Below the pieces are notes generated by a model that was not told the origin of the DNA, made no database searches, and worked only from the letters and a program-made list of their open reading frames with translations. From the NCBI RefSeq assembly GCF_023100945.1, contig NZ_CP064689.1, forward strand, positions 4,756,001 to 4,820,000: a stretch of DNA of 64,000 nucleotides. The letters run 5' to 3'. Positions 1 through 64,000 of this stretch are shown here, in pieces (positions within the stretch are counted from its first letter, which is position 1; the number at the start of each line of letters is the position of its first letter). Origin of the DNA: Bradyrhizobium sp. 200 (lineage in GTDB: Bacteria > Pseudomonadota > Alphaproteobacteria > Rhizobiales > Xanthobacteraceae). Position numbers and translations under genes: made by a program.

Positions 1-129
1 GCCTTCGCGGCGGTCGCGGGTGACGCCGGGCTCGTCATCCACCAGCGCCAGCTTCTGCCCAACCAGCCGGTTGAACAGTGTGGACTTGCCGACATTGGGG
101 CGGCCGATGATGGCAATCGTAAAGGACAT
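1..129 (-). CDS. der: Ribosome biogenesis GTPase Der (EngA), N-terminal fragment
   Basis: The reverse strand from 129 reads [20 protein letters not shown] and continues into a [10 protein letters not shown] segment, which is the first G domain of Der. GRPNVGKST is the P-loop (G1) and the TRDR region is the G2 switch. Der is a tandem-GTPase protein that assembles the 50S ribosomal subunit. Only about 43 residues lie in the window; the rest runs off the left edge. It lies downstream of a lipoprotein gene and a YfgM-like gene on the same strand, the usual alphaproteobacterial neighbourhood, although the BamB gene often found there is absent. Confidence 0.95.
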
Positions 130-191
130 AAATGATCCAAACGCCTCTTTTTGAAGGGCGTGTCAATCGAACGGAAAAGTTGAGCGCCTCC

Positions 192-219
192 CTTCAGTTC
201 TGACGAATCAGAATTGAAG
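192..219 (-). other. Intercistronic stem-loop with a UUCG-type tetraloop
   Basis: Two 12-base arms (192-203 and 208-219) pair with a single G-U wobble. On the transcribed minus strand the loop (204-207) reads TTCG, an extra-stable tetraloop. It lies between the lipoprotein stop codon (293) and the der start (129). There is no T-tract after it, so it is more likely an mRNA processing or stability element than a clean terminator. The rest of 130-292 shows nothing else. Confidence 0.45.
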
Positions 220-292
220 AAAGGCTTTGATCTCTTTTTGACGCGTTTTCTTCACGCGAACCGGCTTCCACTTCGCTTGAAAACGCGATGGA

Positions 293-808
293 TCAGCGCG
301 TGAAAGTGCCGCTCGGCATCGGCGCCGGGAACGGCGAAGCCGATTGCTGCGAAGATTGTGCCGGCGCGGCCGATTGATCGGGTGGCGGCGCGGTGGTGCG
401 CTTGCGCGTGATCTTGGCCGGCTTGGGCGCCGGCGGCGCGGCGGCGGTGCTGCCGTCTTCCTCGGGGGCGGCGTCGGGGTCCGCAGCGGCGGGAGCGGCA
501 GCCTGCTTGCCCTTGGCTTTCGTGCCGCGCTTCGATTTCGGCTCTTCCGCCGGCGGAGGCGCTGCAGCCTGCGCGTTCGGGTCGTCCTGCTGACGGGCGC
601 CCCGGTAGAGATCCTTCGGCACGCCCTGCTCAAGGCCCGGCACGCCTTCGGGGAACACCGGCTTGCGCTCGCCGGGCAGCTTCTTCTTGGTATCGAGGAA
701 GTCGAGCAGATCGCTCGGATCGAAATTGCCCATGCTGCCACAGCCCGCCAGCGCGCTCGAAAGCGCGATGAGGACGGTAGCTGCGATCAAACGTTGCGGG
801 CGGCGCAT
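293..808 (-). CDS. Small proline/alanine-rich lipoprotein
   Basis: The 171-residue protein starts with a signal peptide ending in the lipobox LAGC, with Cys23 as the lipidated residue. A short conserved-looking segment follows (about residues 26-70, rich in FDPSDLLDFLDTKKKLPGE), then a low-complexity tail rich in Ala, Pro and Lys (about 75-160). That looks like a membrane-anchored periplasmic tether. It lies 29 bases after the YfgM-like gene and ahead of der, so it is probably in an outer-membrane-assembly operon in the slot where bamB usually sits. I do not recognise a named family, and it does not look like a BamB beta-propeller. Confidence 0.75.
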   Translation of the reverse strand: MRRPQRLIAATVLIALSSALAGCGSMGNFDPSDLLDFLDTKKKLPGERKPVFPEGVPGLEQGVPKDLYRGARQQDDPNAQAAAPPPAEEPKSKRGTKAKGKQAAAPAAADPDAAPEEDGSTAAAPPAPKPAKITRKRTTAPPPDQSAAPAQSSQQSASPFPAPMPSGTFTR

Positions 809-837
809 GGTCGGTTTTCCACTCAGCTCGTTTTAAA

Positions 838-1491
838 TCAGCTCTTGGCGACCGGCGGCAGCAAGGCTTCCAGCGCTTCGGCACGCGAGCGCAGGCTCGG
901 TGGCGTTGCGCCGTCATTGGCAATCAGATCCAGCCATTGCCGCGTCGCCGCAGCGTCGTTGGCGCGCCAGGCCGACAGTGCCAGCAATTCCCGCGCGGTA
1001 TGGCGGAAGGTGGCGCCCGGCGCAGCAGCGGCTTCGAGGCGCTCTTTCATGTTGGGATAGCTGGTGCTTTCCAACAGCAACTGGGCGGCGCGAATCCGCG
1101 CCAGATCCTGCTCGGCGACGCCGACGCTGCGATCAGCGGTGATCTCATCGAACAGCTTTGCCGCGGCCTGCGGATCGCGGTTGGCGACTTCGGCTGCCAT
1201 GCGCAACCGCGCCAGCACGCGATAGCCGAACGGCGCCTTCGCAACGAGATCGGCGAATGCCGCTTCAGCCTCGGCGTGCTTGTTGGCTTCCGAAAGCTCG
1301 ACGGCCTTGTCGAACGCAGCCCCCGCCTCGGCCGCCTTCTTGGCCTCCAGATACTGGTAGCCGCGCCAGCCGCCCACCGCGGCGATGATCAAAATCACGC
1401 CGGCGATGATATAAAGCGAGTATCGGTCCCACAGCTTTTTGAGCTGATCGCGACGGACCTCCTCGTCAATTTCATTAAATAATTCAGACAC
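838..1491 (-). CDS. YfgM-like tetratricopeptide membrane protein
   Basis: The 217-residue protein has an acidic N-terminus (MSELFNEIDEEVRRDQLKK), one transmembrane segment at about residues 26-44 (YIIAGVILIIAAVGGW) and a helical Ala/Glu-rich periplasmic part with TPR-like spacing. This is the layout of YfgM/DUF2133 proteins, which sit beside BamB and Der and act as ancillary periplasmic chaperones at the Sec translocon. The start at 1491 is the first ATG. It is first in the gene group reading toward der. The function is taken from the family, not from a motif. Confidence 0.8.
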   Translation of the reverse strand: MSELFNEIDEEVRRDQLKKLWDRYSLYIIAGVILIIAAVGGWRGYQYLEAKKAAEAGAAFDKAVELSEANKHAEAEAAFADLVAKAPFGYRVLARLRMAAEVANRDPQAAAKLFDEITADRSVGVAEQDLARIRAAQLLLESTSYPNMKERLEAAAAPGATFRHTARELLALSAWRANDAAATRQWLDLIANDGATPPSLRSRAEALEALLPPVAKS

Positions 1492-1735
1492 TTAAAGATA
1501 TCCCATCCCCGAGGAACCGCGCCTTGGGCGGCAGCATCATGCGCCCGATCCCCGTATGGCCGCGGCGTAGCCTATCGATATGGCGGTGGCAAGGCAAAGC
1601 GAGGTGGATCAAAGCGTTAACAGCGGCGCTTATCCGCCTCCGAAATCGGCTGGCAATGTTGACATCGCGGTTCAAAGTTTGGCGTAATCCCGCGCGCTTC
1701 CATTGTCGATCCATCCCCGATTTCTTGGGTGTTTC

Positions 1736-2602
1736 ATGCCTCGCCATGCGCTGGTTTCGATGCTTGCCATGGGGCTGGCAGTGGGACTGGCATCCCTGCC
1801 CGCGGCGTCATTGGCCGACGACATCAAGCCGAAGGCGCCCGAGACGGCATTCTCGGGCAAACTGCGCCCCGACATTTTGGGTATCTCGACCGAATCGAAC
1901 GCCGAATCGGCGCGCGCCGTCTTTGATTCCCTGTTCAAGGACCGTACCGACACCAAGACCGACATCCAGCAGAAGAAACTCGGCGGCGCCAGCTATGTCG
2001 CTGCGCTGAGCTTCACCCTCCCAGCCGGTTCGAAACAGAACGGCGAGATGCTCTCGACCAGCTTCTCCTCGCCCGCAAGCGCCAACCGCGCCTATTTCGT
2101 CGCGCGCAATCTTACCTTCGCGCAGGACCAGCAGCCGTCGAAGGCGGACATGATCAGGGAAGTCATGGGCAAATACGGCGTGCCCACCATCGTCGGCGAT
2201 CAGCACCTTTATTACATCTACCGCAGGGGCTCGATCATGTCTGTCGGAGGCAAGTACAAGGAAGCGACTGCGTTGGAAGCGATCGACAAGCCGCTCGATC
2301 CGCGGGCCGCCGTCAAGCTCAACGGCGACACCGTTCGCGGCAGTTGCGTGGCGGTGGTCAAGCGCGCACAGACCAAGGCCAAGGAGTTGAGCGCCATGCT
2401 GGCCGAGGCCAAGGGCGCGAATTGCGATGGCGTATTGAGCGTGCAGCTTGTCCCGGGCACGCCGGCCGACCGCGTCGGCATCGCGCAATTCACCCTGCTG
2501 GACGTCAAGCAGCTCGTCAGCGCCGCCACGATCGACAGTGCGGCGCTTGCCGCCGGGCAGAATGAAGGCTCGACGCCCAAGGGCAGCGCGCCGAAACTTT
2601 GA
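1736..2602 (+). CDS. Secreted protein of unknown function
   Basis: The ATG at 1736 gives a clean signal peptide (MPRHALVSMLAMGLAVGLAS, cleaved near ASLA-DD). A TTG at 1703 would add 11 residues and spoil it. The mature part of about 265 residues is rich in Ala, Ser and Asp, has no transmembrane segment, and ends in a Gly/Ser/Pro tail. I recognise no domain. Residues GVLSVQLVPGTPADRVGIA could be a small PDZ-like turn, but the evidence is weak. It diverges from the YfgM-like gene. The roughly 245 bases between them (1492-1735) hold both promoters but no motif I can name. Confidence 0.7.
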   Translation: MPRHALVSMLAMGLAVGLASLPAASLADDIKPKAPETAFSGKLRPDILGISTESNAESARAVFDSLFKDRTDTKTDIQQKKLGGASYVAALSFTLPAGSKQNGEMLSTSFSSPASANRAYFVARNLTFAQDQQPSKADMIREVMGKYGVPTIVGDQHLYYIYRRGSIMSVGGKYKEATALEAIDKPLDPRAAVKLNGDTVRGSCVAVVKRAQTKAKELSAMLAEAKGANCDGVLSVQLVPGTPADRVGIAQFTLLDVKQLVSAATIDSAALAAGQNEGSTPKGSAPKL

Positions 2603-2614
2603 CAGCCGCTGACG

Positions 2615-4228
2615 CTAGGCTCGCACGGCCGCCCAGATGGCTGAGGCCGCCTCGCGGAGCTGCCGTTTCATCACCTTGCCATTGGCGTTGCGCGGCAACG
2701 GATCGGTGCGCACATCCATGGTTTCCGGCACCTTGTAATCGGACAGCCGTTCGGCGCACCAGGCGCGCAGCACCTCGGCCCCGATTATGCTGCGGGTCAC
2801 GACGACCGCATGTACGCGCTCGCCCAGCACCGGGCACGGCTTGGCGATGATCGCGCTCTCGACCACGTCGGGGTGGCCAGCCAGCACCGACTCGACCTCG
2901 GCGGAATAGATCTTCAGTCCGCCGCGGTTGATCATGTCCTTCTGGCGATCGAACACGCGGACGAAATTCTCTTGGTCGATCGAGCCGAGATCGCCGGAAT
3001 GCCAGAAGCCGGCCGTAAAGCTCTCTGCGGTGGCCTTCGGATTGTTCCAGTAGCCCTTGATGACCGAGCCGCCATGAATCCAGATTTCGCCAATCTCGCC
3101 GCGCGGCAGCTCACGGCCTTCTGCATCCATCACGACGATCTGCGCGCCCGGACAGGGCAAGCCGACGCTGTCGATATGGCTGGCGGTCAATTCGCCGGGC
3201 ATCATGGTCGACGGCGAGGTGGTCTCGGTCGCGCCGTAGCAATTCATCAGCTTCAGCCCGGGAATCTTGGCATCCAGCCGTTCGATCGTGGCGATCGGCA
3301 TCGGCGCGCCGCCAAAGCCGCCGATGCGCCAGCTCGACAGGTCGTAGCTGTCAAAATCCGGCTGCAGCAGGCAGAGATTGTACATCGCCGGCACCATCAC
3401 GGTGTAGGTGACGCGCTCGCGCGCTGCCATCTTCAGATATTCGGCAGCCTTGAACTCCGCCATGATGATCAGCGCGCCGCCGCAGCGGACCATGGTCATG
3501 ATGTTGGCAACGACGCCGGTGACATGGCCGAGTGGCACCGCGGCGATCGAGCGATCGGCTGCCGTCAGCTTCAGGCACGATGCGAACACCATCGCCGAAT
3601 GAATGATGTTGCAATGCGCGAGCATCGCACCCTTGGGCCGCCCTGTCGTGCCCGAGGTGTAGAGGATCATGGCAGTGTCTTCTTCGCCGACCTCGACCGG
3701 TGCGGCCACCGGCGCATGATCGGCCAGCTCGGAAAAGCGCGAAAGCCGCGGATCATCATCGACCGCGATCCGGCATGTCACATCGGGAATGTCGCCCGCA
3801 TCGGGCACACGGTCGGCCAGCGCGGCCTCGTGGATCAGGAGTCGCGCGCCGCAATCGGTGAGCACATAGGCGATCTCAGGCGTTTGCTGACGGGTCGAAA
3901 GCAGCACCGTCACCAGCCCGGCATGTGCCGCGCCCAGCATCGTCAGGACGAATTCGATCCGGTTGCCGAGCAGCACGGCGACGCGGTCATCGCGCTGCAG
4001 GCCGAGTTTTTGCAACCCCGCCGCGATCTGCGCCGATTGTTGCGCGACTTCGCGCCATGTCATTCGCGTGGCGCCGCAGACCAGCGCCTCGCCGTCTGGA
4101 TTTCGCGCCACGGCTTCGGCCACCATCGCCGGGATACTCTTGGGGCGTTCGCAAAAAGCCGGAACGATACGATCGCCGAAGCGCGGCTCGAGCCGCATCG
4201 CCGGAATGGAGTGCTGCGACCAGTCCAT
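2615..4228 (-). CDS. Class I adenylate-forming enzyme, acyl-CoA synthetase
   Basis: The 537-residue protein is full length for the ANL superfamily. It has the A3 phosphate loop (ILYTSGTTGRPKGAM), the A5 motif YGATETTS, the A7 motif HSGDLGS and the C-terminal catalytic lysine in NANGKVMKR (A10). These enzymes activate a carboxylic acid as acyl-AMP and transfer it to CoA. The exact substrate cannot be read from the sequence; medium-chain or aromatic acids are both possible. It is the last gene of a same-strand run with panB (9 bases between them), probably cotranscribed. Confidence 0.88.
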   Translation of the reverse strand: MDWSQHSIPAMRLEPRFGDRIVPAFCERPKSIPAMVAEAVARNPDGEALVCGATRMTWREVAQQSAQIAAGLQKLGLQRDDRVAVLLGNRIEFVLTMLGAAHAGLVTVLLSTRQQTPEIAYVLTDCGARLLIHEAALADRVPDAGDIPDVTCRIAVDDDPRLSRFSELADHAPVAAPVEVGEEDTAMILYTSGTTGRPKGAMLAHCNIIHSAMVFASCLKLTAADRSIAAVPLGHVTGVVANIMTMVRCGGALIIMAEFKAAEYLKMAARERVTYTVMVPAMYNLCLLQPDFDSYDLSSWRIGGFGGAPMPIATIERLDAKIPGLKLMNCYGATETTSPSTMMPGELTASHIDSVGLPCPGAQIVVMDAEGRELPRGEIGEIWIHGGSVIKGYWNNPKATAESFTAGFWHSGDLGSIDQENFVRVFDRQKDMINRGGLKIYSAEVESVLAGHPDVVESAIIAKPCPVLGERVHAVVVTRSIIGAEVLRAWCAERLSDYKVPETMDVRTDPLPRNANGKVMKRQLREAASAIWAAVRA

Positions 4229-4237
4229 GGCGCGCCT

Positions 4238-5059
4238 TCAGCCCTTCTTCATCTCATAGACATGCTCGGGTCCGGGGAAAGCGCGCGAGCGAACGTCGCT
4301 GGCGTAGCCCTGGATCGCCGCTTCGATCGCGGGGCCGAGATCGCCGTAGCGGCGAACGAATTTCGGCGTCCGCGGCGACAGGCCCAGCATGTCCTCCAGC
4401 ACCAGCACCTGCCCGTCGCAGGCCGCGCTGGCGCCGATGCCGATGGTCGGAATGGCAATGGTCTCCGTGATCTTCCGCGCCAGCGGCTCGGCAACCGCCT
4501 CGATCACGACCGAGAAGGCGCCGGCGTCCGAGATCGCCTGGGCATCCCTGAGGATCGGGTCCCAACTGCCCTCGTCGCGGCCTTGCGCGCGAAACGAGCC
4601 GAGCGTGTTGATCGATTGCGGCGTCAAGCCGATATGGCCCATGACCGGCACGCCGCGCTCCGACAGGAACGCCACCGTCTCCGCCATCCGCGCGCCGCCT
4701 TCGAGCTTCACCGCGCCGCAATGGGTTTCCTTCAAGATCCGCACCGCGGAATGAAATGCCTGCTCCTTCGAGGCCTCATAGGAGCCGAACGGCATGTCCA
4801 CCACGACCAGGGCATGCTTCGAACCGCGCATCACCGCATGCCCCTGCAGGATCATCATGTCGAGCGTCACCGGCACGGTGGTCTCGAACCCGTGCATGAC
4901 ATTGCCGAGGGAATCGCCGACCAGAATGACGTCGCAGTGGCGATCCACCAACGCAGCGGTATGCGCATGGTAGGACGTCAGCATCACGATCGGCTCGCCG
5001 TTCTTGCGCGCGCGGATGTCAGGCGCCGTTTTGCGCTTGATGGCAGACTGAACCGACAT
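4238..5059 (-). CDS. panB: 3-methyl-2-oxobutanoate hydroxymethyltransferase PanB
   Basis: The 273-residue protein begins [19 protein letters not shown] and carries PanB signatures: [49 protein letters not shown] and the [15 protein letters not shown] loop. PanB transfers a hydroxymethyl group from 5,10-methylene-tetrahydrofolate to 2-oxoisovalerate to give ketopantoate, the first committed step of pantothenate and CoA synthesis. The metal ligands Asp and Glu are in GDSLG and the LEGG region. It lies 2 bases after the nnrU stop, so the two are probably cotranscribed. panC is not nearby. Confidence 0.95.
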
Positions 5060-5061
5060 GC

Positions 5062-5646
5062 TTAAGCTCCAACCACGGGGACGCCGATCACGACCGGGTG
5101 GAACGCGAATGCAAGCGCCAGATAGGCGACGAGACCGACCGCGATCGCGATCAGGTCGTTGCCGGGACCACCGACGGGGATCGGCGGCGCGCCGGCGTCG
5201 GAACGAGATTTCAGTGAAATACGGTCATATACCGCCCAGGCGAGAAACGAGCCGAACAGGATGATCGAGCCGAGATCGCCGTTGGCGAGCAGATGCGCCG
5301 CGGCCCAAAGCTTGATGCCCGTCAGCATCGGATGTTTCAGCGTCGTGTAGATCCGGCCGCGGATGTAGGACGCGACCACCATGATGACCGCGGGCAGCAT
5401 CAGGGCCACCGTGATGTGCTTGAGCGCCGTCGGCGGGTTCCAGACGTCGATCCAGCCGGTCGCGCGATACTTCGCAAAGCCCCAGATGATCAGCGCAAGG
5501 CCGGCGAACGAGGCCAGCGCATAGCCGATCTTGTAGCCGCCCTCACCCGTCATGGCGATGACCTGCGCGCGCAGCTTGCGCTGGATGGTGAGCGTGTGGA
5601 CGCCGAAGAACAGGATCAGGCCCAGGATCAGCACCAGCAGTCCCAT
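5062..5646 (-). CDS. NnrU family integral membrane protein
   Basis: The 194-residue protein has about five to six hydrophobic segments and NnrU-type landmarks: an early GVHTLTIQR motif after the first helix, and the RHPMLTG-like segment [17 protein letters not shown]. NnrU proteins were linked to nitrite and nitric oxide reduction in denitrifiers and resemble isoprenylcysteine methyltransferase-type membrane folds, but their biochemistry is poorly defined. No denitrification gene is nearby, so the role here is open. It sits directly before panB on the same strand. Confidence 0.8.
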
Positions 5647-5732
5647 GATGTCCTCCCGCTGCGCGGCTGGTTTTGCTGATTATCCGCGTATCATTTTAAG
5701 GGCTTGGTGCGCAATGCGCCACGCGGCCGTCG

Positions 5733-6350
5733 TCACGGCTTCTCCGCCTGCTTGGCCGAATCGCGGTTGTCGACGTAGCGGATCGCGATCGGCCGCCCCG
5801 CAAGCGCGCCGCCCAGTCCGGACGTGAACTTGAGCGGCGCACAGGCTGCGAGCGAGGCGTTGATCGCTTTCAGATAGGCCGCGCGGGTATCTGCCGGGAC
5901 GCCGGCGGTGGCATAGGTCACGCGCGGGGTGGCGATGATCTCGCCGGAGCGCTTGAAGCTGAAGCGAACCGACATCTGCATGCCCGGCCGCGCGATGTCG
6001 GCAGGCGGCGGCGACCAGCAGGACCGCAGCGCCGCGAACAGGTCGCCGATCGTATCGAGGTCGTGGTCCGGCTTGCGGTATTTCGCGGCATGGTCCTGCG
6101 GCGGCACGCTTTCGATCGTGAGTTGCAGGTTCTGGCCGTACGGATAGTCGATCTCGGGAATGCATGGCCCCTCGTTGAACACGCTGCAAAACGACGGCGT
6201 GCACGGCTGGCTGTCGAGCACGCTGCACGGCGCATGCGAAAACGGCGTCGCGTCGATCTGGCGCCGCTGTTGAGCGGTGGCGGCGCTTATCCCGACGAGC
6301 AGGCCGATCACACAGACGATGGCTAGCCGAAACATGCAGCGGATCCTCAT
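5733..6350 (-). CDS. Secreted protein of unknown function (possible TonB C-terminal-like fold)
   Basis: The start at 6350 (MRIRCMFRLAIVCVIGLLVG) gives a signal peptide ending AATA-QQ; an upstream ATG at 6392 would add 14 polar residues. The mature region has a Cys-rich segment (APCSVLDSQPCTPSFC), which suggests disulfides. The second half (MSVRFSFKRSGEIIATPRV with later residues PLKFTSGLGGALAGRPIAI) resembles TonB C-terminal/TolA-like domains that follow a Pro-rich cysteine head in rhizobial periplasmic proteins. That fold assignment is inference. It is a single gene downstream of tetR on the same strand. Confidence 0.65.
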   Translation of the reverse strand: MRIRCMFRLAIVCVIGLLVGISAATAQQRRQIDATPFSHAPCSVLDSQPCTPSFCSVFNEGPCIPEIDYPYGQNLQLTIESVPPQDHAAKYRKPDHDLDTIGDLFAALRSCWSPPPADIARPGMQMSVRFSFKRSGEIIATPRVTYATAGVPADTRAAYLKAINASLAACAPLKFTSGLGGALAGRPIAIRYVDNRDSAKQAEKP

Positions 6351-6404
6351 GGGCGACCCAATTAAGCTGATGCTCGTCTTGGTCCGCATCAAGGCCGATG
6401 GCGT

Positions 6405-6962
6405 TCACATCCCTGCGTTCATGGCGGACAGTTCCGCAATCAGGGCCTTCTCGCCGGGCTGGTCGAGGACGCCGGCCGTATACAGCGAGATGCCGCCATA
6501 AAGCGTGATGTAGACCTTCATCACCGCGCGGCGCCGTTCGGCCGGGCTCTCGATATTCTGGCAGAATATCCGCATGGCCTGGGTGATGACCTTGTGGACC
6601 GCAGCCTGCAGGGGCGGGTTGTGCTTCATGGTCGCGTGCGGGCGGCTGGTCATCAGGGCGTAGAGCGCGCGATTGGCCAGCGCGAAACGGACATATTTCG
6701 CAGTGTAGTCCTGCGGCGTCTCGGCCTTGACGAGGATGGCGGCAAGCCGCGTGTAGGCCTCGGTCGCCACTGCATCCAGAAGCGCCTCGCGATGGACGAA
6801 ATGGTTGTAGAGCGAGCGGTGTGCGACGCCGACTGCGTCCGCAACCTCGCGCAGGCTGAGCTGCTCATGACCGGCCTTGGCCACCAGGCGGGTAGCAGCC
6901 TTGAGCGCGGCGGATTTCAGATTGCCATGGCGATAGGTCGCCCGGCGTGGCTTTACGGTCAT
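6405..6962 (-). CDS. TetR family transcriptional regulator
   Basis: The 185-residue protein starts MTVKPRRATYRHGNLKSAAL, and its helix-turn-helix (about residues 30-55) reads LREVADAVGVAHRSLYNHF, a TetR N-terminal domain. The C-terminal ligand domain matches the TetR_C_33/WHG-like type found with acyl-CoA genes. An in-frame ORF extends upstream to 7061, but the ATG at 6962 is where family similarity begins. It follows the crotonase gene by 61 bases on the same strand. Two perfect palindromes ahead of the crotonase (7777-7860) are likely operators, which would make the pair self-regulating. Confidence 0.88.
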   Translation of the reverse strand: MTVKPRRATYRHGNLKSAALKAATRLVAKAGHEQLSLREVADAVGVAHRSLYNHFVHREALLDAVATEAYTRLAAILVKAETPQDYTAKYVRFALANRALYALMTSRPHATMKHNPPLQAAVHKVITQAMRIFCQNIESPAERRRAVMKVYITLYGGISLYTAGVLDQPGEKALIAELSAMNAGM

Positions 6963-7023
6963 GTCCCCTTCATACAAAGGCATGAGACGCAACGCCACTA
7001 CCGGACAGGCCCAAGTTTTCGCC

Positions 7024-7749
7024 TTAGGCAGATGCGCGCCGGGCAACCCGGTCCTCGCCATATTGCGGCGTGATGTCCTCGTCGATCATGCCCCGGATCA
7101 TCCCGATCACGGCCCCCCTCGCCCGCGCCTTGGTAGCGGCATGGGCTGTCATGTTGAGCGTGGCGAGCTTTTGCGCGGCCTCCTCGGCGCTACGCTCCAG
7201 CGCCTCCGGCGGCACCACGCGGTCGAAGAAGCCGGCGGTGACGGCTTCCGCCGGGCCGAACATTTCCGCCGTCATCACCACCCTGCTGAAATAGGCCGGC
7301 GTCAGCCGCTGCCTGGCGATCTCGATCGCAAAGCGCGGCACCGTCAGCCCGATCGCGACCTCGTTCATGCCGATCCGGTAATCGCCCTCGGCGGCAATGC
7401 GGTGATCGCTGGACATGATGAGGAAGGCGCCCATCGGATAGGCGTTACCCTGGCAGGCAGCCACGACAGGTGTCGGGAACGAAAGGATGCGCAGCGCCAG
7501 TTCGGCGCCCGCTTTCAGCATCAGATACTGGTCCTCGGCGCTGCCCTTGGCAAAGACGTTGAGGTCGAATCCGCCAGAAAAATGCTTGCCGCGGGCTTTC
7601 AGGATCACGACGGTCTGGTCTTTTTCCGCCTGGTCGAACGCCCCGTGCAAGGCGTTGAGCATCGCAAGCGACATCACATTGGCCTTGCCGTCGTCGATTA
7701 CGATGGTGCCGACCGGGCCGGAACGGGAATAGGTCGCGAGATCAGTCAT
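7024..7749 (-). CDS. Crotonase/enoyl-CoA hydratase family protein
   Basis: The 241-residue protein (start MTDLATYSRSGPVGTIVIDD) has the crotonase core: KARGKHFSGGFDLNVF, the first oxyanion-hole segment, and GNAYPMGAFLIMSSDHRIAA, the second. The GNEVAIGL-type stretch is MNEVAIGLTVPR. The family hydrates or isomerises acyl-CoA thioesters. The usual hydratase glutamate pair is not obvious, so the reaction is uncertain. The start at 7749 has a GGGGAG Shine-Dalgarno; a TTG 33 bases upstream is less likely. It forms an operon with the TetR gene. Confidence 0.85.
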   Translation of the reverse strand: MTDLATYSRSGPVGTIVIDDGKANVMSLAMLNALHGAFDQAEKDQTVVILKARGKHFSGGFDLNVFAKGSAEDQYLMLKAGAELALRILSFPTPVVAACQGNAYPMGAFLIMSSDHRIAAEGDYRIGMNEVAIGLTVPRFAIEIARQRLTPAYFSRVVMTAEMFGPAEAVTAGFFDRVVPPEALERSAEEAAQKLATLNMTAHAATKARARGAVIGMIRGMIDEDITPQYGEDRVARRASA

Positions 7750-7776
7750 GGCGGTCTCCCCTGTTTCTATATAAGC

Positions 7777-7860
7777 ATCCAATGGATACTTTAATGAATG
7801 CCGCTCCAGCGCAAGGGAAATTAGGCTTTCGCGAGGGGCATGCTGGCATCCACTGGATGC
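7777..7860. promoter_or_regulatory. Twin palindromes, probable TetR operators of the crotonase-tetR operon
   Basis: Two perfect inverted repeats share one core. ATCCA-A-TGGAT lies at 7777-7787 and GCATCCA-C-TGGATGC at 7846-7860, with centres 71 bases apart. The first lies beside a TTATAT -10-like box (minus strand, 7768-7773), about 30 bases before the crotonase ATG at 7749. Palindromes of this size beside a TetR-containing operon are typical autoregulatory operators. Which protein binds is inferred. Confidence 0.6.
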
Positions 7861-7890
7861 ATAGGTGGGATAAGTCGAGCCAAAACCCAG

Positions 7891-8017
7891 CCGTCATCGC
7901 CCGCCTTGTGCGCAATTGCGCACTGGGGCGGGCGATCCAGTATTCCAGAGACCGTAGTGATTTTACCGAGAAGCTGCGGCGTACTGGGTCCCCGCTTTCG
8001 CGGAGGACGACAGCGGA
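7891..8017. repeat. Dispersed Bradyrhizobium-type palindromic repeat
   Basis: A compound hairpin element. Outer arms ATCGCCCGCC and GGGCGGGCGAT (7896-7936) enclose the perfect 16-base palindrome GTGCGCAATTGCGCAC (7908-7923). A segment containing GTACTGGGTCCCCGCTTTCG with a partially self-complementary end follows. I recall this GATCCAGTATTCCAGAG...GTACTGG family as a high-copy intergenic repeat in Bradyrhizobium. It fills the gap between prfC and the crotonase promoter; no gene is present there. Confidence 0.75.
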
Positions 8018-8042
8018 GGTTGGCGCAAGAAGCGCCCGCCTC

Positions 8043-9662
8043 TCAGGCCTTCTTCTTCACGTCCTTGACGTTGGAGAAGGTAATCCCCTCGGCCCGTTCG
8101 CGGGTATAGCCAAGATAGAACTCGTTCTTGGCCATGAATACCGGGTCGCCGTCGACGTCATCGGCGATGCCCGAGCCGTTGGCGGCAATGAAGGCCTCCA
8201 ACTTCTTGCGGTCGTCGGACGAGACCCAGCGCGCGAGCTGGAATTCCGAAACCTCGAATTCGACCGGCAGCGAATATTCGGCATCGAGCCGGGCTTTGAG
8301 CACGTCGAGCTGCAGCGGGCCGACGACGCCTACCAGCGCCGGCGCACCGTCGCGCGGACGGAACACCTGCACCACGCCCTCTTCCGACATTTGCTGCAGG
8401 GCCTCTTTCAGCTTCTTCGCCTTCATCGCGTCCGTCAGGCGCACGCGACGGACGATTTCCGGGGCGAAACTGGGAACGCCGACGAAGGTGAGGTCTTCGC
8501 CCTCGGTCAGCGTATCGCCGATCCTTAAAGTGCCGTGGTTCGGAATGCCAACGACGTCGCCGGCAAAGGCTTCATCCGCCACCGAGCGGTCCTGGGCGAA
8601 GAAGAATTGCGGGCTCGACAGGCTCATGTTCTTGCCGGTCCGCACCAGTTTCGCCTTCATGCCGCGGCTGAGCTTGCCCGAGCAAAGCCTTGCAAAAGCG
8701 ATGCGATCGCGATGGTTCGGATCCATGTTGGCCTGGATCTTGAACACGAACGCGCTCATGCGCGGCTCGGCCGCTTCGACCTTGCGCAGGTTCGAATCCT
8801 GCGCGCGCGGCGCAGGCGCAAACTTGCCGAGACCTTCCAGCAAGTCGCCGACGCCGAAATTGCGCAGCGCGCTGCCGAAGTAGACCGGCGTCAGGTGCCC
8901 TTCGCGAAATGCCTCCAGCTCGAACGGCTTGCAGGCTTCCGAGACCAGCGCGAGTTCGTCCTTGATCTCGGCGACGTCGAGATTGGCGTTGCGGCCGGCG
9001 AGATCGGCGATGTCGATCTGCTCGGTCGCGCCGGTCTTGGCGCCGCCGCCTTCGAGCAGGCGCACGCCGCCATTGACGACGTCATAGGTACCGAGGAAAT
9101 CGCGGCCGCGGCCGACCGGCCAGGTCATCGGCGTGGTATCGAGCGCCAGCGTCTTTTCGATTTCGTCCAGCAGTTCGAACGTATCGCGGCTTTCGCGGTC
9201 CATCTTGTTGATGAAGGTGATAATCGGGATGTCGCGCAGCCGGCAGACCTCGAACAGCTTTCGCGTCCGCGCCTCGATGCCCTTTGCCGCGTCGATCACC
9301 ATCACGGCGGAATCGACCGCGGTCAGCGTGCGGTAGGTATCTTCGGAAAAGTCCTCGTGGCCCGGCGTATCCAGCAGGTTGAAGACGAGGTCCTGGAATT
9401 CGAACGTCATCACCGAGGTCACGACCGAGATGCCGCGCTCGCGCTCGATCTTCATCCAGTCGGAACGGGTATTGCGCCGCTCGCCCTTGGCCTTGACCTG
9501 CCCCGCCAGATTGATGGCGCCGCCGAATAGCAGGAGCTTTTCGGTCAGCGTGGTCTTGCCGGCGTCCGGGTGGGAGATGATCGCAAACGTGCGCCGCCGC
9601 GCCACTTCATCTGATAGCGGCGAGCGGGACGGCGATTCGGCAGTGACGGCAATGTCGGACAT
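8043..9662 (-). CDS. prfC: Peptide chain release factor 3
   Basis: The 539-residue translational GTPase has G1 SHPDAGKTTLTEKLL, G3 DTPGHEDFSEDTYR and G4 NKMDRESRD, with the RF3-specific insertion and C-terminal region (GVVGPLQLDVLKARLDAEY). RF3 recycles RF1 and RF2 from the ribosome after termination. The start MSDIAVTAESPSRSPLSDEV at 9662 matches family length; a start at 9701 would add 13 residues. It stands alone, with a repeat element downstream. Confidence 0.95.
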   Translation of the reverse strand: MSDIAVTAESPSRSPLSDEVARRRTFAIISHPDAGKTTLTEKLLLFGGAINLAGQVKAKGERRNTRSDWMKIERERGISVVTSVMTFEFQDLVFNLLDTPGHEDFSEDTYRTLTAVDSAVMVIDAAKGIEARTRKLFEVCRLRDIPIITFINKMDRESRDTFELLDEIEKTLALDTTPMTWPVGRGRDFLGTYDVVNGGVRLLEGGGAKTGATEQIDIADLAGRNANLDVAEIKDELALVSEACKPFELEAFREGHLTPVYFGSALRNFGVGDLLEGLGKFAPAPRAQDSNLRKVEAAEPRMSAFVFKIQANMDPNHRDRIAFARLCSGKLSRGMKAKLVRTGKNMSLSSPQFFFAQDRSVADEAFAGDVVGIPNHGTLRIGDTLTEGEDLTFVGVPSFAPEIVRRVRLTDAMKAKKLKEALQQMSEEGVVQVFRPRDGAPALVGVVGPLQLDVLKARLDAEYSLPVEFEVSEFQLARWVSSDDRKKLEAFIAANGSGIADDVDGDPVFMAKNEFYLGYTRERAEGITFSNVKDVKKKA

Positions 9663-9750
9663 GAGGCTCGAGCGTTTGGCAGGGAAAACCAGGCTAATCA
9701 AGCATCATTTGGTGGTTGCGAAGGGCATTGGCCAGTCCCATATCGGCAGC

Positions 9751-9799
9751 GGAAGGACGGCCTTCCAATCTCACAGCTCATCCGCGGGGACGGCCCTGC
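9751..9799 (+). ncRNA. Guanidine-II riboswitch (mini-ykkC)
   Basis: Two adjacent hairpins each carry the diagnostic ACGR loop. Hairpin 1 (9751-9766) is GGAAGG-ACGG-CCTTCC. Hairpin 2 (9784-9799) is GCGGGG-ACGG-CCCTGC with one G-T pair. They are 17 bases apart, and the second ends 7 bases before the GGAGGG Shine-Dalgarno (9807-9812) of the exporter gene. Tandem ACGR hairpins upstream of SMR exporters define the mini-ykkC class, which binds guanidinium and switches the downstream gene on, usually by freeing the ribosome binding site. Confidence 0.88.
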
Positions 9800-9817
9800 C
9801 TGGTTCGGAGGGTCGTG

Positions 9818-10141
9818 ATGGCCTGGATCGTGTTGTTCGTCGCCGGCCTCATGGAAATTGGCTGGGCTATCGGCCTCAAATATACCGAAGGTTTCACGCG
9901 GTTCGTTCCATCCGTCCTGACGCTCGCGTGCATGGCCGGCAGCATCCTCCTGCTCGGCCTTGCCCTGAAATCACTCCCGATCGGAACCGCCTACGCGGTG
10001 TGGACGGGCATCGGCGCGGTCGGAACGGCAATCCTGGGCATCGCATTGTTCGGCGAGCCTGCCACCGCCGCCCGCCTCGCCTGCATTGGACTGATCGTGG
10101 CCGGCATTATCGGGCTCAAACTCGTCACCGGGTCAGCGTAG
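9818..10141 (+). CDS. sugE: SMR-family guanidinium exporter (SugE/Gdx)
   Basis: The 107-residue protein has four transmembrane helices. It starts [20 protein letters not shown], with the membrane-embedded Glu13 conserved in SMR transporters, and includes [19 protein letters not shown] and a KLVTG-type end. Gdx proteins exchange guanidinium for protons. The start at 9818 follows GGAGGG. An ORF extending to 9716 would translate the riboswitch and is rejected. The riboswitch context supports the guanidinium-specific (Gdx) rather than the multidrug (EmrE) branch. It converges with pit, overlapping its 3' end by 9 bases. Confidence 0.93.
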
Positions 10142-11137
10142 CAACTGCACGGCCCAATAGGTCAGCGCCGCCACGATCGCAGAGGCTGGAATGGTGATCA
10201 CCCAGGCATAGACGATCGAGCTCGCCACGTTCCAGCGCACCGCCGAGACTCGCCGCGCCGCGCCGACGCCGACGATGGAGCCGGTAATGGTGTGGGTCGT
10301 GGATACGGGAACCCCGAGATAGGTCGCCATGAAGAGGGTCGCAGCCCCGCCGGTTTCAGCGCAAAAGCCCTGCATCGGCGTCAGCTTCGTGATCCGCAGC
10401 CCCATGGTGCGGACGATCCGCCAGCCCCCCATCAGCGTGCCGAGCCCCATGGCCGCCTGGCAGGAGATCACGACCCAGAACGGGATGGCGAAATCCGCCC
10501 CGAGGTGACCCTGCGAATACAAAAGCACCGCGATGATGCCCATTGTCTTTTGCGCATCGTTGCCGCCATGGCCGAGCGAATAAAGCGATGCCGAGACGAA
10601 TTGCAGGATACGGAAGGCACGGTCGACCGCAAACGGCGTCGAGCGCACCGACAGCCAAGATACGATCGCAACCAGCGCCAGCGCCAGCAGGAAACCGACC
10701 AGCGGCGACAACACGATCGCCAGCAGCGTCTTGGACAGGCCGCTCCAGACCGCCGCTGATATCCCGGCCTTGGCCATGCCCGCGCCAACCAGCCCGCCGA
10801 TCAATGCATGCGAACTCGACGATGGAATGCCGAGCGCCCAGGTAATCAGATTCCAGACGATGGCGCCGATCAGCGCCGCAAAGATCACCACCGCATCGAC
10901 GACATCGGGTTCGATGATTCCCGTGCCGATCGTATTGGCGACATGGAGCCCAAAGACGAGGAAGGCGATGAAATTGAAGAAAGCCGCCCAGAACACCGCA
11001 TATTGCGGACGCAGCACGCGGGTCGATACGATTGTCGCAATCGAATTGGCGGCGTCATGCAGACCGTTGAGGAAGTCGAACAGCAGCGCGACCGCGATCA
11101 GAAAGATCAGAATCGGAAGACCAAGCGTGGCGTCCAC
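10133..11137 (-). CDS. pit: PiT family inorganic phosphate transporter
   Basis: The 334-residue polytopic membrane protein carries both PiT signature repeats: [20 protein letters not shown] near the N-terminus and [17 protein letters not shown] in the second half. PiT carriers take up metal-phosphate with protons at low affinity. It begins 15 bases after the DUF47 gene on the same strand, the usual rhizobial order (orfA-pit). A Pho box ahead of that operon suggests phosphate control by PhoB. Confidence 0.93.
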
Positions 11138-11152
11138 TGGATTGGTCCTGCC

Positions 11153-11797
11153 CTATACCTGTTCGATCACGATCGAGTTGATTTCGTTGGCGACGTCATC
11201 GAAGCGGTCGGACACTTTTTCGAGGTGCTTGTAGATCTCGGCGCCGACGATGAAATCCATCGAGTTGCCGCTGCGGTGTTTGAGAAACAATTCCTTCAAC
11301 CCGATGTCGTGGAGATCGTCGATACGGCCCTCCAGCTTGCCGATTTCCTCGGTGATGGCGGTCAGCATGGCGACGTTGTTGCCGATCGACTGCATCAGTG
11401 GCAGCGCTTTGCTGACGAGATTGGCGCATTCGACCAACAGCGTGGCTATTTCACGCATCGGGGGTTCGAACGTTCGGACTTCGAACAGCACCACCGCCTT
11501 CGCGGTCTGCTGCATCTGGTCGATGGCATCGTCCATCGCCGTGATCAGGTTCTTGATGTCGCCGCGGTCGAACGGGGTAATGAAGGTGCGGCGGACCGCG
11601 GTCAGCACCTCGCGGGTGATGCCATCGGCGTCGTTTTCGAACTGACTGACGCGCTGGCAGAATACCGGCGTCTCATCGCCGCCGCGCAGCATGTCCTGCA
11701 GCGCCAGTGCGCCCTGCACGACCGTCTGGGCATGTCGGGCAAACAGGTCAAAAAACCGCTCCTCCTTGGGCAAAAAGGCACGAAACCAGCGCAGCAT
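11153..11797 (-). CDS. DUF47 (PhoU-like) accessory protein of the Pit operon
   Basis: The 214-residue all-helical protein begins MLRWFRAFLPKEERFFDLFA, typical of the DUF47/TIGR00153 family. Acidic motifs such as NDADGITREV and AMDDAIDQMQQ correspond to the metal-binding E/DxxxD repeats of PhoU-like proteins. In Sinorhizobium the equivalent orfA is cotranscribed with pit, and the same spacing is seen here. It probably regulates transporter activity at the membrane. The start is the first ATG, 40 bases from the Pho box. Confidence 0.9.
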   Translation of the reverse strand: MLRWFRAFLPKEERFFDLFARHAQTVVQGALALQDMLRGGDETPVFCQRVSQFENDADGITREVLTAVRRTFITPFDRGDIKNLITAMDDAIDQMQQTAKAVVLFEVRTFEPPMREIATLLVECANLVSKALPLMQSIGNNVAMLTAITEEIGKLEGRIDDLHDIGLKELFLKHRSGNSMDFIVGAEIYKHLEKVSDRFDDVANEINSIVIEQV

Positions 11798-11836
11798 TGG
11801 TACTATCCATCGTTCAGGAACGGCCGTTTGGGCGGC

Positions 11837-11854
11837 CTGTCACAAAACTGTCAT
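11837..11854 (+). promoter_or_regulatory. Pho box upstream of DUF47-pit
   Basis: CTGTCAC-AAAA-CTGTCAT is two 7-base direct repeats separated by four A residues, one base off the CTGTCAT-N4-CTGTCAT PhoB consensus. It lies 40 bases before the DUF47 start but points away from it (repeats on the plus strand, operon on the minus strand). In S. meliloti, PhoB represses orfA-pit; a reversed box near the promoter would fit repression. No plus-strand gene starts downstream of it. Confidence 0.75.
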
Positions 11855-11947
11855 AAACCATTCGAGGGCAAAGCGCGCAACGGCAGGCCCCGGGAACCGG
11901 GTCATCCACCGCTTTGTGGCACTGAAAAATCGCCAGAACAGGCCGTC

Positions 11948-12916
11948 TTACAGGGATCGGCGGAAATAATGCGCGATCTCGCCGATCACACCGCGGCGGA
12001 AGGTCAGCACACAGGCCACGAAGATGACGCCCTGGATCACCGTCACCCACTGGCCGAAACCGGCCAGATATTGCTGCATGGCGATGATGACGAAGGCGCC
12101 GACGACGGGGCCGAACACCGTTCCGAGGCCGCCGACCAGCGTCATCAGCACGATTTCACCTGACATCGTCCAGTGCACGTCGGTCAGCGAGGCGTTCTGC
12201 GCCACGAACACTTTCAGCGAGCCGGCAAAGCCCGCGATGGTCCCGGAGAGGATAAAGGCGAGCAGCTTGTACTGATCGGTTTTGTAGCCCAGCGAGATCG
12301 CGCGCGGCTCGTTCTCGCGGATCGCCTTCAGGACCTCGCCGAACGGCGAGTTGATGGTGCGGTAGATCAGGAGGAAGCCGCCGAGGAAGCCGGCAAGCAC
12401 GACATAGTAAAGCACCGTGGGCTTGGCGAGATTGAAGATCCCGAACAGATAGCCCTGCGGAATGCCCTGAATGCCGTCTTCACCATGGGTGAACGGCGCT
12501 TGCAGGTAGATGAAGTACAGGAGCTGCGACAGCGCCAGCGTGATCATCGAGAAGTAGATGCCTTGCCGGCGGATCGAGATGAAGCCGGTGACGACCGAAA
12601 GTGCGGCAGCGCCGGCGACGCCGACCAGAATTCCGAGTTCGGGTGACACACCCCAGACCTTCAGCGCATGCGCCGAGCAATAGCCCGCGGTCCCCAGGAA
12701 CATCGCATGGCCGAATGACAGCAGGCCGCCATAGCCGATCAAGAGGTTGAACGCGCAGGCGAGCAGCGCGAAGCACAGCGCCTGCATCACGAAGAACGGA
12801 TAGATGCCGGTCATGGGCACCAGGCCCAGCAGCACGGCCATCGCCGCGAACACGATCATCTCGTCGCGCATCGCGCGCGGCGTTACCGGGATTGTGTCGT
12901 CAGTCAATGCGCTCAT
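11948..12916 (-). CDS. livM: Branched-chain amino acid ABC transporter permease LivM
   Basis: The 322-residue protein has eight or more hydrophobic helices and a LivM signature (LLIGYGGLLSFGHAMFLGTA) plus the EAA-like loop ISLGYKTDQYKLLAFILSG. Together with LivH it forms the membrane channel of a HAAT-family importer for hydrophobic amino acids or related ligands. Its start lies 1 base from the livH stop, so the two are translationally close. It is the last gene of the operon livG-livF-SBP-livH-livM. Confidence 0.92.
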   Translation of the reverse strand: MSALTDDTIPVTPRAMRDEMIVFAAMAVLLGLVPMTGIYPFFVMQALCFALLACAFNLLIGYGGLLSFGHAMFLGTAGYCSAHALKVWGVSPELGILVGVAGAAALSVVTGFISIRRQGIYFSMITLALSQLLYFIYLQAPFTHGEDGIQGIPQGYLFGIFNLAKPTVLYYVVLAGFLGGFLLIYRTINSPFGEVLKAIRENEPRAISLGYKTDQYKLLAFILSGTIAGFAGSLKVFVAQNASLTDVHWTMSGEIVLMTLVGGLGTVFGPVVGAFVIIAMQQYLAGFGQWVTVIQGVIFVACVLTFRRGVIGEIAHYFRRSL

Positions 12917-12917
12917 G

Positions 12918-13838
12918 TCAGGCCGCCCGTCCGGTCAGTCCCGTTGGCTTCACCAGCAACACCAGCACCATCAGGACAAACACCACGGTGTTGGAAGCTT
13001 CGGGGTAAAAATACTTCGTTAGTCCCTCGATCACGCCGAGCGCGAATCCAGTGATGATCGATCCCATGATCGAACCCATGCCGCCGATCACCACCACCGC
13101 GAACACGACGATGATCAGATCGGCGCCCATCAGCGGCCGCACCTGGTTGATCGGCGCAGACAACACGCCGGCCAACGCGGCGAGACCGACGCCGAGCCCG
13201 TAGGTCAGCGTGATCATCCTGGGCACATTGATGCCGAACGCGCGCACCAGGGTCGGATTCTCGGTCGCGGCGCGCAGGTAAGCGCCGAGCCGCGTCTTTT
13301 CAATCAGGAACCAGGTGGCGATGCAGACGACGAGCGAGAAGATGACCACCCAGCCACGATAGACCGGCAGGAACATGAATCCGAGATTCATGCCGCCCTG
13401 CAGGCCGCGCCGGCAGAACGCGTCCTGCGGAGCGTTCGGCGAGCAGTCGCCGATCTGCGGATAGTCCGGTATGGCATAGGGCAGCCCCGACGAGCCAAAA
13501 TAATTCTGGAACACGCCCTGCACGATCAGCGCGATGCCGAAGGTCAGCAACAGGCCATAGAGGTGGTCGAGGCCGGCCAGCCATTGCAGCATGGTCCGCT
13601 CCAGGATCATGCCGAAGATGCCGACCACGATCGGGGCGATGAGCAGCGCCCACCAATATCCAATGCCGGTCAGGTGAAGGAGGAAATATGCGGTGAACGC
13701 GCCCATCATGTAGAGCGCGCCGTGGGCGAAATTGATGATGTTGAGCATGCCGAAGATCACGGCGAGCCCGAGACTGAGCAGCGCGTAGAACGATCCGTTG
13801 ATCAGTCCCACCAAAAGCTGGGCGTATAGAGCTTGCAT
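12918..13838 (-). CDS. livH: Branched-chain amino acid ABC transporter permease LivH
   Basis: The 306-residue membrane protein starts MQALYAQLLVGLINGSFYAL, the canonical LivH N-terminus, followed by GMLNIINFAHGALYMMGAF. A TTG 15 bases upstream is possible but does not fit the family start. A Cys-containing periplasmic insert (about residues 105-130, with CSPNAPQDAFC) is longer than in E. coli LivH and could form a disulfide. It pairs with LivM as the heterodimeric permease. Confidence 0.92.
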   Translation of the reverse strand: MQALYAQLLVGLINGSFYALLSLGLAVIFGMLNIINFAHGALYMMGAFTAYFLLHLTGIGYWWALLIAPIVVGIFGMILERTMLQWLAGLDHLYGLLLTFGIALIVQGVFQNYFGSSGLPYAIPDYPQIGDCSPNAPQDAFCRRGLQGGMNLGFMFLPVYRGWVVIFSLVVCIATWFLIEKTRLGAYLRAATENPTLVRAFGINVPRMITLTYGLGVGLAALAGVLSAPINQVRPLMGADLIIVVFAVVVIGGMGSIMGSIITGFALGVIEGLTKYFYPEASNTVVFVLMVLVLLVKPTGLTGRAA

Positions 13839-13892
13839 CGGTTTCGCACTCAATCTCGTTTAGGACGCGGAATCACGTTGGGACGCGAGGAA

Positions 13893-13921
13893 TGGCCCGC
13901 CGGCATCGTGCCGGCGGGCCA
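13893..13921 (-). terminator. Perfect 13-bp hairpin between the binding-protein gene and livH
   Basis: Arms 13893-13905 (TGGCCCGCCGGCA) and 13909-13921 pair perfectly around a 3-base loop. The hairpin starts 6 bases after the binding-protein stop codon. No T-run follows on the minus strand. Such hairpins after an ABC binding-protein gene usually protect that mRNA from 3' decay or partly stop transcription, giving more binding protein than permease. Confidence 0.65.
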
Positions 13922-13927
13922 TCGTTG

Positions 13928-15145
13928 TTACTTCTTTACCAGCGGACAGGCGCTTTCCGAAAGCGGCCGGAAGGCCTGGTCGCCCGGGGTGGTTCCGACC
14001 AGCTTGTAATAGTCCCACGGTCCCTTGGATTCGGCGGGCTTCTTTACCTCAAACAGGTAGGCCGGATGAAGCTTGCGGCCGTCGGCGCGGATCGTGCCTT
14101 TGCCGAACAACGGATCGTCGGTCGGCGCCTCCTTCATCTTCGCCACTACCTTGACGCCGTCATGCGGGTTGCCGCCCATGGCATCGATCGTCTTGAAATA
14201 GTGGATCAGGCCCGAATACACGCCGGCCTGCACCATGGACGGCATCGCCTTGTTCTTCATGCGCTCGGAGAAGCGCTTCGAAAACGCGCGGGTTCCGTCG
14301 TTCAGATCCCAGTAGAAGGTTTCGGTGAAGTTCAGTCCCTGCGCGACCTTGAGGCCGAGCGAGTGAACGTCATTGATGAACAGTAGCAGTCCCGCGAGCT
14401 TCTGGCCGCCCGACACGATGCCGAACTCGGCGGCCTGCTTGATGGTGTTGGTGGTATCGCCACCGGCGTTCGCCATGCCGACGATCTTGGCCTTGGAAGC
14501 CTGCGCCTGCAGCAGGAACGAGGAGAAGTCTGACGAGTTCAGGGGATGCCTGACGGTGCCGATAACCTTGCCGCCCGACTTGACCACAACCGCGGCGGTA
14601 TCGCGCTCCAGCGCGTGGCCGAATGCGTAGTCCGCGGTCAGGAAATACCAGGTATCGCCACCGGCCTTCACCAGCGCCTGCCCCGTGCTGTTCGCCAGCA
14701 TGTAGGTGTCGTAGACCCAGTGAATCGTGTTGGGCGAGCACTGGGTATTGGTGAGGTCCGACGTCGCCGCGCCGGTATTGATCATGACGGCGTTCTTTTC
14801 CTTCACCAGATTGTTGACCGCCAGCGCAACGCCGGAGTTCAACACGTCCACGAAGATGTCGACCTTCTCGACGTCGATCCATTGACGCGCGATGGTGGTG
14901 CCGATGTCGGGCTTGTTCTGGTGGTCGGCGGAGACGATGTCGATCTTCCAGCCTTTGGCCGCAAGCCCGGAATCCTCGACTGCCATCTGAGCGGCAAGCG
15001 TGGAGCCCGCGCCGCCGAGGTCGGAGTAAAGTCCGGAGTTGTCGGTAAGCACGCCGATCTTGACGGTCTTGTCTTGCGCCATGGCGCCGCCCGCAGCAAG
15101 CGCCAGGGCGGTGCCGAGCAAGAGAGCTGAAATGCGATGTTTCAT
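13928..15145 (-). CDS. Branched-chain amino acid-type ABC substrate-binding protein
   Basis: The 405-residue periplasmic protein (start MKHRISALLLGTALALAAGG, signal peptide ending AMAQ-DK) has the type I periplasmic fold seen in the LivJ/HAAT family: KIGVLTDNSGLYSDLGGAGS, the VDIFVDVLNSGVALAV ligand region and an IHWVYDTYMLANSTGQALVK stretch. Many rhizobial members bind urea, amides or aromatic acids rather than leucine, so the ligand is uncertain. A start at 15175 would put ten extra residues before the signal peptide. The high-stability hairpin after it suggests differential expression. Confidence 0.9.
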   Translation of the reverse strand: MKHRISALLLGTALALAAGGAMAQDKTVKIGVLTDNSGLYSDLGGAGSTLAAQMAVEDSGLAAKGWKIDIVSADHQNKPDIGTTIARQWIDVEKVDIFVDVLNSGVALAVNNLVKEKNAVMINTGAATSDLTNTQCSPNTIHWVYDTYMLANSTGQALVKAGGDTWYFLTADYAFGHALERDTAAVVVKSGGKVIGTVRHPLNSSDFSSFLLQAQASKAKIVGMANAGGDTTNTIKQAAEFGIVSGGQKLAGLLLFINDVHSLGLKVAQGLNFTETFYWDLNDGTRAFSKRFSERMKNKAMPSMVQAGVYSGLIHYFKTIDAMGGNPHDGVKVVAKMKEAPTDDPLFGKGTIRADGRKLHPAYLFEVKKPAESKGPWDYYKLVGTTPGDQAFRPLSESACPLVKK

Positions 15146-15183
15146 AGTATCTCCATTAATCCAGAGTGAAGCCATAGTACCGA

Positions 15184-15927
15184 TTAAACCCCGAGATAGG
15201 TGTGGAGCTTGTCCATATTGGCCGACAACTCCGAATTCGCGAACCCGTCGATGACCTTGCCGTGCTCGACGATGTAGTAGCGGTCGGCCACCGTGGAAGC
15301 GAAGCGGAAATTCTGCTCGACCAGCAGGATGGTGAAGCCTTCCGACTTCAGCCGCGCGATGGTGTGGCCAATCTGCTGGATGATGACGGGCGCAAGGCCC
15401 TCGGTCGGTTCGTCCAGCATCAGGAAGCGCGCGCCGGTGCGCAGGATTCTGGCGATCGCCAGCATCTGCTGCTCACCGCCGGAAAGCTTGGTACCCTGGC
15501 TGTTGAGGCGCTCCTTCAGATTCGGAAACAATTCGAAGATCTGATCGAGCGACAGCCCCCCGCTGCGCACGATCGGCGGCAGCAGCAGGTTTTCGCGCAC
15601 GTCGAGGCTTGCAAAGATACCGCGCTCCTCGGGACAGAACGCGACGCCCAACCGCGCGATCCTGTCGGAGGAGGCGCGGATGATGTCTTCTTTGTTGAAG
15701 CGGATCGAGCCGGTGCGCTTGCCGATAATTCCCATCACCGACTTCAGCGTCGTGGTCTTGCCGGCGCCGTTGCGGCCGAGCAGCGTGACTACTTCGCCGG
15801 CCTTCACATTGAAGTTGATGCCGTGAAGGATGTGGGATTCGCCGTACCATGCCTGCAGGTCCGAAACGGAAAGAACCTCTGCCCCCGCCGGTTTGGTGGC
15901 GGCGTCGGCCATTTTCAGATCAGTCAT
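15184..15927 (-). CDS. livF: ABC transporter ATP-binding protein LivF
   Basis: The 247-residue ATPase has Walker A GRNGAGKTT, signature LSGGEQQMLAIAR and Walker B RFLMLDEPTEGLAP, followed by the LivF-type end (KLHTYLGV). It powers import with LivG. The ATG at 15927 (MTDLKMADAA) overlaps the last 8 bases of livG, a coupling overlap; an ORF start at 15981 lies inside livG and is less likely. Confidence 0.93.
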   Translation of the reverse strand: MTDLKMADAATKPAGAEVLSVSDLQAWYGESHILHGINFNVKAGEVVTLLGRNGAGKTTTLKSVMGIIGKRTGSIRFNKEDIIRASSDRIARLGVAFCPEERGIFASLDVRENLLLPPIVRSGGLSLDQIFELFPNLKERLNSQGTKLSGGEQQMLAIARILRTGARFLMLDEPTEGLAPVIIQQIGHTIARLKSEGFTILLVEQNFRFASTVADRYYIVEHGKVIDGFANSELSANMDKLHTYLGV

Positions 15928-16675
15928 GACCGGCCCCCAAATAGGCTTCCTTGACGCGCTCGTCCCTGGAAAGCTCGGCATAATCGCCTTGCGCCAGCAC
16001 CTGACCGCGCGTCAGCACCGTAATGATATCGGACAGGTTGGCCACGACCGACAGATTATGTTCGACCATCAGGATGGTGTGCTTGGCCGAGATGCGCTTG
16101 ATCAGCGCCGCAATCTTGTCGATGTCTTCATGGCCCATGCCGGCCATCGGCTCGTCGAGCAGCATCATTTCCGGGTCGAGCGCCAGCGTCGTCGCGATCT
16201 CGAGCGCGCGCTTGCGGCCATAGGGCATCTCGACCGCCGGCGTGTTGGCGAACTCGCTCAGGCCCACGTCATTGAGCAGTTCGTGAGCGCGGACGTTGAA
16301 GCGATCCAGCACGCTCTTGGAGCGCCAGAAATCGAACGAAGAGCCATGCTGGCGTTGTAGCGCGACACGGACGTTCTCCAGCGCCGTCAGGTGCGGGAAC
16401 ACTGCTGAAATCTGGAACGAACGCACCAGTCCGAGGCGGGCCACATCGGCCGGCGCCATCGCGGTGATGTCCTGTCCCCTGTACAGGATCTGGCCTGCCG
16501 ACGGCCTCAAGAACTTGGTCAAGAGGTTGAAGCACGTCGTCTTGCCGGCGCCGTTAGGCCCGATCAGCGCATGAATGCTGCCGCGGCGTACCTTCAAAGC
16601 AACGTCGCGAACGGCGAAGAAACCCGCGAATTCCTTGGTCAATCCGTGGGTCTCGAGAATAAACTCATCAGCCAA
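15920..16675 (-). CDS. livG: ABC transporter ATP-binding protein LivG
   Basis: The ATPase has Walker A GPNGAGKTTCFNLL, the LivG-type signature MPYGRKRALEIATTLA (in place of LSGGQ) and Walker B MMLLDEPMAGMGHED. I place the start at a TTG (16675, LADEFILETHGLTKEF) because a GGGGG Shine-Dalgarno lies 8 bases upstream. The ORF extends to 16726 without family-like sequence. First gene of the liv operon. Confidence 0.9.
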   Translation of the reverse strand: MADEFILETHGLTKEFAGFFAVRDVALKVRRGSIHALIGPNGAGKTTCFNLLTKFLRPSAGQILYRGQDITAMAPADVARLGLVRSFQISAVFPHLTALENVRVALQRQHGSSFDFWRSKSVLDRFNVRAHELLNDVGLSEFANTPAVEMPYGRKRALEIATTLALDPEMMLLDEPMAGMGHEDIDKIAALIKRISAKHTILMVEHNLSVVANLSDIITVLTRGQVLAQGDYAELSRDERVKEAYLGAGHD

Positions 16676-16739
16676 ACAAATTTCCCCCGTCAGCCGTCTG
16701 CGCGAAGTCGCCCCGCGCGCGGCCAATTTTTCCTGTTCG

Positions 16740-16782
16740 GGCGGGCTCTCCTGGACGTCCTGGAATCCGTCCCGAGCCCGCC
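16740..16782 (-). promoter_or_regulatory. Leader hairpin upstream of livG
   Basis: The 9-base arms GGCGGGCTC (16740-16748) and GAGCCCGCC (16774-16782) pair around a 25-base loop that itself contains GGACGTCC. The element is about 65 bases before the livG start, inside the probable 5' leader. No T-run follows. It could be an mRNA structure or chance GC-rich pairing. The rest of the 16676-17046 gap holds the two divergent promoters but no other motif I can support. Confidence 0.3.
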
Positions 16783-17046
16783 GCCTCCGGGCCGGAATAT
16801 GCCGTCATCGGTATGGGTTAGGCAAGGTGGAAAGCTGTCACGGGCAAAGCGCGCGCCGGTTCCGGATGCGCCATAAGTCGAATTGCCCACCCGCCGGGCG
16901 CAGCCTGCCTGCCGACCGCATTCAACTGCGACCCTCGCGCCCGCAAGCCATCGTTAACGGCGTTCTGCTGCAATAAGACGCTTTCATAGAATATTTCCGC
17001 CTCCGCCCGCATCATCACGCGATTTAGATAGCCAGGAATTGCCGCC

Positions 17047-17649
17047 TTGGAATTTGAAAGCGCCGGACCGTCGGTCGTCAAATCTATCAAGCAACGCGAT
17101 CTGCTGAACACCTGGCTGCGGCTATACGTCCGCAATCAGTCGATACCGCGCATGTCGGAATACCAGCCGGCGCGGATCGAGGACGAACTTCCAGACCTGG
17201 TGTTCTACACTGTCGATACGCAGGCAGAGCCGCCACGCCTGACCATCCAGAGCGACGGCACGCGAATGTCGGCAGCTTATGGGAATACCGGCAAGGGCCG
17301 CTATCTCGACGAGTATCTCGGCGAAAGGCTCGCTCCGATGGTGATGCCTGTCTATTATCTATGCATCGCGCGCCGCCTGCCCGCCTATACCATCGCCAGC
17401 ATGGATGACATCTACGGGCGAGTCGTCGCCTATGAGCGGTTGTTGCTGCCGTTCTCCGACGACGGCAGCGTCACCCACATCATCGCTTCGCTGAAGACCA
17501 TCAGCGAGGATGGCGGCTTCGAGATCAAAAACCTGATACGCGGAAACGACAAGCTGCCGGTGCCGAAGCTACGCACCGTCATCGACCGCGACCTGTTTCA
17601 TCGCGCACCGGGCCGCATTGCGTCCGGCGACGCCCTGGAATTCGGTTAA
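17047..17649 (+). CDS. PAS_5 family protein, copy 1
   Basis: A 200-residue cytoplasmic protein that appears to start at TTG (17047), with an AGGA Shine-Dalgarno upstream. Its N-terminus (SVVKSIKQRDLLNTWLRLY) and central block (YERLLLPFSDDGSVTHIIAS) match the alphaproteobacterial PAS_5 family, a stand-alone PAS-like sensor of unknown ligand. It is clearly paralogous to the next gene, starting only 6 bases later. No output domain is present, so it may act by protein binding. Confidence 0.75.
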   Translation: MEFESAGPSVVKSIKQRDLLNTWLRLYVRNQSIPRMSEYQPARIEDELPDLVFYTVDTQAEPPRLTIQSDGTRMSAAYGNTGKGRYLDEYLGERLAPMVMPVYYLCIARRLPAYTIASMDDIYGRVVAYERLLLPFSDDGSVTHIIASLKTISEDGGFEIKNLIRGNDKLPVPKLRTVIDRDLFHRAPGRIASGDALEFG

Positions 17650-17655
17650 GCCGCA

Positions 17656-18276
17656 ATGGAATTCGCGAGTGCGGATCCTTCGGTAGTCAGATCGATCAGG
17701 CAACGCTATCTCCTGAACGAATGGTTGCGCGCAGCCGGCAAACGGCAGCCCATGCCTCTCCTCCGGGATTATCAGCCCGAGCGCGTCGACGACGAAATGG
17801 TCGACATGATGGGATATGACGTTGTCGGCGAGGGCGACGGCGCACGTTTCTTGATTACGCATCAAGGCGCCAGGCTGGCAGCCACCTACGGCAACGAGCG
17901 CGTCGATCCCGCCGAACGGCCGCGCTATCTCGACGACGCCGTCGGGCCCGAGCGCTATGTCAACGTCGTCGATCTTTATCGCGCTTGCCTTCGGTACAGG
18001 CGGCCGGCCTATTCGATCTCGACGGTGCTGGACGCCGACGGCAAGGAAGTTTCCTATGAACGGCTACTGATGCCGTTCGGCAGCGGCGACGCGGTCCAGC
18101 AGATCGTCGGCTCCTTCAAGAGCATCAGCATTGAAGGCGGCTTCAAGATCAGCAACCTCATGGGCCTGAGGCCGAAAGCCGAGCCCGCGATTCTGGTCAG
18201 GGCGATCATCGATCGCGCTTTCGTGCCGGCTCAGGCAGGCCCGCATTCCACCGACGAAGTTATCGACCTCGATTAG
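17656..18276 (+). CDS. PAS_5 family protein, copy 2
   Basis: A 206-residue protein starting MEFASADPSVVRSIRQRYLL, nearly the same opening as copy 1, and sharing YERLLMPFGSGDAVQQIVGS. The two copies diverge in the middle, where this one carries an insert (YGNERVDPAERPRYLDDAVG). Shared layout and adjacency indicate tandem duplication. The stop overlaps the convergent ArsC-like gene by 4 bases. The ligand and partner are unknown. Confidence 0.75.
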   Translation: MEFASADPSVVRSIRQRYLLNEWLRAAGKRQPMPLLRDYQPERVDDEMVDMMGYDVVGEGDGARFLITHQGARLAATYGNERVDPAERPRYLDDAVGPERYVNVVDLYRACLRYRRPAYSISTVLDADGKEVSYERLLMPFGSGDAVQQIVGSFKSISIEGGFKISNLMGLRPKAEPAILVRAIIDRAFVPAQAGPHSTDEVIDLD

Positions 18277-18644
18277 ACCGTGCGGCCGCGTAACTTGGAC
18301 GGCACTTCCTTGCCGTAGACGTCCGGCTTGAATCCGACCAGCAATTTGCCGCCGAGATCAAGCACCGGGCGCTTGATCATCGAGGGCTGCGCCAGCATCA
18401 GCGCCAGCGCCTTGCGTTCGTTCAGGCCTTCCTTGTCGCTGTCCGGCAGCTTCTTGAATGTCGTGCCCGCGCGGTTGAGCAGCGTCTCCCAGCCGAGTTC
18501 GTCGGACCATTGCTTGAGCTTGTCCTTGGCGATCCCGGCAAGCTTGTAGTCGTGAAAGTCGTAAGCCACGCCGTGATCGTCAAGCCAGGCTCGCGCCTTC
18601 TTCATGGTGTCGCAGTTCTTGATGCCGTAGATGGTGATGGGCAT
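18273..18644 (-). CDS. ArsC/Spx-type reductase (YffB-like)
   Basis: A 123-residue thioredoxin-fold protein. It begins MPITIYGIKNCDTMKKARAW with the single active-site Cys (NCDTMKKA) rather than the CXXC of Spx, followed by the ArsC-family landmarks LNRAGTTFKKL and the IKRPVLDLGGKLLVGFKPD block. YffB-type proteins are glutathione-dependent thiol reductases; arsenate reduction is not shown for most of them. It is a single gene. Confidence 0.88.
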   Translation of the reverse strand: MPITIYGIKNCDTMKKARAWLDDHGVAYDFHDYKLAGIAKDKLKQWSDELGWETLLNRAGTTFKKLPDSDKEGLNERKALALMLAQPSMIKRPVLDLGGKLLVGFKPDVYGKEVPSKLRGRTV

Positions 18645-18758
18645 TGTCGTTGCATTCCGGAAATAGCGTTGTTGGTCCTGTCGGACCGTTTTTTATACAA
18701 AGCGGAACGGCGAATCCATCATAGACTGGAGCACCGTTCTTGAAGTGAGGACCGCCCG

Positions 18759-18917
18759 ATGGAATTCACCCTTTTGTTTCTCGCCACGGCCATCGTGATG
18801 CTGGTCGCATGGCGCGGCCAGCGCTCATTGGCGCTCGGCCTGTTCGGAGCCGTCCTGATTGCGTGCGTCGCCACCTATCTGCACCACGCGACCGATACGC
18901 TGAAACTGTCGTTCTGA
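18759..18917 (+). CDS. DUF5993-like small membrane protein
   Basis: A 52-residue protein, MEFTLLFLATAIVMLVAWRG then QRSLALGLFGAVLIACVATY, with two transmembrane helices and a short His-rich tail (LHHATDTLKLSF). It ends 7 bases before the DsbB-like gene on the same strand. This small-protein/DsbB pairing is what I recall as DUF5993. It probably partners the DsbB-like protein in the membrane; that role is inferred from position only. Confidence 0.75.
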   Translation: MEFTLLFLATAIVMLVAWRGQRSLALGLFGAVLIACVATYLHHATDTLKLSF

Positions 18918-18924
18918 GGCACGC

Positions 18925-19473
18925 ATGACCCAGACGCGCGCCATCACGCTGAATGCACTCAGCCTCTACGCGGTGGTGCTGGTGCTGGCGGCAGCCTTCG
19001 CGGCGCAGTTCATCCTTGATGAACTGCCCTGCCCGCTCTGCCTGCTGCAGCGCATCCTGTTCGCGGCGCTGGCCGTCGGACCGATCCTCAATATCCACTT
19101 CGGCCCCCGCCCCAGCCATTATGCGATGTCGCTGCTGGCGGCGGTCGCAGGCGCGGTTGCGTCGACCCGGCAGGTGCTGCTGCACATCATGCCCGGCGAC
19201 GCCGGCTATGGTTCGGCGTTGCTCGGCTATCACTATTATACGTGGGCGTTGCTCGGCTTCATTGCCGCCATCGTCCTGCTTGCCGCGGTGCTGCTGTTCG
19301 ACCGCCAGTTCGAGGAGGACAAGGCCGTGATGCCGGCCACCGGCGGCGCCTTCGCACAAATCGCGGTGTGGCTGGTGATCGCGCTCACGGCGGCAAACGT
19401 CGTGACCACGTTGCTGGAGTGCGGCTTTGGCGCCTGCGCTGATAATCCGGTGATCTACGAACTTCTCAAATAG
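18925..19473 (+). CDS. DsbB-like disulfide bond formation protein
   Basis: A 182-residue membrane protein with five predicted helices. The first periplasmic loop has the redox motif CPLC (DELPCPLCLLQR, Cys36 and Cys39), as in DsbB, which reoxidises DsbA using quinone. The second cysteine pair of classical DsbB, in the loop between helices 3 and 4, is absent. Instead a CX4C motif (ECGFGACADN) follows an extra C-terminal helix. By topology it would also be periplasmic. The neighbouring DUF5993 gene supports a two-component membrane oxidase. Confidence 0.85.
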   Translation: MTQTRAITLNALSLYAVVLVLAAAFAAQFILDELPCPLCLLQRILFAALAVGPILNIHFGPRPSHYAMSLLAAVAGAVASTRQVLLHIMPGDAGYGSALLGYHYYTWALLGFIAAIVLLAAVLLFDRQFEEDKAVMPATGGAFAQIAVWLVIALTAANVVTTLLECGFGACADNPVIYELLK

Positions 19474-19479
19474 TCGTTC

Positions 19480-20184
19480 TTAGGGACGTTTGGGAATATC
19501 GAGTCCGCGCTGCACCGCCGGCCGGGCGAGCCCGCGGTTCAGCCATGCCGGCACCTGCTTCAGCGTGTCGAATCCGACGAGATCGCGCGCACCGTAGAAG
19601 CCGATCAGGTTGCGCACCCAGCCAAGCATGGAAATATCGGCGATGGTATATTCGTCGTCCATGATCCACTGCCGTCCGGCAAGCCGCGTCTCCACGACAT
19701 CGAGCAGGCGCTTCGACTCGGCGACGTAACGCTCGAGCGGCCGCTTGTCAGCAAAATCCTTGCCGGCGAATTTGTGGAAGAAGCCGACCTGTCCGAACAT
19801 CGGCCCGATCCCGCCCATCTGAAAGTGCAGCCACTGAATGGTCTGGTATCGCCGCGCCGGATCGGCCGGCAGCAGCTTGCCGGTCTTGTCAGCGAGATAT
19901 TGCAGGATCGCCCCGGACTCGAACAGCGGCAGCGGCTTGCCGCCGGATCCGTCCGGATCGAGGATGGCCGGGATCTTGCCGTTCGGATTCAGGGAGAGGA
20001 ATTCCGGCGTCTTCTGGTCGTCCTTGTTGAAGTCGACCAGATGCACCTCGTAGGGCAAGCCGATCTCTTCCAGCATGATCGAGACCTTGACGCCATTCGG
20101 CGTCGGCAGCGAATAGAGCTGAAGGCGGTCGGGGTGTTTGGCGGACCAGCGTTTGGTGATCGGGAAGGCGGAGAGATCGGACAT
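19480..20184 (-). CDS. Glutathione S-transferase, YfcG/YghU-like
   Basis: A 234-residue GST. The N-terminal thioredoxin fold has LYSLPTPNGVKVSIMLEEIG (the TPNG motif replaces the catalytic Tyr, as in nu-class YfcG/YghU), NPNGKIPAILD and the glutathione-binding LFESGAILQYLAD. The C-terminal helical domain has YTIADISMLGWV. Nu-class members have disulfide-bond reductase activity. It is divergent from the SDR gene, with 78 bases between. Confidence 0.9.
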   Translation of the reverse strand: MSDLSAFPITKRWSAKHPDRLQLYSLPTPNGVKVSIMLEEIGLPYEVHLVDFNKDDQKTPEFLSLNPNGKIPAILDPDGSGGKPLPLFESGAILQYLADKTGKLLPADPARRYQTIQWLHFQMGGIGPMFGQVGFFHKFAGKDFADKRPLERYVAESKRLLDVVETRLAGRQWIMDDEYTIADISMLGWVRNLIGFYGARDLVGFDTLKQVPAWLNRGLARPAVQRGLDIPKRP

Positions 20185-20262
20185 CGAAACTCGTTTTGCA
20201 TGGTTATTGTTGCGCGGCTAATGTACGGCTGACGCCGCATATAACAAGGGTCCGCGCCGCTC

Positions 20263-21135
20263 ATGACCGATCAACCGTCTCCGGCGAAGCTCGGCCTCAC
20301 CGATGAGGAGCTTGCGACCCACCCGACGATGTTCGCGGCCGATGCGTTGAAGGATCAGGTCGTCGTCGTAACGGGCGGCGCCGGCGGCATCGGGCGGGCG
20401 ATCGCCTGGCTGTTCGCGCGGCTGGGCGCGCATGTCGCATTGGTCGGGCGCGACGGAGCCAAGCTCGATGCGCTCGTGGCGCGATTGGCGGATCGCGGCC
20501 TCAAGGCATCCGCGCATAGCGCCGACATCAGGGAGCCCGATGCGGTCAACGTCCTGTTCGACACGATCTGGGCCGCGCAAGGCCGCGTCGACGGCCTCAT
20601 CAACAGCGCCGGTGGACAATTTCCGCAAGCGGCAATCGACTTTTCGGTGAAGGGCTGGAACGCCGTCATCAACACCAATCTGAACGGCACCTGGTACATG
20701 ATGCAGGCCGCCGCGCAGCGCTGGCGCGACCACAAGCATCCCGGCAGTATCGTCAACATCGTGGTCGTGACGACACATGGCCTGTACGGCATCGCGCACA
20801 CCATTGCCGCGCGATCCGGCGTGATCGGGCTTTCCCGTGCCGTTGCGGTCGAATGGGCGCCGCTGAACATCCGGGTGAACTGCGTCGCGCCCCGCGCGAT
20901 CGAAACCGAGGGCTGGAATGTCTATTCACCGGAGGCACGCGCAGCCTATCCACGCTCGAACCCGATGATGCGCGTGGGATCGCCCTGGGACGTCGCGGAG
21001 GCCAGCGTCTTCCTCGCCGGCCCGTCCGCGAAATTCGTGACCGGCGAGACGCTGACGGTCGACGGTGGCGGCCAGCTCTGGGGTGAGACCTGGACCACGG
21101 GCAAGCCCGCCTATTTCAGCGGCGATGGCACGTGA
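20263..21135 (+). CDS. SDR oxidoreductase, peroxisomal trans-2-enoyl-CoA reductase (PECR)-like
   Basis: A 290-residue Rossmann protein with the NADP-type glycine motif TGGAGGIGRAIAW and the VDGGGQLWG end. At the place of the usual YxxxK active site the sequence reads HTIAARSGVIGLSRAVAVEW, so Tyr is His and Lys is Arg. The PECR and citronellol dehydrogenase-type SDRs share this HxxxR substitution, so it is probably active but not a classical alcohol dehydrogenase. It sits 20 bases before the HAD gene and may be cotranscribed with it. Confidence 0.85.
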   Translation: MTDQPSPAKLGLTDEELATHPTMFAADALKDQVVVVTGGAGGIGRAIAWLFARLGAHVALVGRDGAKLDALVARLADRGLKASAHSADIREPDAVNVLFDTIWAAQGRVDGLINSAGGQFPQAAIDFSVKGWNAVINTNLNGTWYMMQAAAQRWRDHKHPGSIVNIVVVTTHGLYGIAHTIAARSGVIGLSRAVAVEWAPLNIRVNCVAPRAIETEGWNVYSPEARAAYPRSNPMMRVGSPWDVAEASVFLAGPSAKFVTGETLTVDGGGQLWGETWTTGKPAYFSGDGT

Positions 21136-21155
21136 GCGTTGAAGGCTGATTTCCC

Positions 21156-21791
21156 GTGAACCGCTATCGCCTCGCCATTTTCGACTTCGACGGCACGCTG
21201 GCGGATTCGCTTCCGTGGTTTCGTGCCTCGTTCCAGGACATGATCGCGCGGTTCGATCTTGCGCCGGTCCGCGAGGACGAGGTGGAAGGGCTGCGGGGAA
21301 TGTCGGCGCGCGAAATCATGGCGCGGCTCAACGTATCCATGCGGCAACTCCCGGCGATCGTCAGCGACATGCGAAAGCGCAAGCTCGCGGCCGCGAGCGA
21401 GATAACGCTGTTCTCCGGCATCCCGGCCATGCTGACCGACCTGCAACGCCTCGGCATCAAGACCGCCATCGTCAGCTCCGACAGCGAAGCGTCCGTCCGG
21501 CAAGTGCTCGGACCTGCCACCAGCCTGATCACCCGCTTCGACTGCGGCGCCGCGATGTTCGGCAAGCACTGGAAGTTTCGGCGCGTCGCCCGGCGGCTCG
21601 AAACGAAGCCCACGGAGACAATCTGTATCGGCGATGAGATCCGCGACATCGAGGCTGCGAAAGCCGCCGGCATGGATTCGGGCGCAGTGGCCTGGGGCTA
21701 TGCGATCCCCTCGGCGCTGCAGGCAGCGGCGCCGACGCACCTGTTCAACTCGATTGACGAGATGATCGAACGGCTGGCTATGACGAAATAG
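21156..21791 (+). CDS. HAD-superfamily hydrolase, phosphoglycolate-phosphatase-like
   Basis: A 211-residue protein. It starts with GTG or ATG-like initiation near NRYRLAIFDFDGTLADS; DFDGT is HAD motif I with the nucleophilic first Asp. Motif II is IVSSDSEASVR and motif III/IV is ICIGDEIRDIEAAKAAGM. The cap is the short C1 type, as in Gph and its relatives. The substrate is not determined. It lies downstream of the SDR gene. Confidence 0.88.
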   Translation: MNRYRLAIFDFDGTLADSLPWFRASFQDMIARFDLAPVREDEVEGLRGMSAREIMARLNVSMRQLPAIVSDMRKRKLAAASEITLFSGIPAMLTDLQRLGIKTAIVSSDSEASVRQVLGPATSLITRFDCGAAMFGKHWKFRRVARRLETKPTETICIGDEIRDIEAAKAAGMDSGAVAWGYAIPSALQAAAPTHLFNSIDEMIERLAMTK

Positions 21792-21833
21792 TGCAGCCGA
21801 AAGCTTCCACACGCGTTTTTTGCGTCGATTCCG

Positions 21834-22376
21834 TCATGCCCGCAAAGGCCAGCGCCCGAGATATTCGTGGCCCTTCATGCTGCGGATAAGCACGAACTCC
21901 GTCACGGTCCAGAAGATCGGCTGAACCGGATGCTCGTCGACACCACGCGCGTCGTACAACAGCGTCACGTGCGGCGTAAAATTCGTGTTCGCCGCCCGCC
22001 TCAACCCGCTTCGCGTCAGCGCAGCGCCAAGCATCCGCCGAAACGACTCCAAGCGGCGCAACCCATTCTCTCCGATCAGGACAAACGGGCGATTGCCCGG
22101 CCGGCCCCGGAAGCTCGCGGTGCGGTCGAACGAAACCTCGAACGGTTCTGTTTGCACCTGCATGGCGGCCTCGCTGGCCGCGCGAATAAAGCGCTCCGAA
22201 ACATCGCCGAGAAAGAACAACGAGATGTGCAGGCGCTCGGGCGCGATGAGCTTGCCGTCGAACTTGTGGGCCCGTTTGAGCGCGCTTGCCAGCCTATGGA
22301 TTCGCTCGACTGTTCCCGCGTCGGGCACAATAGCGAGGAAAATCCGGGCACTACCGATGCTTGCATATTCGTCCAT
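21834..22376 (-). CDS. thpR: RNA 2',3'-cyclic phosphodiesterase ThpR (2H phosphoesterase)
   Basis: A 180-residue protein with the two signature motifs of the 2H family: HISLFFLG (first HxS) and TPHVTLLYD (second HxT). Together they form the catalytic pair that opens 2',3'-cyclic phosphates on RNA. The ATG at 22376 is preferred over a TTG two codons upstream. It converges with the HAD gene (42 bases between) and is 85 bases downstream of vapC. Confidence 0.88.
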   Translation of the reverse strand: MDEYASIGSARIFLAIVPDAGTVERIHRLASALKRAHKFDGKLIAPERLHISLFFLGDVSERFIRAASEAAMQVQTEPFEVSFDRTASFRGRPGNRPFVLIGENGLRRLESFRRMLGAALTRSGLRRAANTNFTPHVTLLYDARGVDEHPVQPIFWTVTEFVLIRSMKGHEYLGRWPLRA

Positions 22377-22461
22377 GACCAATCAGAACAAATCATGAAC
22401 AATATTGAAAGTCAAACCCGCGTGAATCAGGAACCACCTCAAAGACTCCGCTCATTCTTGG

Positions 22462-22896
22462 CTACGATGGCAAGGTCGTGAAGGGATCGAGCACAGGAAC
22501 ACCGAGCGGCTCGAAATGCCTAACATTGCGCGACAGAATTGTGAGTTCGTGACGCCGGGCTGTCGCCGCGATGATGATGTCGGCAAAGCCGGGCGCATGA
22601 CCTCTTCCCCGCGCCTGATCGGCGACGCCACCGGCGATCCGTGCGGTGGGTGCATCGAAAACAAGAATTCGCTGACCGTAGAGATGCAACACTGTTTCCA
22701 ACCATGATGCCAGATCCGCACTCTTGCGCGTCGCTCCCTCGCGCATCAATTTGGCGATTCCGTCTTCGATCTCGGCGACAGTCACCACGGATAGGAACAG
22801 CGAAGCGGAATGCACATCCATCCATTCGACAAGCGCAGATGGTGCCGGCCGCCCGGGCGCCGCGCTTGAAATGATGTTGGTGTCGACGAGGTACAC
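22462..22896 (-). CDS. vapC: VapC-type PIN-domain toxin
   Basis: A 144-residue PIN domain. MYLVDTNIIS gives Asp5, AEIEDGI gives Glu42, and GFADIIIAATARRHELTILS gives Asp106; these are the metal-binding acids of VapC RNases. The usual TRNVRDF end reads SRNVRHF, so the fourth acidic position is His127, a change that is seen in some family members. It starts 7 bases after the antitoxin on the same strand and probably cleaves tRNA or other RNA when released. Confidence 0.9.
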   Translation of the reverse strand: MYLVDTNIISSAAPGRPAPSALVEWMDVHSASLFLSVVTVAEIEDGIAKLMREGATRKSADLASWLETVLHLYGQRILVFDAPTARIAGGVADQARGRGHAPGFADIIIAATARRHELTILSRNVRHFEPLGVPVLDPFTTLPS

Positions 22897-22903
22897 AGAC
22901 CGG

Positions 22904-23146
22904 TCAGAGATCAGCAGTGCGCGGACCAGAACTGTTGCGGTTTGGCAGATCGTCCGCCACCAATGGAGCCGCCATCAGCAGTCGGCCGAAAGTCGGAACG
23001 TGGGATAGTCGCTCCCACTCCTCGTAGCTGACGACCACTGCCTGCCGTTTACCGTGTCGGGTAATGACCGCAGGCTTCCCACGCATCGCCTCGTCGACCA
23101 CGGCAGACAGGCTAGCCTTTGCATCTCGAAGCTGAATTTCTTTCAT
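22904..23146 (-). CDS. vapB: Phd/YefM-type antitoxin of VapC
   Basis: An 80-residue protein starting MKEIQLRDAKASLSAVVDEA, the N-terminal Phd/YefM DNA-binding fold with the VITRHGKRQAVVVSYEEWER motif. The C-terminal tail (about 50-80) is the likely toxin-wrapping arm. Antitoxins of this family repress their own operon; a 21-base palindrome lies 9 bases upstream of the ATG. Confidence 0.9.
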   Translation of the reverse strand: MKEIQLRDAKASLSAVVDEAMRGKPAVITRHGKRQAVVVSYEEWERLSHVPTFGRLLMAAPLVADDLPNRNSSGPRTADL

Positions 23147-23155
23147 AATGCACCC

Positions 23156-23176
23156 ATATGACTACAGTGGTCATAT
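23156..23176. promoter_or_regulatory. Palindromic operator of vapBC
   Basis: The arms ATATGAC (23156-23162) and GTCATAT (23170-23176) are perfect, and the 7-base spacer TACAGTG is itself nearly symmetric, giving a 21-base dyad. It overlaps the expected promoter region just upstream of the antitoxin ATG at 23146. Autorepression by the antitoxin and toxin complex is the normal reading. Confidence 0.65.
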
Positions 23177-23274
23177 AGGCCAAAATCCGAGAATTGGCAA
23201 GGGTCCATGAGGACCAGTTGAAGTTTGTTGCTGCTCGCATCCGGGATTTCGTGTTGAAGGGCCAGACCTCTCCC

Positions 23275-24996
23275 TCACAGCACGCACCCATAATGCGCCG
23301 ACGACACCAGCCGGATGTACTTGTCGTGCACCGATCCCGGCCGCACCGCGGCGACGGAAGCAGGCGCGTGCCAGTCGGCCATGCGACGAGTGATTTCTTC
23401 CGCCGATATTTCGAGGTTCACAGTGCGGGCGGGCGGATCGATGACAATGGTATCGCCATCGCGCACCGCGGCGATCGGGCCGCCGCGCGCGGCTTCGGGC
23501 GAGACGTGGCCGATGAGGATGCCGTGCGAGACGCCGGAAAAGCGGCCGTCGGTAATCAGGGCGACGTCTTCGCCAAGACCCCGTCCCTGTAGCTGGATCG
23601 TCAGCATCACCATCTCGGGCATGCCGGGCCCGCCGACCGGGCCGACATTACGCACCACAATCACGTTACCCGGCACGATCTCGCCGGCGCGGATCGCGGC
23701 CATCGTATCGGCCTCGGACTCAAACACGCGCGCGGTGCCGCGGAACTGGCCCTTCTCGAGCGTCTTGCCCGAGAGCTTGAGCAAACAGCTCTCCGGCGCG
23801 AGATTGCCTTTGAGGACACTGATGTGGTTGTTCGCCGGCGCGATCGGTTTCGCCACCGGGAAAACGATATCCTGCGGCGGCATCTGTTCGAGCGTCGGAA
23901 CATCGGCAAGATTTTCCGCCAGCGTCTTACCAGTCACCGTCATGACGTCGCCATGCAGGAGGCCGGCGCGAAACAGTTCTTTCATCACAACCGGCACGCC
24001 GCCGATCGCATGCAGGCTGCCCATCGCGAACGGGCCGTGCGGCTGCAGATTGGCCAGCAGCGGGGCGCGCTCGCCGACCGCCTGAATGCGCTCGATCGTG
24101 ATCGGCACCTGCGCCTCGCGCGCGACCGCGAGCAGATGCAGATACATGTTGGTCGAGCCGCCCATCGCGTAGACGGTCGTGATCGCGTTCTCGAACGCCC
24201 GCTCGGTCATGATGTCGCGTGGCCGGATGCCGGCCTGCATCAACCGGTACAGGGCATCGACCGAGGCCCGCGCCTGCGCGCGGACGTCGGCGTGGATATC
24301 GCTGCCGGCGTTGTAGTCGGCAGGATGCGAGGCGCCGCGCGGCAGCATCATGCCGATCGATTCCGCGATCGTGCTCATGGTGTTGGCCGTGAACATCGCG
24401 CCGCAGGTGCCGCTGCCGGGCATGACGTTGCGCTCAACTTCCAGCAATTCCTCGCCGGAGAGCCGTCCGGACTCGCTGGCGGCGCGCGCCTCGGCGTAAT
24501 CGAGGATCGTGAGATTATTGCCCTTGCTCGCCCATGCCCCGAAGGAGACGCGACCCGGCGTGCCGGTGCCGGGATAGAGTACGAGGCCAAACGCATTGGT
24601 CCGCGCCAGCGGCATCAGTGCGGCGGCACCGGTCTTGTCGCAGCCGGAGATCACGATCATCGCATCGCCATGATGCGCATAGTGGCCGATCTCGAAGCAA
24701 TCGGCGACGACGTCGCGGGACGCGAGGCTATAGCCTGCCGTCGGCGTCCCCTGCGTCAGCGCATCCGACACCGCGGGCGCGCCGACGATCAGCCCCTGCC
24801 CGCCGCGCTCCGCCAAAATCTCGACCAAGAGATCGGTGATGGCACGCACGCGGTTGTTGCAGCGATGGGCATTGGTGTAGGCGCTGGCGATCGTCACCAC
24901 CGCGTTGGTCTGGGCCGCGCGGTCCGGATCGAATCCGGCGGCGCGCAGCTCCACCCGCCCTCGCTTCCAGTAGGTGCTGCTGTCTTGCGTCGTCAT
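23275..24996 (-). CDS. IlvD/Edd family dehydratase, probably sugar-acid dehydratase
   Basis: A 573-residue protein with the three Fe-S cysteines of the family: Cys46 (AHRCNNRV), Cys119 ([12 protein letters not shown]) and Cys198 ([20 protein letters not shown]). Members dehydrate dihydroxy acids (IlvD) or aldonic acids such as arabonate, xylonate and phosphogluconate. The next genes upstream on this strand are Lin0512 and KdgD, with a TctCBA transporter beyond, so aldonate dehydration is favoured over branched-chain amino acid synthesis. The substrate is not proven. Confidence 0.85.
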
Positions 24997-25087
24997 CGGG
25001 GTGCTCCAGATCTTCTGGTGATCGCGGACTGGGCGTCCGTCTGCTTGGCACTAAACGAATTTAGCCAGTCTCGTTTAGCCGGTCTTG

Positions 25088-25438
25088 TTAGCCGGTATTG
25101 CCGTCGTCGAAACTCACGATTACCGCGGCGTTCGCGATGATGATGGAGTCGCTTCCGCTCTCGGCAGGCACTTCCAGCCCGCCCTTGACCGCCGTCACAT
25201 TCACGGTGCCGTACGGCAGTTCCTTGGCAACGGCCGCAGTGTCGACCCCGCTCGGATCCGGCACGGCGACGGTGACCTCGACGAACATGTCATTGGCGGT
25301 CTTGCCGAGCATCTGGAAGAAGCCGAGGCTGGAGTGACGGATGGCGTCGGAGACGGCCCGCTTGGCGGCCTTGGTGGCATCGCGGCCGTGAACGTCGACG
25401 CCCATGCCCATTTCGGTGATACAGCGCACGCGTGCCAT
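25088..25438 (-). CDS. Lin0512 family protein
   Basis: A 116-residue protein, MARVRCITEMGMGVDVHGRD followed by ATKAAKRAVSDAIRHSSL, matching the Lin0512/TIGR02058 family of small proteins with unknown biochemistry. The DIxGxD-like opening and the later VTVAVPDPSG block are the conserved parts. In this cluster it lies between KdgD and the IlvD/Edd dehydratase, all on the same strand, so it may be an accessory of the sugar-acid pathway. Confidence 0.8.
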   Translation of the reverse strand: MARVRCITEMGMGVDVHGRDATKAAKRAVSDAIRHSSLGFFQMLGKTANDMFVEVTVAVPDPSGVDTAAVAKELPYGTVNVTAVKGGLEVPAESGSDSIIIANAAVIVSFDDGNTG

Positions 25439-25571
25439 CAGGCTTCCTCTCGTCGTTTATGCGTTGAAAATCGTTCGGCGCAGACGTGCATTGTCAATCG
25501 CCGCTTGCGGCGGCGTCAAGTCGCGGCAGACATGCGAATATCGCTCGCTCGATTATGCGCTTCAACAAGAA

Positions 25572-25603
25572 CGGTCCGGGCACGCCAACGCGTGCCCGGA
25601 CCG
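25572..25603 (-). terminator. Strong hairpin after kdgD
   Basis: Two 13-base arms (25572-25584 and 25591-25603) pair perfectly around a CCAACG loop, 23 bases after the kdgD stop. On the minus strand the hairpin is followed by TTCTTGTTG, only weakly T-rich. It may stop or slow transcription before the Lin0512 gene. The remaining 25439-25626 region holds no other feature. Confidence 0.55.
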
Positions 25604-25626
25604 ATTTCTTAATAGCAAGATTGCCG

Positions 25627-26577
25627 TCAGGCGGCCGCGAGCGACCGGCTGGCAAACTCGCTTGCTTTCAGCCGGCTGACCAGAACAGACAGTTCCTCGA
25701 CTTCCCCTGATGTCAGGTCGGTTAGCGGCGACCGCACCGGACCGGAATCGCGGCCGATCACCTTCATCCCGGCCTTGATCATCGACACGGCGTAACCGCG
25801 CTTGCGGTTGCGGATCGCGAGCAGCGGCATGATGAAGTCGCGCAGGCCTGCCTGGACGGTCTCGCGGTCGCGCCGCCGCACCGCCGCGTAGAATTTGGTC
25901 GAGAACTCCGGGACGAAGTTGAACACGGCGGAGGAATACGTCGTCACGCCCATTTCGAGATAGGGCAGCGCGAAGGTCTCCGCGGTGGGCAATCCGCCGA
26001 TATAGGTCAGGCGGTCGCCCATGCGCAGATGGATGCGCGTCATCTGTTCGATGTCGCCGACACCGTCCTTGAAGCCGACAAGGTTCGGGCAGCGTTCGCA
26101 AAGTTTTGCGATCGTGTCCTCGGTGAGGATGGCGTTGTCGCGGTTGTAGACGATGACGCCGAGGCTGGTCGCCTTGCATACCGCCTCGACATGATCAGCT
26201 AGTCCCGCCTGCTCGGAGAACACCAGATAGGGCGGCAGCAGCAGGATGCCGTCGGCACCGGCGCGCGCGACGGCGCCAGCAAGTTCGATCGCCATCGCCG
26301 TGCCGTAGCCGACGCCGGCCAGCACCGGCATGCGGCCAGCGGTCTGCTGCACGGCAGTGGTCACGACGTCGACGACTTCCGCCGGCGTCAGCGAGAAGAA
26401 TTCGCCGGTGCCGCCGGCGGCGAACAGACCGGCCACTTCATGGCCGCACAGCCAGTCGAGATTGGAGCGATAGCGCGCGGCGTCGAATTTGTCGGATGCG
26501 TCGAACGGCGTAACGGGAAACGACAGCAGCCCATTGCCGATCGTCAGCGCCATCTCCTTCGGGGTCATTCTGCTCAT
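25627..26577 (-). CDS. kdgD: 5-dehydro-4-deoxyglucarate dehydratase
   Basis: A 316-residue DHDPS/NAL-superfamily enzyme with the Schiff-base Lys in [11 protein letters not shown] and the catalytic Tyr in VIVYNRDNA. The [18 protein letters not shown] block carries the pyruvate-binding region with G-T-G-E. KdgD removes water and CO2 from 5-keto-4-deoxyglucarate to give 2-oxoglutarate semialdehyde. Start ATG at 26577 ([14 protein letters not shown]) follows a GAGG Shine-Dalgarno. It is downstream of the LysR gene and probably controlled by it. Confidence 0.88.
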
Positions 26578-26604
26578 CGTGGCGGTCCTCACTGTGGAAG
26601 CCAC

Positions 26605-26669
26605 TGGATTAGACCGGGCTTGATGCCGCGGGAGACCAATTGCTGGATCGAATGATCCATTGATTGGAT
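26605..26669. promoter_or_regulatory. Inverted repeats and T-N11-A site upstream of kdgD
   Basis: Between lysR and kdgD lie TGGATC-GAAT-GATCCA (26644-26659, perfect) and the overlapping ATCCA-TTGAT-TGGAT (26655-26669). A further half-site TGGAT lies at 26605-26609. The second repeat contains TCCATTGATTGGA (26656-26668), a T-N11-A LysR box. Similar half-sites occur upstream of tctC, consistent with one LysR regulator controlling both. Confidence 0.5.
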
Positions 26670-26672
26670 GGC

Positions 26673-27563
26673 TCAGGCGCCCACGAGGTTGCGGGCGATC
26701 GCCGCGATCACCGGCAACAGCGGATTGTCATTGTCGTCCCGCCAGACGAAGTAGAGTTCGGCCGCGCGTTGCTGCGGATCGGCCAGCGGCCGCAGCGCGA
26801 CGCCGCTGAACTGCAGATTCTCAGCCGCTTCCGGCACCAGTGCGACGCCGACGCCGGAATGCACGATGGCCAGGATCGAATGGATCTGCGCGAGGTGCTG
26901 GACATAGATCGGCGCCAGTGCGGCGCGCGAAAACAGCTCCACCAGAAGGTCGTGGAAGTAACGGGCCTCATAGGGCGCGTACATGATGAAGGGTTCGGCC
27001 GCGAGGTCCGAGAGGCCGATAGTCGCGGCCCGGGCCAGCCTGTGCCCGGCCGGCACGGCCGCGATCATCGGTTCGGCCTTCACCCGGAAGAATTGCAGAC
27101 CGGTCCGCGGGATCGGCGGCCGCAACAGGCCGACATCGATTTCGCCGGCGCCAAGCTGCTTGAGCTGGTCGCCGCTGACCATCTCCTTGAGGATCAATTC
27201 GACATCCGGCAGTTGCTGGCGACAGGCCGCCACCAGTTCGGGCACATAACTATAGGACGACGCGGCGGTGAAGCCGATATTGACCGAGCCGGCCTTGCCC
27301 TCGGCGACGCGCCTTGCCAGCAAGGCCGCGCTCTCCGTGAGCTTCAAGATCAGCCGCGCCTCGGTCAGGAAGCTTTGGCCGGCCGGCGTCAGCCTGACCA
27401 GGCGATTGCCGCGCTGAAGCAGCTTTACACCCAGTATCCGTTCGAGAATCTGGATCTGCCGGCTGAGCGGCGGCTGCGTCATGTTCAATCGGGCAGCGGC
27501 GCGGCCGAAATGCAGTTCCTCCGCCACGGCCACGAAACAGCGCACCTGGCTCAGTTCGAACAT
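26673..27563 (-). CDS. LysR family transcriptional regulator
   Basis: A 296-residue LysR protein: winged helix-turn-helix at residues 1-60 ([20 protein letters not shown]) and a C-terminal periplasmic-binding-protein-like effector domain of the CynR/BenM type ([18 protein letters not shown]). It is divergent from tctC and is followed by kdgD on its own strand, the classical place for the pathway regulator. The effector is probably a sugar-acid intermediate. Confidence 0.92.
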
Positions 27564-27634
27564 ACCACTCCCTCTTTCTCACTCAACCGCACCGACGGTT
27601 TCCCCCTGGCTAGCCTAGCGCATCCGGCGACTTG

Positions 27635-27682
27635 ATCCAAAATTGGTATCGGACCATCCTCATTCTGGTTCGCTATTGGATC
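27635..27682. promoter_or_regulatory. LysR-box candidates in the lysR-tctC intergenic region
   Basis: ATCCAAAATTGGTAT (27635-27649) is an interrupted dyad containing TCCAAAATTGGTA, a T-N11-A LysR box. A second half-site, ATTGGATC, is at 27675-27682. The same ATCCAA/TTGGAT half-sites appear upstream of kdgD. The sites are 72-139 bases from the lysR and tctC starts, compatible with divergent control. Confidence 0.5.
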
Positions 27683-27773
27683 GATCATCGCTTATCGTGC
27701 CACCAGCGCGGCCAAAGACCGCGATGCGCGACGCCGCAGAGCGCTTGCGCAATTTCGACCGGAGGAAGAACAA

Positions 27774-28757
27774 ATGTTTCCACGTTTCGGGCGCCGCGCC
27801 GCCCTTGCCGCCGCCGCAGCCATCCTGTTCAGCCAACTGCCCGGCGCCGCATACGCCCAAAACTTCGAGCGCCCGGTGCGCATCATCGTGCCATTCGCGC
27901 CTGGCGGTACCTCCGACATTCTGGCGCGGCTGATCAGCCCGAAATTGTCGGCGGCGATAGGCCAGAGCGTGGTAATCGAGAACAAGCCCGGCGCGTCCGG
28001 CAATCTCGGCGCCGACGCCGTCGCCAAGGCAACGCCCGACGGTACGACGTTGCTGCTGACGGACCTCGGTTCGCTCACGACGGCGCCCAGCCTGTTTTCG
28101 AACCTGACCTATAATCTCGAGAAGGACCTCGCCCCCGTCACGATGGTGATGTTCGGTCCCTATGTGCTGGCCGTACATGAATCGATTCCGGTCAAAACGC
28201 CGGCGGAACTGATCGCCTATGCGAAGGCCAATCCCGGCAAACTCGCCGTCGCCAATTCCGGCGTTGGCGGCGCCAATCACATCACCGCCGTGGTGATGCA
28301 GAAGGAACTCGGCATCCAGTTCAAGCATGTGCCCTACAAGGGCGGCGCTGCGGCGACGCGCGCCGTGGTCGCGGGCGAGAGCGGCGCCCTCATCAATGGC
28401 GCGTCGGCAACACTTCCTTTCGTGACCAACAAGCAACTGATCGGCCTCGCGGTGACCGGCGAGCACCGCGTCCCCTCTGCTCCCGATCTGCCGACCTTCA
28501 AGGAAGCCAAGCTGCCTGGCGGCGAATTCGGCACTTGGCAGGGCATCGTCGTGGCCAGTGGTACGCCACCGGCAGTCATTGCACGACTCAATGCCGAGAT
28601 CGGCAAGATTCTGGAGACACCTGAACTCAAAGCCAAGATCGCCGAACAGGGCGGCGAAGTCCGCGCCGGCACCCCGGATGCGATGGCGACCTGGCTGAAG
28701 GACTCAACCAAGCGCTGGGGCGACATCATCCGCGAAGCCGGCATCAAGGGCGAATGA
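27774..28757 (+). CDS. tctC: TctC-type (Bug family) substrate-binding protein
   Basis: A 327-residue periplasmic protein with signal peptide (MFPRFGRRAALAAAAAILFS, cut near AYAQ-NF). The family core follows: RPVRIIVPFAPGGTSDILAR, the PGASGNLGADAVAKATPDG loop and the VPYKGGAAATRA loop. Bug proteins bind carboxylates and deliver them to the TctAB membrane carrier. In this context the ligand is probably a sugar acid. It begins the tctCBA operon. Confidence 0.92.
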   Translation: MFPRFGRRAALAAAAAILFSQLPGAAYAQNFERPVRIIVPFAPGGTSDILARLISPKLSAAIGQSVVIENKPGASGNLGADAVAKATPDGTTLLLTDLGSLTTAPSLFSNLTYNLEKDLAPVTMVMFGPYVLAVHESIPVKTPAELIAYAKANPGKLAVANSGVGGANHITAVVMQKELGIQFKHVPYKGGAAATRAVVAGESGALINGASATLPFVTNKQLIGLAVTGEHRVPSAPDLPTFKEAKLPGGEFGTWQGIVVASGTPPAVIARLNAEIGKILETPELKAKIAEQGGEVRAGTPDAMATWLKDSTKRWGDIIREAGIKGE

Positions 28758-28788
28758 CCGGATCGAAACGTCCGATGCGAGGCTTGCG

Positions 28789-29247
28789 ATGAACGCCCGC
28801 CGAACGGACTGGCAGGACCTGCTCTTCGGGCTGTTCCTGATCGCTGTCGCCGGCATCGCGCTGGCGGCAACGCGCACCTTGTCGGGCGGCCATGCCGCCG
28901 ACATGGGGCCGGGCTACATGCCGCGGGCGATCTCCATCATGCTGCTGGCCTTCGGACTCTGGTTCAGCATCCGCGGGCTACGTCGGCCGTTCGTCGGGAT
29001 CGCGCCGGTCCGGCTGCAGCCCCTGCTCGCGATCACGGCGTCAGTTGCCGTGTTCGCGCTGTCAGCCACGCGCTTCGGCCTTGCGCTGTCGTCGTTCGCC
29101 GCGATCCTGATCGCAAGCCTCGCGACGCGGGAAGCGCGGCCGGTCGAAACCTTACTCTTCGCACTGGGACTCTCGGCGGCGGCGGTGCTGCTCTTTGTCA
29201 AGGCGCTGGCCTTGCCGGTGCCGATCTGGCCCGGAGCATGGTTCTGA
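28789..29247 (+). CDS. tctB: Small subunit of tripartite tricarboxylate transporter
   Basis: A 152-residue protein with four hydrophobic helices, starting MNARRTDWQDLLFGLFLIAV, with the TctB features ADMGPGYMPRAISIMLLAFG. It works with TctA as the membrane half of the transporter. It follows tctC by 31 bases, and its stop abuts the tctA start with only one base between. Confidence 0.88.
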   Translation: MNARRTDWQDLLFGLFLIAVAGIALAATRTLSGGHAADMGPGYMPRAISIMLLAFGLWFSIRGLRRPFVGIAPVRLQPLLAITASVAVFALSATRFGLALSSFAAILIASLATREARPVETLLFALGLSAAAVLLFVKALALPVPIWPGAWF

Positions 29248-29248
29248 C

Positions 29249-30748
29249 ATGGAGCTTTTCGACAATCTGCTGATGGGGCTGACGACCGCCCTGCAGCTCA
29301 ACAATTTGCTGTTCTGCCTGATCGGCGTCGTCATCGGTACAGCAATCGGCGTGCTGCCCGGCATCGGACCGATCCCGGCAATCGCGCTGCTGCTGCCCTT
29401 CACCTTCGGCCTGTCGCCGCCCTCCGCCATGATCATGCTGGCCGGCATCTTCTACGGCGCACAGTATGGCGGCTCGACCACGGCGATCCTGGTCAACGTG
29501 CCCGGCGAAACCTCCTCGGTCGTCACCTGCCTCGACGGCCACGAGATGGCCAAGCAGGGCAAGGCCGGGACGGCGCTTGCAATCGCCGCGATCGCCTCGT
29601 TCTTTGCCGGCACCGTCGCGACGGTGGTGATCGCTGTACTCAGCCTGCCGCTGGCCGCGCTGGCGCTGAAATTCACCGCGGTCGAATATTTCAGCCTGCT
29701 CGTGCTCGGGCTGATCGCGGCCGTCGTGCTCGCCCACGGCTCCGTCGCCAAGTCGCTTGCAATGGTGCTGCTAGGCATCCTGCTCGGCCTCGTCGGCATC
29801 GATGTCAATTCGGGCGCGCCGCGCATGACTTTCGGAATCCCCGAGATCTCCGACGGGCTCGATTTCGTGCCGGTCGCGATGGGCATGTTCGGCCTCGGCG
29901 AGATCATCGCCAATCTCGAACGTCCGGCGATGATGCGCGTCGTCAGCCAGTCGATCCGCAGCCTGATCCCGAGCGGCGCCGACCTTCGCGCCGCCTTCCC
30001 GGCGATGGTCCGCGGCACCGCATTGGGTTCCGTCCTCGGCGTGTTGCCGGGCGGCGGCGCGGCGCTGCCACCCTTCTCCTCCTATGCGCTGGAGAAGAAA
30101 CTCGCCCGCGATCCCTCCCGTTTCGGCAAGGGCGCGATCGAAGGCGTCGCCGGACCGGAGGCCGCCAACAATGCCGGCGCGCAGACCAGCTTCATCCCGC
30201 TGCTGACGCTCGGCATCCCCGCCAATGCCCTGATGGCGCTGATGATCGGCGCGCTGATGATGCAGGGCATCCAGCCCGGCCCGCAGATCATGCGCGAGCA
30301 GCCGCAGCTCGTCTGGGGCGTCATCGCCAGCATGTGGGTCGGAAACCTGATGCTGATCATCATCAACCTGCCCTTGATCGGCGTGTGGGTCTCGATGCTG
30401 AAGATTCCCTACCGGCTGCTGTTTCCGGCGATCGTGCTGTTCTGCTGCATCGGCACCTTCGGCCTCGCCAACAATCTGTTCAACGTCTGGCTGATGCTCG
30501 GCTGCGCGCTGATCGGATATTTCTTCATCAAGGTCGGCGTCGAGCCGGCACCGCTGCTGCTCGGCCTCGTGCTCGGGCCACAGCTCGAGGAAAATTTCCG
30601 GCGCGCGATGCTGCTGGCGGACGGCGATTTCTCGGTCTTTCTGCGCCGCCCCATCAGCGCCACGCTGCTCGCTCTCGTCGCGGTGCTGTTTCTGCTGATG
30701 GTATTCCCGGCGATCCGTCGCAGCCGCCGGGAGGCACTGGCCGAGTGA
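29249..30748 (+). CDS. tctA: Large subunit of tripartite tricarboxylate transporter
   Basis: A 499-residue protein with about twelve transmembrane helices. The signature motifs are GVLPGIGPIPAIALLLPFT, YGAQYGGSTTAILVNVPGE and GVLPGGGAALPPFSSYALEK. TctA is the sodium- or proton-coupled pore. The start at 29249 (MELFDNLLMGLTTALQLNN) was chosen because an upstream start would overlap tctB. It is the last gene of the operon. Confidence 0.92.
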   Translation: MELFDNLLMGLTTALQLNNLLFCLIGVVIGTAIGVLPGIGPIPAIALLLPFTFGLSPPSAMIMLAGIFYGAQYGGSTTAILVNVPGETSSVVTCLDGHEMAKQGKAGTALAIAAIASFFAGTVATVVIAVLSLPLAALALKFTAVEYFSLLVLGLIAAVVLAHGSVAKSLAMVLLGILLGLVGIDVNSGAPRMTFGIPEISDGLDFVPVAMGMFGLGEIIANLERPAMMRVVSQSIRSLIPSGADLRAAFPAMVRGTALGSVLGVLPGGGAALPPFSSYALEKKLARDPSRFGKGAIEGVAGPEAANNAGAQTSFIPLLTLGIPANALMALMIGALMMQGIQPGPQIMREQPQLVWGVIASMWVGNLMLIIINLPLIGVWVSMLKIPYRLLFPAIVLFCCIGTFGLANNLFNVWLMLGCALIGYFFIKVGVEPAPLLLGLVLGPQLEENFRRAMLLADGDFSVFLRRPISATLLALVAVLFLLMVFPAIRRSRREALAE

Positions 30749-30760
30749 GCGCGGCCTTAG

Positions 30761-31075
30761 TTAGCGTGGTGCCGGAAGCAGTCTGAGGCCACCGCGCACC
30801 ACGCCTGCGCGGCTCGCGATCAGCTTCAGCCACGGCGCCAAATGGAAGGTGCTCATCAGCAAATACATCGGGACCATTCCGCCGAGCGGTGACGCACCCG
30901 CGGTCGAACACAACGCATCCGCCGATCCAAGGACGCCGGTAAGCAGCGCCATGGTCGCGAAGGTCGGCGCGGCCGCGAGATAAAGCCCGTTGGCCGCCTT
31001 ACGCGCGGCGGCGCTCCAGCGGATCGCGCTGCGTTCGGATCCGCTGGAGCAGCTCTGGCTACAGTCTTGGCTCAT
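30761..31075 (-). CDS. Small two-helix membrane protein coupled to DUF899 gene
   Basis: A 104-residue protein that starts with an ATGA overlap on the stop codon of the DUF899 gene, good evidence for real translation. The N-terminus is Cys/Ser-rich (MSQDCSQSCSSGSERSAIRW). Two hydrophobic stretches follow (ANGLYLAAAPTFATMALLTG and LGGMVPMYLLMSTFHLAPW). No family is recognised. It is the last gene of the ArsR-SRPBCC-DUF899 operon. Confidence 0.65.
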   Translation of the reverse strand: MSQDCSQSCSSGSERSAIRWSAAARKAANGLYLAAAPTFATMALLTGVLGSADALCSTAGASPLGGMVPMYLLMSTFHLAPWLKLIASRAGVVRGGLRLLPAPR

Positions 31076-31821
31076 GGCTTCGCGCTAGCGGACTGCTTGC
31101 GAAATGCGGCCTCGCCGGCGTCCGACACCTCGACCCACCTCTTGTCGGGTGCTGCGCCTTCGACGTAGCTGTCGTGCCAGTTCCACCACTTGTAGGTCGG
31201 GGTCTGCGGATAGCCCTCGGGAGAATCCTCCCACTCCTCCTGGCGGCCGAGCGGCGTGATGTCGAGATAATTCCAGGTGCCGCCCATCTGCTCGTCGCCG
31301 CGGTTGTTGATGAAGTAGGTGCGGTAAATCTTGTCACCGTCGCGGAAGAACACGTTGGTGCCGTGCCACTCGCCCACACCGAAATCGGCGTCGAAGCTGT
31401 CCGTGATGGTGACCCAGGGTATCAGCTCCCATCCCATGCGCGCCTTCTGGCGCACGATGTCCGCCTGCGGGGCGCGCGAGGCGAACACCAGCGTGGTGTC
31501 CCGGGCGTTGAGATGGGCGACATGGGCGACCTGGTCGGCCACCATCGAGCAGCCGCGGCAGGCATGGTCGGGCCAGCCGAACACGCCGGGCTCGTAGAAG
31601 GCGCGGTAGACGATGAGCTGATGGCGGCCCTCGAACAGATCGCGCAAGCTCGCTTTGCCTTTGGGCCCCTCGAACTTGTACTCCTTCTCCACGGCCAGCC
31701 ACGGCATCCGCCGACGCTCGGCGGCCATGGCGTCACGGGCGTGGGTCAACTCCTTTTCCTTCACCAGCAACTTCTGGCGTGCAGCTTCCCATTCCTGTGC
31801 TGAAACGACGTTGGTCTGCAT
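31072..31821 (-). CDS. DUF899 family thioredoxin-like protein
   Basis: A 249-residue protein starting MQTNVVSAQEWEAARQKLLV with the family motifs KELTHARDAMAAERRRMPW, GWPDHACRGCSMVADQVAH (the CxxC is Cys-Arg-Gly-Cys) and YRTYFINNRGDEQMGGTW. DUF899 proteins are thioredoxin-fold and often travel with ArsR and SRPBCC genes; the reaction is not known. It lies 49 bases after the SRPBCC gene. Confidence 0.9.
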   Translation of the reverse strand: MQTNVVSAQEWEAARQKLLVKEKELTHARDAMAAERRRMPWLAVEKEYKFEGPKGKASLRDLFEGRHQLIVYRAFYEPGVFGWPDHACRGCSMVADQVAHVAHLNARDTTLVFASRAPQADIVRQKARMGWELIPWVTITDSFDADFGVGEWHGTNVFFRDGDKIYRTYFINNRGDEQMGGTWNYLDITPLGRQEEWEDSPEGYPQTPTYKWWNWHDSYVEGAAPDKRWVEVSDAGEAAFRKQSASAKP

Positions 31822-31870
31822 AGCTAACCTCCTGTTTGTTGAGTTGGTTGTTGCTTACGGCTCGATCCAT

Positions 31871-32404
31871 TCAGGATGGCAGCCGGCGGTCGTATTCCTG
31901 CTGCAGGCGGGCCCAGCCGTCCCAGAATGGCGCCGGTTCCTTGTCGCTGGCGCGGGCGACCAGGACATCGAGATGCATGTGCCAGCCGGCGCTGACCTTG
32001 AGCATGGTCGAGCGATCGGGCAGACGCCGATGGATCACGGTGAGCAGCACGCCCGTACCCTTCGGCTCCAGTTCGAACGTGACGTCGCCGCTGTTGTTCC
32101 AGGCGATGGAGAGCTTGCGGAGCGGAACGAGTTCGGTGATCCGGCTTTGCATCCGGTGCTCCTCGGGGAAGCCGTCCGGCCGCTTGCCGGGGGGATCGTT
32201 GAGCTCGTCGTTGCGCCAGACGAATTCGACGGGCGCACCAACCTTCATTTCCATCGCGCCCGCTGCGAGCCATTTGCGGCGCAGCTCGCTATCGGTGAGA
32301 TAGGCCCAGATGCGTTCGATCGGACCGGGCAGAAGCCTTTGGATCTTGAGCGTGGTCGGCTCGATCAACTCGCCATAGGCATCGGGCTTTGTCGTTGCAT
32401 TCAT
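31871..32404 (-). CDS. SRPBCC (AHSA1-like) ligand-binding protein
   Basis: A 177-residue START-fold protein. The opening (LKIQRLLPGPIERIWAYLTD, then LRRKWLAAGAMEMKVGAPVE) is the AHSA1 family type, with a hydrophobic cavity as its main feature. It starts 3 bases after the arsR stop. ArsR-SRPBCC-DUF899 triplets recur in rhizobia and are regulated by the ArsR member; the ligand is unknown. Confidence 0.88.
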   Translation of the reverse strand: MNATTKPDAYGELIEPTTLKIQRLLPGPIERIWAYLTDSELRRKWLAAGAMEMKVGAPVEFVWRNDELNDPPGKRPDGFPEEHRMQSRITELVPLRKLSIAWNNSGDVTFELEPKGTGVLLTVIHRRLPDRSTMLKVSAGWHMHLDVLVARASDKEPAPFWDGWARLQQEYDRRLPS

Positions 32405-32407
32405 CGT

Positions 32408-32761
32408 CTACTCCTTCACCTGCTTTGCTTTCGCCTCGTCCTCTGCACGCAGCAGGGCTTCCAGCGAGTCGAGTTTTTCGCTCCAGAAACGTTCGTAACG
32501 GCGGAGCCACGCATCGGCTTCGGCGAGCCGCGCCGCCTCGAGGCGGCACAGATGGGTGCGGCCGCGGATCGTGCGCTTCACCAGCCCGGCATTCTCCAGC
32601 ACTCGCACATGTTTCGACGCGCCGGCGAAGCTCATGTGGAATGGCATCGCCAGTTCCCCGATCGTGAGCTCCCGCTCCGTCAGATGACCAAGCATCGCGC
32701 GGCGCGTCGGGTCCGCCAGCGCGTGAAAAACAGCATCGAGATATGTCGAATACTCAACCAT
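32408..32761 (-). CDS. ArsR/SmtB family regulator
   Basis: A 117-residue winged-helix protein. The DNA-binding segment is ADPTRRAMLGHLTERELTIG with the recognition helix near MPFHMSFAGASKHVRVLEN, and the RGRTHLCRLEA wing follows. There are no metal-binding cysteine pairs, so this is a metal-free member, as in many SRPBCC-linked ArsR proteins. It has a near-consensus promoter so close to its ATG that the mRNA is probably leaderless, and two copies of a 19-base operator around that promoter. Confidence 0.92.
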   Translation of the reverse strand: MVEYSTYLDAVFHALADPTRRAMLGHLTERELTIGELAMPFHMSFAGASKHVRVLENAGLVKRTIRGRTHLCRLEAARLAEADAWLRRYERFWSEKLDSLEALLRAEDEAKAKQVKE

Positions 32762-32807
32762 GTGGTTTAGTATAGTCGCGCGGCTTCGATAGTCAACCGA
32801 CTGGTTT
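32750..32807 (-). promoter_or_regulatory. Leaderless promoter flanked by two 19-bp operators for ArsR
   Basis: On the minus strand TTGACT (32791-32796) and TATACT (32769-32774) sit 16 bases apart, a near-consensus sigma-70 promoter. The -10 ends only 8 bases before the ATG at 32761, so transcription should start at or next to it. Two copies of the 19-base motif AAACCA-N3-GGTTGA-N-TAT cover 32789-32807 (overlapping -35) and 32750-32768 (overlapping the start codon), with AACC-N4-GGTT dyads. Their starts are 39 bases apart. Confidence 0.75.
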
Positions 32808-32845
32808 AACGTTTTCGTGATGGATCCGGTTGTTCCAGATTGCGC

Positions 32846-33934
32846 CTAGTCGTCCGGCACGGTGTAAACGGCGCAAGGAGATGCGATGCCGCGCAGCGCA
32901 TGCGTTCCCAGCGGGATCAGTGTCGCGCTTGTCTCAGCGGCAACCGCGCCCGAGATCAGGATCGTGCGGCCGAGCGGCCGGCAGAGTCCTTCGAGCCGGC
33001 TGACCAGATTCACCGCAGGACCAATCGCGGTGAAATCCAGCCGGTCGGCGGCGCCGACATTGCCCCACAGAATTTCGCCAAGGTGCAACGCCACGCCGAA
33101 CGACAGCGGCGGCTGCCCCTGCTCGCGCCGCGTCGTATCGAGATGCGCCATGCCGGCTTTCGCGGAAGCAACCGCGCGCAGCGCAGCGTCGCAGGCTTCG
33201 CGCGGCTTGTCGCCGACTGGGAAGATCGCGAGCACGCCGTCGCCGATGAATTTCAACACCTCGCCGCCAAAGGCGTGGACGGCGCCGCCGATGCAGTCGA
33301 ACCAGCCGCCGAGTGCGGCGATGACGGCCGCGGGCGGCTCGGATTCGGACAGCGCGGTGAAGCCGCGCAGATCGGCATAGAGCAACACCGCCCGAATGGT
33401 CTCGCCGACTTCGCGCCGCAGCGGTCCCGCCAGCACGCGCGCGGCGCTGCGGCGGCCGAGATAGGCCTCAAGCGCAGCCGACAGCGTCGCCCGCGCCGAG
33501 AGTGCGGCGAGCGGCGCTGCGGCAAAGCGGGCGGCCTCGCGCAACCGATTGGCTTCCGCTTCCGTGAAACAGCGCGGTCCGATCCAGCCGAGCACCGGCG
33601 CGCCTTCTGCTGCCGCGCCAACGGCGTCTTCATGCACCACACCACCCGCGAGCGCGGCCAACCAGCTCCGGCCGGCATCGCCGGACGAACTCCCCGCGCC
33701 GCCAAATCCCGCTGGTGCAAATCCCACCGCCTCGATTACTTCGCCGTTGCCGGCCCGCCACAGCCAGGTGCGGCGGGCGATGATCGGGTGCGGCACAGCG
33801 AGCGTCAGCGCCCCGCCGGCGAGCGGCAGGTCGTCCGCGATCAAGCGCGTGCCGAGTTCGGCGAGGAACCGGTCGGCGCCCGGCGAAGCGCCGGCCGCAT
33901 CGACCAGCCATGTTAGCGTCGAACTCAGTTGCAT
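32846..33934 (-). CDS. Class III adenylate/guanylate cyclase
   Basis: A 362-residue soluble protein. The N-terminal half (about 1-180) is a helical or GAF-like region of unknown role. The C-terminal cyclase domain has both metal-binding Asp residues (YADLRGFTALSE and KFIGDGVLAIF), the substrate Lys in GEVLKFIG, and the DRLDFTAIGPAVNLVSRLE helix with the Asn and Arg transition-state residues. It should make cAMP. It resembles the partial cyclase at 63385. No transmembrane segment is visible. Confidence 0.88.
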   Translation of the reverse strand: MQLSSTLTWLVDAAGASPGADRFLAELGTRLIADDLPLAGGALTLAVPHPIIARRTWLWRAGNGEVIEAVGFAPAGFGGAGSSSGDAGRSWLAALAGGVVHEDAVGAAAEGAPVLGWIGPRCFTEAEANRLREAARFAAAPLAALSARATLSAALEAYLGRRSAARVLAGPLRREVGETIRAVLLYADLRGFTALSESEPPAAVIAALGGWFDCIGGAVHAFGGEVLKFIGDGVLAIFPVGDKPREACDAALRAVASAKAGMAHLDTTRREQGQPPLSFGVALHLGEILWGNVGAADRLDFTAIGPAVNLVSRLEGLCRPLGRTILISGAVAAETSATLIPLGTHALRGIASPCAVYTVPDD

Positions 33935-34055
33935 GGGCCGATCATCCGGCAGGGACCATTGATTGTCATCATCGGTACTTGGTAAATCCTCGCACGGGCA
34001 TATGTTCTCGTGCGGGTTGCAATCCCCGCCATGCCAACGACCAGTGAGGTTTTCG

Positions 34056-34511
34056 ATGCCTGAATCATTTGTGGTCCAGCGCGAGACGCAGATCGCCGCA
34101 CCACGCGCCAGCGTGTTTGCCTTCCTGACGGACCCCGAGAAGATCGTGCAATGGATGGGCAGCGAGGCCGTGACGGAGATGCATCCGGGCGGGCTTTACC
34201 TCCTGAAGGGCGTTGGCAGTGCGACGGCGCGCGGCACGTTCCGCGAGGTAGTGCCGGTGCATCGCCTCGCCTACAGTTTTGGCTGGGAAGGAAATGACGA
34301 GGTGCCGCCGGGATCGGGCCTGATCGAGATCGACCTGATCGAACAGGATGGCGGCACGTTACTGCGCATGACCCATAGCGGGCTTCCCAGCGCCGCTCAC
34401 CAGGCGAGCCACGCCAAAGGCTGGATCCATTATATCGGCAGGCTGACCAAGGTCGCCTCCGGCCAGGACCCCGGTCCGGATCGGGGGCCGAACGGCACCC
34501 GCAACGCGTGA
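34056..34511 (+). CDS. SRPBCC (AHSA1-like) protein
   Basis: A 151-residue START-fold protein, MPESFVVQRETQIAAPRASV, with the FLTDPEKIVQWMGSEAVTEM and GWEGNDEVPPGSGLIEIDL segments of the AHSA1 family. It has a GTGAGG Shine-Dalgarno ending 6 bases upstream of the ATG. An in-frame ORF extends upstream to 33963 without family sequence. It is divergent from the cyclase gene. The ligand is unknown. Confidence 0.85.
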   Translation: MPESFVVQRETQIAAPRASVFAFLTDPEKIVQWMGSEAVTEMHPGGLYLLKGVGSATARGTFREVVPVHRLAYSFGWEGNDEVPPGSGLIEIDLIEQDGGTLLRMTHSGLPSAAHQASHAKGWIHYIGRLTKVASGQDPGPDRGPNGTRNA

Positions 34512-34546
34512 GCATGATATCGGTCAAGGCGCGCATCGCTGGACGA

Positions 34547-35239
34547 TCAATCCTCTTTCTTCAACACCGTCACATGGAGACGGCGGCGGATTTCCATCCC
34601 CTGCCGTCGGTAGAGCGCAATGGCCGAGTGATTGCTGGTGAAGACATGCAGGAACGGAATTTCTCCGCGCGACACGATGTGGCGGGAGACGGCGGATAGC
34701 AGCATCTGCCCGTAGCCGCGGCCGCGATGGGATGGATGCACGCAGACGGCGGTCATCTCGGTGTAGCGAGCGGGCTTCATCCGTTCGCCGGCCATCGCGA
34801 CAAGCTGGCCGTCGACGCGGATGCCAAGGAAGATGCCGAGTTCATGGGTCCGCGCGCTGAACGGGCCGGGCTTGGTGAGCGCGGTCAGTTCGATCATCGC
34901 TGGAACGTCGTCGGCGCCGAGAGTGACGATATCGACGCCGTTGGCCGGCGCGTCAATCGGCGTTCCGATCATCTGCTCGCCGGTATCCGCCAGCGCGATC
35001 TTGAGTCCGGCAGGCGGCGTCACGGCATCCGGCGTGAACAGCACGGCGATGTCTTGCGGCGACATCAGCGCGCCAAGCGCTGCAAAGCTTTCGGGCGACA
35101 TGTCCGCTGTCGCGGCGAACGGCGTGATCTCTGTCGGAAAGCGCCGCGCGCGGGCATCGCCTTCGGCGAGCGCCTGTTGCGTGGTCGTCAGCGCGGTCCA
35201 GATCGGATAATCGAGGGGATGGCTGGGGTGAACGGACAT
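34547..35239 (-). CDS. GNAT family N-acetyltransferase
   Basis: A 230-residue protein starting MSVHPSHPLDYPIWTALTTT. The acetyl-CoA pyrophosphate loop is VHPSHRGRGYGQMLLSAVSR (Q/RxxGxG/A type), followed by the IPFLHVFTSNHSAIALYRRQ motif of FR47-like/GNAT domains. The front half (about 1-120) is a second, degenerate GNAT-like lobe. The acceptor is not known. It lies 40 bases downstream of the SDR gene on the same strand. Confidence 0.88.
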   Translation of the reverse strand: MSVHPSHPLDYPIWTALTTTQQALAEGDARARRFPTEITPFAATADMSPESFAALGALMSPQDIAVLFTPDAVTPPAGLKIALADTGEQMIGTPIDAPANGVDIVTLGADDVPAMIELTALTKPGPFSARTHELGIFLGIRVDGQLVAMAGERMKPARYTEMTAVCVHPSHRGRGYGQMLLSAVSRHIVSRGEIPFLHVFTSNHSAIALYRRQGMEIRRRLHVTVLKKED

Positions 35240-35279
35240 TGGGCTGCTGCTTTCATTCTCACTCGATTGCACGACAACG

Positions 35280-36251
35280 CTAGCGGTAATCGCTGAGCTC
35301 GGCGACCTTGCCGCCCTCCCGGACCTCGGCCATGTAGCGCCAGATGTCCGGCCGCGAGCCATCGATATCCGTGAAACCATAGTGGCGGGCGAGCTCGCCG
35401 GAGCTGACCGACTTCTGATTCCACCTGCCGCGATCGGGATCGGCGGCGAGCGCCGCCACGGCGCGGCCGACATAGCGCGGCGATTCCGACAGCGCAAAAT
35501 CAGGCGGCGCCTGGTGCCGGCCGCCTCCCCGCTCCGTCAGCGCCTCGCGCCAGTTGGTTTCGGTGACGCCGAAATTCTCCAGCATCATCTCCGAGCGCAG
35601 CCAGCCCGGCGTGATCGCAACCGCCGTCGCCCCGTGCGAGCCAAGTTCATGGCCTTGCGAGAAGGCCAGACGGTTCACGCTCTGCTTGACGAGGTCATAG
35701 AACACCGAGATCCGGTAATGCTGCGCGTTGTAGTCGGCGGTGCCGTCGGTGACTTCGACGAGCAGGCCGCCGGGCTGCACGACCACTAGCGGCAACAAAT
35801 AATGCGACGTCACCAGATGCGTCTCGATGCCCAGCCGCAGGATCCGCAAGCCCTTCTGCAGGTCGAGCTTCCAGATCGGCGTGTTCCATTGCGGCGGTCC
35901 GCCCTTCAGCACTTCGGCGCCCCAGATGTCGTTGACGAGCAGGTCGATGCGGCCATGGTCGATGCGGATGCGTTCGGCCAATGCTGCGACCTGCGCCGGT
36001 TCGAGATGGTCGACGGCAATCGCGACGCCCTTGCCGCCCAGCCTGGTCACAAGCTCGGCTGTCTCCTCGATCGTCTCGGACCTGTCATAGTCGGATCGCG
36101 TCGGAGCATCGGCGCGCGTGCTGCTGCGTCCCGTGCAGATCACCGTCGCGCCGGCCTCGCCGAGCGCTGTGGCGATGCCGCGCCCGGCGCCGCGCGTCGC
36201 GCCCGCCACGACGGCGATACGTCCGCGAAGCGGAGCGTCCGATGCTGCCAT
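35280..36251 (-). CDS. SDR family oxidoreductase (DHRS1-like)
   Basis: A 323-residue SDR with VAGATRGAGRGIATALGEAG, the TGxxxGxG cofactor motif, and NDIWGAEVLKGG. The active site region FYDLVKQSVNRLAF contains the YxxxK-type Tyr and Lys. The insertion carrying TRSDYDRSETIEETAELVTR is typical of DHRS1-like proteins. The ATG at 36251 overlaps the MarR stop as TGATG, so the two genes are translationally coupled; a GTG one codon earlier is also possible. Confidence 0.88.
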   Translation of the reverse strand: MAASDAPLRGRIAVVAGATRGAGRGIATALGEAGATVICTGRSSTRADAPTRSDYDRSETIEETAELVTRLGGKGVAIAVDHLEPAQVAALAERIRIDHGRIDLLVNDIWGAEVLKGGPPQWNTPIWKLDLQKGLRILRLGIETHLVTSHYLLPLVVVQPGGLLVEVTDGTADYNAQHYRISVFYDLVKQSVNRLAFSQGHELGSHGATAVAITPGWLRSEMMLENFGVTETNWREALTERGGGRHQAPPDFALSESPRYVGRAVAALAADPDRGRWNQKSVSSGELARHYGFTDIDGSRPDIWRYMAEVREGGKVAELSDYR

Positions 36252-36799
36252 CACTCCTCCTGCTGCGCGGTCGCCTCGATCAGATTGTCACGAAGCGCCA
36301 CCACGCTTTTCTGCAGCCGCACGAATTCGTCTTCCTTGAGTCCGGTCGCCGCCATCAGGTTCATGTGCATGCCCTTCTCGCGCAGTTGCCGGCCGGCCTC
36401 GGTGAGGCTGATGCGCACCTGCCGCTCGTCCGCGGGATCGCGCTGGCGGCGCAGATAGCCCATCGACTCGAGCTTTTTCAGGATCGGCGTCAGTGTGTTG
36501 GATTCCAGGAACATCTTTTCGCCAAGCTCACTCACCGTCTGGCCGTCCTGCTCCCACAACGCCACGATCGCGATCCATTGCGGATAGGTCAGACCGAGAT
36601 CTTCGAGGCCCTTCCTGTAGGCCCGGCCGAAGGCGAGGTTGGCCGAGTAGATCGCAAAGCACAGGAAATCGCCAAGGCGCCGCTCCCCTGCAGGTGGCTT
36701 CGGTTTCTGATGGCCCTTTGAACTGTCTCTGGAATTATCCTTGGAGCTATCCCTGGAGCCGGTGCCTGAACCGGATTTGGGACCTTCATTCGGTCTCAT
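36251..36799 (-). CDS. MarR family transcriptional regulator
   Basis: A MarR protein with winged-helix core (LTYPQWIAIVALWEQDGQTV, MFLESNTLTPILKKLESMGY, then RQRDPADERQVRISLTEAGR). The N-terminus is an unusual Lys/Ser/Pro-rich segment of about 40 residues (SRDSSKDNSRDSSKGHQKPK). Start ATG 36799 has GGAAAGGA upstream; starts at 36826 and 36844 are possible. The SDR gene follows in the same operon. A perfect palindrome lies upstream at 36855-36869. Confidence 0.9.
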   Translation of the reverse strand: MRPNEGPKSGSGTGSRDSSKDNSRDSSKGHQKPKPPAGERRLGDFLCFAIYSANLAFGRAYRKGLEDLGLTYPQWIAIVALWEQDGQTVSELGEKMFLESNTLTPILKKLESMGYLRRQRDPADERQVRISLTEAGRQLREKGMHMNLMAATGLKEDEFVRLQKSVVALRDNLIEATAQQEE

Positions 36800-36854
36800 T
36801 GGAGGCGTCCTTTCCGACACGAACATGTGAAGTCTCGCATCCATATATATCGCA

Positions 36855-36902
36855 TCCGATTAAATCGGAAGGCTTGACATCAGGACGCGTCAGCGCTTTA
36901 TA
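36855..36902 (+). promoter_or_regulatory. Palindrome and sigma-70-like promoter between MarR operon and VOC gene
   Basis: TCCGATT-A-AATCGGA (36855-36869) is a perfect 15-base dyad, a size typical of MarR operators. On the plus strand TTGACA (36874-36879) is followed after 17 bases by TTTATA, so a promoter starts next to the operator and reads toward the VOC gene. A further perfect palindrome, ATCGTGCACGAT, is at 36919-36930. The 36931-37111 leader has no other clear signal. Confidence 0.55.
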
Positions 36903-37111
36903 CAGCGCACTCGATTACATCGTGCACGATCTAATTATTCATCGGTAAAGAACCTGGCGATTTTCAGGCATTCATTCGCCCCGTGGAAGAGTGTCTGCCG
37001 AACAGCGGGTATTCGCGCGGCGAACGAAGCAATCTACCCCTGTGCACGTCAACGCGAGAACCACGGCGCGCCGGAAACATCCCGGCCACCACAACCAGCA
37101 AGGAGAGAACC

Positions 37112-37804
37112 ATGTCAGACCTCAGGGAACGCACCACCACTTCCGCCGAAGCCAACGCCACGCCGGCGGTCGATTTGAAGCTCGAAATCGTCGTCATCCC
37201 GGTTTCCGACGTCGAACGCGCCAAGCAGTTTTATGCCAAGCTCGGCTGGCGGCTCGACGCCGATTTCGCCGGCCCTGACGACTACCGCGTGATCCAGTTC
37301 ACCCCGCCCGGCTCCAACGCCTCTGTCATCTTCGGCAAGAACGTCACCTCTGCCGCGCCCGGCTCCGCGCAGGGCCTGTATCTGGTCGTCACCGATATCG
37401 AGGCCGCCCGCAACGCGTTGCTCGGCCGCGGCGTTGCGGTCAGCGAAGCGTTTCATGCCGGCGGCGACGTGCACGTTGGGCCGGACGAGCCCTATCTGTT
37501 TGGGCGGGTCCGGCTGAGTGGCCCGGACCCGGAACGCGGCAGCTATCGTTCGTATGCCTCGTTCAGCGATCCCGACGGCAATGGCTGGCTGCTGCAGGAA
37601 GTCACCGCGCGATTGCCCGGACGTATCGACGGCAACGGCACCTCGTTCACCTCGTCGGCCGACCTCGCCGCCGCATTCCGCCGGGCCGCTGCCGCCCATG
37701 GCGAATACGAGAAGCGAAACGGCGGCAAGCACGATGAGAACTGGCCGGACTGGTACGCCGAATACATCGTCCGCGAACAGAGCGGCCAGCAGCAAGCCGC
37801 ATGA
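37112..37804 (+). CDS. VOC (glyoxalase-like) family protein with C-terminal extension
   Basis: A 230-residue protein with a VOC domain (about 25-165: LEIVVIPVSDVERAKQFYAK through YASFSDPDGNGWLLQEV) carrying the betaalphabetabetabeta-type repeats. A 60-residue helical tail follows (ADLAAAFRRAAAAHGEYEKR, then HDENWPDWYAEYIV). AGGAG at 37101 is the Shine-Dalgarno. It probably binds a small ligand or metal in the fold; the role is unknown. It sits downstream of a MarR operator and may be its target. Confidence 0.85.
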   Translation: MSDLRERTTTSAEANATPAVDLKLEIVVIPVSDVERAKQFYAKLGWRLDADFAGPDDYRVIQFTPPGSNASVIFGKNVTSAAPGSAQGLYLVVTDIEAARNALLGRGVAVSEAFHAGGDVHVGPDEPYLFGRVRLSGPDPERGSYRSYASFSDPDGNGWLLQEVTARLPGRIDGNGTSFTSSADLAAAFRRAAAAHGEYEKRNGGKHDENWPDWYAEYIVREQSGQQQAA

Positions 37805-37886
37805 GCAGGCTCCGCATCCATCGGCGGTGGCTCGCTCCATGAGCTCGCCGCTGGTGAGGACGCCAGCCCAACAAAGGAAATTCACC

Positions 37887-38390
37887 ATGCGTACGTTATC
37901 CAAGAGCCTTTCTTTCATTTCGCTTCCCGCGCTCGCGCTGGCCGTGACGCTTTCGGCCGGAACGGCGGCGGCTCAGTCCGCTCAGGGTGCTGCGTCGACC
38001 GCACCCAGCGACAAGAGCGTGACGGCGCCCGAGCGGCCGCGCGACGACCTGGCCGGCAAGCTTGTCCGGCGCGTGATCCAGCGCGCGCCCTCGTCGATAC
38101 CGGGCCGCGAGATCGTGCAGGTGGAGACGGAGATTCCGGTCGGAGTGGAATCCGGATGGCACGTCCATCCCGGCGAAGAGGTCGGCTTCATCATCGCAGG
38201 CAATGTCGAGATGAAGGTCCAGGGACGTCCCACCGTCATCCTGCATGCCGGCGACGGATTCCTGATCCCGCCGCGGACCCCGCACAATGCGCGCGACCTC
38301 GGTCCGGAGACAGGACGGATGCTGTCGACCTACATCGTCGAGCCCGGCGAGCCGCTCGCGACATTCGTGCATCAGCACGTGGAGAAGTAG
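37887..38390 (+). CDS. Secreted cupin-domain protein
   Basis: A 167-residue protein with a signal peptide (MRTLSKSLSFISLPALALAV, cut near AAAQ-SA). The single-domain cupin that follows has GWHVHPGEEVGFIIAGNVEM and HAGDGFLIPPRTPHNARDL, so the metal-binding His motif is present. The Shine-Dalgarno AAAGGAAA precedes the ATG at 37887. Substrate unknown; it lies 82 bases after the VOC gene, probably cotranscribed. Confidence 0.85.
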   Translation: MRTLSKSLSFISLPALALAVTLSAGTAAAQSAQGAASTAPSDKSVTAPERPRDDLAGKLVRRVIQRAPSSIPGREIVQVETEIPVGVESGWHVHPGEEVGFIIAGNVEMKVQGRPTVILHAGDGFLIPPRTPHNARDLGPETGRMLSTYIVEPGEPLATFVHQHVEK

Positions 38391-38473
38391 GCGGCATTTC
38401 CGATTCAGTTTTCAAACAGCCCCGGTGTCCGCCCGGCCTCGTCCGGGCGATGAAGTGCGCCGCGGCCTCTCCG

Positions 38474-38552
38474 CGTCATTGCGAGCGAAGCGAAGCAATC
38501 CATTCTTTCTTTATGCCGGGACATGGATTGCTTCACTTCGCTCGCAATGACG
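38474..38552. repeat. Dispersed inverted repeat, CGTCATTGCGAGCGAAG family
   Basis: Arms 38474-38502 and 38524-38552 form a 29-base stem with one mismatch around a 21-base loop. The end CGTCATTGCGAGCGAAG reads from both sides. The same element occurs again at 60403-60476. I recall this family as a high-copy intergenic repeat in Bradyrhizobium. Confidence 0.9.
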
Positions 38553-38580
38553 GGGGATACAGTTTCGCATTCTCGCGGCG

Positions 38581-39060
38581 CTGATCGCCCGAGGTTTGCT
38601 GGAGAACTTCCCGCCCTCCAATCAGAGGGCGCAGGGAAGACCGGGTGCTTGCTGCACCCGCGGTCCCGCGTGCGATTTGCGCAAACAAAAATGCACACGA
38701 GCATACAGGGCAGCGGGAGCATTCCGGCCTTCCCTGCGCAATGGCTTTACGACTTATAGCGTGCTCTTCCCGGAGAACGGCTCTTTTGCCTCCGTCGCCC
38801 CCGAGAAGCTTCGCTTCTCCAGGACTTAGCGCCAGCACCGCGGCGCCCGAACCACACGCCTTCGCCGTACGCATCCGGCGCGTACGTCTAGCGCGCCTTC
38901 CGCGTCCATCGCATCTCACCGCACGTTCGTGACGATGGCCAACGCCCCTCATCTGCCGTGAGACGGGCGGAGTTATGCGACTGATTTGCCCGACATGTTA
39001 AGCGGAATATTTTTGCGAGAGCAGCTAGACACAACATCTAGCTGATTTGCCCGTCAGGCA
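38581..39060. repeat. Dispersed noncoding element with degenerate ORFs
   Basis: Roughly 480 bases contain short reading frames on both strands (for example LENFPPSNQRAQGRPGACCT and SVLFPENGSFASVAPEKLRF) that I recall as recurring spurious proteins of Bradyrhizobium genomes. Several internal hairpins and two copies of CTGATTTGCCCG (near 38980 and 39041) lie in its right part. I read it as one copy of a multi-copy element, not a gene. From 39061 to 39305 I see only a short direct repeat (CTTACCGCAT twice, near 39150 and 39171) and the promoter region of the next gene. Confidence 0.6.
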
Positions 39061-39305
39061 ACGCTTCGATCTCTCGCCCGATGAACCAGCTCTTTCTGGA
39101 CAGTTTGCGATTGCAGTAGTGACACGCGCGGCTTTCCGAATGTGTCTTGCTTACCGCATGGTGTGGCACGCTTACCGCATCATGCGTGCCAGCTTCCATT
39201 AGGCGCCCGCGATTCTCTTCTGCCCCTTCATTTAATTGGTCTCACGTTGAACCACGCCGCCGTTCGCTTGACGTAGAGTCATGGGCTGGGGGACGGAGGT
39301 TTCCC

Positions 39306-39518
39306 ATGACGAAGCATCGAACGATCACCAGTTTCGTAGCCGTCGCTCTGCTTGCGGTCGCCGCAACAGCCGCCACCCTGCGATCGCCGCCATCCAAGAA
39401 CCATCCAAACGCATCCGCCGGTATCATGTCGTTCAGCGAATTGAGGGCCGACGTGAACAAGCTTGCGACGGATGACTATGACGACCAATCGTTTGTTTAT
39501 TCGGCAAAGCGTAATTAA
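39306..39518 (+). CDS. Small secreted protein of unknown function
   Basis: A 70-residue protein with an N-terminal hydrophobic signal or anchor (MTKHRTITSFVAVALLAVAA). The acidic remainder is rich in Asp (SFSELRADVNKLATDDYDDQ). Shine-Dalgarno ACGGAGGT lies 5 bases upstream of the ATG. It follows the repeat tract and shows no family I can name. A longer in-frame ORF begins at 39147 but lacks coding character. Confidence 0.6.
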   Translation: MTKHRTITSFVAVALLAVAATAATLRSPPSKNHPNASAGIMSFSELRADVNKLATDDYDDQSFVYSAKRN

Positions 39519-39648
39519 TCGCCTGCTCCGCAGCGCGTGCCGGTCGCATGGTCCGGCATCATTGAAATATGCCCCACGTGATCCAGTTCACAGTGCAAAG
39601 CGTCGGCTGGGTCCATAAACGCTTGGGGCTGACAGATGGATTTCGCAA

Positions 39649-39900
39649 ATGTCTGAGTCACGCTCACATAGCGAACCAAAGGCTAAATCGAGGCGCTGGC
39701 TGACAACGGCCTTCCTGATCTACGGGACGATGGTCGTCGGCCTGCTCGGATACTTTATCGTCTTTCCAGATACCAGGACCCATGGGACGCAAGGCGAAGG
39801 CGCGCCCCTGCAAACTGCAGCGAAGGCGGTCAGATATGAGGCCGTGATCGCCAACTGGAACCGGTATCGAACAAAGGACGCGCGGGCGGAAGCGCGGTAA
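39649..39900 (+). CDS. Small single-pass membrane protein
   Basis: An 83-residue protein with a basic head (MSESRSHSEPKAKSRRWLTT), one transmembrane helix (AFLIYGTMVVGLLGYFIVFP) and a charged periplasmic tail that includes EAVIANWNRYRTKDARAEAR. Function unknown. It converges with the phosphatase operon, with 17 bases between. Confidence 0.55.
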   Translation: MSESRSHSEPKAKSRRWLTTAFLIYGTMVVGLLGYFIVFPDTRTHGTQGEGAPLQTAAKAVRYEAVIANWNRYRTKDARAEAR

Positions 39901-39917
39901 TTCTCGCCAGTCACGGA

Positions 39918-40478
39918 TCAGTCGAGAAGCAGACGACCGACAGGCTCGGCGCTCCCACCGCGGACCACAACGATTTCGCCGCTGGCGGGCGAGATACCGG
40001 TCAGCGCCTGAATGTTCGCGCCATGCGTCACGACGAGGAGATTTCCGCGTGCCGTCCATTTGGCGAGGAGCGCGCGGGCGCCGGTCGTCAGGGCCTCTCT
40101 TTGATCTCGCAGCACCACGACGTTGCCGAACGTCGCCTCGGTTTCGACGGTCCCCAGGTTCAGCAGCCTGGCCGTATCGATGCAGCGGCACCACGGCGAA
40201 CTCAAAATTTTCTCGAACGCAATCCCTTCCCCTTTGAGCCGCGCGCCGACCTTTGCCGCATCCGTCCGCCCCTTTTCGCTGAGGTTGCGCTGCGTGGCGC
40301 AATCCTCGACGCGGAATCCCGGCGGATCGCCGAAACCGCCCGGCGCATCCGCATGGCGCATCAGGGCGACATGGCCGCCTGCCCGCAACGCCGTCCAGGC
40401 ATCAGCCGCGGCGGCGACCTCTGCCGTACCGCAGAAGCCGAAAAGGAGTGCGAAGATGACGAAGCGCATGCGACGCAT
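39918..40478 (-). CDS. Secreted histidine phosphatase family protein
   Basis: A 186-residue protein with a signal peptide (MRRMRFVIFALLFGFCGTAE, cut near AAAA-DA) and a histidine-phosphatase core: VALMRHADAPGG with the catalytic RHG-like His, LSSPWCRCIDTARLL and LLVVTHGANIQ with the second His. The start at 40478 has a GGAGG Shine-Dalgarno, inside a TGATG overlap with the gene before it. It is the last gene of a three-gene operon. Confidence 0.82.
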   Translation of the reverse strand: MRRMRFVIFALLFGFCGTAEVAAAADAWTALRAGGHVALMRHADAPGGFGDPPGFRVEDCATQRNLSEKGRTDAAKVGARLKGEGIAFEKILSSPWCRCIDTARLLNLGTVETEATFGNVVVLRDQREALTTGARALLAKWTARGNLLVVTHGANIQALTGISPASGEIVVVRGGSAEPVGRLLLD

Positions 40479-40489
40479 GGCGGCCTCCA

Positions 40490-40978
40490 TCAGAAATACG
40501 CGATCAGGCGGCCGGCGCAGATCGCGCCGAGCCACAGCACGAGCGAGATCAGCGCTGTGGCTTTGGCTGCGCCGGGGGCTTCGTCATGCCAGCTCTCGAT
40601 ATGACGCCACGGGCCGGCATGCGCGATCACGACGTTGACCAGCGCCGCCGCAATCAGAACCGCCTTGCTCTGGAACGCCGGGTTTTTCACGACATGCGAC
40701 GCATCGGCGGAAAACAGCAAAAATCCCATGCAGATCGCGAGCACAAAGCCTGCGCGCGACAACGGCAGCAACAATTGCGCCATCGGCTGGATCGCAATCG
40801 CGCGCCCACACCCCAGCATCCTCAAATCCAGCGCCAGGATCGACCCCACCAGCACGACGAAGCCGATGATATGGAGGACCTCGACCGCGGGATAAAACGC
40901 GGGCGAGGAGCGCATCACATGGCCCAGCGCACTTTCCTGCAAGGTCAGGAATATCGATGGGGCCGACTGGTGCTCCAC
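40490..40978 (-). CDS. Small membrane protein (DUF6644-like)
   Basis: A 162-residue protein with four or five hydrophobic helices (about 28-50 HIIGFVVLVGSILALDLRML, about 70-90, about 105-120, about 140-160). The pattern YPAVEVLHIIGFVVLVGSIL is what I recall for DUF6644. No catalytic motif is visible. It is between the DUF6152 and phosphatase genes of the same operon. Confidence 0.7.
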   Translation of the reverse strand: MEHQSAPSIFLTLQESALGHVMRSSPAFYPAVEVLHIIGFVVLVGSILALDLRMLGCGRAIAIQPMAQLLLPLSRAGFVLAICMGFLLFSADASHVVKNPAFQSKAVLIAAALVNVVIAHAGPWRHIESWHDEAPGAAKATALISLVLWLGAICAGRLIAYF

Positions 40979-40984
40979 GCCGGT

Positions 40985-41341
40985 CTACCGCAACTCGATG
41001 CGCTTGCCGTCGAGCACGATATATTCGATCCGCGCCTCGTCCGGCTTGCTCATATGGGGATAGCCGAACACCGTGCAGGTCTTGCCGGGCGCGATCAGGT
41101 CTGCGGTTGCGCCCCGCGACTGCATGCGCGACGGCGGCGCGAGGATGAAGTGCCAATGCTTGCCGTCGACCTCCATCTCGATCTGGCAGTGCGGGTTCTC
41201 GAAGGTCGATTTCAGGATCTTGCCGGTGACGGTGAACGACTTCGACGTATCGTATCCGCCCCAGCCGTGATGAGCGATGGCCGCAGCCGGCGCAAGGCTG
41301 GCTGCCAGCGACAGGAACAGGCGACGGGTGATTGAGGTCAT
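40985..41341 (-). CDS. Secreted DUF6152 family protein
   Basis: A 118-residue protein with a signal peptide (MTSITRRLFLSLAASLAPAA, Tat-like RR) and the motif HHGWGGYDTSKSFTVTGKIL. The His pair followed by GWGGYD is typical of DUF6152 domains, which look like small beta-barrel metal-binding proteins. It leads a three-gene operon with the DUF6644-like and phosphatase genes. Confidence 0.75.
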   Translation of the reverse strand: MTSITRRLFLSLAASLAPAAAIAHHGWGGYDTSKSFTVTGKILKSTFENPHCQIEMEVDGKHWHFILAPPSRMQSRGATADLIAPGKTCTVFGYPHMSKPDEARIEYIVLDGKRIELR

Positions 41342-41436
41342 GGCGCGCCTCCGTCGATCGGATCACGAAATCTACGACGGAGCCCAAATGCCAGCAAGGC
41401 TCTCCGGCGCCCGCGCCGGTCAAGCCCGCCCTGCCC

Positions 41437-41658
41437 TCACAGCCCCGTGTATCCCGCCTTTACCGGATCGTTGCTGCCGTCGAGCTGGCGCAGATAGGTC
41501 AAGCCGCACACGGTGAGCCGGTGCGGATCCTTCTCGCCTGCTTCCACCAGCGTGGTGAGATATTCCGTGACCTTGGCGCGTGCCTCGTCGCTGGCCGCGG
41601 CGGAGCGGTTCACGAGCAGGTCATAGGTCTGCATGATGCGGTCGATCGCGGCTTCCAT
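41437..41658 (-). CDS. Small conserved protein
   Basis: A 73-residue helical protein, MEAAIDRIMQTYDLLVNRSA through VEAGEKDPHRLTVCGLTYLR. Length and amphipathic composition are typical of small rhizobial cytosolic proteins; the family is not named. It is on the same strand as the next small gene, with 36 bases between them. Confidence 0.6.
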   Translation of the reverse strand: MEAAIDRIMQTYDLLVNRSAAASDEARAKVTEYLTTLVEAGEKDPHRLTVCGLTYLRQLDGSNDPVKAGYTGL

Positions 41659-41694
41659 GGACTTCTCCTGAGTTGCGTGATGCGGGTGATGCGG

Positions 41695-41919
41695 TCAGGC
41701 AGGTATACGCGCTTCGAATTCGGCGATCGCCTTGTTGGCGAGCCGCAGTCTGTTGAATTCGCCGTGCTGGACCATCTTCACGATGATTTTGAGCAGCCGC
41801 TCGTCGGTGACGAGGCTATCGGCAATGGCGCCGGTCTTGCGCAGATAGTTCGACGCGATGGCATAGGCATCGCCCACCACCTCGAAGTTCAAAATCTGAA
41901 TTCCGCGCTCGACCAGCAT
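41695..41919 (-). CDS. Small conserved protein
   Basis: A 74-residue protein, MLVERGIQILNFEVVGDAYA through LLKIIVKMVQHGEFNRLRLA, helical with no motif. It sits upstream of the 73-residue gene on the same strand and may be cotranscribed with it. Family unknown. Confidence 0.55.
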   Translation of the reverse strand: MLVERGIQILNFEVVGDAYAIASNYLRKTGAIADSLVTDERLLKIIVKMVQHGEFNRLRLANKAIAEFEARIPA

Positions 41920-42040
41920 GCCTCACCTGTTTCGTGACCAGGCCGACAATGCGCGAGGCCCGGGATGGTTCCTGGCTTTTTTGGAACCCCGGGCTTTTCC
42001 CAGCGAAAACAAGGCGTTTTGGTTTGATTTCACCGAGAGG

Positions 42041-42073
42041 GAAAACTGGCTCCCACTTTTCCAGATCATGCTC
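42041..42073. repeat. Half copy of the GAGCATGATC...GAAAACCGG repeat
   Basis: GAAAACTGGCTCCCACTTTTCC followed by AGATCATGCTC is one half of the repeat seen complete at 43243-43292. The malK stop codon lies inside it, as the TGA of the GAGCATGATC block. This GAAAACCGGTTCCCACTTTTCC family is a known Rhizobiales intergenic repeat (recall). Confidence 0.75.
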
Positions 42074-43154
42074 TGGAAATCGGCAGCTCGGTCTCGCGAT
42101 CGAAGAAATGCAGGCGGCCGGCCTGCGCCGACAGGCGAACCTGATCGCCGCGCGCAATCGCAGTTTCCGCAGGCACGCGGGCGACGGTGACGCTGTCGCT
42201 CCCTACCCTCGTCTCCAGCAGGATCTCGGAACCAAGCTGTTCGACGACCTCGACGCGGGCATCGAAGCCAAGGCCAGGTGTGACATCGCCGAGTACGAGA
42301 TGTTCCGGCCGCATGCCCAGGATCACGCGGCGGCCGTGATGGGCCGCGAGCGCCGGCCCGACCGTCAACCGAAGACCCTCGCTCTCGACCGACACGGTGC
42401 CGGCTTCGCTGCGCACGGTGACGTCGATGAAATTCATCGCGGGCGCGCCGATGAAGCCCGCGACGAACTTGTTGGCCGGCTTGCCGTACACCTGCAGCGG
42501 GGTGCCGATCTGCTGAACCCTGCCGTCGCGCATGATGACGACGCGGTCGCCCAGCGTCATGGCCTCGACCTGGTCGTGGGTCACGAACACCGAGGTCGTT
42601 GGAATCTCCGCATGAAGGCGCTTGATCTCGATGCGCATCTGCGCGCGCAGCTTGGCATCTAGGTTCGACAGCGGCTCGTCGAACAAAAACACCTGCGGAT
42701 TGCGCACGATGCAGCGGCCGAGCGCGACGCGCTGCTGCTGACCGCCCGACAATTGCCTGGGCTTGCGCTGCAGGAGATCATGCAGCCCGAGCATGCCGGC
42801 GGCGCGGTCGATCGCCGCCTTGATCTCGGCTTCCGCGGTCTTCTTGTTGCGCAGGCCGAAAGCCAGATTGTCGTAGACGCTCATATGCTGGTAGAGCGCG
42901 TAGTTCTGGAACACCATGGCGACGTCGCGGTCGCGCGGCGGCAGATGGTTGACCACCTTGCCGCCGATCCGGATATCGCCGCTGGTGACGTCTTCCAGCC
43001 CTGCGATCATGCGCAGCGTCGTCGACTTGCCGCAGCCGGACGGGCCGACCAGCGCCACGAATTCCTTGTCGGCAATCTCGAGATCGACGTCCTTCACGGC
43101 GTGAAACAGCGAGCCATAATGCTTGTTGAGCTTGCTCAGTGAGATTGCTGCCAT
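42066..43154 (-). CDS. Sugar ABC transporter ATP-binding protein (MalK/UgpC-like)
   Basis: A 362-residue ATPase: Walker A GPSGCGKSTT, signature QLSGGQQQRVALGRC and Walker B VFLFDEPLSNLDAKLR, then a MalK-type regulatory OB domain (about 240-360, with MRPEHLVLGDVTPG). It couples ATP hydrolysis to sugar or polyol uptake with the two permeases upstream. The start at 43154 (MAAISLSKLNKHYGSLFHAV) fits the family; an ORF start at 43190 is less likely. It is the last gene of the operon, and its stop lies in a repeat. Confidence 0.92.
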   Translation of the reverse strand: MAAISLSKLNKHYGSLFHAVKDVDLEIADKEFVALVGPSGCGKSTTLRMIAGLEDVTSGDIRIGGKVVNHLPPRDRDVAMVFQNYALYQHMSVYDNLAFGLRNKKTAEAEIKAAIDRAAGMLGLHDLLQRKPRQLSGGQQQRVALGRCIVRNPQVFLFDEPLSNLDAKLRAQMRIEIKRLHAEIPTTSVFVTHDQVEAMTLGDRVVIMRDGRVQQIGTPLQVYGKPANKFVAGFIGAPAMNFIDVTVRSEAGTVSVESEGLRLTVGPALAAHHGRRVILGMRPEHLVLGDVTPGLGFDARVEVVEQLGSEILLETRVGSDSVTVARVPAETAIARGDQVRLSAQAGRLHFFDRETELPISRA

Positions 43155-43242
43155 TGCCCCGCCGTGACCGAACCAAAAAGCCTGTTTCAAAAGCCCGCCG
43201 CGCGCGTTACGCGGCGGGCGTCACGTTCTCGACTTCTTATTT

Positions 43243-43292
43243 GAGCATAATCTTTTCGGGAAAACCGGTACCCACTTTTCCGGATTATGCTC
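43243..43292. repeat. Palindromic repeat between the binding-protein gene and malK
   Basis: The element starts GAGCATAATC (43243-43252) and ends GGATTATGCTC (43282-43292), with AAAACCGGTACCCACTTTTCC between, so the ends are inverted repeats. It is a full copy of the family seen half-length at 42041. The binding-protein stop codon TAG (43292-43294) touches the element. Confidence 0.8.
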
Positions 43293-44578
43293 TATTGCGC
43301 GGCCTTGCTGACCAGCGGTGCGCCCTCGGCAAGCACCCTTGCGATGTCCTCGCGCTTGCCGGTGACGGCCCTGGTGACGGTGTCGTTGAACGCCTTGTGC
43401 ACGGCGGGCCATTGCGGGAAGTAATAGGCGCCGCGCACCTTGTCGGGGGAATCCAGCACCGATTCCTTCAAGAGCTTCATGAAGGGATCTTCGGCGGCAA
43501 TCTTCGGCCAGAACGTGGTGTTGGGCGGCGGCGCGCCGGTCGCCTTGAAGAGTTTGGTCTGACCTTCCTCGTCGAGCATCATCGCTTCCAGCATCTGCTT
43601 GGCGAGCTTCTTGCGCTCCGGCGAAATCGACTTCGGGATCGCCCAGCCCCAGATATCGTCCCAGGCGAACGGCCTGGTGCGGTTGGGACCGAGCGGGAAG
43701 CGCGCGGCGGCGACCTTGCCGGCCACCTTGGATTTGGCCGGGTCGTTGAACGTCCCCCACCACAGCGAGTCGGCGACGGTGAACGAGGCATCGCCGGACA
43801 TGAAGATGGCGTTGGCCTCGTTGCGATCATAGGCCGGCATGCCGCGCGGCGATATCTTGTGGACGTTGATGGCGTCCCACCAATATTCGACGGTCTGCTG
43901 CATGCATGGCTCGGTCATGCCGGACTTCCATCCGTTGGCTGCGAGCACCTTGTTGTCGCGCTCATAGGCCGGCATCAACACGTCGCAATTGTTGCCCCAC
44001 ATCGACCAGAACCAGCTAAACCAGCTATGGTTCATCGTCATGCCACCGACATAGCCGAACTTGACCTTGCCGTCGGCCTGCAGCTTCTTGCTGGTTGTAA
44101 TGAGCTGTTCCAGCGTCTTCGGCACCTCTTCCGGCTTGACCAGATCGGAGCGGTAGAAGAACACGCTGAAGGTCTGTCCCATCGGCACGACGGTGTTCTT
44201 GCCTTCCGCATTGGCGAACACGACCGGGGCCATGCTCCATTTGTCGGCGAATTTGTTCGCCTCGACATCGTCCATCGGCTCCAGCAAATGCGCCCAGGTC
44301 TGGCCCCAATCATCATTGTGCCAGATGACGTCGTACTGGTCGGCGTTCGAGGTCAGCGAAGCCGTCATTTTCTCGACATAGACGCCGTAGGAATTCGGCA
44401 CCTTGACGATCTTGACGCCGTTCTTGGCGCCCCAGGCCTCGAACATCGCAATCGAGGCATCCTGGATCGGGCTCGGCTGGTAGCCGATCCGCAGCTCCTT
44501 CACCTGTGCGGCGGCACTGCCGGTCGCAGCCACCAGGGCCGCCGTCGCCGCAACGAACCATCTTGCCAGTCCCTGCAT
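43292..44578 (-). CDS. Sugar/polyol ABC substrate-binding protein
   Basis: A 428-residue periplasmic protein with signal peptide MQGLARWFVAATAALVAATG, cut near AAAQ-VK. The family 1 extracellular binding fold is seen in KELRIGYQPSPIQDASIAMF, ADQYDVIWHNDDWGQTWAH and the MSGDASFTVADSLWWGTF motif. It is probably for a sugar or polyol; the ligand is not readable. It sits between the permeases and malK in the operon. Confidence 0.88.
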   Translation of the reverse strand: MQGLARWFVAATAALVAATGSAAAQVKELRIGYQPSPIQDASIAMFEAWGAKNGVKIVKVPNSYGVYVEKMTASLTSNADQYDVIWHNDDWGQTWAHLLEPMDDVEANKFADKWSMAPVVFANAEGKNTVVPMGQTFSVFFYRSDLVKPEEVPKTLEQLITTSKKLQADGKVKFGYVGGMTMNHSWFSWFWSMWGNNCDVLMPAYERDNKVLAANGWKSGMTEPCMQQTVEYWWDAINVHKISPRGMPAYDRNEANAIFMSGDASFTVADSLWWGTFNDPAKSKVAGKVAAARFPLGPNRTRPFAWDDIWGWAIPKSISPERKKLAKQMLEAMMLDEEGQTKLFKATGAPPPNTTFWPKIAAEDPFMKLLKESVLDSPDKVRGAYYFPQWPAVHKAFNDTVTRAVTGKREDIARVLAEGAPLVSKAAQ

Positions 44579-44623
44579 CGCCTCTCCTCCTCGTTTTTGT
44601 CGTTGTGTCGTGTCTTCCCTCAG

Positions 44624-45460
44624 CTAAATCCTTAAACCCCGGATCACGTATTTCTGTCCGAACAATGCGATCAAGAAGGCCGGCACCAGCGCCATGACCG
44701 CGGTCGCCGCCATCAGGTTCCAGCGCAGCCCCATCTCGGTGACGAACTGCGCCATGACAACGGTGATCATCGGTACGCGGTTGCCGGTCAGGATCAGCGC
44801 GAACAGGAACTCGTTCCAGGTAAACAGCCAGCACAGCACGGCGAGCGCCGAGATCGCCGGCAGTGCCGACGGCACTGCGACGCGGATGAAGGCTCCCCAT
44901 CGCGTGCAGCCGTCGATCATCGCGGCGTATTCCATCGACGGGTCGATGCCGTCGAAAAAGCCCTTCATCAGCCAGGAGAAGAAGCAGATATGCACCGCGA
45001 TATGCGGCAGCAGCAGTCCGGTGTAGGTGTCGTAGATGCCCCAGCTTTGCGTCACGAAATACAGCGGCAATACCCAGGAGATGTAGGGCACGCAGCGGAA
45101 CACATAGATGGTCCCGAACCAGAGCCGCGAGGCCGGCCCCGTGAAGCGCGACAGCATATAGCCGCTCGAGACCGTCACCAGCAGCGAGAACACGGTCGCG
45201 AGCGTCGAGATCAGCGCGCTGTTGAGGAAGGCTGCGACGATCCGCTCGTCGCTCAGCACCTCGGCAAAGCTGCCGAGCGTGAATTCGGTGCCGCGATGAA
45301 CGTAGTAGACGCCGGATTCCGGTCGCAGCGAGGTCAGGATCAGCCACAGCACCGGAAAGGCGAACGCAAAGCAGATGAAAGCGACCACCAGCGCGAACAG
45401 CGTCTTGCGACCCATCGGCGGCAGCCACGGCAGGAATTCGGAGCGGTTCACCATGGCCAT
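44624..45460 (-). CDS. Sugar ABC transporter permease (MalG-like)
   Basis: A 278-residue protein with six helices and the EAA loop EYAAMIDGCTRWGAFIRVAVPSALPAI, which contacts the ATPase. The order permease-permease-binding protein-ATPase on one strand is complete. It starts 4 bases from the MalF-like stop; MAMVNRSEF at 45460 is the ATG used, with a second Met two codons later. Confidence 0.9.
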   Translation of the reverse strand: MAMVNRSEFLPWLPPMGRKTLFALVVAFICFAFAFPVLWLILTSLRPESGVYYVHRGTEFTLGSFAEVLSDERIVAAFLNSALISTLATVFSLLVTVSSGYMLSRFTGPASRLWFGTIYVFRCVPYISWVLPLYFVTQSWGIYDTYTGLLLPHIAVHICFFSWLMKGFFDGIDPSMEYAAMIDGCTRWGAFIRVAVPSALPAISALAVLCWLFTWNEFLFALILTGNRVPMITVVMAQFVTEMGLRWNLMAATAVMALVPAFLIALFGQKYVIRGLRI

Positions 45461-45464
45461 CGGG

Positions 45465-46358
45465 TCAAGCCTTTGCGATGCGGTCGACGAGGCGATAGAG
45501 CACCACGCCGATCACGAGAATGATCAGCCCGCCGATGATGGCCGCTGCCGAACCGCGGCCGAGATCGAGGTTGAGGAAGGCGTGGACATAGGCATAGAGG
45601 CTGAACAATTCGGTCGAGCGCCCGGGCCCGCCGCCGGTCAGCGTCCACACGATATCGAAAGTGCGGAAGGCGTCGATGGCGCGGATCACCACGCAGACCA
45701 CGATCACCGGGCGCAGCATCGGCAGCGTCAGGTAGCGAAACACGCGCCAGGCGGTGGTGCCGTCGATGGCGGCGGCCTCGAACGGCTCCTTCGGCAGGCT
45801 CTGCAGGCCTGCGAGCAACAGCAGCGTAAACCATGGCGTCCACAGCCAGATGTCGGTGAGAAGGATGATGCCGAAGGCGCTCCAGCGCTGCACCAGCCAG
45901 GGCTGCCCCTCGAGCCCAATCGCCTCCAGCACCACGTTCACGATGCCGAACTGGTCGTTGAATATCCAACGGATCATGATCGCGGCGATGACCGGCGCGA
46001 CCATCAGCGGCACCAGCAGGATCGTCTGCACCAGCTTTTGTCCGCGGAATGGACGGTTGAGCAGCAGCGCCAGCGCAAGGCCGACGACTAGCGCGCCGGC
46101 GACGCTGAGCACCATGAACACGAAGGTGTTCGGCAGCACCACGTAAAGGAACGCCGGATCCGTTATCACGGCGACATAGTGGTCGAAACCGATCCAGGTC
46201 TTTTTGGGATTATAGAGCGCCCAGTCGCGAAAGCTGGCGTTGGCGCCGATCACGATCGGCACGACCTGAAACAGCAGCAGCAACAGCGCAGCCGGCGCGA
46301 TCAGAAGCAGCACGAACCGCTGTTGCTCGCCGAACATGGGACGCCGTGATGCCGACAA
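45465..46358 (-). CDS. Sugar ABC transporter permease (MalF-like)
   Basis: A 297-residue protein with six helices and the EAA loop EPFEAAAIDGTTAWRVFRYL. It is the first gene of the operon (46358). The long hydrophobic N-terminus (MSASRRPMFGEQQRFVLLLI) is typical for MalF-type proteins without the extra E. coli P2 domain. No regulator gene is next to it; the LdtR gene upstream is separate. Confidence 0.9.
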   Translation of the reverse strand: MSASRRPMFGEQQRFVLLLIAPAALLLLLFQVVPIVIGANASFRDWALYNPKKTWIGFDHYVAVITDPAFLYVVLPNTFVFMVLSVAGALVVGLALALLLNRPFRGQKLVQTILLVPLMVAPVIAAIMIRWIFNDQFGIVNVVLEAIGLEGQPWLVQRWSAFGIILLTDIWLWTPWFTLLLLAGLQSLPKEPFEAAAIDGTTAWRVFRYLTLPMLRPVIVVCVVIRAIDAFRTFDIVWTLTGGGPGRSTELFSLYAYVHAFLNLDLGRGSAAAIIGGLIILVIGVVLYRLVDRIAKA

Positions 46359-46519
46359 GCCCGTTTTCCCTTTTGGGCGTCAAGCCGTCACGACTCTTGC
46401 GGCCGGCACGTGCGTGAAGCCTGTATTTTCGGGGGAGTATGGGCGGGGCGTCGAAGGCTAGTCAATCCGGATTGTGCGATCGGGCAGATCGCGCATTCAA
46501 AACGTCAACTTAAGGTTCT

Positions 46520-46565
46520 CCCTAAAAGCAAAACGCACCGGACCCTGAAGACCTGGGCCGATGCG
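46520..46565 (-). terminator. Rho-independent-like terminator of ldtR
   Basis: On the minus strand CGCATCGG (46565-46558) pairs with CCGGTGCG (46541-46534), with an inner CCC/GGG pairing, and is followed by TTTTGCTTTT (46533-46524). This is a good intrinsic terminator about 97 bases after the ldtR stop. The 46359-46519 part of the gap shows no gene, only the sugar-operon promoter region. Confidence 0.75.
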
Positions 46566-46661
46566 TCTCGAGCAGGGCTTACTGCCTTGCCGGTTCATGT
46601 GTCCGCTGTTGGCTGCCGGTCTTTTCAATTGGCCGGCTTGGCCGCTAGACGAACGAAATTC

Positions 46662-47177
46662 TCAGAGCCGATACAGGATCTGGTCGGTCCAGAACCGCTC
46701 GAGGCGGTGCAGCGACTTGTTCAGCGTCGCGAACTCCTCGTTGGAGATGCCACCGACCTGCTCCACCGTCTTGACGTGCTTCTGGTAGAGCGCATCGACG
46801 ATCTTGCGGATTTCCTGGCCCTGCGCGGTCAGGCGGATGCGGACCGAACGGCGATCGACGCGGGAGCGCTGATGATCGAGGAAGCCGAGTTCGACGAGCT
46901 TCTTGAGGTTATAGGAGACGTTGGAGCCGAGATAGTAACCGCGCGTGCGCAGCTCGCCCGCGGTGAGCTCCTTGTCGCCGATGTTGTAGAGCAGCAAAGC
47001 CTGCACCGAATTGATGTCGGCGCGGCCGCGGCGATCGAATTCGTCCTTGATGACGTCGAGCAAGCGGCGGTGCAGCCGTTCCACCAAAGTCAACGCTTCC
47101 AGATAGAGCGGCTGCACCGGAGTTTGACCGGCAGAGCGTTCAGCGGTTTCCACCGCCGTTGCAACGGCTTTGATCAT
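46662..47177 (-). CDS. ldtR: MarR-type regulator LdtR
   Basis: A 171-residue winged-helix protein. The stretch LVERLHRRLLDVIKDEFDRR followed by INSVQALLLYNIGDKELTAG and YYLGSNVSYNLKKLVELGFL is a close match to what I recall for LdtR, the Rhizobiales regulator of L,D-transpeptidase genes and osmotic and cell-envelope stress. GTCG and CGAC half-sites at 47193-47217 upstream could be autoregulatory. Confidence 0.85.
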   Translation of the reverse strand: MIKAVATAVETAERSAGQTPVQPLYLEALTLVERLHRRLLDVIKDEFDRRGRADINSVQALLLYNIGDKELTAGELRTRGYYLGSNVSYNLKKLVELGFLDHQRSRVDRRSVRIRLTAQGQEIRKIVDALYQKHVKTVEQVGGISNEEFATLNKSLHRLERFWTDQILYRL

Positions 47178-47596
47178 GACACTTCCCCTGTAGTCGTTTT
47201 TATCGACTTATTTCGACGAAACTTTTGTCCCGCCTGATAGCTTCAACTTAAGGGGGCGGTTTGAAGATCCGCTTAAATAAGAGAATAAAGAGATCATGAA
47301 TTTAAGACAGTGAATCGTCGATTAAGCCCATGGATACAGGGCTTTTCGCAACCCTTCATTGACGGTGGAGGCCGCCTGTTCACGCTTCGTCTGCATGCCC
47401 TGTCGCATTCGGAAACAGGTGCGCCCGAAATCGAAACGCTCGCGTAACAGGTGTGGTGGAACCCTTTACGGCCCTTAACGGTGACTGAAGCGTTACCGGC
47501 AAATAGTTGAAAATTTTACAGGATGGCGTCGCGGTTTCTGCACGCGGATGAATTATGGCAGGAAACTGACGCGTTGAGATTGGGATAGGTGTTGCT

Positions 47597-47672
47597 CGTC
47601 ATGCCCGGCCCTGTGCTAGGCATCCACGTACTTGCTCCTTTGAGGAAGAAAGACGTGGATGGCCGGAAGCGC
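47597..47672. repeat. Dispersed inverted repeat, GTCATGCCCGG...CATCCACGT family
   Basis: CATCCACGT (47621-47629) and ACGTGGATG (47653-47661) pair, extended by CCGGCC and GGCCGG at 47605-47610 and 47661-47666. Recalled as a Bradyrhizobium intergenic repeat. The preceding 47178-47596 leader of ldtR is relatively AT-rich; I see no gene there, only the ldtR promoter. Confidence 0.75.
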
Positions 47673-47711
47673 AGGCAAGTTTACGTAGTCTGCGCAAGGC
47701 AGACTATCGCC

Positions 47712-48173
47712 CTACGGCGGGCGTTCGCGCGCGGCCATCCAGGCGAGTGCGAGATAGGCGGCCAGCATCACGGCCTCGATCCCCACAATCACGAGACTGC
47801 CGCCGTAGATTCCCGGAAACATCAGTTCGATCACCGCCATCGACACCACGGTCGTCAGCCACACGACCGCGCCCCAGGGCGTCGCAAGCCACAGCCCGAC
47901 CGCGGCGACGAGTTCGATGACGGCGAAATAGACGGTGGCGGTCTGCCAGGCCATCGACTGGTTCTCGAACGCCTCTTCCTCGCCGCCGATAAATCCCGTC
48001 ACCTGGGCCCAGTGGTAAAGGCCCTTCAGGATCGAGATGACGGCCATGATGCGCAGGAACAGCACCAGCCGCCGCGTCCACACATTGTCATCGGGCTCGA
48101 TCCGCTCCGACGCCATCGCCGCCATCGACATGGCCTTGTCCCGCCCCTGATCCCGCGCCGACGCATCAGACAT
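47712..48173 (-). CDS. DUF6163 family membrane protein
   Basis: A 153-residue protein with four helices: VLFLRIMAVISILKGLYHWA, then about 75-95 VYFAVIELVAAVGLWLATPW, VVWLTTVVSMAVIELMFPG and VIVGIEAVMLAAYLALAWMA. This is the DUF6163 pattern I recall beside hemB and ldtR in rhizobia. Role unknown. It is divergent from hemB. Confidence 0.8.
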   Translation of the reverse strand: MSDASARDQGRDKAMSMAAMASERIEPDDNVWTRRLVLFLRIMAVISILKGLYHWAQVTGFIGGEEEAFENQSMAWQTATVYFAVIELVAAVGLWLATPWGAVVWLTTVVSMAVIELMFPGIYGGSLVIVGIEAVMLAAYLALAWMAARERPP

Positions 48174-48305
48174 GGAAGCTGACCTGGAAGCTGACCTCGG
48201 AATCGGGGCTCAACGCGTGCTGGAATGTCCTCATAGCTTCATGTCTTGGCCCGCCGGAGCGGTAAAATCAATTGCCGATGAGATGGATCAAGACGCGGTG
48301 ACGGG

Positions 48306-48340
48306 GCACCTTCAAGGTGCTAGAATTGGAACAAATCCAA
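48306..48340. promoter_or_regulatory. Stacked palindromes in the hemB leader
   Basis: GCACCTT-C-AAGGTGC (48306-48320) is a perfect 15-base dyad, and TTGGA-ACAAA-TCCAA (48326-48340) is a second, 5 bases later. They end 32 bases before the hemB ATG. The first could form an RNA hairpin, the second an operator; neither fits the 14-base FixK/FNR box. The function is unknown. Confidence 0.4.
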
Positions 48341-48345
48341 ATTGA

Positions 48346-49488
<1,143 letters not shown>

Positions 49489-49580
49489 AATATTGCACGC
49501 TGTTAATGGTCGCAGGCCCTTGGCGACCGCTTGGCCGGTTCCCATGTTTCGTTCGGGAAATTCGGCCTGGAGGACGAACC

Positions 49581-50183
49581 ATGTCTTATAGCGGCTCTGG
49601 CAATACCGGCGGCGGTGCTTCTGGCGGCCCTTCAAGTGCCGGCGGCCCTTCAAGTGCTGGCGGCGCCTGGCGAAGCGACGGCGGGGTACCGCCGCATGCG
49701 TTCGATCCCGATCTGCAGCCGGAACTGTTTCGCGGCGTGCTCACCCGGCGGGTGTTTGCGTTCCTGATCGACCTCGTCGTGCTGTCGGTTCCTGTCATCC
49801 TCGGCTACATCTTCATTGCCGTGTTCGGCGTCATCACGCTCGGGCTCGGCTGGATGCTGTTCTGGCTGGCGTGGCCGGCCACCATCGTGTGGGCGATCGT
49901 CTATTACGGCGCCTCGATCGGCGGCCCGCATTCGGCTACCATGGGCATGCGCGCGATGGATCTCGAGGTGCGCACCTGGTACGGCGCACCGGGCTATTTC
50001 GTGCTCGGCGCCTGTCATGCCGTGCTGTATTGGGTCTCGATCTCGTTCCTGACGCCGCTGGTGCTGCTGGTCGGCCTGTTCAACGGCCGCCGTCGGCTGC
50101 TGCACGACATCATCCTGGGAACCGTGGTCATCAACAGCTCGGTTCGTACCCAGGTAGCGCCGTCGGCACGCAGCAGCTACTGA
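49581..50183 (+). CDS. RDD family membrane protein
   Basis: A 200-residue protein. A low-complexity Gly/Ser head (GGPSSAGGPSSAGGAW) is followed by an RDD domain: FRGVLTRRVFAFLIDLVVLS, with the Arg and two Asp pattern, then three helices and the GGPHSATMGMRAMDLEVRT motif. RDD proteins are integral membrane proteins of unclear transport or ion-linked function. The 49489-49580 gap holds the promoter and GGAGG Shine-Dalgarno. Confidence 0.88.
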   Translation: MSYSGSGNTGGGASGGPSSAGGPSSAGGAWRSDGGVPPHAFDPDLQPELFRGVLTRRVFAFLIDLVVLSVPVILGYIFIAVFGVITLGLGWMLFWLAWPATIVWAIVYYGASIGGPHSATMGMRAMDLEVRTWYGAPGYFVLGACHAVLYWVSISFLTPLVLLVGLFNGRRRLLHDIILGTVVINSSVRTQVAPSARSSY

Positions 50184-50233
50184 GCGAGTAGCAAACTGTA
50201 ATTGACCGTCAGCCCTTGGAGCGCGATGTTAGA

Positions 50234-50276
50234 GCCGGTTCGGCCCGGATGAATCTGGGCCGGGCCGGCGCTTTTT
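50234..50276 (+). terminator. Intrinsic terminator after the RDD gene
   Basis: GCCGG-T-TCGGCCC and GGGCCGG-GCCGGC arms (50234-50269) form a long stem with a short TGAA loop, followed by CTTTTTC (50271-50277). It sits 51 bases after the RDD stop and separates this gene from bpt. Confidence 0.8.
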
Positions 50277-50345
50277 CGTTCTTGGGCGTTTTCTTAACCT
50301 TGAAAGCGCTATGGTTGATTTGTTTCGGAGGCCTGACGACCCGAC

Positions 50346-51122
50346 GTGACCCAGCATTCGCGTGACACCCCGCAATTCTACCTGACGGCGCCCTCGCCCT
50401 GCCCCTATCTACCGGGCCGGCACGAGCGCAAGGTGTTCACGCATCTGGTCGGCGACAAGGCCGGCGACCTCAACGACCTCCTGACCCATGGCGGCTTCCG
50501 CCGCAGCCAGTCGATCGCCTACCGCCCGGCCTGCGACCAGTGCCGCGCCTGCGTTTCCGTGCGTGTCGTCGCCAACGAATTCCGGCCCTCGCGCAACTTC
50601 AAGAAAGTCCTGGCGCGCAATTCCGACATCGTCGGCGAACAGCGCAGCGCGGTGCCGACGTCGGAGCAGTATTCCGTGTTCCGCGCCTATCTCGACAGGC
50701 GGCACCGCCACGGCGGCATGGCCGACATGACCGTGCTCGACTACGCGATGATGGTGGAAGACAGCCATGTCGAAACCCGCATCATCGAATACCGCAAACG
50801 CGGCGTCGATACCGGCATCACCGGGCGCGGCGAGGAGCTGATTGCGGTGGCGCTGACCGACGTGCTCAGCGACGGGCTGTCGATGGTGTACTCGTTCTTC
50901 GAGCCGTCGCAGCAGGCCCGCTCGCTCGGCACCTTCATGATCCTCGATCATATCACCCGCGCCCGCAGGCTGGGGCTGCCTTACGTCTATCTCGGCTACT
51001 GGATCGAAGGCTCCAAGAAGATGGACTACAAGGGCCGCTTCCTGCCGCAGCAGCGGCTGGCGCCGTCAGGCTGGCTTCGCGTGGACGCATCAGGGGAAGT
51101 GCCGTCCGAGCCGCAGGATTGA
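50346..51122 (+). CDS. bpt: Aspartate/glutamate leucyltransferase Bpt
   Basis: A 258-residue protein transferring leucine from Leu-tRNA to N-terminal Asp or Glu, making N-end rule degradation signals. The N-terminal motif [20 protein letters not shown] and the cysteine motif [19 protein letters not shown] are family features. The C-terminal GNAT-like fold has [20 protein letters not shown] and [17 protein letters not shown]. The start is GTG at 50346. Confidence 0.92.
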
Positions 51123-51130
51123 GCAGTCCT

Positions 51131-51210
51131 CGTAGCCCGGATGGAGCGCAGCGTAATCCGGGGATGCGAGTGTGGAATCCCGGATTGCGCTGCGCTCCAT
51201 CCGGGCTACG
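51131..51210. repeat. Dispersed inverted repeat, CGTAGCCCGGATGGAGCGCAGCG family
   Basis: Arms of 23 bases, 51131-51153 and 51188-51210, are an exact inverted repeat starting CGTAGCCCGGATGGAGCGCA. The loop holds CCGGGG and a second inner pairing (AATCC..GGATT). I recall this as a common proteobacterial intergenic hairpin repeat. The rest of 51211-51364 holds the promoter of the kinase gene; nothing else is seen. Confidence 0.85.
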
Positions 51211-51364
51211 GATGCCGCCTCAAAGAAACTCTGTCGCTGCCACGTTTCGCCGCTTCCCGTCCGTAATCGGCGTTCTCCACGGCCGAATATCTTCAACATG
51301 TAGTACTGTGTAGTCATGAAGGGTCGATTCACACGCCCAACGTTCGGTGGAGCAGTCAGCCGTC

Positions 51365-53893
51365 ATGAACGAACTCGGCCCTTCCGCCGACACGATGCCT
51401 CCGCACGTATCTTACGACTGGCTGCAGCGACGGATCGTCATCGCAGCGGTGGCGTTCGCGCTTGCCCTTCTCGCCGTGCAAGCCTTCCAAGCCTGGCAAG
51501 GCTATCGCACGGCTAGGGCCGAGGCAGAACGGCGCGCGACCAACCTGGTCTACATTCTGAGCGCCCACATGCGGGAGGCGGTGGCTGCACTCGATGCCTC
51601 GCTGGTGCAAATCGCAGCCGCAAGCCAACGGCTGGGCGGTCCGTCCGGAAATACCGATGACTGGAATGCCGTGCTGATGGGTGCGATCGCCGGCCTGCCA
51701 AACACGGGATCGCTCAGCGTCACCGATAGCGAAGGTGTTATCCGGCATTCGACGGTCACAAACATCCTGGGTCAGTCGCGGCAGGGTCTCTATTTGTTTC
51801 AGACTCTGCGACGCCAGGCGAATGCCGGCATGGTGGCGGACCGACCCTTCAAGGGCGTGTCCGGCGAGATGCTGATTCCACTCGGGCGACGGCTGGAAGG
51901 CCCGGCTGACACGTTCCAGGGCGTCGCGGTCGCCACCTTGCGCTTGCAGCGCTTACGCGAATTCTACCGCTCGATCGACGTCGGTCCCAGCGGGCTGATC
52001 CGCATCCTGCATCCTGACGGGCAGGTTCTGTTCCGCGAGCCATCGTCACGCGATCCGATCGGCGAACCCGCGCTGGAAGACCCGGTCTACCTGGCTTACC
52101 GGGCCGGCAAGGCCAATGGCCTGCTGGACGAGGAGTCCGGCCCCAATGGGCGTCCGCTCATCACCGCCTTCCATGCCCTGCCGTCGCCCGGGATCGTGCT
52201 TGCGGTTTCTCTCGATCGCAGGGCGGCGTCCGCGGAATGGCGCAACAACCTCGCCGTCGATGGCGGCCTCCTCGCCGCGGAGCTTCTGGTTCTCGCGGTC
52301 GCGACCGCGACGATCCTGCAGTTGTTGCGAGCGCGCCACGCCGCGACATTGCGGCTGGCAAGCCGCGAGCGGCAGTTGCTGCTGGCGGAGTCGATCGCCC
52401 ACATGGGCGCCGTCACCTTCGACGTCGCGGCCGAAATGGTCCGGCCGTCGCCGCAGATCGCCGCCATTTTCGGCTGGCCGGAGCCCGTCGAGGAATTTCC
52501 GCTGCAGGCGTTCCTTAGCGCCGTGCACGAAGCGGACCGGCAGCCCCTCGGCCAAACCATCAGGCGCTGTGCCGAAGGTGGCGGGCCCTATCGCCAGGAA
52601 TTTCGCATCACGCGCCCCGATGGCGGCGTGCGCATCATCTGGTCCGAAGGATTCCGGGACGACGGCACGCCGACCGCCGCGGCCGGCGTCGTCGCCATCT
52701 GCCAGGACGTGACCGATCGGCGGATGGCGGAACGCCAACTGGCCCAGGCGCTGAAGATGGAAGGGGTCGGCCAGCTCACCGGCGGCGTCGCCCATGACTT
52801 CAACAACCTCCTGACCGTGATCATCGGCAATCTGGACATGCTGGCCGAATGGCCCGGCGCGGACGCGCGCGCCCGCGAAACGGCCGAGATCGCGCTACGG
52901 GCTGCCGATCGCGGCGCCGATCTCGTGCGCAGCCTGCTGGCCTTCTCGCGAAAGCAGCCGCTGCAACCGCGCCTGGTCAATCTGAACGAGATCGTCCTGG
53001 AAACCGACCATCTGCTGCGGCGAACCCTCGGAGAACAGGTCGAGCTGGAAACCAGCCCGGAACGCAAGATCTGGCTGACCATGGTCGATCCTGCGCAATT
53101 GCAGGCCGCCCTGGTCAACCTGGCAGTGAACGCACGCGATGCCATGACGCAAGGCGGCAAGCTGACGATCGAGACCGGCAACGTCGTGCTGGACGAGCAC
53201 TACGCGCGGCAGAACGCGGATGCCAGGCCCGGCGCCTATGTCCTGCTGGCCGTCAGCGATACCGGCTCCGGCATTCCTGCCGCCATGCTGGACCGCGTGT
53301 TCGAACCGTTCTTTACGACCAAGGAAACCGGCAAAGGAACCGGGCTCGGACTCAGCATGGTCTACGGCTTCATCAAGCAGTCGAATGGTCACATCAAGAT
53401 CTACAGCGAAGTCGGGCACGGCACGACCGTGAAGCTCTATCTGCCGCGAAGCGAGGCCACCGCGCTCGTGGAGGCTCCTGCGACGGCGGTCGAACGGGAC
53501 TCGCCAGGCAACGAGACCGTGCTGGTGGTCGAGGACGACGCGATGGTGCGCGATTTCGTCGTGCAGCAGTTGCGGCAGCTTGGTTACCGGACGCGACTGG
53601 CCGAGAATGGCAGGGAAGCCCTGGCGGCTCTGGACGATGGCGCCAGGATCGACCTGCTGCTGACCGACGTGATTTTGTCGGGTGCGCTGACGGGCAAGCA
53701 GGTCGCCGACACAGCGCAGCGACAGCGACCGGACCTCAAGGTGCTGTTCATGTCCGGCTATACCGAGAATGCGATCGTGCATCACGGCCGGCTTGACCCG
53801 GGCGTCCTGTTGCTATCGAAGCCGTTCCGCGCCACCGACCTCGCACGGATGGTTCGCAGGGCGATTGCAGGCAACCAGCCCAGTGACGCCTGA
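51365..53893 (+). CDS. Hybrid sensor histidine kinase with receiver domain
   Basis: An 842-residue protein. An N-terminal transmembrane helix (about 25-45) and a second at about 300-320 flank a periplasmic sensor region (about 50-295, Cache-like). A PAS region follows (about 345-450), then HisKA with His477 in [17 protein letters not shown], HATPase boxes ([34 protein letters not shown]), and a C-terminal receiver with Asp768 ([10 protein letters not shown]). No response regulator is adjacent, so it may signal through a separate partner. GTG at 51347 is an alternative start. Confidence 0.92.
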
Positions 53894-53914
53894 GGCTGTT
53901 GCCGCAGCGCCGCC

Positions 53915-55309
53915 TCAGCCGAAGAACGTCTCGAACAGCAGCTTCACATTCAGCGCGACGATCACGCCGGCGACGATCCAGGCCACAGCCGCCACGGTGC
54001 GAGAGATCGCGAATTTGCCCATCTTGCGCCGGTCGGAAACGAACTTCACCAGCGGGATCACCGCGAACGGCAATTGCATCGACAGCACGACCTGGCTGAA
54101 CACCAAAAGCTGGCCGGTGCCGCGCTCGCCATAAAGCGCGGTGACGATCACGACCGGAACGATGGCGATGCCGCGGGTGAGCAGCCGCCGCGCCCAGCTC
54201 GGCAGGCGCAGATGCAGAAAGCCTTCCATCACGATCTGGCCGGCCAGCGTCGCGGTCACCGTCGAATTGAGGCCGGAGGCGAGCAGCGCCACCGCGAACA
54301 GCGTGGAAGCGATGCCGAGGCCAAGCAGGGGCGACAGCAGTTCAAATGCCTGGCCGATCTCGGCCACTTCCGTGCGGCCGGTCGCATGGAAGGTCGCAGC
54401 CGCGACGATCAGGATCGCGGCGTTGATGAACAGCGCCAGCATCAGCGCGATGGTCGAATCCGTCGTCGCCCATTTGATCGCCTCGCGGCGGCCCTTGTCG
54501 TTCCGTTCATAGGCGCGGGTCTGCACGATCGAGGAGTGCAGATAGAGATTATGCGGCATCACGGTGGCGCCGATGATGCCGATGGCGATGTAGAGCATCT
54601 CGGGATTGGTGACGATCTCGGTCGAGGGCATGAAGCCCTTCAGGACGGCGGCGACCGGCGGGGCGGCAGCCACGATCTGGATCGCAAAGCAGACCGCGAT
54701 CACGATCAGGAGCGAGATGACGAAGGCTTCGAGGAAGCGGAAGCCCTTGTTCATCAACAGCAGCAGCAGGAAAGCGTCGAGCGCGGTGATCAGCGCGCCG
54801 GCGATCAGCGGAATGCCGAACAGCAGTTTCAGCGCAATCGCCGTGCCGATCACTTCCGCCAGGTCGCAGGCGATGATCGCGGCTTCGCAGGCCACCCAGA
54901 GCAGGAAATTCACGGGCCGCGAAAAGCTGGCGCGGCAGGCCTGCGCTAGATCGCGATCGGTGACGATGCCGAGCCGCGCAGCGAGCGCCTGCAACAGGAT
55001 CGCCATCAGGTTCGACAGCAGGATGACCGAGAGCAGCGTGTAGCCAAACTTCGAGCCGCCCGCGAGGTCGGTGGCCCAGTTGCCGGGGTCCATGTAGCCG
55101 ACCGAGACCAGATAGCCCGGACCGAGGAAGGCCAGCAGCCGACGCGACCAATGCCCGCCAAAGGGCACCGAGATGGTCGAATTGACCTCAGGCAGGCTGC
55201 GCTGGGCACCAACGGCAGCATCAGCGCGCCAGCCGGCAGCGGTCGTGTCGGTCATCGTCGAGCTCTTGACCAGAGTTTCGGTGCCCAAACCGGGCGTTCG
55301 TGCGTCCAT
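53915..55309 (-). CDS. mntH: Nramp-family manganese transporter MntH
   Basis: A 464-residue membrane protein with eleven helices. The DPGN motif of helix 1 is [20 protein letters not shown] and the helix 6 motif is [14 protein letters not shown]; both carry metal-binding residues. It imports Mn2+ (and Fe2+) with protons. Starts at 55309 ([10 protein letters not shown]) and, less likely, 55255 were considered. It is divergent from the PspA operon, across a region with Mur-like hexamers. Confidence 0.93.
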
Positions 55310-55330
55310 CTTCAAAAGGGATATCTTTAT

Positions 55331-55353
55331 TGCAACTCATTTGCAACTGCATC
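55331..55353. promoter_or_regulatory. Three TGCAAC/TGCATC hexamers, Mur/Fur-like site of mntH
   Basis: TGCAAC at 55331-55336, TGCAAC at 55342-55347 and TGCATC at 55348-55353 are direct repeats starting 22 bases before the mntH ATG. Direct hexamer sites of this kind are described for Bradyrhizobium Mur (Fur), the manganese-responsive repressor of mntH. Binding is inferred from that similarity. Confidence 0.5.
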
Positions 55354-55387
55354 TAGCGATCACAAAAATGATATCGACGATCCTCTG

Positions 55388-55410
55388 TAAAGTACCAATG
55401 AAGTGCTTTA
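55388..55410. promoter_or_regulatory. 23-bp inverted repeat before the TnpB-PspA gene
   Basis: TAAAGTAC (55388-55395) and GTGCTTTA (55403-55410) pair with one mismatch around CAATGAA, ending 10 bases before the ATG at 55421. The position fits an operator or a 5' mRNA hairpin of the PspA operon. No known regulator motif matches. Autoregulation by the N-terminal TnpB-like domain is a speculation worth testing. Confidence 0.5.
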
Positions 55411-55420
55411 TGGTGTAGCT

Positions 55421-56551
55421 ATGGTCAAGCTATCCACCGAAATGCCTACGGCGGCTCTGCGATACGCCCTCGTCCCCGATCAGGACGCCATTGCTGCCTT
55501 CGAGGCGACGTTTGCCGCCTACGACCGGATGATGGAGATCCTTGCCGAGGTCGCGCCTGTCGGCGCCAACCTCGTCGCCCTTCACGCCCAGGCATACGAA
55601 AGAATTCGCACCGAGACCGGCCTGCCGGCTCGCCTCGTCACACTCGGCCTGCGCGACCGCGCCAGTTACGCCGCGGGCGCGACGCTGCGCAGGATTCCCC
55701 TCGACGACAAATTGTTTGCGATCAAGGGACCGACTTCACTGACGATTAGCACTGTCCGCGGACGCATCCTGGTGCCGTTCGAAGTGCCGGGCTACCTGCC
55801 CGGCTGGGAAAGTCCCTTCCCGGCTCACTTGGTCTCGGACGGCCGCGGCTACGAAATCCACTTCGCCGTCAAATCGAAATCATCACAACCGGAGGAGCAG
55901 ACCATGGTTCACGAGGGTATCCTTGCACGTATGGGTAGACTTCTTGCCGCGATTGCCAGTGAGACCATCGACAATGCCGAGAACAGCAACAAGGTCGCGC
56001 TGGTCAAACAGGCGATCCGCGAAATCGACGCCGGCGCCGACGAAGCACGCCATGCGCTCGGCAAGTCGCGCGCCGAGGAATTCCGCCTGAAGCGCCGGCG
56101 CGAGGAATTGGACGCCGAAATTTCCGGACTGACGGAAAAAATTCGTCTTGCGGTTGCAGAAAACCGCGAAGATCTCGCGCGCGCCGGCGTCGCACGGCAA
56201 ATTGATCTGGAGTCCCAGGGAACGGCGCTCGAACGCGCGATGGATTTCATCGAACTCGAAATCGACGAGCAGACCAAGGCCTTACAGGCGATGCTTGGCG
56301 CACGGCGTGAAGCGGAAACCCGTCTTGCCGATCTCGAAGCGAGCCTTGCACAGCATTCGCCGCAGGAAACCGGACGCGGGGTTGGCGCGACTAAAACAGT
56401 AAGCCCTGATCGGGCCATGGCGGCGATCGCGCGCGTGACCGGCGTGCCGGCGTCCGGCGTGCCCGGTGACAAGGAACTCGACGAACTCGACCGGTTGCAC
56501 CGCGAAAAGGAAATCGCGGCCCGCCTTGAAAGGATCAAGTCGCAGCAATGA
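55421..56551 (+). CDS. PspA protein with a TnpB-like N-terminal domain
   Basis: A 376-residue protein. Residues 162-376 are PspA/IM30-like, mostly coiled coil (IASETIDNAENSNKVALVKQ, then AREIDAGADEARHALGKSRA), the type that binds membranes under stress. Residues 1-161 are not PspA. They align by eye with the N-terminal half of IS605-type TnpB, without RuvC: ANLVALHAQAYERIRTETGL parallels the REC helix, and PLDDKLFAIKGPTSLTISTV and GRILVPFEVPGY parallel the WED strands. The frame is open throughout. A Shine-Dalgarno GGAGGAG before Met162 could give a second, plain PspA product. The stop overlaps the next gene as ATGA. Confidence 0.75.
   Translation: MVKLSTEMPTAALRYALVPDQDAIAAFEATFAAYDRMMEILAEVAPVGANLVALHAQAYERIRTETGLPARLVTLGLRDRASYAAGATLRRIPLDDKLFAIKGPTSLTISTVRGRILVPFEVPGYLPGWESPFPAHLVSDGRGYEIHFAVKSKSSQPEEQTMVHEGILARMGRLLAAIASETIDNAENSNKVALVKQAIREIDAGADEARHALGKSRAEEFRLKRRREELDAEISGLTEKIRLAVAENREDLARAGVARQIDLESQGTALERAMDFIELEIDEQTKALQAMLGARREAETRLADLEASLAQHSPQETGRGVGATKTVSPDRAMAAIARVTGVPASGVPGDKELDELDRLHREKEIAARLERIKSQQ
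55891..55906 (+). promoter_or_regulatory. Internal ribosome binding site and ATG at the domain junction
   Basis: GGAGGAG (55891-55897) lies 6 bases before ATG (55904-55906), codon 162 of the fusion gene, where the PspA part begins (MVHEGILARMG). The spacing is ideal for initiation. It would yield a 215-residue PspA of normal length, independent of the TnpB-like half. Confidence 0.55.
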
Positions 56552-57207
56552 GTGCCCTGACCGACATCCTGCTCGCGCCGGACGTACGGCCGTTCGCGGT
56601 GGCTGCGGCGATCATGGTGGCGCTCGGTGGCATCGAATTGCTGGCAACGCTGGTCGGCTTCTCGATCAGCGAACTGGTCGGCAAGGAAGTCACTGTCGAG
56701 GCCGACCACGGCAACGGGCTCGGCGGCCTGTTCCTGTGGATCAATGCGGGTCGCCTGCCGCTGTTGATCCTGATCATCCTCGCGCTCGGCGTATTCTCGA
56801 TCGCGGGATTCTTCCTGCAGGGGCTCGCGCACGGTGTGGGGCTCTCGATCCCCGCCTCGATCGCGGCTCTCGCGGCTATCGCCTGCAGTATTCCGGCCAT
56901 CCGCGTTACCAGCCGCGGCATCGCCCGCATCATCCCGCGCGACGAGACCTACGTGGTGGATGAGGCCGATTTCATCGGTCATGTCGCCGAAGTTTCGATC
57001 GGGCCGCTCGACCAGGGGTTGCCCGGCCGCGTCCGTCTCAAGGATGTCTTCGGCAACTGGCACTCTCTCGTCGCACGCGCCAGTCCCGAGTCGACCCCGC
57101 TCCCGGTCGGCGCCAGCGTGCTGCTGGTCGACCGCGACGCCAAGAGTTTCATTGCCATCTCCGCACCCGCCGACCTCATTGCGCAACAACGTTCAGACAG
57201 GGCTTAA
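56548..57207 (+). CDS. YqiJ-like OB-fold/NfeD-type membrane protein
   Basis: A 219-residue protein. The N-terminal half has helices (FAVAAAIMVALGGIELLATL, LPLLILIILALGVFSIAGFF, then IAALAAIACSIPAIRVTSRG). The C-terminal half is an OB-fold domain (about 140-205, with GHVAEVSIGPLDQGLPGRVR). This is the YqiJ/DUF1449 layout, an NfeD-type partner of flotillins. It overlaps the PspA gene by four bases, so it is cotranscribed and coupled. Confidence 0.85.
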   Translation: MSALTDILLAPDVRPFAVAAAIMVALGGIELLATLVGFSISELVGKEVTVEADHGNGLGGLFLWINAGRLPLLILIILALGVFSIAGFFLQGLAHGVGLSIPASIAALAAIACSIPAIRVTSRGIARIIPRDETYVVDEADFIGHVAEVSIGPLDQGLPGRVRLKDVFGNWHSLVARASPESTPLPVGASVLLVDRDAKSFIAISAPADLIAQQRSDRA

Positions 57208-57209
57208 AC

Positions 57210-58973
57210 ATGTGGGAACTTGCAATACCCGTTAGTATTGGCGTCATTGTCGTTCTTGTTATCGGTCTCCTGCTTGCCAAACTCTACCGCCGCTCGACGC
57301 GTGACGAAGCCTATGTCCGCACCGGCCTCGGCGGCCAGAAGGTCGTCCTCGACGGCGGCTCGATTGTCCTTCCGGTTTTCCATTCGACGGCCGCAGTCAA
57401 CCTGAAAACGCTGCGGCTCGAGGTCGCCCGTGGCGGCCCGGACTCGCTGATCACCAAGGATCGCATGCGCGTCGACATCGGCGCCGAATTCTATCTCCGC
57501 GTCAAACCGGACAGCTCGTCGATCGCGCTCGCCGCGCAGACGCTGGGCAGCCGCACCAACAATGCCGGCGAACTGCGCGAACTGATCGAGGCAAAATTCG
57601 TCGACGGTCTTCGTTCGGTCGCCGCCACCATGAACCTCGAGGAGCTGCAGGAGCAGCGCGCCACCTTCGTCAAATCAGTGCAGGAAGCGGTCGGCGCCGA
57701 CATCCAGAACAACGGCCTCGAGCTCGAGTCGGTGTCGCTGACGCGGCTCGACCAAAGCGACATCAAGCACTTCAACCCGAGCAATTTCTTCGACGCCCAC
57801 GGCCTGACGACGCTGACCAAGATCACAAGGGAACGCGAACAGGAACGCAACCAGATCGTCCGCACCACCGAGGTGAACATCGCGCAGCAGGACCTCGTCG
57901 CCCGCCAGACCACGCTGACGATCGAGGCCACCAAGCGCGAGGCCGAACTGGCGCAGCAGCGAGATATCGCCAACAAGACCGCCGCGATGCGCGCGCAAAC
58001 CGCGCAGGTCGAGCAGACGGCGGTGCAGAACGAGGCTGAATACCGCATCCAGCAGGAACTGGCGGTCGCCAACAAACAGACCGAAGCCAATCAGTTGCGC
58101 GACACGCGAAGGATCGAAGCCGATCTCGCGGTGAAGCGCCGCAATACCGAAATGGAACGCGACCTGCAGATCGTCGCCCAGGAAAGCGCGATCGCGGTCG
58201 CGACCAAGAGCAAGGAGCAATCGGAGGCGCAGACCGTCGCCGAAACGGCGCGTGCGCTGGCGATTGCGGCCGAGGAAAAGGTCACCACCGCCAAAGCGGT
58301 CGAAATCGCCGAACGCGACAAGATCATCAACGTGATCGCGGCGCGCAAGGCCGCCGAAACCGAGGCGATGCCGATCACCGTGATGGCGGAAGCCGAGAAC
58401 CAGGCCGCAACCAACAAGGCGGAAGCCATCACCATGCTGGCCAAGGCCGATGCCGATGCGGCAATCACCCGCGCGACCGGCGTCAAATCGCTTGGCCAGG
58501 CCGAAGCCGAGGTGGCGGCGCTGAAGGCGGAAGCCCGCAACAAGCTCTCGCAGGAGATGGTCGACTACGATCTCACGCTGGCGCGCATCAACATCATCCC
58601 GAATGCGCTGGCCGAAGCGGTCAAGCCGATCGAGAAGATTTCCGACATCCGTATCTTCGACACCGGCGGCATGCTCGGCCGCGGTGGCAATGGCGCGATG
58701 AATGGCCATGGCAACGGCCTCGGACTTGGCGACGGCCTCGCTGCGCAACTACTGTCGGTCTCGGCCTTCAAGCCGATCATCGACAAGATCCTCGCCGAAG
58801 GCGGTTTCGCCGCCGGTCCGGACGCGCTGACAACCCTGACCAACGCGCTGGCTGCGCAGCAACTGGCAGGTCCCGCCGAACCGCCCGCCACAGAAGAAGA
58901 TGATGATGAGCCGGCGACGCCGCCCGCGACGATCTCGGGAACGGGCAAGGCAACGCTCGGACCGAAATCGTAG
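57210..58973 (+). CDS. Flotillin-like protein YqiK
   Basis: A 587-residue protein. One N-terminal helix (IPVSIGVIVVLVIGLLLAKL) is followed by a SPFH domain (about 35-200, with KVVLDGGSIVLPVFHSTAAV) and a long Ala/Glu-rich coiled coil (about 225-475, with QARETAETARALAIAAEEKV-type repeats). A Gly-rich linker and acidic tail follow. YqiK flotillins scaffold membrane microdomains. It starts 2 bases after the YqiJ-like gene and ends the operon. Confidence 0.93.
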   Translation: MWELAIPVSIGVIVVLVIGLLLAKLYRRSTRDEAYVRTGLGGQKVVLDGGSIVLPVFHSTAAVNLKTLRLEVARGGPDSLITKDRMRVDIGAEFYLRVKPDSSSIALAAQTLGSRTNNAGELRELIEAKFVDGLRSVAATMNLEELQEQRATFVKSVQEAVGADIQNNGLELESVSLTRLDQSDIKHFNPSNFFDAHGLTTLTKITREREQERNQIVRTTEVNIAQQDLVARQTTLTIEATKREAELAQQRDIANKTAAMRAQTAQVEQTAVQNEAEYRIQQELAVANKQTEANQLRDTRRIEADLAVKRRNTEMERDLQIVAQESAIAVATKSKEQSEAQTVAETARALAIAAEEKVTTAKAVEIAERDKIINVIAARKAAETEAMPITVMAEAENQAATNKAEAITMLAKADADAAITRATGVKSLGQAEAEVAALKAEARNKLSQEMVDYDLTLARINIIPNALAEAVKPIEKISDIRIFDTGGMLGRGGNGAMNGHGNGLGLGDGLAAQLLSVSAFKPIIDKILAEGGFAAGPDALTTLTNALAAQQLAGPAEPPATEEDDDEPATPPATISGTGKATLGPKS

Positions 58974-59014
58974 CCGAAGCGGCGGACCGATCCGCCGTTC
59001 AACCGAAACCAAAG

Positions 59015-59046
59015 AGGCCCGCAGCCATCGCGCCGCGGGCCTTTTT
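59015..59046 (+). terminator. Intrinsic terminator after the flotillin gene
   Basis: AGGCCCGC (59015-59022) and GCGGGCCT (59035-59042) form an 8-base stem with a 12-base loop, followed by TTTTTC. A small perfect hairpin, GGCGGA-CCGA-TCCGCC, lies just before at 58981-58996. The 59047-59134 stretch is the promoter region of the MFS gene. Confidence 0.85.
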
Positions 59047-59134
59047 CTTGTGCAAGCCTTGTCGGGAAACGGGTGGGTTCGATCGTCCTCAGGCCGGACA
59101 ATGAGGACAGATCGAGTCTTGAGGGAATTTCGCC

Positions 59135-60379
59135 ATGTCCGCCGCCGACACGCCTCGCCTGCCCGCGACCTTCAACCGCCTGGCCTGGTCCAATCTCGCC
59201 GCCCAATCGGCCGAGCAGATTGCACTGGCCGCTGCCCCGATCATCGCCGTGCTGCTGCTTGGCGTCGGCGAAGGCCAGACCGGGCTGTTGCAGACCGCGC
59301 TGACGCTGCCCTTCATCCTGTTCGCGATTCCCGCCGGCCTGCTCGCCGACCGCATCTCGCGGCGCTGGGTAATGGCAGGCTCCGAGGCGCTGCGCGCCGC
59401 GGCGCTGGCCGGAATCCTGCTGCTGATCTGGCTCGGGCAAATGACGCTGCCGCTGCTTTCGCTGCTCGGCTTCATCGCGGTGTGCGGAACCGTGGCCTAC
59501 AGCGTCGCCGCGCCCGCTCTGGTGCCATCGCTGGTGACATCGGAACAATTACCTGCAGCGAATGCGCGGATCGAACTGGCGCGCACGGTCGCATTCGCCA
59601 GCGGCCCGGCGCTCGGCGGTGTGCTGGTTGGATGGTTGGGCGCCGCGCCTGCCTTCGGATTTGCTGTGGCGTTGTCCGTGATCGCCGTCGTGCTGCTGTC
59701 GGGCATCTATGAACCGCCGCGCGCGCCTGCGCCGCGCCGCCATCCGCTGCAGGAGATCAAGGAGGGCGCCGCCTTCGTGCTGCATCATCCGCTGCTGCGG
59801 CCGGTGTTTATCACGCAGTTCATTTTCAACACAGCCTCGTTCCTGCTGCTTGCCGTGTTCGTGCCCTATGCCGTGCGCCATCTCGGCCTGTCGGCTACCG
59901 GCGTCGGCGTGACGCTTGGGATGTATGGCGTCGGCATGGTCGCCGGCGCGCTCGCGGCGACGCGGGTGATGAAGCGGCTGGCCTTCGGAACCGTGATCGG
60001 GCTCGGGCCCGTCACCGGCTTCGTCGCCGCCATGGTGATGGCGCTGACGACCATCGTGCCGACGCCCTGGCTCGCGGGCCTGAGCTTCTTCCTGCTCGGC
60101 GCCGGTCCGATCCTGTGGGTGATCTCGACCACGACGCTGCGGCAATCGGTGACGCCGCCGTCGCTGCTCGGACGCGTCTCCGCCATCAACATCATGAGCT
60201 ACGGCGCCCGCCCGCTCGGCTCCGCGTTAGGTGCCATCGTCGGCGGCTTCTACAGCGCAGAAGCCTGTCTTTATCTGGCGGCGGCGATCTTCGGCGCACA
60301 GGCGCTGGTGATCTGGATTTCGCCCGCGGTCTCGCTGGCCCGGCAGCCGGATATGGTGGGTGAAGCGGCGCGGTGTTAG
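59135..60379 (+). CDS. MFS transporter (MFS_3 type)
   Basis: A 414-residue twelve-helix protein. Motif A-like IPAGLLADRISRRWVMAGSE is after helix 2, and the second half has LGMYGVGMVAGALAATRVM. The layout is that of MFS_3/EntS-like exporters. The substrate is unknown. It follows the flotillin terminator on the same strand as a separate unit; a hairpin GTTAGCG-N8-CGCTAAC overlaps its stop codon (60375-60396). Confidence 0.85.
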   Translation: MSAADTPRLPATFNRLAWSNLAAQSAEQIALAAAPIIAVLLLGVGEGQTGLLQTALTLPFILFAIPAGLLADRISRRWVMAGSEALRAAALAGILLLIWLGQMTLPLLSLLGFIAVCGTVAYSVAAPALVPSLVTSEQLPAANARIELARTVAFASGPALGGVLVGWLGAAPAFGFAVALSVIAVVLLSGIYEPPRAPAPRRHPLQEIKEGAAFVLHHPLLRPVFITQFIFNTASFLLLAVFVPYAVRHLGLSATGVGVTLGMYGVGMVAGALAATRVMKRLAFGTVIGLGPVTGFVAAMVMALTTIVPTPWLAGLSFFLLGAGPILWVISTTTLRQSVTPPSLLGRVSAINIMSYGARPLGSALGAIVGGFYSAEACLYLAAAIFGAQALVIWISPAVSLARQPDMVGEAARC

Positions 60380-60402
60380 CGTTCCGGTTCGCTAACTAAA
60401 AT

Positions 60403-60476
60403 CGTCATTGCGAGCGAAGCAATCCACTCTTTCTTTCCGTGGCCCGATGGATTGCTTCGCTTTGCTCGCAATGACG
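60403..60476. repeat. Dispersed inverted repeat, CGTCATTGCGAGCGAAG family (second copy)
   Basis: Arms 60403-60426 and 60448-60476 pair, with the same CGTCATTGCGAGCGAAG ends as the copy at 38474-38552. The left arm here lacks one GCGAA unit. The rest of 60477-60540 holds only the promoter region of the Bcr gene. Confidence 0.88.
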
Positions 60477-60540
60477 CGGTGATCGCGTGTTTTCTTCCAA
60501 AATGCTCACAGGAGCTCTATTGCCGCTTTCCGGTCTCAGT

Positions 60541-60568
60541 TTATATGATATACGTCATCTAATATAAG
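60541..60568. promoter_or_regulatory. AT-rich dyad ahead of the Bcr/CflA gene
   Basis: TTATAT (60541-60546) and ATATAA (60562-60567) frame ATGA-TATACG-TCAT (60545-60558), itself a near-palindrome with matched transitions. It lies 15 bases before the ATG at 60583. A dyad in this position is probably an operator for a repressor of the exporter, encoded elsewhere. Confidence 0.45.
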
Positions 60569-60582
60569 ACCGGGAACCCGCC

Positions 60583-61797
60583 ATGACCGACCAGACCGCC
60601 GCGATCGACGCCAGCCCCCGCACCGAGGCCTCCTCGACCGTCCTGCAGATCGCTGTGCTGGCGGGCCTTGCCGCGACCGGTACGCTCGCCACCAACATCC
60701 TGCTGCCGTCACTGCCGCAGATGGCGGCGTCGCTGAATGTCACCAGCGCGGCGGTGACCTCGGCGATCACGATCTTCCTCGCGGTATTCGCTGTCGGCCA
60801 GCTTGCGGTCGGGCCGATCTCGGACCGTTACGGCCGCCGCTGGCCGGTCCTGATCGGATTCGCCGTCTTCTTTGCCGGCAGCGTCTGGTGCGCGCTGGCG
60901 ACCGACCTGACCAGCCTCCTGATCGGCCGCGTGATCCAGGCCGCGGGCGCCTGCGCCACGTCGGTGTTGTCTCGCGCGATCGCCCGCGACATGTTTTCCG
61001 GCGCCGCATTGGCGCGCGCGATGGCGCTGATCATGATCGCGATGGCGGCGGCGCCCGGTTTCTCGCCGCTGCTCGGCGGCGCGCTCGACCACGCTTTCGG
61101 CTGGCGTTCCGAGTTCGTCCTGGTCGCGGCCTTTGCGGCGCTCGGCGCCGTCGCCTACGGCACCGTGTTCGGCGAGACCCACCACGCAACGCGTACCCCG
61201 CTCGATCCGCTCGCCATTGCCAAAAACTATTTTGGCCTGATCGCCGACCGCCGCTTCCTGGTGCCGGCCGCGACGGTCAGCCTGATCATGGGCGGGCTGT
61301 TCTCGATGTTCTCGGCGGCACCGCGCATCTTGATTGAGACGATGCACCTCACGCCGATACAGCTCGGCCTGTTCTTCGCCGGTACCGTGCTGATCGTGTT
61401 CGCCGCCGGCATGCTCGCGACGAGGCTGGCCCCGCGCTACGGGCTCGACCGCTCGATCCGGGGCGGGCTGTTGGCAGCGGCCACCGGCAGCATCGCGATG
61501 CTGCTGGTCTCGCTGTACAGCCCGACGCTCCTTTCCTATCTGGGCGCGCTCAGCGTGTTCCTGCTCGGCATGGGCATCGTCAATCCGCTAGGCACCGCAC
61601 AGGCGCTGTCCCCGTTCGGCGACAAAGCGGGCGCGGCATCCGCGCTGGTCGGCTTCTGGCAAATGATGACCGCCGCGATCGGCGTCTGGCTCGCCGCCAC
61701 GATCTCGCACGAGGCGCTGTTCGCGCTCGGCGTCGTGCTGATGGTGTTTTCGCTGCTGGCCGTGGGGCTGTACACCGTCCGGGCGAAGTCCGGCTAA
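60583..61797 (+). CDS. Bcr/CflA family multidrug efflux MFS transporter
   Basis: A 404-residue protein. The DHA1-type motif A after helix 2 is GPISDRYGRRWPVLIGFAVF, and helix 1 has ATNILLPSLPQMAASLNVTS, as in Bcr and CmlA-like exporters. Motif C-like AAAPGFSPLLGGALDHAFGW supports antiport. It likely exports drugs or metabolites using the proton gradient. It converges with the serine hydrolase gene, sharing 4 bases. Confidence 0.9.
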   Translation: MTDQTAAIDASPRTEASSTVLQIAVLAGLAATGTLATNILLPSLPQMAASLNVTSAAVTSAITIFLAVFAVGQLAVGPISDRYGRRWPVLIGFAVFFAGSVWCALATDLTSLLIGRVIQAAGACATSVLSRAIARDMFSGAALARAMALIMIAMAAAPGFSPLLGGALDHAFGWRSEFVLVAAFAALGAVAYGTVFGETHHATRTPLDPLAIAKNYFGLIADRRFLVPAATVSLIMGGLFSMFSAAPRILIETMHLTPIQLGLFFAGTVLIVFAAGMLATRLAPRYGLDRSIRGGLLAAATGSIAMLLVSLYSPTLLSYLGALSVFLLGMGIVNPLGTAQALSPFGDKAGAASALVGFWQMMTAAIGVWLAATISHEALFALGVVLMVFSLLAVGLYTVRAKSG

Positions 61798-63362
61798 TCG
61801 CCCGGCTCCCCGACGATCGAAACTTCAAGGCCGGCCCTGTCATTGCCACGAAGATTGAGCCTGCCGCCGTCAAACCCCAGGGTCCATTTTTGTAACGGGG
61901 TGTCCGCACCCAACATCCGGCGTTCGAACACGAATGTTTGGCCATCCAGCCACCTTCCCTTGGTCGCAGCGACTCCGAAGGCCGTCGGGTCGCTCTTGCG
62001 AAACAGCCCGTCAAGCCCGATCGGGCCGGCAAACTTGAGTGCCGGCCCTGTTGGATTCCGGCTATTCATCTCCAGCTCATAGTGCGGATTCGGACCGGCA
62101 AGGGTCAGCGAAAGTGATCGCACATTCAGTGCGTTGCTCAGAAACTTGTATGTCTTTCCCGAGATGGAAGATGCGATCTCGGGCATTGCGCCAATCTCGC
62201 TCGGCTTCTCGGTCGATACCTCGTGGATCACGCCTGCGAGCAGGTTTGTGCCGGCGGGGTCCGGTGGCAGCGCCATCTCGGATTTGACCGCGCCGGAAAT
62301 ATGATCAGCCATTTTGCCGAACGGACAAAAGTCTCTGGCCGTCGTCACCGCAACAATATCCAGCTCGGGAAAAATCATGATCACCTGGCAGTGGTATCCA
62401 ACCGCCATGTAGACCTTCTTGTCAGGCAGCGCCCAAAAGAGATTGGAATATCGCAGCGTCGGTGAGCGCGACGAGTTCATGTTCACCGTCGCGTGGCGCG
62501 TCTTCTCAACCCAGCCCGCAGGAACAAGCGGTTTGCCCTCCCATTCGCCTTGGCGCAGGTAGAGATAGCCGATCTTCGCCATGTCGCGAGGCAGCAGTGC
62601 CAGTCCGTATCCTCCGGTCGAGATGCCCTGCGGGTCGCGCCGCCAATTCCATGTGCTGATCCCGAGCGGCCCGAAAAGCCTGGCCTTGGCGTAATCCGAC
62701 GCGCTCAACCCCGTCAGCCGGGTGAGAATGGCGGAAAGCAAATGCGGATTGCCGCTGTTATAGTTGAAGATATCTCCAGGTGCGTTCGACATCTGACGAT
62801 CGAGAATGAATTTGATCCAGTCCGGGCTGCGCTCCATTGCGATCATCGAAACCGGCCGTCCGCTCAACGGCTCCTCCCAGTCTACTCCGGAGGTCATGTC
62901 CAGCAGGCTCTGGACCGTTATTGCCTTCTTCCTCTCATCCACGTTCGCAATGCTTCGGTCTGTGAAGAAGTCCAGCATCCGATGGTCCGTGCTATCCAGC
63001 AGCCCGTCCTTGGAGGCGATCGCCATCAAGGTGCCGATAACAGCTTTGGTGGCAGAGTTGGTAATATGGGGAATATCCGCCGCATACGGCGCGTAATAGA
63101 CATCGAGGACAATCCTGCCATGCCGGACGATCAGCAAGCTGTCGAAGCTGCGGGTTGTTCCAAACTCGACCAGCCTGGCAAGCGCCGCCGAGTCCATGCC
63201 CTGCTCCTCCGGCGTGGATGTTGGCCATTGCCTGGTCGGCCAGGCGGATTCTGCCGCCCCTTGAATATGTTCTTGGGCGCATGCGGCAGCACTGCAAAGC
63301 GAAACCACAAGCATGATGGTACCGAGAACAATCCCGGGAGTGGCACGTCTTGGATTTTGCAT
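61794..63362 (-). CDS. Secreted serine hydrolase, class C beta-lactamase family
   Basis: A 522-residue protein with signal peptide (MQNPRRATPGIVLGTIMLVV, cut near AACAQ). The SxxK motif is NSATKAVIGT (Ser103, Lys106), and the second motif is FNYNSGNPHLL (about 199-209). It resembles penicillin-binding-type esterases or D-aminopeptidases. A C-terminal domain of about 120 residues (FLSNALNVRSLSLTLAGPNP) lies beyond the catalytic core. Substrate unknown. Confidence 0.88.
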   Translation of the reverse strand: MQNPRRATPGIVLGTIMLVVSLCSAAACAQEHIQGAAESAWPTRQWPTSTPEEQGMDSAALARLVEFGTTRSFDSLLIVRHGRIVLDVYYAPYAADIPHITNSATKAVIGTLMAIASKDGLLDSTDHRMLDFFTDRSIANVDERKKAITVQSLLDMTSGVDWEEPLSGRPVSMIAMERSPDWIKFILDRQMSNAPGDIFNYNSGNPHLLSAILTRLTGLSASDYAKARLFGPLGISTWNWRRDPQGISTGGYGLALLPRDMAKIGYLYLRQGEWEGKPLVPAGWVEKTRHATVNMNSSRSPTLRYSNLFWALPDKKVYMAVGYHCQVIMIFPELDIVAVTTARDFCPFGKMADHISGAVKSEMALPPDPAGTNLLAGVIHEVSTEKPSEIGAMPEIASSISGKTYKFLSNALNVRSLSLTLAGPNPHYELEMNSRNPTGPALKFAGPIGLDGLFRKSDPTAFGVAATKGRWLDGQTFVFERRMLGADTPLQKWTLGFDGGRLNLRGNDRAGLEVSIVGEPGD

Positions 63363-63384
63363 CAGCCCCTCGTGTCGTTGCGAT

Positions 63385-64000
63385 CTAGCTCGCCAAATAC
63401 CGCTCGTACTTCCCGCCTACGACCTCATCCGCGGCAATATCGGGATCGAGCGTGTAGAGATCCTGCGCGCGGCCGATGCCGCGCAGGGCATAGCGGCCGG
63501 TAGACACAAGGTAGTTCCGCCCGGCGGCATCGAGGCCGGCGCGAAACGCCGACGACATCAATAGCTCCCGGTCGACCGAGCGGCACATCGAGGCGATGCG
63601 GCTGACCTCGTTGACGGCCGGCCCCACCACGGTGAAGTCGAGCCGGTCATCGCTGCCGATATTGCCGTAAAAGACCTCGCCGACATGCAGGCCGACATGG
63701 GCCGTCGTCACCGGGCGCGCCTCGGCGGTGCGGCGGGCGGTGAGCGCCTTCATGTTGCGGCGGAAGCGATGTTCGGCGCGCAGCGCGGCGCGTTTCGCCT
63801 TCGCCATGTTCTCATGGGTGAACATCGCCAGCACGCCGTCGCCGATCAGCTTCAGCACCTCGCCGCCGGCGTCATGGATGGCGTCGATCGAGGCCTGCGC
63901 ATAATCATTGAGGAACGGAATAATTTCGCCGGGCTCGATGCTCTCGCTGATCGCGGTCGAGCCGCGCAGGTCGGAGAACCACAGCACCGCATTGATGCGC
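63385..64000 (-). CDS. Class III adenylate cyclase, C-terminal fragment
   Basis: The gene continues past the window edge; only about 205 C-terminal residues are visible. The catalytic domain is complete in its key parts: SDLRGSTAISESI (first Asp), GEVLKLIGDGVLAMF (Lys and second Asp) and DRLDFTVVGPAVNEVSRI (Asn and Arg). It should make cAMP and is similar to the cyclase at 32846-33934. The sensor part lies outside the window. Confidence 0.9.
   Translation of the reverse strand, partial: RINAVLWFSDLRGSTAISESIEPGEIIPFLNDYAQASIDAIHDAGGEVLKLIGDGVLAMFTHENMAKAKRAALRAEHRFRRNMKALTARRTAEARPVTTAHVGLHVGEVFYGNIGSDDRLDFTVVGPAVNEVSRIASMCRSVDRELLMSSAFRAGLDAAGRNYLVSTGRYALRGIGRAQDLYTLDPDIAADEVVGGKYERYLAS

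Follow-up and report, generated by a model that had tools for sequence, protein, structure and literature searches.

The window analysed here is a stretch of 64,000 nucleotides from Bradyrhizobium sp. 200 (NZ_CP064689.1, GCF_023100945.1), and all coordinates are positions in it. On its forward strand a stop-free frame runs from 55403 (GTG) or 55421 (ATG) through 56551, and the ATG at 55421 is taken as the start on conservation among relatives. As an earlier note made from the letters alone had claimed, PspA is joined in this single frame (55421..56551) to an N-terminal extra domain of 161 residues. The following features are found at the locus.

55385..55414 (+): presumed promoter, judged from conservation; a -35-like CTGTAA and a -10-like TATGGT flank the dyad
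55389..55409 (+): 21-bp dyad AAAGTAC-CAATGAA-GTGCTTT, predicted operator, 11 bp before the start codon; recurs before fusion genes
55421..56551 (+): full-length fusion gene, 376 aa, TnpB-derived WED/REC domain plus PspA
55421..55903 (+): TnpB-derived pre-RuvC domain, residues 1-161 (hhalign E 1.2e-13; dN/dS 0.127)
55631..55633 (+): codon of Arg71 (in GLPAR), which varies together with base 3 of the operator
55891..55906 (+): GGAGGAG and an internal in-frame ATG (55904), predicted as a probable second start giving PspA alone
55904..56551 (+): PspA/IM30 domain of the ESCRT-III superfamily (PF04012, E 5.8e-14)
56548..57207 (+): YqiJ-like membrane protein (PF21001, E 2.9e-18; PF07290, E 2.6e-9), overlapping the stop of the fusion by 4 bases
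57210..58973 (+): flotillin, YqiK-like (PF15975, E 3.5e-25; PF01145, E 6.9e-18)

The earlier note had mentioned neither the internal ATG with its GGAGGAG, nor the dyad, nor the constant continuation by yqiJ and flotillin. By Pfam, the genes flanking the fusion in the window are mntH, a histidine kinase, YqiJ and flotillin, and none of PspF, PspB and PspC is found beside PspA. The mntH gene (Nramp, PF01566, E 3.8e-136) is divergent at 53915-55315 (-), and before it, at 55330-55350, stands TTGCAACTCATTTGCAACTGC, which we take to resemble a manganese-regulator (Mur) box. The hybrid histidine kinase at 51347-53893 (+) has PAS, dCache-like sensor and receiver domains.

The whole fusion protein scores 50.5 bits with PspA_IM30 (PF04012), above the cut-off of 33.9, and thus belongs to the PspA/IM30 family, while residues 1-161 by themselves match nothing in Pfam or PHROG and, in NCBIfam, no family above its cut-off. 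In single scans of 30 family members, Pfam gave HTH_OrfB_IS605 weakly in four (best E 0.011) and three other families in one or two members each, and NCBIfam gave TIGR01765, a transposase N-terminal domain, in one (E 0.049) and three unrelated families in seven, five and four members; taken alone, these weak matches carry little weight. The frame is no frameshift artefact, since it is open for at least 190 aa beyond the first domain in 128 of 128 fusion loci (some genomes being reached twice) and purifying selection acts on the first domain, with a median dN/dS of 0.127 over 36 pairs from nine Bradyrhizobium sequences. The PspA part gives 0.098 over the same pairs.

Origin and distribution of the fusion

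The earlier note had recognised in residues 1-161 the part of TnpB that precedes RuvC, and profile comparison bears this out. Of the 10 loci that a pattern scan of viral contigs with a TnpB motif found, 8 hold TnpB frames and 2 are chance hits, and a profile of 30 fusion N-domains matches those 8 frames with E values between 5e-20 and 3e-8. With the three scans taken together, the profile finds 31 of 43 frames at E 0.001 or better, and 27 of these 31 have a RuvC-I motif within the frame; the TnpB sample consists of viral contigs picked by motif, which favours one helix, and the alignments span most of the domain. Alignment of the 30 fusions with the 8 TnpBs by hhalign (E 1.2e-13, 145 columns) sets fusion residues 13-157 against TnpB residues 5-159 and stops just short of TnpB RuvC-I, and the NCBIfam family guided_TnpB (NF040570) is assigned to 8 of 8 TnpBs in this comparison set. 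By sequence comparison, the first domain is homologous to the WED/REC half of TnpB. The RuvC domain with its D-E-D catalytic residues is missing, again as the note had it, and PspA begins at the place where RuvC-I is expected. The zinc/TNB part of TnpB is missing as well.

In a tree of 30 representative N-domains and the 8 TnpBs, the fusions form one clade (100/100), as expected from a single capture, although a wider TnpB sample might alter this. The nearest TnpBs found belong to a clade that carries a GLSAQ-type motif and is distinct from the ISDra2 type. From a small set of 8 other genomic TnpB frames (HTH or ISDra2-like), the fusion profile matches 7 weakly (best E 0.005), and hhalign of the profile with this genomic type gives E 0.01 and probability 4, so that the link to ISDra2 goes via the GLSAQ-type clade. 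A sequence search of the domain against PDB chains gave nothing meaningful (best E 0.31 and 0.29).

ISDra2 TnpB, as described in PMC10097598, has its WED at residues 1-12 and 117-176 and its REC at 13-116; the TAM duplex lies in the cleft between them, contacted by K76, F77, Q80, Y52, S56, T123 and N124, and the omega-RNA scaffold is held by WED and RuvC. On that description, the fusions retain the TAM-reading half. In 48 fusion rows the net charge of the first domain lies between -7 and +6, at +2 or less in all but one, against +1 to +14 in the 31 TnpB-type frames, whose matched stretches vary in length. The domain is thus less basic than in TnpBs, which counts against its being a DNA reader.

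Among 60 relatives searched, the genome of the window counted, 23 match the first domain at E 0.001, namely 20 full-length fusions in the genus, one genome outside the genus (G058), G033, where the copy is interrupted by a contig end, and G003. The architecture recurs in other Bradyrhizobium genomes. Wider samples, again with the genome of the window included, gave 25 of 397 (order), 7 of 149 (family) and 5 of 337 (class). A scan of named species found 228 places that encode a relative, the best 80 of the 228 being mostly in Bradyrhizobium and Rhizobium, and a protein search found 456 proteins, with PF04012 in 116 of the 120 listed. The fusion is spread over several families of Alphaproteobacteria and is no local accident. 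A weak match listed in G882 (L275) was found not to belong to the family, and a homologue search from the basal member in L107 returned 1108 candidates, none of them scored. A decayed copy in G410 (L045, L046) lacks most of its PspA part and some of the first domain, and G003 (L135) carries a possible 34-residue remnant. A record named Frankia sp. RB7 (L199) holds a fusion whose N-domain is 58% identical to that of the window, and its name looks wrong.

The gene order fusion, YqiJ, flotillin is kept in 14 of 14 chosen neighbourhoods. No further family turned up in most of the 14, gene calling being crude in GC-rich DNA, and families common to only two or three loci were left unnamed. A second, ordinary PspA is encoded elsewhere in the genome of the window (G000:C1:1422137-1422817); the fusion is thus an additional PspA, and two PspA types coexist. 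No report of a fusion between a TnpB domain and PspA was found in the open-access literature, a subset outside which most subscription papers fall.

The dyad before the gene and residue 71

Fusion genes are preceded by a dyad of the general form AAAGYAC-N7-GTGCTTT or a symmetric variant, 10-12 bases before the ATG in 107 of 111 distinct segments. The frame upstream of the fusion reads differently between clades, so that the dyad is conserved as DNA and not as peptide. Co-variation was measured in 42 distinct sequences (43 were picked, and L085 was omitted for its unclear dyad). In these, 94.2% of cells are paired, against 35-50% in slid controls, and both sides have changed in 14 cells, against a shuffled mean of 3.4; none of 500 shuffles is as high, and none equals the co-variation score or the percentage paired. 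Less striking are pairs with double changes and pair types, which 44 and 21 of the 500 shuffles match, respectively.

The dyad is tied to the fusion. The flanked pattern TAAAGYACN7GTGCTTTA occurs at one place each in 16 fusion-bearing genomes of the genus, that of the window included, directly before the fusion, and at no place in 14 genomes of the genus that lack the fusion. In the remaining full-length carriers in the genus (G001, G019, G023, G024), the arms are present and the left flanking T is absent. That the dyad stands before its own gene, with a single flanked match in the genome of the window (G000), is what a dyad-binding autorepressor calls for. A match outside the genus (G042, L138), located after a protease-like gene in an AT-rich genome, was rejected by eye as a chance or terminator-like palindrome. 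At L035, a second perfect inverted repeat, TTGAGAC-N5-GTCTCAA, is seen upstream of the operator.

The -35-like box is CTTG in most relatives, and this CTTG before the left arm together with TA after the right arm suggests that the dyad lies in a promoter spacer and that the mRNA is leaderless, in which case transcription would presumably start near the ATG. A strict sigma-70 promoter scan finds none at the dyad of the window, where the -10 and -35 boxes are weak. In B. japonicum USDA 110, 320 mapped starts lie 0-10 nt before start codons, 192 of them exactly at the codon, by the account in PMC4842269. In several TnpBs of the GLSAQ-type clade a TATA-like (-10-like) box is likewise seen by eye a few bases before the ATG (L087, L093, L255, L257, L262, L264, L266, L236), suggesting that these tnpB mRNAs may also be leaderless. 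Inheritance of the dyad from TnpB is not supported: the best inverted repeats before 30 TnpB-type frames have no common sequence or spacing, and for 6 of these frames the shuffle fraction is 0.05 or lower (with 60 plain shuffles per frame, some starts being guessed).

Residue 71 of the first domain varies together with base 3 of the operator arm. In the first 128 loci this residue is Arg in 122 and Gln in 6, and the GTG arm is missing in all six Gln loci and in one Arg locus (L184). Further loci were then fetched on the reasoning that basal relatives with Arg (first P0224) would carry GTG, an expectation not recorded in advance. The new Arg loci L276 (GLPAR) and L283 (GLQAR) have GTGCTTT in both arms, L276 with a third half-site and a dyad nearer its ATG, and the arms of seven new Gln loci start with ATA, TTA, GTA, ATC, CTC or GTC, never with GTG. 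Over 137 loci, G stands at base 3 in 0 of 26 arms with Gln (17 C, 9 A; L085 is counted here) and in 224 of 248 arms with Arg (22 A, 2 T). Both arms have G in 102 Arg loci, one arm in 20 and none in 2; one of these two, L184, is real, with A in both arms, and the other, L035, was mis-picked, its true arms keeping GTG. Column 71 ranks first among all protein columns, PspA included, in 39 representatives, with K102 second.

Shared ancestry inflates all these column scores. Placing the label Arg on the tree needs 3 changes, and the starred branches force at least two, as gains or losses; with only about 2 to 4 switches of residue 71 and base 3 on the tree, shared ancestry carries much of the association. 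The 8 TnpBs all have Gln at position 71, which is uninformative on the ancestral state because the scan pattern required it. The register with ISDra2 TnpB is uncertain, since residue 71 falls opposite F77 by hhalign (probability 61%) and opposite Q80 by motif, both of which are TAM contacts in the structure of PMC10097598. The suggestion of the earlier note that PspA is under nucleic-acid-based control gains specific support from this co-variation, with the refinement that the ligand is likely the promoter DNA of the gene itself and not a guide RNA.

The same dyad might act as an RNA hairpin in the 5' leader, bound by an OB-fold WED/REC domain that controls translation of its own mRNA. The near-complete pairing with compensatory changes, the near-fixed distance to the start codon and the descent from TnpB, a family that binds RNA, would all suit such a hairpin, as would the purine-rich loop, the conservation of which is unexpected for a plain two-fold DNA site and counts against the operator reading. 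Yet C-A and A-C mismatches are tolerated equally with G-U: in the 128 loci AAAGCAC is found with GTACTTT 7 times, with GTGACTT 4 times and with GTGCCTT 3 times, against 13 cases of AAAGTAC with GTGCTTT. The CTTG before the dyad and the TA after it resemble promoter boxes around it, residue 71 aligns with a segment of TnpB that reads duplex DNA, and the first domain has lost positive charge. We consider the RNA hairpin unlikely.

Solo domains and a probable internal start

In G1258 (L285, G1258:C21), the first domain is encoded as a separate frame of 185 residues, with a perfect dyad before it and yqiJ and then flotillin after it. PspA queries find no match in the 12 kb around it, and two PspA genes lie elsewhere in that genome. 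P0224, P0226 and P0228 look like solo forms as well, judged from protein. Since domain and operator persist without PspA, a regulator fits better than an assembly factor of PspA. This bears on a second explanation, in which the domain serves PspA in protein interaction or in gating its assembly, the operator being read by an unlinked regulator. Such a role would agree with the loss of basic charge and with the conserved internal start described below; against it, the solo domain retains dyad and downstream genes where PspA is absent, the operator is tracked by residue 71, and no regulator recurs nearby, as far as crude gene calling shows. It, too, is improbable.

Far less probable is an RNA-guided repressor resembling TldR, with the guide RNA made elsewhere. 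TnpB ancestry speaks for it, and TldR provides a precedent for RNA-guided transcription factors (PMC13418256). On the other hand, RuvC, which according to PMC10097598 holds much of the guide scaffold, is gone, and a dyad that is fixed and matched by a protein residue can be read without a guide. No Rfam match above the gathering score was found in 53000-60000, with the limit that many omega-RNAs may be outside Rfam.

An in-frame ATG stands at the domain junction in 44 of 44 distinct junctions. The Shine-Dalgarno duplex energy at this ATG is -5.6 to -12.2 kcal/mol (mean -10.1); 247 other in-frame ATGs average -3.1 kcal/mol, and the presumed long start has -3.5 (n=43, a few starts being mis-picked). 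Synonymous shuffling at the junction gave a median fraction of 0.19 and a highest one of 0.91 and did not prove selection on the internal site; Glu is abundant in the junction peptide and its codons look like the site, which keeps the shuffling from being decisive, and part of the signal is explained by the peptide. PMC12358876 describes helix alpha-0 as lying in the lumen of PspA rods and as necessary for tubulation, and a short product with a free alpha-0 would make sense in that light. The N-terminal helix of PspA would be free only if the internal ATG is used. That the gene is decaying or mis-read, with PspA alone made from the internal ATG, is hardly credible: the ribosome-binding-site-like stretch, the decayed copy in G410 and the possible remnant in G003 would fit it, against the low dN/dS of the first domain and the frames open in all 128 loci.

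Proposed circuit and its meaning

The fusion is best read as an autorepressor derived from TnpB, independent of a guide and tethered to a sensor of membrane stress, and this reading is probably correct, as judged from conservation and co-variation. An ancestral Alphaproteobacterium would have captured the WED and REC of a TnpB upstream of a pspA-yqiJ-flotillin operon, with loss of RuvC, and the captured domain would now serve as a guide-independent, sequence-specific DNA-binding domain. Two copies of it, paired by PspA oligomerisation or, in the solo form, through the domain itself, would bind the two half-sites of the dyad in their own promoter, PspA oligomers presenting several reading heads, and occupancy of the dyad would repress the operon. 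Upon membrane damage PspA would be drawn to the membrane and the DNA released, so that the operon is expressed, and the internal ribosome-binding site would provide a second product, PspA without the domain, with a free N-terminal helix able to bind membrane. The position of the dyad between promoter boxes suggests occlusion and hence autorepression; an autorepressor is most likely, while the fusion may instead activate the operon or bring its promoter to the membrane.

Known systems resemble this circuit in part. In E. coli, PspA inhibits a separate enhancer-binding protein, PspF, and membrane recruitment lifts that control. The fusion would share with this pair a PspA that acts as a stress-coupled negative regulator of its own operon and would differ in having the DNA-reading part built into PspA; the E. 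coli locus is organised as pspF and the operon pspABCDE, according to PMC12358876. The survey in PMC11237479 describes PspA with YqiJ and flotillin, as at the present locus, in CesT/Tir-PspA, band-7/flotillin and YqiJ operons, with CesT/Tir proteins beside PspA; it gives tandem repeats or fusions (NlpC/P60 and PspAA among others) for under 2% of PspAs, and its main text nowhere uses the word transposase.

TldR is a further precedent, as a TnpB relative turned transcription regulator, which the fusion would be as well. TldR retains an inactive RuvC, a domain that the fusion lacks altogether. TldRs are described in PMC13418256 as nuclease-dead, TnpB-like, RNA-guided repressors, whereas the target of the fusion is apparently read by protein alone. 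With TnpB itself, the RNA-guided nuclease of IS200/IS605 and IS607, the fusion has in common the pre-RuvC half and, in several members of the GLSAQ-type clade, a -10-like box close to the ATG; it differs in its domain composition and charge, and in its dyad, no common form of which is seen before TnpBs.

To our knowledge, the domesticated TnpB regulators described so far, the TldRs, retain RNA guidance (PMC13418256). A guide-free TnpB-derived domain as a class of bacterial transcription-factor domain was not found in the open-access literature searched. TnpB is regarded as ancestral to Cas12 (PMC10097598).

We lean towards the fuller view that TnpB's TAM-reading half now works here as an independent DNA-binding domain that needs no guide. 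Wired to PspA, it would make a single protein that senses membrane damage and switches its own operon, and its specificity would have shifted in more than one lineage by way of a single residue of the TAM-reading segment, Gln going with C or A and Arg with G in the operator. If this is true, the TAM-reader module can recognise DNA alone, without a guide, and these fusions would constitute a natural series of TAM-reader specificities together with their cognate sites. It would also give a PspA circuit whose stress sensor and DNA-binding domain reside in one protein.
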